This document shows, piece after piece, positions 1-33,931 of a stretch of 33,931 bases of DNA. Source of the DNA: Bacillota bacterium. Its GTDB lineage: Bacteria > Bacillota > SHA-98 > UBA4971. The stretch covers positions 1-33,931 of the forward strand of contig DUSX01000005.1 in the NCBI GenBank assembly GCA_012842395.1. The letters run 5' to 3'. The translations under genes were made by a program, and so were the position numbers. Below the pieces are notes generated by a model. The model had not been told where the DNA came from, searched no databases, and saw only the letters and a list, made by a program, of their open reading frames with translations. Position 1 is the first letter of the stretch; every line of letters begins with the position of its first letter.

Positions 1-33
1 ACGGGCTTACACCCCCTTCGGGTGGCAAGGATT

Positions 34-300
34 TGGGGCATCCCCGGCACCTCACCAGATCGACTGCCTCGTTATTAGCACTGGAGGCTCTGCCCGGACT
101 GCACCCCGCTTTGCTCAGGGCGGGCAGGCAGGGCCTCCGCGCAGTCTAGGGGTTAGAGGCTCAAGGTGAGGTCGGGGAAACATTCTCATGCGAAAAGTCA
201 CTCATCCCATGCCTGATTAAGGCTTGGGAGTCATCGTGCAACTGGAGGGGGCAAGAGTTACCCCAGCCGACCCAAGTATATTTTCCCAGGGATGCCCCAA
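34..300 (+). ncRNA. Putative structured RNA, family not recognised
   Basis: A 12-bp perfect complementary pair closes this segment: TTGGGGCATCCC near 34-45 and GGGATGCCCCAA at 289-300. Inside it lie further pairings: CCTCACC near 51-57 with GGTGAGG near 165-171; GGAGGC...TGCCCG (about 82-95) with CGGGCAGGCAGGGCCTCC (about 122-139); the hairpin CCCATGCCTGATTAAGGCTTGGG; and CTGGAGGGG with CCCCAG. This multi-branched layout in a gene-free stretch suggests a stable RNA or long leader. It is followed at once by AAAGGAGACAAAA, which resembles the tail of the dispersed repeats described below. I could not match it to SRP RNA, RNase P RNA, 6S RNA, a T-box or a known riboswitch by eye. The + strand is assumed from the downstream gene. 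Confidence 0.45.
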
Positions 301-569
301 AGGAGACAAAATCATATCGGATTATCAGCGACGGGATCCAGGATGTCCGGGGTAAGATGCTCGAGGGCTGACCCGCGCCCCGGGGGCGCCGGCCGCTGGT
401 GGCCTTGAGAGCGCCTAAAGCATCTATCGCCTGCGCCGCGCCCGGCGGGCCGTTAGGGTATGGCCCTTCGCCGGTCGCGGCTACGACGGCCGTCGGCCCA
501 CCAGCGGCTAACCCGGATATGCGACCTGGCTTGTACCGTCAACCAGTAATATACGAGGGAGGGGACGAG
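301..569 (+). other. Non-coding leader with a second long hairpin
   Basis: This is the gap between the putative RNA and the glycosyltransferase start. GCCGCTGGTGGCC near 391-404 can pair with GGCCCACCAGCGGC near 494-508, enclosing about 90 nt of GC-rich sequence that itself contains GGCCGTTAGGGTATGGCC. The glycosyltransferase frame stays open upstream to 399, but the extra residues are low-complexity and unlike the family's N-terminus. I therefore read this stretch as untranslated leader. No clear promoter was found. Confidence 0.3.
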
Positions 570-1844
570 ATGCGAGTCCTCATGCTTTCGTGGGAGTACC
601 CACCCAGGATCGTCGGGGGCATCGCCCGGCACGTCGAGGACCTCTCCAAAGCCCTCGTACGGCGGGGCATGGATGTGGACGTTGTCACCTGCGCTAGCGA
701 TGGCGCTGAGGGAGCGGAAGACGATGAAGGTGTCGCCGTTTTCAGGGTGCCTCTCGGGAGCCCATCCCCGCCCGATTTCGTCACGTGGGTCATGCAGATG
801 AATCTGAGTCTCCTGGAGCGCGCCATACCCCAGGCCGCACTCGGGGCTGACCTCGTGCACGCCCATGACTGGGTTGTCGCCTACGCCGCGAAGACGCTGA
901 AACATGCGTTCAGGATCCCGCTCGTCGCCACGATCCACGCGACTGAGTACGGCCGTAACTGGGGGCTTCACAACGATCTTCAGCGGTACATCAGCAGCGT
1001 CGAATGGTGGCTGGGCTTCGAGGCGTGGCGCGTCATATGCTGCAGTGATTACATGCGGGGCGAATTGTCATGGGTCTTCCAGTTCCCCGCGGACAAGATG
1101 CATGTGATCCCGAACGGGGTGGACCCGGGCAGGTTTGAGGCGCCCGAAGGGGCCCACGACCTTGCCGCATTCCGGTCGCGCTGGGCCGCGGCGGACGAGA
1201 AGATGATCTTTTTCATCGGCAGGCTCGTGCATGAAAAGGGTGTCCACGTCCTCATCGAGGCCTTCGCTAAGGTCCTCGCCTATTACGACAAAGCCAAGCT
1301 CGTCGTAGCGGGCAAGGGACCAGCCGACCCGTACCTGCGCCATCTCGCCCAGTCGCTCGGAATCTACAACCGTATCTATTTTGCGGGCTTCGTCGATGAC
1401 GCGACTCGAAATCGCCTGTACAAATGCGCGGACATCGCGGTCGTCCCCAGCCTTTACGAGCCGTTCGGGATCACAGCGCTTGAAGCGATGGCATGCGGCG
1501 TCCCGGTGGTGGTGTCCGACACAGGCGGGCTCGGCGAGGTGGTGCGCCACGGCATAACCGGTATGAAGGCCCTCACTGCAAATCCGGGGTCGCTCGCGGA
1601 CAACATCCTCACTCTCTTGGGCGACGACAAGCTTCGAGAACGCATCCGCGAGGCGGCCCTGCGGGACGTGCGGGAGCGGTTCAATTGGGAGCTAATAGCG
1701 GACAAGACGAAGGCCGTGTACGATGAGGTCATGGCAGCTTACAGGGCGAGCCCCTGGGCGGTGGCGGGGCCGCGGTGGTTCGCGCAAGCGACCGAGGAGC
1801 CCCGCGACTACTCGCGTTACCGCGTGCCGGAGACCGCGCACTAA
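570..1844 (+). CDS. GT4-family glycosyltransferase (glycogen synthase-like)
   Basis: A GT-B fold glycosyltransferase of 424 residues, predicted to transfer glucose or another hexose from a nucleotide sugar to a growing glycan in the cytosol. The N-terminus MRVLMLSWEYPP followed by GGIARHVEDL (about 16-25) is typical of GT4 enzymes. The C-terminal donor site has the E-x7-E motif, with Glu at about 297 and 305 in EPFGITALE. The start chosen is ATG 570, because GGGAGGGGACGAG precedes it and homologues begin with this methionine; the frame runs on to 399 without family resemblance. It closely resembles, from memory, mycobacterial Rv3032 (alpha-1,4-glucosyltransferase for methylglucose lipopolysaccharide), whose neighbour Rv3031 is a GH57 branching enzyme, as in this window. 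The exact donor and product are not determined. A repeat copy starts right after the stop codon. Confidence 0.88.
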   Translation: MRVLMLSWEYPPRIVGGIARHVEDLSKALVRRGMDVDVVTCASDGAEGAEDDEGVAVFRVPLGSPSPPDFVTWVMQMNLSLLERAIPQAALGADLVHAHDWVVAYAAKTLKHAFRIPLVATIHATEYGRNWGLHNDLQRYISSVEWWLGFEAWRVICCSDYMRGELSWVFQFPADKMHVIPNGVDPGRFEAPEGAHDLAAFRSRWAAADEKMIFFIGRLVHEKGVHVLIEAFAKVLAYYDKAKLVVAGKGPADPYLRHLAQSLGIYNRIYFAGFVDDATRNRLYKCADIAVVPSLYEPFGITALEAMACGVPVVVSDTGGLGEVVRHGITGMKALTANPGSLADNILTLLGDDKLRERIREAALRDVRERFNWELIADKTKAVYDEVMAAYRASPWAVAGPRWFAQATEEPRDYSRYRVPETAH

Positions 1845-2060
1845 GTATGTCGCCAGAAGTTCGCGCTACTTTTCGGCGGAGGGATCCTGTCCAGGGTTGC
1901 CGGTGTCGTCCTCCGGGGACGGCGTGCTTGCGGCGCGCCTCGTTCGAATTCTCGAATTCAGCGCGCAAGCCTGCTGAATTCTCCACGCCCCGTCGTGTGC
2001 AAGCACCGCCGACCCTAGCGCCCTCAACAAAGGAGACGAAAACTTATGGCGCCATACTAG
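1845..2060 (+). repeat. Dispersed intergenic repeat, copy A (long form)
   Basis: This fills most of the gap between the glycosyltransferase and the nucleotidyltransferase. The modules in order are: AGAAGTTCGCGCTACTTTTC; AGGGTTGCCGGTG (about 1893-1906); GGGGACGGCGTGCTTGCGGC; TCGTTCGAATTC; CCACGCCCCGTCGTG; CACCGCCGACCCTAGCGCC; and a tail AAAGGAG (2029-2035) followed by the palindrome ATGGCGCCAT (2046-2055). The second module is the imperfect reverse complement of the later CACCGCCGACCCT region, so the RNA or DNA could form a long stem. Copies C and D share all modules. The tail reads as a ribosome binding site plus ATG GCG CCA TAC TAG. No protein-coding potential was seen otherwise. Confidence 0.75.
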
Positions 2061-2111
2061 TAGGCACATTGCCATAAAGAGCGTTGTTTTGCTGGGAGGT
2101 CTGGAAGGGGA

Positions 2112-4592
2112 ATGGTAGCCGTCGTGATGGCGGGCGGCAAAGGCACCCGCCTGCGCCCACTGACATGTGATAAGCCGAAGCCCATGGTGCCGGTGGTAGG
2201 CCGGCCGATCCTGGAGCACATAGTGCGCCTCTTGCGAAAGCACGGGTTCACCCGCATCTATGCCACGCTCCACTACATGCCGGAGGTGATCCAGGAATAC
2301 TTCGGCGCGGGCGACGCCTTCGGGGTGAGCATGCACTACGCTGTGGAGGACGTTCCCCTGGGGACGGCCGGAAGCGTGAAAGCTTGTGAGGAGCACCTAG
2401 ATTCCACGTTTCTCGTGATGAGCGGCGATGCCCTCACCGATTTCGACCTTACGGAGGCGGTGGAGTTTCACAGAGCCAAGGGTGCCATCGCGACTATCGT
2501 CCTCACGCGGGTTCCTATGCCGCTCGAATACGGTGTGGTCATCACCGATAAGGACGGACGCATCTCGCGCTTTCTCGAGAAGCCGAGCTGGAGCGAAGTG
2601 TTCAGCGACACGGTGAACACTGGTATCTATGTGCTCGAGCCAGACGTGTTGAGTTTCTTTGACTTCGGCCAGGAGTTCGACTTCAGCAAGAATCTTTTCC
2701 CGCTCATTCTAAAGAGAAATCTCCCCCTCTTCGGCTATGTTGCGAGCGGTTACTGGAGTGACATCGGAACCATCGAGCAGTACCGCCAAACCCACTACGA
2801 TATCCTAGCAGGCCGAGCGCGGGTGGACATACCCGGCCAGGAAGTGGAGAAAGGCGTGTACGTCGGACAGGGAGCGGACATTCACCCGAACGCCCGGCTC
2901 ATACCCCCCGTAGTGATCGGGGAGCGCTGTCGCGTGAAGCGCAACGCCGAGGTCGGAGACCACAGCGTCATCGGCGACCAGAATCTGCTCAATGAGGGGG
3001 CGTCGGTCAAGAGAAGCGTGATCTGGAACAACTCTTACGTGGGAAAGGAGACGGAGCTGCGCGGCGCCATTGTCTGCTCGAGGACGAGCATAAAGGCGAA
3101 GACCGCCCTCTTCGAGGGGTCCGTGGTCGGGGCCGATTGCTCCGTTGGGGAGCGGAGCACCATCAAGCCCGGTGTGAAGATATGGCCCAACAAGGTCATC
3201 GATGCGGGCACTACCATCACCACCAGCCTCGTCTGGGGGGCGAAGTGGTCGAGGAGGCTTTTCGGTTCCTATGGGGTCTCGGGTCTCCTCAACGTCGAGC
3301 TCACGCCCGAATTCGCGGCGAAGCTGGGCGCTGCGTACGGTGCCTGCCTCGGTGAAAAACGCGCGATCGTCGTGGGCTCAGACGCGTACAAGCCTTCGCG
3401 CATGCTCAAACGCGCCCTCACAGCAGGCCTCCTTTCCAGCGGCACCAACGTATACGACCTCGGACGCATGACGACCCCTGTCATCCGGTACGCCGTCGCA
3501 GCCCTGGGGGTTGCGGGCGGACTCCACGTACGGCTCTCGCCCTATGATCCAAACATCGGGCTCATTGAGTTCCTGGACCAGAAGGGCATCAACATCGACA
3601 AGTCCATGGAGCGCAAGATAGAGAACGCCTTCTTCAGCGAGGATTTCAGGCGCGTGGACGCGGAGGACGTTGGCGAGGTCGCTTTCCTCACCCGTGTGGT
3701 GGAGAAATACCTCGACGGCCTTCTCGAGACCGTGTCCGTGGCCACTGTGCGTGCCCGGCGTTTCAAGGTGGTCGTGGACTTCGACCCAGGGAACCTATCC
3801 TTGCTCCTACCCACGCTTCTCGACGCCCTTGGGTGCGACGTGCTGGCCCTGAACCCCGACAACGCGGTGGCAACAAGGCCGAGAAACCACTACGAGATGC
3901 TCGACTCGCTCTCGCTTCTGTCCAGGGCGGTGGTTTCCAGCCGGGCTGACCTGGGCATCGCAGTCGACGCCAACGCAGAGAGGCTCCTTCTCGTGGATGA
4001 GCAGGGCAGGGGCGTTTCTGAGGAGATGTTCTGCGCCCTGATGTCGCTTCTCATCCTCAAGTCCAAGGAGGGCTCCACCGTGGCTGTTCCGGTGACAGCA
4101 CCCAGGATCATCGAGGACATGGCGCGGACCTACCGGGGTCGCGTGGTTCGCACGCGCGCGAACCCGAGGTCGGTGATGGAGAAGGTGATCGAGGAGAAGA
4201 TCCTCATCGGAGAGAAGGAGCTCCCGGGCTTCCAACCCGCGTTCGACGCGCTCCTATCCCTGGCGAAGATCCTCGAGGTCATGGCGGCGGAGAACGCGCG
4301 CCTCTCGTCGCTGCTTTCGATGGTGCCCAAGTTCTATATGAGCAAGCGCACGGTCGAGTGCCCATGGGAAGACAAGGGCAAGGTCATGAGGATGCTCATC
4401 GAACAGGTGCGCGACGAGAAGGTCGAGCTCATCGACGGGATCAAGGTGTACCATGACACCGGCTGGGCGCTCATCCTTCCCGACTCCGAAGAGCCCCTAT
4501 TCCATGTGTATAGCGAAGCCTCCACGCCCACGGACGCGGAGGCCTTGCGGGAGATGTACATGGCCAAGATAGACGAGATCCGGGCTACTTAG
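2112..4592 (+). CDS. Sugar-1-phosphate nucleotidyltransferase / phosphomannomutase-like fusion
   Basis: A fusion of 826 residues with three parts. Residues 1-235 are a nucleotidyltransferase with AGGKGTRLRPLT (7-18) and KPKPMVPV, the signature for binding NTP and sugar 1-phosphate. Residues about 245-370 are left-handed beta-helix hexapeptide repeats. Residues about 375-826 are a phosphohexomutase-like region. Homologous fusions are annotated mannose-1-phosphate guanylyltransferase/phosphomannomutase. The mutase part looks degenerate: the usual TASHNP phosphoserine loop is RLSPYDPN (474-481) and the metal loop DGDADR is DANAER (619-624). I infer that the N-terminal half makes an NDP-sugar, while the mutase part may be structural or regulatory. 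ATG 2112 is preceded by GGAAGGGGA. The likely role is supplying activated sugar to the neighbouring glycan genes; whether the sugar is glucose or mannose is uncertain. Confidence 0.85.
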   Translation: MVAVVMAGGKGTRLRPLTCDKPKPMVPVVGRPILEHIVRLLRKHGFTRIYATLHYMPEVIQEYFGAGDAFGVSMHYAVEDVPLGTAGSVKACEEHLDSTFLVMSGDALTDFDLTEAVEFHRAKGAIATIVLTRVPMPLEYGVVITDKDGRISRFLEKPSWSEVFSDTVNTGIYVLEPDVLSFFDFGQEFDFSKNLFPLILKRNLPLFGYVASGYWSDIGTIEQYRQTHYDILAGRARVDIPGQEVEKGVYVGQGADIHPNARLIPPVVIGERCRVKRNAEVGDHSVIGDQNLLNEGASVKRSVIWNNSYVGKETELRGAIVCSRTSIKAKTALFEGSVVGADCSVGERSTIKPGVKIWPNKVIDAGTTITTSLVWGAKWSRRLFGSYGVSGLLNVELTPEFAAKLGAAYGACLGEKRAIVVGSDAYKPSRMLKRALTAGLLSSGTNVYDLGRMTTPVIRYAVAALGVAGGLHVRLSPYDPNIGLIEFLDQKGINIDKSMERKIENAFFSEDFRRVDAEDVGEVAFLTRVVEKYLDGLLETVSVATVRARRFKVVVDFDPGNLSLLLPTLLDALGCDVLALNPDNAVATRPRNHYEMLDSLSLLSRAVVSSRADLGIAVDANAERLLLVDEQGRGVSEEMFCALMSLLILKSKEGSTVAVPVTAPRIIEDMARTYRGRVVRTRANPRSVMEKVIEEKILIGEKELPGFQPAFDALLSLAKILEVMAAENARLSSLLSMVPKFYMSKRTVECPWEDKGKVMRMLIEQVRDEKVELIDGIKVYHDTGWALILPDSEEPLFHVYSEASTPTDAEALREMYMAKIDEIRAT

Positions 4593-4598
4593 CACGCA

Positions 4599-4632
4599 GC
4601 AACGAGCGCTCGGCCGGCTGAGTGCTCGTTGC
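4599..4632. terminator. Palindromic hairpin between convergent genes
   Basis: GCAACGAGCGCTCGGCC is followed directly by its near-perfect reverse complement (17 bp, two G-T pairs). It begins 6 nt after the nucleotidyltransferase stop and faces the convergent GH57 gene. No T-run follows on either strand, so a role as a bidirectional terminator is inferred from position and stem strength only. Confidence 0.4.
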
Positions 4633-4684
4633 CCTCGCGCCGTCGGGGGTATGACTGACATCCGCTCGCGGCACAGGATTGGAA

Positions 4685-4766
4685 CGTCCATGCCCCGTCG
4701 TGCAAGCACCGGCAACCCTGGGCAGACCCCTCCGCCGCAAAGTAGCGCGGATCCTTCGCGACATGC
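4685..4766 (-). repeat. Dispersed intergenic repeat, copy B (short form)
   Basis: Read on the minus strand, this begins just after the GH57 stop codon with ATGTCGCGAAGGATCCGCGC, then TACTTTGCGGCGGAGGGG. It continues with CCCAGGGTTGCCGGTG and CTTGCACGACGGGGC. These match the first two modules of copy A (ATGTCGCCAGAAGTTCGCGC and CCAGGGTTGCCGGTG). The central hairpin and the GGAGAC tail seen in copies A and D are missing or unrecognisable. It lies between convergent genes. Confidence 0.65.
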
Positions 4767-6443
4767 TTAGGTTCTTTCCGCGCGCGCGGCCGCCCCGACC
4801 TCCCCCACTCGGGCCGTTCGTGCGTCAAACGGCTCGTGCGGCTGCGTGTAGGGGCCGCGCGCGTATACCTCGTAGTCTATGTCCGGGAAAATGTTGTCGC
4901 GGTACTCGATCTCCGAGAGCCAGGATTCATCGATAGCGCTGCTCCGTATGTCGTGGTACAGTTTGGTGAACCTCCATACGTGCTCCTTGGTCCTGCGTAC
5001 GGCATACGACACCATCGTCCCGGTCTTCATGATGAACGCCCAGTCGCTGCTCTGGGCGAGGAGAAGCTCTCGCGCCGCCTGGTTCAATGCCCTGCGGAGG
5101 AGGCCGCCGGCGGCTGGGTAGGCTCGCGCCAGTTCCACCATCCTCTCCGCAGCCTTGTGGAGGTGCCTGTATATCCAGTCGTTGGAGCCCTCGAGCCATA
5201 CCTCGTTGTAGCCTTTGTATCCCCAACTCGAGAGAGATGGGGTTGAGACCTGATTGCGCTTGTATACGCCGAGATAGTCGCCCGGGGTTATGAGCGCCAA
5301 CGTATTCTGGTCGTACGCGATCTTCCTGATGAGGAAGTCCAGCCATTCTGGTCCCTCAAACCACCAGTGCCCAAAGAGTTCTGCGTCATAGGGGGCTACA
5401 ACGATGGGTTTGCGGTCCATGACCGAAGCGAGGTACTCTATCTGCTTCTCCCGGTTGAACATGAAGTTCCCCGCATGGATGGCAGCCTTCTCTATGGCCC
5501 GTCGTCTGTTGTAGGGCTGCTTGTCGTGGGTCTTTCCGGTGATCCTGTAGTACTTTATCCCGGTGTTGATCCTGGTGCCGCTGGGATGTATGTAGGGCCG
5601 GATGTAGTCATAATCCAAATCGTAACCGATGTCTCTATAGAACTCCCGATAGTCGTAGTCCCCTGGATAACCCTCGCGGGCGCTCCAGACTTGCTTTGAG
5701 GACTCCATATCGCGCCCGAAAGCCGCGACTCCCGACTTGCAGTACACGGGCGCGAAGACGCCGTACTTCGGGCGAGGCGACGCGAAAAGCACGCCGTGGG
5801 CGTCGGTTATGAAGTACCTGATGCCTTCCTCTTTGAGGAACCAGTCGTCGCCGGGGTTATAGCCGCACTCGGGGAGCCAGAAACCGATGGGCTTTCTGCC
5901 CATGGCCCTCTCGTGGAAACGCGTGGCGATGCGAACCTGCGCACCCACGGCTTCCCGGCAGATCTCCATCAATGGGAGATACCCGTGGGTGGCCGCGCAC
6001 GTGATGATCTCCAGGTGCCCCTGAGCCTCCAGCTCTTTGAACGGGGTGAGGATGTTCCGCCCGTACACGTCCTCGAAAATGCGGCGCGCCTCGTGGAATC
6101 GATCCCTGTACATCCGAGCGTTTTCGTTGAATTCCGGGAGCCACCGCGTGCGCTCGACCTCCTTCTCTGCGAGCTCCGTGAGCTTCGCGAGGTGACGGAG
6201 GTACCGTTCTTGCAGGAGCGGGTCGAGGAGCATCGAGGCGAGAGGAGGCGTGATAGACATGGTGAGACGGAAGGGAACCCCGTCGCGCACAAGCCCCTGG
6301 AAGACCTTGATGAGCGGGATGTACGTTTCGGTTATGGCCTCGAAGAGCCACGTTTCCTCCAGGAAATCAGGGTATTCCGGATGCCTCACGTACGGTAGGT
6401 GTGCGTGCAGCACGAGCGCGAGATAGCCCTTTTCGTTGGGCAT
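4767..6443 (-). CDS. GH57 / DUF1957 1,4-alpha-glucan branching enzyme
   Basis: A 558-residue family GH57 enzyme with the DUF1957 C-terminal region, the architecture of the archaeal and mycobacterial branching enzymes TK1436 and Rv3031. These cut an alpha-1,4 glucan and re-attach the piece by an alpha-1,6 bond. The first conserved motif is HAHLPYVRHPE (13-23). The nucleophile is Glu192 in WLPECGY and the acid/base is Asp353 in YDAELFGHWW; both match TK1436 (Glu183, Asp354) in spacing. There is no signal peptide, so it is cytosolic. ATG 6443 is preceded by GGGAGATGAGG. It lies 43 nt downstream of the DUF4912 gene on the same strand and probably shares its transcript. The two genes form a block opposite to their neighbours, with repeat copies on both sides. 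Branching activity is inferred from the family; hydrolysis or 4-alpha-glucanotransfer is possible. Confidence 0.88.
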   Translation of the reverse strand: MPNEKGYLALVLHAHLPYVRHPEYPDFLEETWLFEAITETYIPLIKVFQGLVRDGVPFRLTMSITPPLASMLLDPLLQERYLRHLAKLTELAEKEVERTRWLPEFNENARMYRDRFHEARRIFEDVYGRNILTPFKELEAQGHLEIITCAATHGYLPLMEICREAVGAQVRIATRFHERAMGRKPIGFWLPECGYNPGDDWFLKEEGIRYFITDAHGVLFASPRPKYGVFAPVYCKSGVAAFGRDMESSKQVWSAREGYPGDYDYREFYRDIGYDLDYDYIRPYIHPSGTRINTGIKYYRITGKTHDKQPYNRRRAIEKAAIHAGNFMFNREKQIEYLASVMDRKPIVVAPYDAELFGHWWFEGPEWLDFLIRKIAYDQNTLALITPGDYLGVYKRNQVSTPSLSSWGYKGYNEVWLEGSNDWIYRHLHKAAERMVELARAYPAAGGLLRRALNQAARELLLAQSSDWAFIMKTGTMVSYAVRRTKEHVWRFTKLYHDIRSSAIDESWLSEIEYRDNIFPDIDYEVYARGPYTQPHEPFDARTARVGEVGAAARAERT

Positions 6444-6486
6444 GTTCCGGCCTCATCTCCCTTGTCAGGTCGTGTTTTCTTCAGGA

Positions 6487-7500
6487 TCACCATGTTTTGC
6501 GCGCAAGCCTTGTGGTAATGGACCGTTTCATGCTTCCGTCCTTCGACACGGCTTCAACCGGGATCACCTGCTCGCCGTCGGGCAGCTGGAACCTGGCGGA
6601 GAAGGTCCCGTCGGCCCGCAGCTTTACCGGCAAGCCCTGGATCGTCACTGTCGAGCCTGGCTCGGTGGCACCGTGGACGATCACTTCGACCGAAGCGTTC
6701 AACCAGAATGCCTTTCGCTCGGGCGCGGCCAAACCCACGCCCGGGCTGGAGATTCCCGCGACAAAGCCCGAGCCCATCTCCACCGCCATGTGTTCCAGGT
6801 GGGCCGATATGATCTCTGGCGACGAGGGGAGCCGCCCAAGACGCGGGTAGTACCGCTCTATGGCAGAGATGGTCATCCATTCCTCGTCCACGACTTCGGA
6901 TGGGCCGGCGCGGGGGGTCCGGACAACGTTAGACCTGGAAAGCAGCACGAACCGCCCGTCGGGGCCTACGAGGCCCAGCTCAGCGCAATACGACCTGTTC
7001 GGCCGCTCGACGTTGATGTACCAGTTGTTGGCGCCGTTGCTTATGTCGATGTCCATGGTGCGATGGGCGTTGGTCCCATCGAATTCGATGTCGGTCACGT
7101 CATGCACGCGAAGCGTCTTTCTGCCAAGCTGCCATCCTTCGGGCCCCAGGGCAGCGACGACCGTCTCCGATACGTCCGCAGCGATCTCCCAATATGCGTG
7201 GAGCCAAAACGGGTCGCGCACCATGAGGACGACCCTCGTGCTGCCGTAACCTTGTGGAAGCTCATATTCGGCCTCCGCGCCCGCAGCGTGCGTGGGACGG
7301 GTGACGGCGTGGCCCATGTCCTCTGCGAGGTTGATCTCCCTCGTCTCCGCGATGCGTAGCTCCGACACGCTTTCTGGGAGGCGAACTTCCTCTACTTCAT
7401 TTGCAGCCGCGCTAGTCACTTTCTCGGCGGCATCCTCGTCAAGGATGGGCTTGCTCATGTTATCGTCGGATGATCCTCTCTCCTGGATTATGGCCGTCAC
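6487..7500 (-). CDS. DUF4912 domain-containing protein
   Basis: A 337-residue protein. Residues about 1-75 are acidic, Ala/Glu-rich and probably disordered. The segment LPQGYGSTRVVLMVRDPFWL (about 81-100) followed by HAYWEI is the hallmark of DUF4912. The C-terminal part, from about residue 250 (FWLNASVEVIVHGATEPG), looks like a beta-sandwich or carbohydrate-binding-like module ending in basic residues. There is no signal peptide or membrane segment. The start is GTG 7500, supported by GGGAGGT nine bases upstream; ATG 7458 is a weaker alternative. DUF4912 has no established biochemical function. Its position directly upstream of a GH57 branching enzyme suggests that it binds or organises glucan for these enzymes; this is inference. 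Confidence 0.85.
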   Translation of the reverse strand: MTAIIQERGSSDDNMSKPILDEDAAEKVTSAAANEVEEVRLPESVSELRIAETREINLAEDMGHAVTRPTHAAGAEAEYELPQGYGSTRVVLMVRDPFWLHAYWEIAADVSETVVAALGPEGWQLGRKTLRVHDVTDIEFDGTNAHRTMDIDISNGANNWYINVERPNRSYCAELGLVGPDGRFVLLSRSNVVRTPRAGPSEVVDEEWMTISAIERYYPRLGRLPSSPEIISAHLEHMAVEMGSGFVAGISSPGVGLAAPERKAFWLNASVEVIVHGATEPGSTVTIQGLPVKLRADGTFSARFQLPDGEQVIPVEAVSKDGSMKRSITTRLARKTW

Positions 7501-7542
7501 CCCGGCTACCTCCCGGCAATCATTACATCGCCAAGCTCATAG

Positions 7543-7795
7543 CTCGCCACAAGTCTTGCCACAGATTCGCGCTGCTTTTCAGCGCGCACGGGCCCGCCCA
7601 GGGCTGCCGATGGCCGGCCCTGTCCCCCGAGGGACGGCGCGCTTGCGGCGCGAATCGTTCGCGTCTGGCATGTGCCCTGGCCAAATCCCAAGCGCCTCGT
7701 CGTGCGCGCGCCGGCAACCTCGGTGCCCTTGCGCCCTGAATAAAAGACATGAAAACTCGTGAAAACTCGTGGCACCATACTCTGTCAGGCAATGA
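7543..7795 (+). repeat. Dispersed intergenic repeat, copy C (long form)
   Basis: This lies in the 510-nt divergent gap between the DUF4912 gene and the second GH57 gene. Shared modules are: ATTCGCGCTGCTTTTC; CCAGGGCTGCCGATGG; GAGGGACGGCGCGCTTGCGG (the CGCGC-TTGCG-GCGCG hairpin); TCGTTCGCG; GCGCCTCGTCGTG; CGCCGGCAACC; and a tail with TAAAAGACATGAAAAC. The tail contains a 10-bp tandem duplication (GAAAACTCGT twice, 7751-7770) and then GTGGCACCATAC, equivalent to the ATGGCGCCATAC of copy A. From GTG 7769 a small frame reads MAPYSVRQ and stops at 7795. From 7796 to 8010 I see only a TAATAAT-containing AT-rich spot near 7827 without a convincing -35 box. Confidence 0.7.
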
Positions 7796-8010
7796 AGGTT
7801 CGGAGATGTGCTCTGGCACGTCTCTGTAATAATATCCCTTGCGTCGTGCGCGATTATTCGAGAGCCGCTGTGTGGATTTGCCAAAAACGCCAGGGGGCCA
7901 CAGGTCGTCTCGTCCCAAGCCGTGCCCGGCAGGGCGCGAGCTCCGCCTCTCCGAATAGCAAGGTGTTGCGGTGTCAAAACTAAAGAAAGTCCAAGGGAGG
8001 AGGGGCTGTC

Positions 8011-9717
8011 GTGTCTAGAGGCTCGTTCGTTTTCGTGCTCCACAGCCACCTGCCGTACTGCCGGAAGGCCGGGGTATGGCCATTCGGCGAGGAGTGGGTA
8101 CTTGAAGCGATGGCGGAAACATACATCCCGCTCCTCGACGTCATCTCGGACTTGGTGGCAGGCGGCGTCCCGGTGAAGCTGACGGTGGGGCTCACGCCGG
8201 TGCTCCTGGACCAGCTTCAAGACCCGTACATGCTGTTCCGCTTCGAGGAGTATCTTGAGACGAAGATCGCGGCAGCGGAAGCGGACATCGCGCGGTTCGA
8301 GGCAGAGAGCGAGGGGCGCCTTCGCGACCTCGCGAGATTCTACCGGGACAGGTATGAAAGCGTGAGGAGGAGCTTCCACGAAAGGTACGGGGGCGACATA
8401 GTGGGGGCCTTCCGTTCGTTACAAGAGGGAGGGCACATCGAGCTCGTGGCCGGTGCGGCCACGCACGCTTACCTGCCGCTCCTCGCCAGGGAATCGTCGG
8501 TTTATGCCCAGGTGAGGATCGGCGTCGACACGTATGAGCGCTGCTTCGGGAGAAGGCCGCAGGGAATATGGTTGCCCGAGTGCGGGTACCGGCCGCGAGA
8601 CTCCGTCGCAGGCCCCCCCGGGTCCGCCTTTGCCGCGGCCGGGATCGATGGCGTCCTCGCGACCATGGGGATAAGACACTTCTTTGTGGATTCGCACGCG
8701 ATCCAAGGGGGAACGCCGGCCGGGATGTACGGGGCGAGGTTCGCCGAGCGGCAGCCTGTGCCCAGGTACATTCCTTCGAGGCCGGGTTTCACCACGTACC
8801 TGCCCTATTCGGTTGAGGGAAGCGGTCTATTGGTGCTCGGCCGAAACGAGCGTACCGCCCTCCAGGTGTGGTCATCTGAATGGGGCTATCCCGGGGACGG
8901 GAATTACCGGGAGTTTCACAAACGCGACTCCGTGTCGGGGTTTCGCTATTGGAAGGTTACGAGCAGGCTTGTGGATCTGGCTTCCAAGGAGATCTACCAG
9001 CCGGAGGCCGCCCTTGCCAAGGCGAAGGAGCACGCCGACCACTTCGTCTGCCTTGTGGAGAGGCTCCTTGGCGAATTCCACGCGGATACGGGGAAACACG
9101 GCGTCATCGTGGCCCCCTTCGATGTCGAGCTTTTCGGGCACTGGTGGATGGAGGGCGTGGACTGGCTTCGCTGGGTCCTCGAAGGCCTGGCGAGGAGCGA
9201 CTCGGTCGAGCTTGCAACGGCTGCCGGATACCTGGAGAACCACCCGCCAGCGGGCCAGATAGACCTCGTTGAGAGCTCGTGGGGAATGGGAGGTGGCCAC
9301 TACATCTGGGATAACGAGGCGACCAGCTGGATGTGGGATGAGATACACAGCGTGGAGCGGGAAATGGAGAGGACCGCGGCATCACTTGCCTTCCTGACGA
9401 CAGCGGGAGGGCACGACCCCGGCGGCCCCGACACCATCGAGAAACGGCTCCTGCGCCAGGCGGCGCGCGAAGCTCTGCTCCTCCAGAGCAGCGACTGGCC
9501 GTTTCTCGTGACGACCGAGCAGGCTGCGGACTATGCTTCGCGTCGCTTCCTGGAGCACAAGAACAGGTTCGAACGGTTGCTCTACGCCCTCGAACGAGCC
9601 GACGCAATGGCCGAGATCGAGAGGTATCTCGGCGAGATCGAGGCCATAGATGCGGTGTTCCCGGATATCAACCCCGCGGCGTTCGCCTGGAAGCAGGGAT
9701 CGGCCTCCCGGCGTTGA
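8011..9717 (+). CDS. Second GH57 / DUF1957 glycoside hydrolase-type enzyme
   Basis: A 568-residue GH57/DUF1957 enzyme, paralogous to the one encoded at 4767-6443. It has LHSHLPYC (10-17), the nucleophile Glu190 in WLPECGY and the acid/base Asp371 in FDVELFGHWW, so the active site looks intact. About 15 extra residues rich in Gly/Ala/Pro follow the nucleophile strand (about 195-220). The C-terminal helical region with LLLQSSDWPFLVTTEQAADY is shared with the paralogue. The start is GTG 8011, preceded by GGGAGGAGG. It is probably cytosolic and acts on alpha-1,4/1,6 glucans as a branching enzyme or glucanotransferase. Two paralogues in one locus suggest divided roles. The stop is 76 nt before the PHP gene on the same strand. 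Confidence 0.86.
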   Translation: MSRGSFVFVLHSHLPYCRKAGVWPFGEEWVLEAMAETYIPLLDVISDLVAGGVPVKLTVGLTPVLLDQLQDPYMLFRFEEYLETKIAAAEADIARFEAESEGRLRDLARFYRDRYESVRRSFHERYGGDIVGAFRSLQEGGHIELVAGAATHAYLPLLARESSVYAQVRIGVDTYERCFGRRPQGIWLPECGYRPRDSVAGPPGSAFAAAGIDGVLATMGIRHFFVDSHAIQGGTPAGMYGARFAERQPVPRYIPSRPGFTTYLPYSVEGSGLLVLGRNERTALQVWSSEWGYPGDGNYREFHKRDSVSGFRYWKVTSRLVDLASKEIYQPEAALAKAKEHADHFVCLVERLLGEFHADTGKHGVIVAPFDVELFGHWWMEGVDWLRWVLEGLARSDSVELATAAGYLENHPPAGQIDLVESSWGMGGGHYIWDNEATSWMWDEIHSVEREMERTAASLAFLTTAGGHDPGGPDTIEKRLLRQAAREALLLQSSDWPFLVTTEQAADYASRRFLEHKNRFERLLYALERADAMAEIERYLGEIEAIDAVFPDINPAAFAWKQGSASRR

Positions 9718-9793
9718 ATTGGTTTCTGAAACGCGCCAGCGTGCGCTTTCAAGACACGCGCGCGATCTGCACGTCGCCTGGGAGGACCTGAAA

Positions 9794-10540
9794 ATGCGCA
9801 TCGTCGCCGACCTTCACACCCACTCCGTCGCAAGCGGACACGCGTACAACACCATCGACGAAATGGCTCGCGCGGCACGCGACGCGGGCCTGGAGCTCAT
9901 CGCCATCACCGACCACGGGCCCAACATTCCGGGTGGGCCACACTTGTATTATTTCGGTAACCTGAGGGTTATCCCGGCCACCATTGCAGGGGTGGAGGTG
10001 CTGAAGGGGGTCGAGGCGAACATAATCAGCCCTGCAGGTGATCTGGATTTGCCCGAGCGGTCCCTGAAGAAACTGGACTTCGTGCTCGCCGGCTTCCACG
10101 TGGGCACCGGCTACGACGGGGGATCTGTTGAGGAGAACACCAGGGCCATGATAGGCGCCATGGAGAACCCTCATGTGGACGCCATCGCTCATCCTGGCAA
10201 CCCGGCCTTCCAAGTGAACATTGAGGAGATCGTCCGGGCCGCGAAGCGCCTGGGCAAGCTCCTGGAGATCAACAACTCGTCCCTCACTGTCACGCGGCTG
10301 GATAGCCGCGACAACTGCTTCCAGTTCGCGAGGCTCGCAGCGGCCCACGGCGTTACTGTGGTCATCGGAAGCGATGCCCATCACGCCTCCCGGGTGGGAG
10401 TCGTCGACGCCGCGGTCGAACTTGCCGAGCGCGCGGGCCTCACAGAAGACCTCGTGCTCAACACGAGCCTCAGGCGCGTAACCGACTTTCTCCGGTCCCG
10501 CGGCAAGGTCCGCATGGAGCTGGACAAACCCGAAGTCTAG
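9794..10540 (+). CDS. PHP-domain metal-dependent phosphatase/hydrolase (YcdX-like)
   Basis: A 248-residue PHP-superfamily protein. Metal-ligand motifs visible are DLHTHS (6-11), the ITDHGPN loop near residue 40, GVEANI, AHPGNP and the terminal SDAHH. This pattern is that of stand-alone YcdX-type PHP proteins, which carry a trinuclear metal site and hydrolyse phosphoesters; the natural substrate is unknown. The start is ATG 9794 with GGAGG eight bases upstream; the frame extends to 9650 only inside the preceding GH57 gene. A paralogue is encoded at 16251-16988. It sits between the glucan and amino-sugar blocks and is followed by a GC-rich hairpin. Confidence 0.85.
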   Translation: MRIVADLHTHSVASGHAYNTIDEMARAARDAGLELIAITDHGPNIPGGPHLYYFGNLRVIPATIAGVEVLKGVEANIISPAGDLDLPERSLKKLDFVLAGFHVGTGYDGGSVEENTRAMIGAMENPHVDAIAHPGNPAFQVNIEEIVRAAKRLGKLLEINNSSLTVTRLDSRDNCFQFARLAAAHGVTVVIGSDAHHASRVGVVDAAVELAERAGLTEDLVLNTSLRRVTDFLRSRGKVRMELDKPEV

Positions 10541-10545
10541 CCCGC

Positions 10546-10563
10546 GGCCCGACGCATCGGGCC
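10546..10563 (+). terminator. GC-rich hairpin after the PHP gene
   Basis: GGCCCGA-CGCA-TCGGGCC is a perfect 7-bp stem with a 4-nt loop, starting 6 nt after the stop codon. No T-run follows (AAGCTAGC), so it would be a weak or non-canonical terminator. Confidence 0.35.
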
Positions 10564-10624
10564 AAGCTAGCTCAGTCCTTAATCGAGATTGGAATCTGCG
10601 TGACCCGGGAGGGGCGAGCGAGAC

Positions 10625-12013
10625 GTGGGAGGGGGCACGACAACCGGGTGGCGGCCAGTACGCTTCCTCAGGGCGTGTCGGCGCGCGCCCGGTTATTTTG
10701 TTGCACTGGCTAGATGGGTCATCTCGAGACTTGTCATAATGGCCCCGGAGCACCGTCGGGCTTGCTTTGCCCTTGCGTCGGTGATCTTGGGGACGGCGGT
10801 GCGCGTTGCCGCGGGCCCGTGCATGGAGGTGACATGGGTGGCTCGCCACGAGGTGAGGGGGCTCTGGGTGGTCCGGACGAGCATGAGGACTCGAAGTTCC
10901 GTTGAGAGAGTGGTGGCTCTCGCTTCGAGCAGCAACTTCAATGCCCTCTTCGTGCAGGTGAATGGGCGCGGCGAGGCGTATTATACAAGTGCTGTGCTTC
11001 CGAAGGCACCTGACGTGGAGGACGGCTTTGATCCGCTCGCGTTCTGCATCGAACGGGCCCACGCGGCTGGCCTCCAGGTGCATGCGTGGATCAACGCTTT
11101 CACCGTCGGAAAGCTGGGCTGTCGTGAATACGAGCCGGGGCACGTGCTATCCCGGCATCCCGAGTGGGCGCTTACTGACGACAAAGGCGTTTCCACGCTC
11201 GATTATAGTCAGGAGATGGCCGAGGGCGAGCTCGTATCTCCGATGCTCGATCCTGCCATAGAGGGCGTGAAGGCGTACGTCCACGACGTATTCATGGAAG
11301 TGGTCCGGAACTACGACGTGGACGGGGTACACTTCGACTACATAAGGTATCCGTCCCCGAGGTTCGGGTATGGGGCCGAGGCAAAGGCCGCGTTTCGCGA
11401 CCTCGCCGGGTCCGACCGCGCCGCCCTCGGGCAAGGGGAATGGGACGCGTTTCGCCGCGATCAGGTCACCGAGGTCGTGCGCCGTGTCTATCAGGATGTC
11501 AAACGCGTGAAGCCTTGGGTGGCGGTGTCATGTGCCGTCTTGCCTGACGCGGCCGACGCAGCCGAGCGGACGTTTCAAGACTGGAAGACCTGGCTTGACC
11601 AGGACATCGTCGATTTCGTGGTCCCGATGGCGTATGCGCCCGATGAGGAGATCTTTGTCAGGCGGGTGCGCGATGCGGTCGGGGCGGCTTCCGGGTGGGG
11701 ACGTGTGGTCGCGGGCATCGGCGCGTACAACATGTTGGATGACCCCGCGGGGTGCATCGAAAGGGTCGAAGCGGCGAGATCCATGAAGACCGCGGGCGTT
11801 GTTCTGTTCTCGTATGACGCCATCTCTGACCGGCCGGAATACTGGCAAGCCCTGGCGGACGGGCCGTTCAGAACCCGTGTGCCGGCACCGGTGCTCGCGC
11901 GGAACTGGAACGGCTGGAACGGCAAGAACGATGGACGGAACGGACGGAGCCGCGAGCGGGCTGGGGCGGTGGCCTCAGAGAAGGCCGGACTGGAGGCAAG
12001 GCGGGGCGAATGA
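10625..12013 (+). CDS. Exported GHL10-type (YngK/DUF187-like) glycosyl hydrolase
   Basis: A protein of 462 residues. From about residue 77 (VRGLWVVRTSM) it follows the glycosyl hydrolase-like 10 pattern: FNALFVQVNGRGEAYY, HAWINAF, DYSQEM, DGVHFDYIRYPSP, DFVVPMAY. The family has a TIM-barrel fold and is thought to cleave sugar polymers at the cell surface. A hydrophobic N-terminal stretch (about 45-64) suggests a signal peptide or anchor. The start is GTG 10625 with GGGAGGGG ten bases upstream; ATG 10739 would give a shorter leader but has no clear ribosome site. The C-terminus (about 420-462) is a low-complexity Asn/Gly/Arg tail. The stop overlaps the next kinase start as ATGA, implying coupled translation. 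The link to amino-sugar genes suggests that it helps release wall or GlcNAc-containing sugars, but its substrate is not shown. Confidence 0.8.
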   Translation: MGGGTTTGWRPVRFLRACRRAPGYFVALARWVISRLVIMAPEHRRACFALASVILGTAVRVAAGPCMEVTWVARHEVRGLWVVRTSMRTRSSVERVVALASSSNFNALFVQVNGRGEAYYTSAVLPKAPDVEDGFDPLAFCIERAHAAGLQVHAWINAFTVGKLGCREYEPGHVLSRHPEWALTDDKGVSTLDYSQEMAEGELVSPMLDPAIEGVKAYVHDVFMEVVRNYDVDGVHFDYIRYPSPRFGYGAEAKAAFRDLAGSDRAALGQGEWDAFRRDQVTEVVRRVYQDVKRVKPWVAVSCAVLPDAADAAERTFQDWKTWLDQDIVDFVVPMAYAPDEEIFVRRVRDAVGAASGWGRVVAGIGAYNMLDDPAGCIERVEAARSMKTAGVVLFSYDAISDRPEYWQALADGPFRTRVPAPVLARNWNGWNGKNDGRNGRSRERAGAVASEKAGLEARRGE

Positions 12014-13005
12014 TGAAGCACGTGGTGGGCGTTGACGCAGGTGGCACGAAGACCGTGGCGCTGGTAAGCGACGTCACGGGGCGTGTGCTGGGGGCTGGAA
12101 AAGCCGGGCCCGGCAACTTCCAGGCTGTTGGCGTGGAATTTGCGAAAGCTCAGGTTAGGAAGGCGGTCGAGACCGCGCTCGGCGCGGCGGGCGTCGCGGC
12201 GAGAGAAGCCGAGGCTGTATTCTACGGAATGGCTGGTGCCGACCGTCCAGCGGATTTCGCCATCATAGAGAGATTCCTATCCGAGGTAAACCCCGCGCCC
12301 CGCATGGGGCTGGAAAACGACGCAACGATAGCGCTCAGGGCGGCCACATACGACGGCGTGGGCGTGGTCGCTATATGCGGCACCGGCACGAACGTCATCG
12401 GGTTCAACCGCGAGGGCGTGAGAGTGCAGGTGGGTGGGCTTGGGTACATGTTCGGGGACGGCGCCGGCGCGGACTACATAGGAATGCTTGCCGTGCGGAT
12501 GGCAACGCGCGGCCACGATGGTCGTGGCAAGCCTACGGTCCTCTATGACATGCTCTGCGAGAAACTCCACCTCAAACGCCTGGACGACCTCGTCGAGAGG
12601 TTCTATTCCGGGTCCTCGGGCCAGGAGCGCGTGCAGGTGGCCTTTCTGGCGCCACTGGTATTCGAGGCTGCGCTGCGCGGCGACGAGGTGGCCCGCGATA
12701 TCTTGCGCTCCGTGGGTGAGGAGCTCGCCATAGCTGTGCTGGCGGCGCTCCGAAAGCTCTTCTCGCCCGCGACGGCCGTCAAGGTCGTGCTCTCGGGCGG
12801 GGTCTTCGCGAACGCCGATGATCCCATCATGACGGATACGCTGAAGGCACTGGTCCTGGAGGAATACCCTGCGGCAGAGTTTATCCTGCTCAAGGACCCG
12901 CCCGTGTTGGGTGCCGTGCTTTCGGCCCTGGGCCTCGCGGGCGTCGAGATAACGTCGGCTGTCCGGGACACGCTTTGGGGAACGTACAAGACCTGCCTTT
13001 CTTGA
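12010..13005 (+). CDS. BadF/BadG/NAGK-family sugar kinase, first paralogue
   Basis: A 331-residue ASKHA-fold kinase. The phosphate-1 motif is DAGGTKT (9-15), the catalytic acid region is GLENDATIAL (Asp104) and the nucleotide loop is CGTGTN. These features match the BcrA/BadF/BadG/BcrD and N-acetylglucosamine kinase family, which phosphorylates amino sugars at O6. The usual GDEGS motif is GDGAGA (149-154), unlike the adjacent paralogue, so substrate choice may differ. The start codon overlaps the stop of the glycosidase gene by 4 nt (ATGA). With nagA and nagB downstream, the likely product is GlcNAc-6-P or a related sugar phosphate. Glucosamine, MurNAc and anhydroMurNAc are alternatives. Confidence 0.83.
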   Translation: MMKHVVGVDAGGTKTVALVSDVTGRVLGAGKAGPGNFQAVGVEFAKAQVRKAVETALGAAGVAAREAEAVFYGMAGADRPADFAIIERFLSEVNPAPRMGLENDATIALRAATYDGVGVVAICGTGTNVIGFNREGVRVQVGGLGYMFGDGAGADYIGMLAVRMATRGHDGRGKPTVLYDMLCEKLHLKRLDDLVERFYSGSSGQERVQVAFLAPLVFEAALRGDEVARDILRSVGEELAIAVLAALRKLFSPATAVKVVLSGGVFANADDPIMTDTLKALVLEEYPAAEFILLKDPPVLGAVLSALGLAGVEITSAVRDTLWGTYKTCLS

Positions 13006-13116
13006 CGTGGCTTTCGGTCCGTGCGAGGCCTTTCCGGGAGAGCCCGTGCGGCAATCACTGGCAGCTCGCGCGCCGGGCAGGCAGATGCGGCAAGCGCATG
13101 GGGCGGGAGGAGCGGC

Positions 13117-14094
13117 ATGGGACTCATCGTCGCGGTAGACGCAGGTGGCACCAAGACAGACTGCATGGTTGGGACCGAGCGCGGTGAAGTCCTCGCGCGG
13201 GCGTGGGCGGGGCCGGCGAATCTTCAGGTCTCCGGGCCGCAGGCAATGAGGGCCGAGATCCTCGCTGCCGTGGCAAAGGCCCGGGCCCAGCTGCCCGCGG
13301 GGGACGAGACGTTCGACGTTCTCTTCGTGGGCGCGGCCGGTGTTGCAAGGCCGGGCGATCGCGAGGAAGTGAGCGCGCTCTTGAAAGAGACGGGCGTGGC
13401 GGGCAAGGTCGTGGTGGACAACGACGCCGTCATAGCCCTTGCCGGAGGCACCCTGGGGCAACCTGGGGTCGTCGTGATAGCGGGGACAGGCTCCATAGCG
13501 TTCGGCGTGAACGCCCGGGGCGAAAGAGCACGGGCGGGCGGCTGGGGATACGTCCTCGGTGATGAGGGAAGCGCATACGACATCGGTCGCCAGGCGCTCG
13601 CGTCCGTCATGAGGGCGAGCGATGGGCGGGGCGAGCCCACGGCCCTTTGCGATGCGATCCTGCAGCACTTCAAGATAACTTCGCCGGACGACCTGGTGGG
13701 GCTGGTGTACCAGAAAGGCCTCGGTAGAGCGGATATCGCCGGGCTGGCGGTGCTGGTGGCCGAGGTTGCGCGCAAGGGCGACCGCGTGGCGCGGCGCATA
13801 CTGCGCAAAGCCGGCACCGAGCTTGGGGCCGCGGCAGCCAGCGTCGTGAGGAAGCTCGGAATGGGGAGCGAGGCGGTGCTCTGCGTTACATCGGGCGGGG
13901 TATTCAGGGCTGGGGAGCTGGTAAGACGGGCCTTGGTCAGGGAGCTAGCGAAGACATGCCCGGCGTGCGAGGTCGTGGAAGCGAGGTTTCCGCCCGTGGT
14001 CGGGGCGTATCTTCTGGGTATCCAGGAGGCTGGCTCCCGGATCACCGGCAGGGTCGTGGAGAACATCGAGGACTCGCTCTTCCGCCCCGTGTGA
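13117..14094 (+). CDS. BadF/BadG/NAGK-family sugar kinase, second paralogue
   Basis: A 325-residue kinase of the same family as the upstream gene. It has DAGGTKTD (8-15), DNDAVIAL (Asp103), AGTGSIAFG and the full GDEGSA motif (148-153) that the first copy lacks. The start is ATG 13117 with GGGAGG six bases upstream; the frame remains open to 13021 but without resemblance to the family. It is the better candidate of the two for N-acetylglucosamine kinase, which feeds GlcNAc-6-P to NagA. The tandem arrangement indicates an old duplication: the two proteins share the motif order but differ at many positions. Confidence 0.83.
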   Translation: MGLIVAVDAGGTKTDCMVGTERGEVLARAWAGPANLQVSGPQAMRAEILAAVAKARAQLPAGDETFDVLFVGAAGVARPGDREEVSALLKETGVAGKVVVDNDAVIALAGGTLGQPGVVVIAGTGSIAFGVNARGERARAGGWGYVLGDEGSAYDIGRQALASVMRASDGRGEPTALCDAILQHFKITSPDDLVGLVYQKGLGRADIAGLAVLVAEVARKGDRVARRILRKAGTELGAAAASVVRKLGMGSEAVLCVTSGGVFRAGELVRRALVRELAKTCPACEVVEARFPPVVGAYLLGIQEAGSRITGRVVENIEDSLFRPV

Positions 14095-14146
14095 CGCGGG
14101 GAGGAGAAACGGATCGTCGGGGTTGGGACAGGAGGAGGGTGCTCGG

Positions 14147-15313
14147 GTGATCATAAGGAACGCCGACATCTTGACGCCGCGAGGTATAATGGTTTCAGGA
14201 TTTCTTGTCATTCAAGACGGGAGGATCACAAAGGTCGGGTCACATGGTGAGTCCAGGCACTGGTCCACCGCGGGTCATGAGGTTCTCGACGCCTCCGGTC
14301 TCACGGTGGTGCCCGGATTCGTTGATATCCACGCACACGGGGGAGGCGGGCACGACGTGCTGGAGGGGACGTACGAGGCCGTGTCCGCCATGTGCCGGGC
14401 TCACGCGCGGCACGGGACCACCTCCATTTTCCCGACGACGATGGCAGCGCCGTTCAGTGAGCTTGTGGACGCGGTGCACGCGGTGGCTGACGCGGTCCGG
14501 CGGGGCACAGGCGGGGCTGAGGCCTTGGGAGTCCACCTGGAGGGCCCGTGGGTCAACCCCGATAGCAGGGGCGCCCAGGCGCTCGAGGCGATTCGGCCTC
14601 CAGATGTGCGCGAGCTGGACAAGCTCATCGAGGAGTCCGGCGGCCTTGTGAGGATAACCACGGTCGCTCCGGAGCTCGAAGGCGCTTCGGACTTCATCCG
14701 AGCGGCGGTTGGACGCGGGGTCAGAGTATCCCTCGGGCACTCCCTCGCATCCTTCGATGAAGCCATGCTCGCGGTAAGGTCGGGGGCAACCCATGTGACG
14801 CATGCGTTCAACGCCATGCGCGGGCTCCATCATCGGAACCCCGGCATGGCTGGTGCGATGCTCGCGTGTGACGAGCTCACGACCGAGGCCATCCTGGACG
14901 GTTTTCACTTGCACCCGGCCGCCGCGACCATCCTCTACCGATGCAAGGGGGCGGACAGGCTGGCCCTTGTTACAGACGCCACGATGGCGGCCGGCATGCC
15001 GGAAGGCGAATACGAGCTGGGCGGGCAGCGGGTTGTCTACAAAGGGGGCGCGGTCAGGCTTCCTGACGGCGGCCTCGCCGGGAGCGCGCTCACCCTTGAC
15101 AGGGCGGTGAAGCGGGCAATGGCCGACCTGGGGGTGACGCTGGCTCAGGCCGTCGCGATGGCGTCGTCCGTCCCTGCGAGGATAGCGGGGGTGCACGACC
15201 GTAAGGGCAGCATAGAGGAGGGCAAGGATGCCGACCTCGTTCTTATGGATGAAGCGGGCGAGGTGCGGGCAACCATCGTCCGGGGCGCCGTCGTGTATCG
15301 GGGGGAGGCGTGA
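14147..15313 (+). CDS. nagA: N-acetylglucosamine-6-phosphate deacetylase
   Basis: An amidohydrolase of 388 residues that converts GlcNAc-6-P to GlcN-6-P plus acetate. Visible motifs are DIHAHGGGGHDVLEG at the start of the barrel, the metal ligand Glu in HLEGPW, LGHS and HAFNAM with metal/substrate histidines, and VTDAT with the catalytic Asp. The C-terminal IAGVHDRKGSIEEGKDADLV closes the small beta-sandwich domain. The start chosen is GTG 14147, with AGGAGG about 11 bases upstream; a TTG at 14123 is in frame but lies before that ribosome site. It is located between the NAGK-like kinase and nagB, as expected for a GlcNAc catabolic operon. Confidence 0.93.
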   Translation: MIIRNADILTPRGIMVSGFLVIQDGRITKVGSHGESRHWSTAGHEVLDASGLTVVPGFVDIHAHGGGGHDVLEGTYEAVSAMCRAHARHGTTSIFPTTMAAPFSELVDAVHAVADAVRRGTGGAEALGVHLEGPWVNPDSRGAQALEAIRPPDVRELDKLIEESGGLVRITTVAPELEGASDFIRAAVGRGVRVSLGHSLASFDEAMLAVRSGATHVTHAFNAMRGLHHRNPGMAGAMLACDELTTEAILDGFHLHPAAATILYRCKGADRLALVTDATMAAGMPEGEYELGGQRVVYKGGAVRLPDGGLAGSALTLDRAVKRAMADLGVTLAQAVAMASSVPARIAGVHDRKGSIEEGKDADLVLMDEAGEVRATIVRGAVVYRGEA

Positions 15314-15468
15314 ACGCCGCCTACCCGCCTGTGCGTTCGGCGTGGTCCGGTTTTCCGCGGGGCCCGGAGTCGCGCGTCTTTGTGTTGTTCTGTCGCCAGC
15401 CGGGCGCCGGGACTTGGGGGTTTAGCTGGAAACGTGGGTGGAGAAAACATAGATGGGGGTGCGCGTTC

Positions 15469-16251
15469 ATGGTGGTTATCGTCGCGCAGGATTACGACAC
15501 GATGAGCCGGGAGGCCGCGAAGATCGTGGCCGAACAAGTGCGCAGGAAACCTGCGAGCGTTCTCACGCTCGCGACGGGCGCGACGCAGTTCGGGTTGTAC
15601 GCGGAGCTCGTAAGGATGCACCGCGAGGAAGGGCTGGATTTCTCGGAGGTTACTACGTTCAACCTTGACGAGTATCTCGGGCTCGCGCCGGACCATCCGG
15701 CAAGTTTTCATCACTATATGAACAGCAGGTTCTTCGATCACGTGAACGTGCAGCCGGACCGGATTTACATACCGAACGGCCTTGCCAGCGACGTGCGTGA
15801 GGAATGCCGGGCGTACGAACGCGCGATAAAGAACGCGGGAGGGATAGACCTTGCGGTCCTGGGCGTGGGAAGGAACGGCCACATCGGGTTCAACGAGCCG
15901 AGGACCGAGTTTGGGTCCCGCACCCGGTCGATTTTCCTGGCCAAGCGCACCATAGAGGCCAATTCGGTGTTCTTCGGCGGCGACGAGAACGCCGTGCCGC
16001 GGCAAGCGATATCCATGGGAATACGAACGATAATGAACAGCAGGTCCATCCTGCTCCTCGCGAGCGGCACGGCGAAGGCGCCAGTGATCGCGCAGACCGT
16101 GCACGGGCCGGTGACCGAGATGGTGCCCAGCTCGGTGCTGCAGCTCCATCCTGATGTCACGCTCGTCCTGGACGAGGAGGCTGCCTCGCAGCTCGAGCCG
16201 TCGCCGGAAGGGTTCGTTCCAGGCCCCGGAACGCGGACCATGGTATACTGA
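15469..16251 (+). CDS. nagB: Glucosamine-6-phosphate deaminase
   Basis: A 260-residue NagB-fold enzyme that turns GlcN-6-P into fructose-6-P and ammonia, linking amino sugars to glycolysis. Characteristic motifs are LATGATQFGLY, TTFNLDEYLGL (catalytic Asp), GVGRNGHIGFNEP with the general-base His, and ASGTAKAP. The start is ATG 15469 after a G-rich site (GGGGG); the frame is open to 15310 but homologues begin near MVVIVAQDYDTMS. The stop overlaps the next ATG (TGATG), so the following PHP gene is probably translationally coupled. The 155-nt gap to nagA has no clear terminator. Confidence 0.94.
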   Translation: MVVIVAQDYDTMSREAAKIVAEQVRRKPASVLTLATGATQFGLYAELVRMHREEGLDFSEVTTFNLDEYLGLAPDHPASFHHYMNSRFFDHVNVQPDRIYIPNGLASDVREECRAYERAIKNAGGIDLAVLGVGRNGHIGFNEPRTEFGSRTRSIFLAKRTIEANSVFFGGDENAVPRQAISMGIRTIMNSRSILLLASGTAKAPVIAQTVHGPVTEMVPSSVLQLHPDVTLVLDEEAASQLEPSPEGFVPGPGTRTMVY

Positions 16252-16988
16252 TGAGGGTATTCGCTGACTACCACACACACACGAGATTCAGCCATGGCAA
16301 GGGCTCGGTCATGGACAACGTGCGTGTCGCGGCACGCAAGGGTCTCGAGGCCGTGGCCATCACCGATCACGGCCCTGCGAACCTGTTTGGCGTGGGCATA
16401 AGGAGCCTCGCCACATTCGATGACATGGCTCGGGAGATCGAGAGGGCCAGGCAGGCATTTCCGGAAGTCAAGGTGCTCATGGGTGTGGAGGCGAATCTCA
16501 TCGATTCCGACGGTGGGCTCGACGTTCCTGCCGACGTGCTCAAGCGCCTTGATGTAGTGCTCGTTGGCTATCACCTCATGGTCCGGGCGCGGACCGTGCG
16601 AGACTGGTGGAGGCTGTTCGGTCGCAATCACGCGGCACGCTGGAGCCGCCGTCTCGCCGAGCGGGCGAGGATCGACAATACCAAGGCTCTGGTGGAGGCC
16701 GTAAGGAAGAACAGGGTGGACGTGGTGACCCACCCGGGCCTCCACGTCTCCATAGACACGGAGGAGCTTGCGAGGGAGTGCGCCAGGGTCGGGACGGCCC
16801 TCGAGATCAACGCGAGGCACGCCAATCTCGATGCCGAGTTCATGAAGGCCGCGGCGCGTCAAGGGGTCAACTTTTGCATAGGCAGCGATGCCCATGCGCC
16901 AGATGAGGTAGGTGACTTCGGACGTGCGCTGGAGGTCGCGATAGGCGCGGGCATCGACCCTGAGAGGATCATCAACGTGCGTGTGTAG
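16251..16988 (+). CDS. PHP-domain hydrolase, second paralogue
   Basis: A PHP-superfamily protein of 245 residues with DYHTHT (6-11), ITDHGPAN, GVEANL, THPGLHVS and SDAHAP as metal-binding motifs. It is clearly related to the PHP protein at 9794-10540, but the region after GYHLMV differs. The first base of its ATG is the last base of the nagB stop codon, so expression is tied to nagB. It ends 43 nt before rapZ. Homologues of this type are known near rapZ-yvcK-whiA in clostridia. Phosphatase activity on a sugar or nucleotide phosphate is plausible, but no substrate can be read from the sequence. Confidence 0.85.
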   Translation: MRVFADYHTHTRFSHGKGSVMDNVRVAARKGLEAVAITDHGPANLFGVGIRSLATFDDMAREIERARQAFPEVKVLMGVEANLIDSDGGLDVPADVLKRLDVVLVGYHLMVRARTVRDWWRLFGRNHAARWSRRLAERARIDNTKALVEAVRKNRVDVVTHPGLHVSIDTEELARECARVGTALEINARHANLDAEFMKAAARQGVNFCIGSDAHAPDEVGDFGRALEVAIGAGIDPERIINVRV

Positions 16989-17031
16989 GCGGCGGGCGCC
17001 AGGCACGGTGGGGAACCGGAGGATACGGGCT

Positions 17032-17913
17032 TTGAGTGAAGAGCGATTCGTGATCATCACCGGCCTTTCGGGCGCGGGGAAAAGCGAAGCCGTTCGGGCT
17101 TTCGAGGACATGGGCTTTTTCTGCGTTGACAACCTTCCACCCACTCTCATCCCGAAATTCGCTGAACTCGTGGCACAGTCGGACGGCAAGATAAATAACA
17201 TAGCTTTGGTGGTTGACATAAGGAGCCGCGAGTTCTTCGATAGGCTTTCCAGCGCCCTCGATGCGCTTGAGGAAATGGGAGTGACGTACGAGATCCTCTT
17301 TCTCGAGGCGTCCGACGAGGTGCTCGTCCGGAGGTTCAAGGAGACCCGACGGCGCCATCCGCTCTCGGGCGAGGGAGGAGTCCTTGAGGGCATAGAAGAG
17401 GAGCGTCGCAGGCTGGAGGAGATCCGGTCGAGGGCGACGCGCATCATCGATACGACGGCCCTTCCTCCGCGCCAGCTGCGGGAGCGCATAATGAACGCGT
17501 TCGCCCGCGCATCCCGAAAGGAACGGCTCGATGTGATCGTGGTGGCATTCGGGTTCAAGTATGGGATCCCGATGGATGCGGACCTCGTTTTCGACGTGAG
17601 GTTCCTGCCGAACCCGCACTACGTGGAATCCCTGCGGCACCTCACGGGTGAGGCTGAGCCGGTGAGGGAATACGTGTTCCAGTCCCCCGTGACGCGGAGG
17701 TTCCTTCAGAAACTCTTCGACTTCATGGCGTTCCTGCTGCCGCACTATGTGAAAGAAGGGAAGACGCAGCTGGTTGTGGGCATCGGCTGTACCGGGGGCA
17801 AGCACCGTTCAGTGGCCATCGCGGACCGCCTCGCGGGTTTTCTGGGGGAACGGGGGTACAACGTTTCCGTGGAGTACCGCGACAAGGACATCCAGGACAG
17901 GGTCGCGGAATGA
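17032..17913 (+). CDS. rapZ: RapZ family nucleotide-binding protein (YvcJ)
   Basis: A 293-residue RapZ/YvcJ protein. It has a Walker A motif GLSGAGKS (11-18), FCVDNLPP, the ETRRRHPL segment and the C-terminal IGCTGGKHRSV loop that binds a sugar or nucleotide ligand in characterised members. In enterobacteria RapZ senses GlcN6P and controls glmS via RNase E; in Bacillus YvcJ is an ATP/GTPase that affects competence. The start chosen is TTG 17032, because GGAGG sits nine bases upstream and homologues start just before the Walker motif. The frame extends to 16981 (GTG) without a ribosome site. It is 14 nt upstream of yvcK, so the two form one transcript. Confidence 0.92.
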   Translation: MSEERFVIITGLSGAGKSEAVRAFEDMGFFCVDNLPPTLIPKFAELVAQSDGKINNIALVVDIRSREFFDRLSSALDALEEMGVTYEILFLEASDEVLVRRFKETRRRHPLSGEGGVLEGIEEERRRLEEIRSRATRIIDTTALPPRQLRERIMNAFARASRKERLDVIVVAFGFKYGIPMDADLVFDVRFLPNPHYVESLRHLTGEAEPVREYVFQSPVTRRFLQKLFDFMAFLLPHYVKEGKTQLVVGIGCTGGKHRSVAIADRLAGFLGERGYNVSVEYRDKDIQDRVAE

Positions 17914-17927
17914 AATGGTGAGGCAAT

Positions 17928-19304
17928 TTGGAGCGAAGTGAGAGGCGTGAGCGACACGTGAAAACCTTGCGATGGTTGTACCCGGGGATGAGAGTGAAAA
18001 GGTGGCTCCTGGCCTTTGCCTTCGGCGCGGCTCTTCTCGTAGCGGGCGGAGTCACGCTTTTGGGCGGCGGAGCCGCTGGCCTTCTGCACCGCTGGGTCGC
18101 GTGGCTTGCAGGACCCGGCGCCGGGCCGTCCTCGCGGATTCCCGCGATTGTGGTTGGAGCCGTCGCAACCGTCGGGGGAATAGCCATGATGATCTTCGCC
18201 GCGGGCGCGGTGATTCGGTCCATAGTGGCAGCGCTCTTGCCTGGCGCCGAAAACCATATCGCCGAGCTCGTGCAGCGCGAGCGACAGCTTGGCAAGGGGC
18301 CGAGGATAGTCGTGGTGGGGGGCGGAACCGGGCTTTCAACATTGCTCCGCGGGGTCAAGGAGTTCACGAGCAACGTGACCGCCATAGTCACCGTCGCCGA
18401 TGACGGCGGGAGCTCCGGGAGGCTGCGCAAGGAGATGGGGGTGCTGCCCCCCGGAGACATCCGCAACTGCCTGGTGGCGCTCGCCGACTCCGAGCCGCTG
18501 ATGGCGCGTCTGTTCCAGTACAGGTTTCCCGAGGGCGATCCGACCGGCCTCGGGGGCCATACGTTTGGCAACCTCTTCATAGCGACGATGTCCGCTATCA
18601 CCGGCGACTTCGAGCAAGCCGTGAAGGAGTCCAGCCGCGTGTTGGCCGTGAGGGGGCGAGTGCTCCCCTCCACCCTCGAGGATGTGGTGCTTGCCGCGGA
18701 GTTCGAAGGCGGCGCCGTTGTGGAGGGCGAGTCTACGCTTTCGACATGCGGGGCCCCGATAAAGCGGGTTTTTCTGAAACCCAGGGATCCCGCGGCGCTT
18801 CCAGAGGCGGTGGAGGCGATAGCCGGCGCCGAGGCGATAGTGCTTGGACCAGGTAGTCTCTTTACAAGTGTGTTGCCGAACCTGCTCGTGCCCGGGATCG
18901 CCGAGGCTATTCGCCGGAGCGACGCGCTTAAGGTTTATGTATGTAACGTCATGACCGAGCCCGGTGAGACCGACGGGTTCTCGGCGTCGGACCACCTCAA
19001 GGCCCTCTTTGAGCACGTCGGCCGCGGGATAGTGGACGTCGTTGTGGTGAACACGGGCGAGGTGCCGCCGAAGCTCGCGGAAAGGTACCGGGCCGAAGGC
19101 GCTTTCCCGGTTGCAGCCGACAGCGATGCGCTGAGGGCGCTCGGAGTCTCGGTGGTGGAGGGGGACCTGATATCCGCCCTGGACTACGCGAGGCATGACC
19201 CGGACAGGCTTGCCCGCGCCATAATCAGGTTGGTGGTCGAGGCCAGGGCCTCGGCAAGGACAGCCCGCCGCGAAAGGGGGCGTGCGCTCAGGGCTTTGTC
19301 TTGA
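17928..19304 (+). CDS. yvcK: GlmR/YvcK family gluconeogenesis and cell-wall regulator with N-terminal membrane anchor
   Basis: A protein of 458 residues, about 120 longer than Bacillus YvcK (317). Two hydrophobic segments (about 25-53 and 71-104) precede the conserved cytosolic domain, which starts with PRIVVVGGGTGLS (GGGTGLS 131-137) and continues with ADDGGSSGRLR, PPGDIRNCL and GPGSLFTS. The core domain (CofD-like fold) binds UDP-GlcNAc in characterised homologues and stimulates GlmS, balancing glycolysis and wall precursor synthesis. Membrane anchoring is inferred from the hydrophobic segments. The start is uncertain: TTG 17928 follows GGTGAGG, while GTG 17958 is an alternative that keeps both segments. 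It is co-transcribed with rapZ. Confidence 0.9.
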   Translation: MERSERRERHVKTLRWLYPGMRVKRWLLAFAFGAALLVAGGVTLLGGGAAGLLHRWVAWLAGPGAGPSSRIPAIVVGAVATVGGIAMMIFAAGAVIRSIVAALLPGAENHIAELVQRERQLGKGPRIVVVGGGTGLSTLLRGVKEFTSNVTAIVTVADDGGSSGRLRKEMGVLPPGDIRNCLVALADSEPLMARLFQYRFPEGDPTGLGGHTFGNLFIATMSAITGDFEQAVKESSRVLAVRGRVLPSTLEDVVLAAEFEGGAVVEGESTLSTCGAPIKRVFLKPRDPAALPEAVEAIAGAEAIVLGPGSLFTSVLPNLLVPGIAEAIRRSDALKVYVCNVMTEPGETDGFSASDHLKALFEHVGRGIVDVVVVNTGEVPPKLAERYRAEGAFPVAADSDALRALGVSVVEGDLISALDYARHDPDRLARAIIRLVVEARASARTARRERGRALRALS

Positions 19305-19326
19305 GAGCGTGCCCGGGCGTAAGCCA

Positions 19327-19515
19327 AGGATGTTCGCGGCTACCAGGCCCTAAGTGCGGGTGCGTTAGTCTTTGCCTTGTTTCCAGCAATTGCCGAGGTT
19401 GACGGTGTTGCACTCGGGGACGGCGCCCCAAGCGGGGCGCCTTGACAAAATCCGACCACTCGGGCTAGTGGCCGGATTTTGACACCCCTCGTGCAACCAC
19501 CGGCAACCCGGCCCG
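19327..19515 (+). repeat. Dispersed intergenic repeat, copy E (diverged)
   Basis: Between the convergent yvcK and spmB genes. It shares GTTCGCGGCTAC with the first module, GTTGACGGTG and CTCGGGGACGGCG with the second, and CCCCTCGTGCAACCACCGGCAACCC with the fourth. The central hairpin is replaced by GGCGCCCC-AAG-CGGGGCGCC, a different sequence that still folds. It also contains the terminator-like hairpin at 19447-19480 and lacks the GGAGAC tail. The remaining gap to 19610 shows nothing else. Confidence 0.5.
19447..19480. terminator. Bidirectional terminator between yvcK and spmB
   Basis: AAAATCCGACCACT and AGTGGCCGGATTTT form a 14-bp stem (one G-T pair) with a CGGGCT loop. The stem has A4 on one side and T4 on the other, so it can act as an intrinsic-type terminator in both directions for the convergent yvcK and spmB transcripts. 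Confidence 0.65.
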
Positions 19516-19610
19516 ATAACCGGAAGCATTTTCGCACCTCCACTCAGAAGCCTGGGGCGGCGAGCTCGAGGCGGAAGGGCGATTGCCGATTGCCGCGACG
19601 AGCCCTTGGC

Positions 19611-20156
19611 TCACGATGCAAGCCCCATGACAAGGCGCCAGATGGCGACCGATGAAAGGAAAGCAACGAAGTCCGCGAGGAGGCCTGCCGCAAGCGTGTG
19701 GCGGGTTCTTTTTATTCCTATGGCCCCGAAATACACCGTTATCACGTACAACGTGGTTTCCGAGCTCGCCTGCATGGTCGAGGCCATCCTGCCTATGACC
19801 GAGTCCGGGCCGAAGGTCTTGATGAGATTCGTGGCGACCTCCAGCGCACCGCTGCCCGACAGAGGGCGGATGAGCGCGAGGGGCAGGAGCTCCTCGGGCA
19901 TGCCGACGAGGTGGGCGACGGGCGACAGGGCGGACGTCACGACGGCTAGCGCGCCGGATGCCCTGAACATGCCGATGGCTACGAACATGGCAACGAGGAA
20001 CGGGATGAGGCGCACCGCAGTAGTGAAGCCCTCCTTAGCTCCGGCAACGAACGTTTCGTACACTCTCACGCCTCTGAGGTGCCCTACGAGGCATATCGCC
20101 AAGATCATGAAGGGGATCACTGCATCGGACGCGGCTGTGACCGCCTTGACGAACAT
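19611..20156 (-). CDS. spmB: Spore maturation protein B
   Basis: A 181-residue membrane protein with the Gate (nucleoside-recognition) domain. It has several hydrophobic segments (AVIPFMILAICLVG; LIPFLVAMFVAIGMF; TLYVITVYFGAIG; LLADFVAFLSSVAIW) and the conserved IRPLSGSGALEV and SSETTLYV motifs. In Bacillus, SpmA and SpmB are needed for spore core dehydration and heat resistance. The start is ATG 20156 with GGAGGAGG upstream; the longer open frame to 20414 only overlaps spmA. The length matches Bacillus SpmB (178). It lies 62 nt after spmA on the same strand. Confidence 0.92.
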   Translation of the reverse strand: MFVKAVTAASDAVIPFMILAICLVGHLRGVRVYETFVAGAKEGFTTAVRLIPFLVAMFVAIGMFRASGALAVVTSALSPVAHLVGMPEELLPLALIRPLSGSGALEVATNLIKTFGPDSVIGRMASTMQASSETTLYVITVYFGAIGIKRTRHTLAAGLLADFVAFLSSVAIWRLVMGLAS

Positions 20157-20218
20157 CCTTCCGCCTCCTCCGGCCACATGGGCAAGCTGGTGGGTGTGCC
20201 GAGAGACCTGCGTGGGCT

Positions 20219-20809
20219 TCACGTCCTCCTTCTCCGTGAGGCGGGCCTGAAAAACCTGTCGGCGATGAGCGCGACGGCGGTCGCCAGGAGATTCACGAGG
20301 ATGATCGGCGCTACCACCTCCGCGGGGCTCCTGGAGCCGAACTCGGCCCTGATGGCGATGATGGTCGTGGGCACGAGCGTGATTCCGGCCGTGCACATCG
20401 CCACGAAAGTGCACATGGCGTCGGTCGCCTCATCGGTGTGGCCCGCAAGTGCCGCGAGTTCCTCCATAGCCTTGATCCCAAGAGGAGTCGCGGCGTTTCC
20501 CATTCCGAGAAGGTTGGCGGTGATGCTCATGGCCACGGCGGCGACAGCGGGATGCCTCTCCGGGATCGACGGGAAGAGGACCTTCGCTACGGGGGCGACG
20601 GCCCTGGCGAGCGCGCGCGCGATGCCGGCCTCCTCGGCGATCCTCATGATGCCGCACCATAGAGCCATCGCACCTATCAGGCCGAACGAGAGCGTGACTG
20701 CTGAGCCCGCCGACTCCAGGGCCGCGCGCGTGACTTCGTCGGAAGTCCCCGTAAGGAAGCCCGTGACCACTCCCACCGCTATCAGAAACAACCATACGGC
20801 ATTTACCAC
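20219..20809 (-). CDS. spmA: Spore maturation protein A
   Basis: A 196-residue integral membrane protein, the same length as Bacillus SpmA. It has the N-terminal segment AVWLFLIAVGVVTGF, the Gate-domain motif LSFGLIGAMALWCGIMRIAE, NLLGMGNAATPLGIKAMEEL and MCTFVAMCTAGITLVPTT. With SpmB it contributes to spore core dehydration. The start is GTG 20809 with GGGAGGT seven bases upstream; the frame continues upstream into the repeat, which is not part of the protein. A 14-codon frame from the repeat tail (20847-20803) ends just inside this start, which could couple translation. Its presence supports a spore-forming host. Confidence 0.93.
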   Translation of the reverse strand: MVNAVWLFLIAVGVVTGFLTGTSDEVTRAALESAGSAVTLSFGLIGAMALWCGIMRIAEEAGIARALARAVAPVAKVLFPSIPERHPAVAAVAMSITANLLGMGNAATPLGIKAMEELAALAGHTDEATDAMCTFVAMCTAGITLVPTTIIAIRAEFGSRSPAEVVAPIILVNLLATAVALIADRFFRPASRRRRT

Positions 20810-21048
20810 TGGATCCACCTCCCGGCCCGGTCTAGGCATGGCGCCATAGGTTTTCGTTTCGTCTCCTTTCTTGACGGCGCTAGGGTTGCCGGTGGATGCA
20901 CAACGGGGCGTGGAGGATTTGGCTGGCTCGCGGCCGAATTCGAACGACGCGCGCCGCAAGCGCACCATCCCCGCAGGGCAACACCGATAGCCTTGAGCAG
21001 GACCCCCGCGCCGAGCCGAAAGATAGCGCGAACTTCTAGTGGAGGCTG
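20803..21048 (-). repeat. Dispersed intergenic repeat, copy D (long form)
   Basis: On the minus strand this reads CTAGAAGTTCGCGCTATCTT, then CTATCGGTGTTGCC, GCGGGGATGGTGCGCTTGCG with GCGCG, TCGTTCGAATTCGG, CCTCCACGCCCCGTTGTG, CACCGGCAACCCTAGCGCC, AAAGGAGACGAAACG and CTATGGCGCCATGCC. It is the closest relative of copy A, sharing every module. It lies in the 448-nt divergent gap between spmA and whiA and points into spmA. The tail ATG (20847) opens MAPCLDRAGRWIQW, whose stop TAA overlaps the first codons of spmA. From 21049 to 21257 I see only the possible whiA promoter. Confidence 0.75.
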
Positions 21049-21228
21049 TTGGTCTTTCCCACATTGCGGCAACACGGCTCACCTAAACCGCGCAACACGG
21101 TCGCCGTGCCAGGCCAAACTGGTAGGTACTGGGGAAGCTCGACAGTCTCCTGGCGGTATGCTTAGTCTCACGGTAAGACTATTCTGGCAGGCGCATCGGT
21201 TATTACCACAGCGCGTCCCGCTCGGCTG

Positions 21229-21237
21229 TGATACAAT
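21229..21237 (+). promoter_or_regulatory. Possible whiA promoter (extended -10)
   Basis: TGATACAAT is a TGn extended -10 element matching TATAAT in five of six bases. It lies 20 nt before the whiA ATG, with no good -35 box. Transcription would start just before or within the ribosome site AGGTGGG, giving a very short leader. Confidence 0.35.
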
Positions 21238-21257
21238 CGAAACAGGTGGGATGGTGC

Positions 21258-22298
21258 ATGTTTTCCGCCACGACCAAAGAGGAACTCGCGCGGTTCAGCG
21301 CAGGCAGCAAGTGTTGCTTGCTCGCCGAGTTCTCGGCCATCGCCCGCATGACGGGCCGCTTCTCCGACCGTAACCAGCCTGGGGACGGTGCCGTTTTCGA
21401 GATGGTCACAGAGAACGCGGCGCTCGCCCGGAGGATGGTGGGGCTTGCGCGCGACCTCTTCGATCTGAGGCCGTCTGTGAAAGCTTCGAGACGGAAGGGG
21501 CGTTCCCCAGGTCACCTTTACGTGGTCTCGCTTCCCTACGACATGAAGACTCGCGCGGCTCTGTGCGAGATGGGCGTGATCCTGGAGAGGCCGCGCAGCC
21601 GGGGGCAGGAGGCGATGAGGCCCGGGGTGCCCTGGAGCCTCCTCTCGAAGCAGTGCTGCCGCAGGGCCTATCTGCGAGGGGCCTTCCTTGCGCGCGGTTA
21701 CGTCCAGGATCCTGAGAGGGCGTACCACATGGAGATGATGACCGACGCGGAGCAGCTCGCGAGGGGGCTTGCGCGCATCGCGAGTTCCTTTGGCGTCGCG
21801 GCCAGGGTGTCAAAGCACAGAAGAGGCTTTATGGTTTACGTCAAGGACGGGGACGACGTCGCTCAGCTCTTGAGGGTCACCGGCGCACATTCGTCCGTGA
21901 TCGCGCTCGAGAGCGTGCGCGTGATGCGCGGTGTGCGCGGCGACGTGAACCGGGTGGTCAACTGCGATACCGCCAACGTGGGGAAGGCGGTTGATGCCGG
22001 GCTCGCCCAAGCTGAGACCATAAAGATGTTCCTCGAGCGCTCCGGCATGGCGTGCTTGCCCCCGGGGCTTCGTGAGATCGCGAGGCTTCGGATGGAACAC
22101 CCGGAGGCAAGCCTGAAGGAGCTCGGTGAGATGGCGGCTCCTCCCATAACCAAGTCGGCGGCGAACCATCGCATGAGGAGGTTGCTGAGCCTCGCGCGGC
22201 GGGCCGAGGCCGGTGACAGAGGAGATCGCAGCGTCGGCGCGAATATCTTAGTATCGGGAGAGGCAGGAGGTGAACGGGGCAGTGAGGATGGGTTATGA
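21258..22298 (+). CDS. whiA: WhiA family DNA-binding regulator
   Basis: A 346-residue WhiA protein: a LAGLIDADG homing-endonuclease-like N-terminal domain joined to a C-terminal helix-turn-helix. Recognisable parts are SKQCCRRAYLRGAFLARGYV (the family core), YHMEMM, and the C-terminal ASLKELGEMAAPPITKSAAN with HRMRRLL. In Streptomyces it activates sporulation genes; in Bacillus it influences division and chromosome segregation. The start is ATG 21258, behind AGGTGGG; GTG 21228 is in frame but lies in the presumed promoter. The stop overlaps the rpoN start region by 17 nt. No crh gene follows, unlike in Bacillus. Confidence 0.92.
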   Translation: MFSATTKEELARFSAGSKCCLLAEFSAIARMTGRFSDRNQPGDGAVFEMVTENAALARRMVGLARDLFDLRPSVKASRRKGRSPGHLYVVSLPYDMKTRAALCEMGVILERPRSRGQEAMRPGVPWSLLSKQCCRRAYLRGAFLARGYVQDPERAYHMEMMTDAEQLARGLARIASSFGVAARVSKHRRGFMVYVKDGDDVAQLLRVTGAHSSVIALESVRVMRGVRGDVNRVVNCDTANVGKAVDAGLAQAETIKMFLERSGMACLPPGLREIARLRMEHPEASLKELGEMAAPPITKSAANHRMRRLLSLARRAEAGDRGDRSVGANILVSGEAGGERGSEDGL

Positions 22299-23787
22299 AA
22301 TGAGCCTCAAGCAAGTCCAGAAGCTCATCGTAACCCCCGAGCTTCGACAGGCCATAACCGTCCTCCAGTTGCCCTGGACGGAGCTTCAAGAGTACATCGA
22401 GACCGAGATGCTCGAGAACCCGGTGCTTGAGTTCGCCGATGCCGACGGCTCTGAGCCATCTGCTGCTGACGCTGGCATCGGCACCGCCGGGGAGCCGCGC
22501 ACCGATGCGCCCGTCGACCGTGGTGGCGCGACGGGCACCGGGGAGGACGGCTCTCCGGAGCTGTCTGAGACGAAGGCCGGTCCCGATCCGGACGGGCCGG
22601 ACATCGACTGGCAGAACTACTTCGACGACGCGAGCGACCTGGGATACGTGGCACCCAGGGAGAGACATGACGAGAGAGAGCTTTCGTACGAGTCGTACGT
22701 GGGCCATCAGGAGTCGTTCCAAGAGCACCTCATGTTCCAGCTTCGCCTGGCGCCACTAGACGATGAGGGCGTGAGGATCGGAAGCCTCATCATCGGGGGG
22801 ATCGACGACGACGGTTACCTCCGGATGGAGGTCTCTGAAATAGCCGCTATGGCTGGCGTGAGCCCTGAGCGGGTCGAGCGCGTGCTCAAGGTGGTACAAG
22901 GCTTCGAGCCGACCGGGGTGGGGGCGCGGAGCCTCGAGGAATGCCTGCTTATTCAGCTCGATACGCTTGACATCTCCGAAGACGAGCGTGGCCTCGCGTC
23001 CGTGCTCATCCGTTACTACCTCGATGATGTGGCCGCCGGAAGGCTGGCCAAGATAGCGCAACGTCTCCAGAGGGCGGTCCCCGAGATTCAGAGGGCGTGC
23101 GACATCATCAAGACGCTCGACCCGAAGCCCGGCCGCGAGTTCTCGGGAGAACGGCCCGCGGGTTACATCGTGCCCGACGTGACCGTCGAAAAGGCCGGCG
23201 ATGACTACGTGATCGTGGTGAACGACGTGTCGGCCCCGCGCCTTACCATCAATCCAACGTACCGCGACATGCTGAGAAGGCCTGGCCAGGAGTCGAGCGC
23301 CGTGGAGTTCGTAAAGTCGAAGCTGAACTCCGCGATGTGGCTCATACGCAGCATCGAGCAGCGGAGGCAGACGCTTTATAAGGTCGCTGAATGCATCGTC
23401 AGGTTTCAGAGGGACTTCTTCGACAAAGGCATCAAGCACCTCAGGCCGCTTACGTTGAAAGAGGTCGCAGACGAGATCGGGGTGCATGAGTCCACGGTGA
23501 GCCGGGCGACCGCTGGGAAGTACATGCAGACTCCGCGGGGCGTGTACGAGATGAGGTTCTTTTTCGCGAGCGGGGTCCAGACGGTCGGCGGTGATTCGGC
23601 TTCCAGCGAGAGCATCAAGAGGATGATCCGCGAGCTCATCGAGTCCGAAGACCCGAGGGATCCCCTGAGCGACCAGGCGATAGCCGACAGGCTCCGGGCG
23701 CAGGGAATCCTCATATCGCGACGAACCGTGGCCAAGTACCGCGAGGAGGAGATGATCCCCGCGTCCAAACAGCGCAGAAGGTTTTGA
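22282..23787 (+). CDS. rpoN: RNA polymerase sigma-54 factor
   Basis: A sigma-54 protein of 501 residues. Region I is at the N-terminus (LKQVQKLIVTPELRQAITVL). An acidic Gly/Pro-rich linker (about 50-115) is followed by the core-binding domain. The helix-turn-helix segment LKEVADEIGVHESTVSRAT lies near residue 400, and the RpoN box RRTVAKYREEE (about 480-490) recognises the -24 element. The start chosen is GTG 22282, eight bases after AGGAGGTGA; ATG 22288 is also possible. Sigma-54 needs an AAA+ activator protein, and none is encoded in this window. The rpoN-cggR-gap neighbourhood is common in clostridia. It is coupled to whiA by overlap. Confidence 0.95.
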   Translation: MRMGYEMSLKQVQKLIVTPELRQAITVLQLPWTELQEYIETEMLENPVLEFADADGSEPSAADAGIGTAGEPRTDAPVDRGGATGTGEDGSPELSETKAGPDPDGPDIDWQNYFDDASDLGYVAPRERHDERELSYESYVGHQESFQEHLMFQLRLAPLDDEGVRIGSLIIGGIDDDGYLRMEVSEIAAMAGVSPERVERVLKVVQGFEPTGVGARSLEECLLIQLDTLDISEDERGLASVLIRYYLDDVAAGRLAKIAQRLQRAVPEIQRACDIIKTLDPKPGREFSGERPAGYIVPDVTVEKAGDDYVIVVNDVSAPRLTINPTYRDMLRRPGQESSAVEFVKSKLNSAMWLIRSIEQRRQTLYKVAECIVRFQRDFFDKGIKHLRPLTLKEVADEIGVHESTVSRATAGKYMQTPRGVYEMRFFFASGVQTVGGDSASSESIKRMIRELIESEDPRDPLSDQAIADRLRAQGILISRRTVAKYREEEMIPASKQRRRF

Positions 23788-23876
23788 TCGCGATTTGGCG
23801 CGCCGCGGGGAAGGATTTTTCCCAGCGGCGAAGAATAAAATAAAGAGGACGATGGGACTTTTTATTTTTGCCTTGG

Positions 23877-23912
23877 TGGGACAGTACTGCCTCCGCCGGG
23901 TCGCCTGGCGTC
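23877..23912 (+). promoter_or_regulatory. Putative CggR operator
   Basis: In the 243-nt rpoN-cggR gap, TGGGAC-N6-GCCT-N4-CGGGTC-N6-CGTC reproduces the spacing of the Bacillus CggR operator (CGGGAC-N6-TGTC, N4, CGGGAC-N6-TGTC). Both hexamers match five of six bases. The tetramers match poorly in the first half and three of four bases in the second. A further TGGGAC occurs at 23853-23858. An AT-rich patch just upstream (about 23831-23875, including TAAAAT at 23836) may hold the promoter. The site would let CggR repress its own operon until sugar phosphates accumulate. Confidence 0.45.
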
Positions 23913-24030
23913 CCGCTTGCCTGTCAGTATGTGGCAGCCGCGCCTGTGATGGCGCTGCAGGCCCGCGGACTGTGCGGGCGCAACAGACCTTGCGGCGTAG
24001 TGAGGTCTCGGCAGGGCAACGAGGAGAGCG

Positions 24031-26126
<2,096 letters not shown>

Positions 26127-26209
26127 ACAGGCGCCGTAAGGCATTGGCGCATTGGCGCATAGATTCGTGCCTTCGACGGTGTGCGCAGCATGGCGGCACC
26201 GGGTGGGCG

Positions 26210-26251
26210 GGTCAGCGGGCTAGGCTCCCGGACGCGCCGGCCCGCCTGACC
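26210..26251 (+). other. GC-rich hairpin in the gap-pgk spacer
   Basis: GGTCAGCGGGC and GCCCGCCTGACC pair over 11-12 bp with one bulge, around a 19-nt loop. The spacer also contains a short tandem repeat GCATTGGC (26141-26160). There is no T-run, so an mRNA-processing or stability role is more likely than termination, as seen in some gap operons; this is inference. Confidence 0.35.
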
Positions 26252-26288
26252 GCCGCCCGGGCGGACCCGCGGAAAGGGGTGACGGAAC

Positions 26289-27476
26289 GTGGCGAAGGCT
26301 ACGGTAAGAGACGTCGATGTAAAAGGCAAGCGGGTGCTTGTGAGGGTGGACTTCAACGTCCCGATGAACGCCGAGCGGGAGATCACCGACGACACCCGGA
26401 TCAAGGCGGCGCTGCCGACTATCAGGTACCTGGTGGACCACGGCGCCAGGGTGATACTGGCGTCGCATCTGGGGCGCCCCAAGGGGAAACCCACGGACGA
26501 GTTCAGGATGGACCCCGTGGCGAGGAGACTTTCGGAGCTCCTCGGGAAGCCCGTGCTCAAGCTGAATGAGTGCGTCGGTGACGAGGTCAAGGCCGCGGTC
26601 GTGGCGATGCGCGACGGAGACGTGGTGCTTCTCGAGAACCTCAGGTTCCACGCTGAGGAGGAGGCAAACGACGAGGGCTTTGCGAAAGCCCTTGCGGATC
26701 TCGCAGACATCTACGTGAATGACGCGTTCGGGACCGCCCACCGCGCGCACGCATCCACTGCGGGCGTGGCCAGGTTCCTGCCCGCGGTCGCCGGTTTCCT
26801 GATGGAAAAGGAGATCGAGGTCATGGGCAAGGCGCTCGCCGACCCGGAGAGGCCCTTTGTGGCTATCTTGGGGGGAGCCAAGGTCAAGGACAAGGTGGGC
26901 GTCGTGCGTAACCTCCTCGACAAAGTCGACACTCTCATGATCGGCGGAGGAATGGCGTACACGTTCCTCAAAGCTCAAGGGTTCGAAGTAGGGCAGTCCA
27001 TCCTCGAGGCAGACAAGATCGACCTTGCGCGGGAACTCATGGATAAAGCCAAGGCAAGGGGAGTGAGGTTCATGCTCCCGTCCGACGTGGTCATCGCGGA
27101 CCGCTTTGCCGAGGACGCGAGGACCCGGGTGGTGCCAGTGGACCAGATTCCACCGGACTGGCAAGCGCTGGACATCGGTCCCGAGACGGTGCAGAGGTTC
27201 GCCAAAGAGATCGCTGGCGCAAGGACGGTCGTCTGGAACGGACCCATGGGCGTGTTCGAAATGAAGCCGTTTGCGGAGGGTACCCGAGGCGTGGCGAAGG
27301 CCCTCGCCGAGTCGAAGGCTGTCACGATAGTCGGGGGCGGAGATTCAGCCGCAGCGCTCGAGGAGATGGGCTTCGCCGACAAAGTGACGCACGTTTCCAC
27401 GGGAGGAGGAGCATCGCTCGAATTCCTCGAGGGCAAGGAGCTGCCAGGCGTGGCGGTGCTCAAGGACAAGGCGTGA
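26289..27476 (+). CDS. pgk: Phosphoglycerate kinase
   Basis: A 395-residue two-domain kinase that makes ATP and 3-phosphoglycerate from 1,3-bisphosphoglycerate. Motifs include [12 protein letters not shown] at the N-terminus, [26 protein letters not shown] and the nucleotide-site [13 protein letters not shown] followed by [14 protein letters not shown]. The start is GTG 26289, with AAAGGGGTGA upstream. The length is normal for the family. It is 86-95 nt before tpiA in the same operon. Confidence 0.97.
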
Positions 27477-27571
27477 GCGTGCGGCGGGAAGCGCGTCTGG
27501 AGCTCCTTCGGGTGGGCGGCACCTGGTGTGGGGACCCGGCGTGACGGCGCGCAAGTGCGGAGGTGAGAGGA

Positions 27572-28324
27572 TTGCGGCGACGGATAATCGCAGGCAACTG
27601 GAAGATGAACAAAACCCGCGATGAGGCGGTCGACCTCGTCGGTGATCTCAAGGAAATGCTCGCCGATGTGGGGGACGTGGAAGTCGTGGTATGCCCTCCT
27701 TTCACGGCCCTCGACGCGGTGAGGGAGGCGCTCCGCGGCAGCAACATCGAGCTTGGGGCGCAGAACATGTATTGGGAAGAGGAAGGCGCGTTCACGGGCG
27801 AGATATCCCCTCTTATGCTGCGGAACCTGGGGTGCACGTATGTCATCCTGGGTCACTCGGAGCGCAGGACCTACTTCGGTGAGACCGACGAGGGCGTGAA
27901 CAGAAAAGTCAAGTCGGCCTTGGCGAACGGGCTCCTTCCCATAATCTGCGTGGGCGAGACGCTTGAGCAGCGCGACGCAGGGAAAACCGAGGAAGTGGTC
28001 GTCCGCCAAACCAAAGCCGCATTGAGCGGAGTGAAGACGAACGGCGCCGAGAGAATCGTCATCGCTTACGAGCCGGTCTGGGCCATCGGAACGGGCCGGA
28101 ACGCTTCGGCGGACGAGGCGAACCGGGTGATCCATCTCATCAGACAGTCTGTGGCCGAGGTGTTCAACGAGAGGATCGCGCAAGAGGTTCGCATCCAGTA
28201 CGGCGGCAGCGTGAAGCCGCAGAACATCGCGGACTTCCTCGGGCAGCCGGACATAGACGGTGCGCTCGTGGGCGGCGCGAGCCTCGACGCCGCGAGCTTC
28301 GCGGCGATCGTCAAGTCCAAGTAA
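27572..28324 (+). CDS. tpiA: Triosephosphate isomerase
   Basis: A 250-residue TIM barrel interconverting dihydroxyacetone phosphate and glyceraldehyde-3-P. The catalytic residues are all present with standard spacing: Lys11 in GNWKMN, His95 in LGHSERR and Glu167 in AYEPVWAIGTG. The phosphate loop YGGSVKPQN and the final GGASLD are intact. The start chosen is TTG 27572, because GGAGG lies eight bases upstream and it gives the usual length; GTG 27563 overlaps the ribosome site itself. It is the fourth gene of the operon, followed directly by eno without a phosphoglycerate mutase. Confidence 0.95.
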   Translation: MRRRIIAGNWKMNKTRDEAVDLVGDLKEMLADVGDVEVVVCPPFTALDAVREALRGSNIELGAQNMYWEEEGAFTGEISPLMLRNLGCTYVILGHSERRTYFGETDEGVNRKVKSALANGLLPIICVGETLEQRDAGKTEEVVVRQTKAALSGVKTNGAERIVIAYEPVWAIGTGRNASADEANRVIHLIRQSVAEVFNERIAQEVRIQYGGSVKPQNIADFLGQPDIDGALVGGASLDAASFAAIVKSK

Positions 28325-28332
28325 GCTTGGGG

Positions 28333-29658
<1,326 letters not shown>

Positions 29659-29662
29659 GAAC

Positions 29663-29677
29663 GAGGGCATCGCCCTC
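29663..29677 (+). terminator. Short hairpin after eno
   Basis: GAGGGC-ATC-GCCCTC followed by TTGCTG, starting 4 nt after the stop codon. The stem is only 6 bp and the T-run is poor, so it would be a weak terminator. Confidence 0.35.
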
Positions 29678-29785
29678 TTGCTGCGGCGCGGCTGCGCGGC
29701 CGGGTAGCTACGTGGGGGCGAGCGGCCGGGTGGACGGCGGTCTCGGGAACCGGGTGGCCGGATGGCCGGGTGACCCGGCGTAAGC

Positions 29786-29814
29786 TTGCCACCTCCCAGG
29801 CGGTGTGCTAAAAT
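29786..29814 (+). promoter_or_regulatory. Sigma-A type promoter for secG
   Basis: TTGCCA (29786-29791), a 17-nt spacer and TAAAAT (29809-29814). Both boxes match consensus in five of six bases (TTGACA, TATAAT). Transcription would start near 29821, upstream of secG. Confidence 0.65.
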
Positions 29815-29871
29815 GAGTCCTGGTTCGTTATGGAGTCTTTCGTAAGCGGGCAGCATGGGGGGTGGCAGGCT

Positions 29872-30093
29872 TTGCGGACGGCACTCATAGTCTTCCAGTT
29901 CATCGTGTCGATCGCCCTCATCGTTGTTGTGCTCCTCCAGTCCAGCAAGGGCGAGGGGCTCGGATCCATCGGTGGCGGCGGGCAGCTCTTCTTCGCGAAG
30001 AACAAGGGCTGGGAGGACCTCCTGAGCAAGATCACGACGGTTGTCGCAGTGGTCTTTCTCGCGTCGTCGGTGCTGCTCACCGTCGTTAGATAG
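29872..30093 (+). CDS. secG: Protein translocase subunit SecG
   Basis: A small membrane protein with two hydrophobic helices (ALIVFQFIVSIALIVVVLLQ and TTVVAVVFLASSVLLTVV) joined by SSKGEGLGSIGGGGQLFFAK, the typical SecG layout. It assists SecYE in protein export at the inner membrane. The start is ambiguous. ATG 29830 gives 87 residues but has no ribosome site and would lie about 9 nt from the predicted transcript start. TTG 29872 has the G-rich GGGGGGTGG upstream and gives 73 residues, close to Bacillus SecG (76), so I prefer it. Confidence 0.88.
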   Translation: MRTALIVFQFIVSIALIVVVLLQSSKGEGLGSIGGGGQLFFAKNKGWEDLLSKITTVVAVVFLASSVLLTVVR

Positions 30094-30104
30094 AAGAAGC
30101 CTCG

Positions 30105-30150
30105 GCCCGGCACCGCATGTACGCCGCGTGGGCTTCGTCTTTTTCTTTTC
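30105..30150 (+). terminator. Possible terminator after secG
   Basis: GCCC (30105) can pair with GGGC (30130) with further interior GC pairs, followed by the pyrimidine tract TTCGTCTTTTTCTTTTC. The T-rich run stands out in this GC-rich DNA. The stem is imperfect. Confidence 0.35.
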
Positions 30151-30236
30151 GGCCACGCAGCACGCGTGCGCGGGCAGGTACGACGGAGATGCGTGACGCG
30201 GCTGAGATGATGCAATTCTTCGAGAGGTGAGAGGAA

Positions 30237-32279
30237 ATGCCGGTCGTTGGCACGTCGTCCATATTGTATGCAACACTTGCGGGTGCTCTTGGCCTAGCGT
30301 TCGTCGGTTATCTCGTTTCTAACGTCCTCTCGAAAGATCCTGGTAACGCCACGATGAGAGAGCTCTCGGGGGCCATTCACGAAGGCGCCATGGCGTTCCT
30401 CAAGCGCGAATACAGCGTGGTGCTCGTCTTCCTCGCGATAGTGTTCGTCATCCTGGCGATCGGCGTAAGCCCCTATACGGCGGTGGCGTTCGTGCTTGGC
30501 GCGGGTGCCTCGATTTCCGCTGGGTTCGTCGGGATGCAGATATCGACGAGGGCTAACGCCAGGACCGCCCAGGCAGCAACGAAGGGCTTCAACAACGCGC
30601 TGCGCGTGGCGTTCCCCGGCGGCGCGGTCATGGGTATGTACGTGGTGGGCATCGGGCTTTTTGCGCTGTCACTCGTGTACTACGTATTCTCCAGGCTCCC
30701 GGGCATGGATATGTTCGCGGCGACGGACCTTATCGCCGGCTTCAGCATGGGCGCGAGCTTCGTTGCGCTGTTCGCGAGGGTCGGCGGGGGGATCTACACG
30801 AAAGCCGCTGACGTCGGTGCGGACCTCGTGGGCAAGGTGGAGAAAGGCATTCCCGAAGATGATCCGCGCAACCCGGCGGTCATCGCAGACCTCGTTGGAG
30901 ACAACGTGGGAGACGTGGCCGGCATGGGCGCCGACCTCTATGAGTCGTACGTGGGCTCCATAGTGTCAGCCATGGTGATCGCTGTTGCGACTCTCCCGAC
31001 CCCCGAGGCCAAGCTCAAGGGCATCATATTCTCGCTGGGGCTTGCGGCAGTCGGGATCGTGGCCTCGATAATCGCGACGTTCTTCGTAAGGATGGGGGAG
31101 ACCGGCGGGGACCCGGGCGCGGCGCTGCGCAGGGGCACGTTTGCCAGCGCGGTGCTGGTCGTCATCGGCACATTCCTCTTGAGCAGGTTCTATTACGGTG
31201 AGCTCAGCGTGTTCTGGGCCGCTTTGCTGGGGCTTGTCTCGGGCATTGTCATCGGACAGGTGGCGGAGATCTACACGTCCGGCAAGTCCGTCGCGGAGCT
31301 TGCGAAGACATGCCTCACGGGCCCTGCAACCAACATCATCAGCGGCTTCGCACTCAGCATGAGGAGCACTGTGTTCCCGCTAGTCTTCGTGGCCATCGCC
31401 ATCCTTGTGGCCTTCAAGGCTGCAGGCTTCTATGGCATAGCCGTGGCCGCCATCGGGATGCTCTCCATCGCGGGTATGACTGTATCTGTGGACGCCTACG
31501 GGCCGATATCCGATAATGCTGGCGGCATCGCGGAGATGGCGCATATGCCCGCCGAGGTCAGGAAGATCACTGATTCTCTCGATGCCGCAGGCAATACCAC
31601 GGCCGCCATAGCAAAAGGGTTCGCCATCGGTTCGGCGGCGTTGACGGCGTTGGCGCTGTTCTTCGCGTATATTCAAGCTGCGAATCTTTCCGTGATGGAC
31701 CTTCTCAACGCTAAGGTGGTGGCGGGCATCTTCATCGGGGCAATGGTCCCGTACATCTTCGCAGCAGGGGCCATGGAGGCCGTGGGGCGCACCGCTTTCA
31801 AGGTGGTCGAGGAGGTACGCAGGCAATTCAAAGAGATTCCTGGCCTCATGGAGGGCAAGGCGCGCGCCGATTACGCGAGGTGTGTGGACATAACGACTGC
31901 CGGCGCGCTTCGTGAGATGGTCGTGCCGGGCCTCCTCGCGGTCGCGATACCTCTTGCTGTGGGGATAATCCTCGGGGTTGACACGCTTGGCGGGCTTCTT
32001 GCAGGGGCCCTCGCGACTGGCGTGCCGATGGCCATCCAGCTGGCGAACGCCGGGGGTGCCTGGGACAACGCAAAGAAACACATCGAAGCAGGGAACCTCG
32101 GGGGCAAGGGAACGCCGGTCCATGCGGCGGCGGTGATCGGCGACACTGTCGGCGACCCCTTCAAAGACACTGCGGCGCCAGCCATGAACATCCTTCTCAA
32201 GCTCATGACGGTGGTGGCCCTCGTTTTCGCGCCGCTTATCATCAAGTTGAACGCGCTTCTCATGGGCTTGTTTAGCTGA
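30237..32279 (+). CDS. hppA: Membrane-bound ion-pumping pyrophosphatase
   Basis: A 680-residue integral membrane enzyme with many hydrophobic helices (16 expected in the family) that couples hydrolysis of pyrophosphate to export of H+ or Na+. Substrate-site motifs are [20 protein letters not shown] (from residue 192), GDNVGD (221-226) and, near the C-terminus, [17 protein letters not shown]. The K+-dependence marker is GNTTAA (452-457): alanine here, instead of the lysine of K+-independent enzymes, predicts a K+-stimulated type. H+ versus Na+ specificity cannot be settled by eye. ATG 30237 follows GAGAGGTGAGAGG. It occupies the place where rnr is often found between secG and smpB. Confidence 0.96.
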
Positions 32280-32484
32280 ACGAGCGCGTGCGTGTTGGGT
32301 GCGCGTGCGTCGCGGCTGTAGCGCAGGGCTAGACGCACAGGGCGGCGGCACAGGGCAGCGGCAGCGCGCCGGACGGTCACCGTGACGGCGCGGTGGCGAC
32401 CGGCGAAGGTCGTCCAGAGGTCACGGTCGTCATGCGGCCTGGCAACGCCGGATGAGATGACAGGATCCAAGGACCAGAGAGTCT

Positions 32485-32521
32485 GCTGAAGAAGTGCATG
32501 GGTGCCATGCACTTCTTCAGC
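32485..32521. other. Perfect 17-bp inverted repeat upstream of the HD gene
   Basis: GCTGAAGAAGTGCATGG, a 3-nt loop GTG, then the exact reverse complement CCATGCACTTCTTCAGC. It sits 41 nt before the HD-protein start and 205 nt after hppA. There is no T-run, so it could be an operator, an mRNA hairpin or a terminator helped by other factors. Confidence 0.75.
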
Positions 32522-32562
32522 AAGTTCCCCTCAAACCGCAGAGGAAGGAGAATGCGAGGCGA

Positions 32563-33117
32563 ATGATGGATCGGCAAGAGGCACTCGACTTGGTGAAGGA
32601 GCACGTCAAGACCAGGAACCTCATCAAACACATGCTTGCAACGGAGGCCGTCATGAAGGCCTTGGCCGAGCGGTTGGGTGAGGACCAGGACAAGTGGGCG
32701 CTCGCGGGGCTCCTCCATGATATCGACTACGACGAGACAGCTCATGACCCCAATAGGCACAGCCTTGTTGGTGGCGAAATGCTTGAGAAGCTGGGTCTGC
32801 CGGATGATGTGGTGCACGCCGTGAAGGCTCACAACGAGGCCCACGGGCTGCCGCGGGAAACGCGGTTGGACAAGGCCCTTTACGCGGTTGATCCGCTCAC
32901 GGGGCTCCTGGTAGCTGCGGCGCTCATCCACCCCTCCAAGAAGCTTTCCGCAATCGACGTGGGTTTCGTGATGAACAGGTTCAAGGAATCATCGTTCGCC
33001 CGCGGTGCCAACAGGGACCAGATGAAAAGCTGTTCCGAGCTGGGTCTATCGCTTGAGGAGTTCATCGAGATAGGCCTCCGCGCAATGCAAGGAATCGCGG
33101 GGGAACTCGGCCTTTAG
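32563..33117 (+). CDS. HD/HDIG-domain putative phosphohydrolase
   Basis: A 184-residue HD-superfamily protein. The His-Asp metal pair is in LLHDIDYDETAHDP, with further likely ligands in RHSLVGGEM and VKAHNEAHG, followed by the conserved ALYAVDPLTGLLVAAALI. Such small HDIG proteins are predicted nucleotide or phosphate-ester hydrolases; the substrate is unknown. The start is ATG 32563 with GAGGAAGGAG upstream (ATG 32566 is next to it). The frame runs back to 32494 through the palindrome, which I take as untranslated. It forms its own unit between hppA and smpB. Confidence 0.82.
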   Translation: MMDRQEALDLVKEHVKTRNLIKHMLATEAVMKALAERLGEDQDKWALAGLLHDIDYDETAHDPNRHSLVGGEMLEKLGLPDDVVHAVKAHNEAHGLPRETRLDKALYAVDPLTGLLVAAALIHPSKKLSAIDVGFVMNRFKESSFARGANRDQMKSCSELGLSLEEFIEIGLRAMQGIAGELGL

Positions 33118-33177
33118 TTGCGGGCGCGGGCGCGGGCTGTGCATGGGCTTCGGCGCACCCGCGGGTCGTGGCGTCGC

Positions 33178-33206
33178 TTGAATGCGACCTGGCGCCATGG
33201 TATAAT
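33178..33206 (+). promoter_or_regulatory. Sigma-A type promoter for smpB
   Basis: TTGAAT (33178-33183), a 17-nt spacer and a perfect TATAAT (33201-33206). The smpB ribosome site AGGTGAGG follows at about 33214, a conventional arrangement. It is the best promoter match in the window. Confidence 0.75.
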
Positions 33207-33226
33207 TGGCGTGCAGGTGAGGGGCT

Positions 33227-33685
33227 TTGCCGGAACACAAGATCGTCGCCACGAATCGCAAGGCGTACCATGACTATCATATACACGAGACGTACGAGGC
33301 AGGGATCGCCCTCACCGGCACGGAGATACAATCGGTGAGACGCGGAATGGTTAGCTTGCGTGATAGTTTCGCAAGGGTGGAGGGCGGCGAGGTCCTGCTC
33401 TATAACATGAACATAAGCCCGTACGAGCACGGCAACAGGTTCAACCATGAGCCCCTCCGCACGCGAAAGCTCCTCCTGCACAAGGAGGAGATCCGCAAGC
33501 TTCAAGGAAAGACCCAGGAGCGCGGCTTCACCCTTGTGCCGCTCAAGGTGTACCTGAAAAGAGGGCTCGCCAAGGTCGAGCTGGCCTTGGCGAAGGGTAA
33601 GAAGCTTTACGATAAGCGCGAGGCCGCAGCGAGGCGTGACCTCGCGCGCGAGGCAGACCGTGCGATCAAAGAGAGAATCCGGTGA
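33227..33685 (+). CDS. smpB: SsrA-binding protein SmpB
   Basis: A 152-residue RNA-binding protein that brings tmRNA to stalled ribosomes. Family motifs include [71 protein letters not shown] and the basic C-terminal tail [15 protein letters not shown]. The start is TTG 33227, about five to six bases after AGGTGAGG; no ATG is available. It has its own promoter and lies 128 nt before the tmRNA gene, the usual neighbour. Confidence 0.95.
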
Positions 33686-33813
33686 GGCCAAAAACGCGGT
33701 GAGGGCCTGACGGAGACGAGGTCGCCTCGAATGGCGAAGGTTGCTTATGTCGGTTCGGGCACCGACTCGGTGTGATACCGGTGTCGCCAAGCATCACTTG
33801 TCGCGAAGTTTGT

Positions 33814-33931
33814 GGGGGCGTTACGGTTTCGACGGGGAGCTGTGACGACAGGGGTAGCGAGCCGAGATCCCGCCGACCTCGTTAAACGGTGGAACGCACG
33901 ATAAGTGCCAACAACGAGTACGCTTACGCTG
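33814..33931 (+). ncRNA. ssrA: tmRNA (transfer-messenger RNA), 5' part
   Basis: The 5' end GGGGGCGTTACGGTTTCGAC is the conserved acceptor-stem and D-arm start of tmRNA. The tag frame begins near 33907 and reads A-N-N-E-Y-A-Y-A before the window ends, similar to known clostridial tags. The 3' tRNA-like half lies outside the window, so the gene is cut by the edge. No strong promoter is visible just upstream. Confidence 0.92.

What the first reader, a model, noticed from the sequence alone, without database searches (positions are those of the whole stretch)
34..300. Large multi-branched putative RNA upstream of the glycosyltransferase
Perfect 12-bp terminal pairing encloses several nested stems over 267 nt with no coding frame. 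I could not assign it to a known RNA class. It ends directly before AAAGGAGACAAAA, the same type of tail found after repeats A and D.
Basis: seen in the sequence. Interest (0 to 1): 0.55.

Follow-up and report, generated by a model that had tools for sequence, protein, structure and literature searches.

The report
Bridge RNA of an IS110 transposon
The folded RNA is real but belongs to the opposite strand: it is the guide ("bridge") RNA of a jumping gene of the IS110 family that landed in the ribosome-binding site of a glycosyltransferase gene, and its relatives appear to use such guides to home in on gene starts.

Summary
The structure is real, but it is read on the minus strand and is not a part of the glycosyltransferase gene. 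Window 1-555 is the left non-coding end of an IS110-family insertion sequence; the contig breaks at the probable transposase start codon. Copies in two other genomes of the genus (93% and 99% identical) carry a DEDD/Tnp transposase gene on the minus strand directly beyond this end, and orthologous glycosyltransferase loci in five genomes lack the segment.

A covariance model built only from six relatives outside this family hits the window once, at 264-43 minus (E 4e-7). In the 28-row alignment 53 of 65 pairs show changes on both sides. The target guide tracks the insertion site and the donor guide the right end (0 of 20,000 permutations each, not corrected for relatedness). The other two guides are weak or untestable. 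Joined ends give TTGACA-17-TATATT.

The clade inserts at the complement of Shine-Dalgarno sequences: 25 of 39 elements have a start codon 12-15 nt from the core, against 4.7% of control positions. IS900 has a published target motif of similar layout. Both readable transposases of this family have threonine at the catalytic serine position. Expression and activity are untested. New member of a known kind.

The parts
1..555 (-). Left non-coding end (LE) of an IS110-group element; the transposase gene would continue beyond window base 1 (contig end)
   Evidence: Homology to L041, L042, L043; transposase gene next to it in L041 with PF01548 and PF02371; left boundary from comparison of copies
32..301 (-). 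Bridge RNA, structured part, closed by a 13-bp terminal stem (289-301 with 32-44)
   Evidence: Fold z -5.68; covariance model of relatives hits 264-43 minus, E 4e-7; covariation
174..264 (-). Target-binding loop domain (loop 1); stem GGGG at 261-264 with CCCC at 174-177
   Evidence: Aligned to model helix 1; coordinates; 6 kcal/mol above the minimum-energy fold when imposed
243..252 (-). Putative left target guide, GCCCCCUCCA
   Evidence: Position by alignment to relatives whose guide tracks their target; own match to the insertion site 6 of 8
187..196 (-). Putative right target guide, UUUUCGCAUG
   Evidence: Position by alignment only; support across the family weak (337 of 20,000 permutations); right flank of this copy is not in the assembly
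49..173 (-). Donor-binding loop domain (loop 2); outer stem 165-172 with 49-56, inner hairpin 83-138
   Evidence: Model helices 3-11; coordinates
142..156 (-). Left donor guide, CUAACCCCUAGACUG, copying the element's right end (ACACCCTAG)
   Evidence: Family test 0 of 20,000 permutations
68..79 (-). Right donor guide, GCUAAUAACGAG, facing the LE start CT-CGTATATTA
   Evidence: Visual complementarity with one skipped base; the permutation test is uninformative (5809 of 20,000)
548..553 (-). TATATT, -10 box of the promoter that the joined ends would form with TTGACA of the right end (17-bp spacing)
   Evidence: Read from the ends; relatives
556..557 (-). CT core dinucleotide
   Evidence: Shared by left and right junctions of copies
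558..567 (-). Left target, CGTCCCCTCC on the minus strand = GGAGGGGACG, the ribosome-binding site of the glycosyltransferase (ATG at 570)
   Evidence: Kept in empty-site orthologues
10..19 (-). Probable ribosome-binding site of the transposase (GAAGGGGGTG); start codon GTG straddling the contig edge
   Evidence: Alignment with relatives; coordinates; inferred

Best explanation
Window 32-301, minus strand, encodes the bridge RNA of an IS110-group insertion sequence whose left end fills window 1-555. Inferred mechanism, as worked out for IS621: the element excises as a circle; joining the right and left ends rebuilds a sigma-70-type promoter (TTGACA-17-TATATT) that reads through the left end; the RNA binds the DEDD/Tnp recombinase; loop 1 pairs with the genomic target and loop 2 with the element's own joined ends; recombination occurs at a CT core. 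In this clade the target guide copies the complement of a Shine-Dalgarno sequence, so the elements land at ribosome-binding sites, commonly 12-15 nt from a start codon. Here that was the site of a glycosyltransferase. Shown here: element identity, boundaries, strand, conserved covarying fold, left-target and left-donor guide correspondence across the family, and start-codon-proximal insertion. Inferred: transcription, recombinase binding, activity, and the working of the two right-hand guides.
For: Adjacent gene in L041 is an IS110 transposase (PF01548 E 1.3e-25, PF02371 E 5.6e-21; IS621 in PDB E 2.8e-11). Copies and boundaries. Empty sites in five genomes. A model made from six relatives outside the family (transposases about 51-53% identical) hits only 264-43 minus in the window, E 4e-7, and only there in the window's genome at E <= 0.01. 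53 of 65 pairs with changes on both sides; 416 such cells against 139.5 (sd 10.7) shuffled and 82-98 with slid partners. Left target guide 6.75 of 8 own against 5.77 others, left donor guide 5.96 of 8 against 4.34, 0 of 20,000 permutations each. Start codon 12-15 nt from the core in 25 of 39 elements against 178 of 3800 control positions.
Against: No expression data. The window copy lacks its transposase gene and right end (contig end). Guide-target match is poorest in this family: window 6 of 8, L041 6 of 8, L042 4 of 8. Its target guide ends in CA although the element core is CT. Right target guide only weakly supported (337 of 20,000; thinned set 922 of 20,000) and right donor guide untestable (5809 of 20,000). 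Permutations ignore relatedness of the elements, which inflates the donor test above all. The covariation alignment was fitted to the model. The start-codon control is not matched for CCTCC content, and copies within one genome were counted apart. The relaxed model search missed 3 of 32 sources (L102, L103, L104) and gave a spurious opposite-strand hit in L091 at E 0.017.
Confidence: 0.9

Rival explanations
1. A plus-strand leader RNA or riboswitch of the glycosyltransferase gene.
For: It lies directly upstream on the plus strand and folds better than shuffles there too (z -2.78).
Against: Absent from five orthologous loci of the genus; present upstream of an ATP synthase c gene in L041; the fold, the covariance-model hit and the adjacent transposase gene are all on the minus strand.
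Confidence: 0.02
2. It is a bridge RNA in origin, but this family is decayed: the RNA no longer directs recombination.
For: Threonine at the serine position in P0001 and P0002; imperfect guide-target match in the window copy, L041 and L042; one copy internally deleted.
Against: The two family genes (L041 full, L043 partial with unread bases) show dN 0.014 and dS 0.096 over 376 codons, ratio about 0.15. The 99% identity of the window copy and L041, which lie at different loci in different genomes, suggests recent movement.
Confidence: 0.3
3. The segment mainly controls the transposase mRNA (5' leader structure, as small RNAs are reported to do for ISPpu9), with guide function secondary.
For: The structure ends about 13 bases before the probable transposase ribosome-binding site; ISPpu9 is reported to be regulated by small RNAs and its 5'-UTR structure (abstract in search listing only, PMC8450116).
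Against: Loops track target and donor sequences across the family, which regulation alone does not require.
Confidence: 0.05

Closest known systems
IS621 bridge RNA and recombinase (IS110 group; PMC11208160, PMC11208158, passages and sections read)
   Same: RNA in the left end, two internal loops, CT core, junction promoter, DEDD/Tnp protein
   Different: Larger RNA (structured part 270 nt against 177 nt), about 240 nt of extra left end before it, Shine-Dalgarno-type targets, threonine at the serine position in this family
IS900 of Mycobacterium avium subsp. paratuberculosis (IS110 family; PMC8141618, passages)
   Same: Target motif CATGNNNNNNTCTCCTT has a start codon complement followed by a Shine-Dalgarno complement, the same layout as here
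   Different: I did not test its bridge RNA, its core or its relation to this clade; insertion at ribosome-binding sites in older IS900 papers is recalled, not read
seekRNAs of ISEc11 and ISEc21 (PMC11187229, passages)
   Same: Non-coding-region RNA that selects the target; ISEc21 is IS110-type with an upstream non-coding region
   Different: Different targets; ISEc11 is IS1111-type with a downstream RNA

Membership tests
IS110-group element | DEDD and Tnp (PF01548, PF02371) transposase | tested here: met
   L041 ORF, both above curated cut-offs; not present in the window's own assembly
IS110-group element | DEDD residues plus conserved Tnp serine | tested here: inconclusive
   DEDD present; serine position is threonine in P0001 and P0002; among 28 other proteins aligned 27 have serine and 1 has a stop there
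IS110-group bridge RNA | RNA in the left end rather than the right end | tested here: met
   Model hit at 264-43 minus, upstream of the transposase position
IS110-group bridge RNA | Two stem-loops with internal loops, conserved by covariation | tested here: met
   53 of 65 pairs with changes on both sides, alignment fitted to the model
IS110-group bridge RNA | Left target guide matches the target | tested here: met
   Family level, 24 of 28 rows usable, 0 of 20,000 permutations; window copy only 6 of 8
IS110-group bridge RNA | Right target guide matches the target | tested here: inconclusive
   337 of 20,000 permutations, 23 of 28 rows usable
IS110-group bridge RNA | Left and right donor guides match the element's ends | tested here: inconclusive
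   Left 0 of 20,000; right 5809 of 20,000 because the partner hardly varies
IS110-group bridge RNA | Promoter rebuilt at the circle junction | tested here: met
   TTGACA-17-TATATT read from the two ends of L041 and L042; activity not tested
IS110-group bridge RNA | Transcribed and bound by the recombinase | not testable with these tools

The most novel reading that the evidence does not exclude
A lineage of bridge RNAs found in many genomes of this phylum carries an anti-Shine-Dalgarno-like guide that lets the element home to gene starts genome-wide while leaving the gene's ribosome-binding site intact; and in this genus the recombinase works with a threonine in place of the serine nucleophile.
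Probability: 0.3. Interest if true: 0.65.

Novelty: new member of a known kind. Interest (0 to 1): 0.42.

Why it matters
It replaces an orphan "large structured RNA" with a concrete part of an RNA-guided transposon. It also points to a guide strategy, copying the complement of the Shine-Dalgarno sequence, that would give an IS110 element a very large number of start-codon-proximal targets per genome and could explain why the IS900 target motif looks like a gene start. If confirmed, such elements are natural recombinases that insert at ribosome-binding sites, and the threonine variant would test how strict the serine chemistry is.

Tried and rejected
Rfam at gathering and relaxed thresholds: nothing useful. 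Plus-strand leader of the glycosyltransferase: rejected from empty sites. First idea that the terminal stem hides a transposase ATG (window 41-39): dropped, since relatives start beyond the stem behind a Shine-Dalgarno sequence, which puts this family's start at a GTG on the contig edge (output partly cut). Sequence-only alignment of distant RNAs misaligned the stems; replaced by a covariance model. In one search I imposed the donor stem in a wrong register; one search is the corrected run. Viral contigs: no relative. Flank search for the L042 empty site found only its own genome (1 of 9). Shared AAAGGAGACAAAA tail: probably coincidence. Search of 17 genomes of the class for more family copies: none beyond G002, G003 and G013.

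Rows dropped before counts. Searches left out six representatives that duplicate fetched copies (L078, L090, L092, L095, L096, L099) and six elements without a recognisable left end (L083, L084, L086, L094, L102, L127). L103's junction is probably mis-called but was kept. L042 is and not. One search used 24 of 28 rows for left junctions and 23 of 28 for right junctions; L086 was skipped by hand. One search was given 28 of the 32 sources: I left out L100 (E 0.019) and L102, L103, L104 (no hit at E 0.1); this also removed a spurious opposite-strand hit in L091 from the alignment. The whole-genome model search scored 150 of 507 candidates in G003 and reported one of its two copies.

Literature seen. 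PMC11208160: outline, passages, sections 6 and 12. PMC11208158, PMC11187229, PMC8141618, PMC7823733, PMC7288454, PMC3196728: passages. PMC8450116: search listing only. In the held library, searches for Shine-Dalgarno or ribosome-binding-site targeting by IS110 elements listed no paper that, from titles, abstract starts and the passages I read, describes such guides; (IS110, catalytic serine, threonine) returned none. Older IS900 papers on ribosome-binding-site insertion are recalled only.

Full report
Window 32-44 and 289-301 form a perfect 13-bp pairing; 0 of 1000 shuffles of the first 320 bases had one this long. The enclosed segment folds better than shuffles on both strands, but more clearly on the minus strand (z -5.68 for 32-301 minus; -2.78 for 34-300 plus). 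Rfam 15 has no match at gathering score there.

What it belongs to. The window is a whole contig, so its first base is a contig end. Window 1-565 is a repeat: it recurs at 98.9% in G003:C111 (L041), at 86.7% in G003:C74 (L042) and, to base 346, at 93.1% in G002:C116 (L043), where that contig ends. Homology stops at window 563-565, next to the glycosyltransferase ATG at 570. In L041 the element continues beyond the window's first base into a 424-codon gene on the opposite strand that matches both Pfam domains of IS110 transposases and the solved IS621 and ISCro4 proteins. The search of 41 genomes found no copy of this transposase in the window's own assembly, as expected if the contig broke in a repeat. 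The window thus shows the left end and none of the gene; the probable GTG start straddles the contig edge (inferred from the alignment).

Boundaries. Comparing copies gives a CT core at both ends: left end target-CT-CGTATATTACTGG, right end TTGACATTACACCCTAGGT-CT-flank in L042. Multi-copy relatives from six genomes (20 regions; the left end of L127 was outside its region) show closely similar ends. Of the 30 elements, 23 have CTCGTA upstream of the gene and 25 have TTGACA followed by ACCG or ACCC downstream (my count of the printed rows). Joined, the ends give TTGACA-17-TATATT (TATAAT in many relatives), a junction promoter like that described for IS621 (PMC11208160, passages). Five genomes of the genus have the glycosyltransferase without the insertion, with the flank GGGAGGGGACGAGATG kept (one base differs in L109).

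The RNA is a bridge RNA. Left ends of relatives share motifs with this one although their transposases are only about 40-61% identical. A covariance model was built from six relatives outside this family. It finds one place in the window at E <= 10, 264-43 on the minus strand, 33.3 bits, E 4e-7, and one place in the window's genome at E <= 0.01. Of 32 sources given, 29 have a hit at the expected place (28 below 1e-4, L100 at 0.019) and L102, L103 and L104 have none; 6 of the 29 are the training sequences and 4 are this family. On the 28-row alignment, 86.0% of 1634 cells pair (shuffled 62.8), 53 of 65 pairs have changes on both sides, and 416 cells are changed on both sides, against 139.5 (sd 10.7) shuffled and 82-98 with slid partners. 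The alignment was fitted to the model, so these counts lean towards it, but the slid controls are far lower. In the window's own sequence the bridge fold lies 6.1 kcal/mol above the minimum-energy fold.

Guides. Loop 1, 5' side, tracks the left target: mean 6.75 of 8 for own against 5.77 for other elements, 0 of 20,000 permutations, n=24 (thinned to 17: also 0). Loop 2, 5' side, tracks the right end: 5.96 against 4.34, 0 of 20,000, n=23 (thinned: also 0). Loop 1, 3' side, is weakly supported: 337 of 20,000, n=23 (thinned: 922). Loop 2, 3' side, gives 5809 of 20,000, n=24, because its partner hardly varies. The permutations do not correct for relatedness; this matters most for loop 2, where guide and partner are inherited together. 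The match is poorest in this family: window copy 6 of 8, L041 6, L042 4. The family's target guide ends in CA although the element core is CT, and the window copy's right guide reads as CA (UG) where L041 has CT (AG). This is unexplained; three of the five empty-site orthologues (L106, L107, L110) have CA at that place.

Target choice. Left targets are CCTCC-like, the complement of a Shine-Dalgarno sequence: 25 of 38 junctions contain CTCCT in the last eight bases. Reading outward, 25 of 39 elements have the start codon of an ORF of at least 60 codons 12-15 nt from the core, against 178 of 3800 random positions in the same flanks. With a looser window of 3-24 nt it is 28 of 40 against 421 of 1760. 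Control positions were not matched for CCTCC, and copies within one genome count apart. The ribosome-binding site survives on the gene side. IS900's published motif CATGNNNNNNTCTCCTT (PMC8141618, passage) has a similar layout, so the preference has precedent; the searches listed under literature showed no paper linking it to a bridge RNA guide.

Recombinase. DEDD residues are present, but the position that aligns with IS621's catalytic serine (my reading with the passages) is threonine in L041 (P0001) and L043 (P0002). Among the 28 other proteins aligned, 27 have serine and one has a stop there. The two family genes differ at 36 bases over 376 codons, 22 codons silently and 12 not, dN 0.014 and dS 0.096, so the protein appears constrained. 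Whether it is active is open.

Verdict. A known kind of thing, an IS110 bridge RNA, correctly spotted as a structured RNA but read on the wrong strand. What lifts it above routine is the start-codon-homing guide of its clade and the threonine variant.

Noticed in passing
window 1855-2045 (also 20857-21037, inverted): A dispersed repeat of about 190 bp: at least 40 copies, 77-87% identical, in the window's genome (191 first-look candidates, 40 scored).
   Followed up: partly
L041 4787-6061 and L043 297-1430 (proteins P0001, P0002, residue 343): Threonine where IS621 and 27 of 28 other aligned relatives have the catalytic serine, with dN/dS about 0.15 between the two copies.
   Followed up: partly
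window 302-541, minus strand: About 240 nt of G+C-rich left end between the junction promoter and the bridge RNA (fold z -2.03). Left ends vary much in length between relatives (core to the GID codon about 333-741 nt); its role is unexplained.
   Followed up: partly
window 243-252 against L042 and L043: The putative left target guide differs between copies of the family (window GCCCCCTCCA, L043 GCCACCCCCA, L042 ACCGCCCCA), while the donor guide changes little: possible guide drift.
   Followed up: no
window 33814-33931, plus strand: 5' part of a tmRNA gene cut off by the other contig end (Rfam RF00023, 61.4 bits).
   Followed up: no
L042 (G003:C74): An internally deleted copy that kept both ends and the bridge RNA but lost much of the transposase gene; possibly a non-autonomous derivative.
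   Followed up: no
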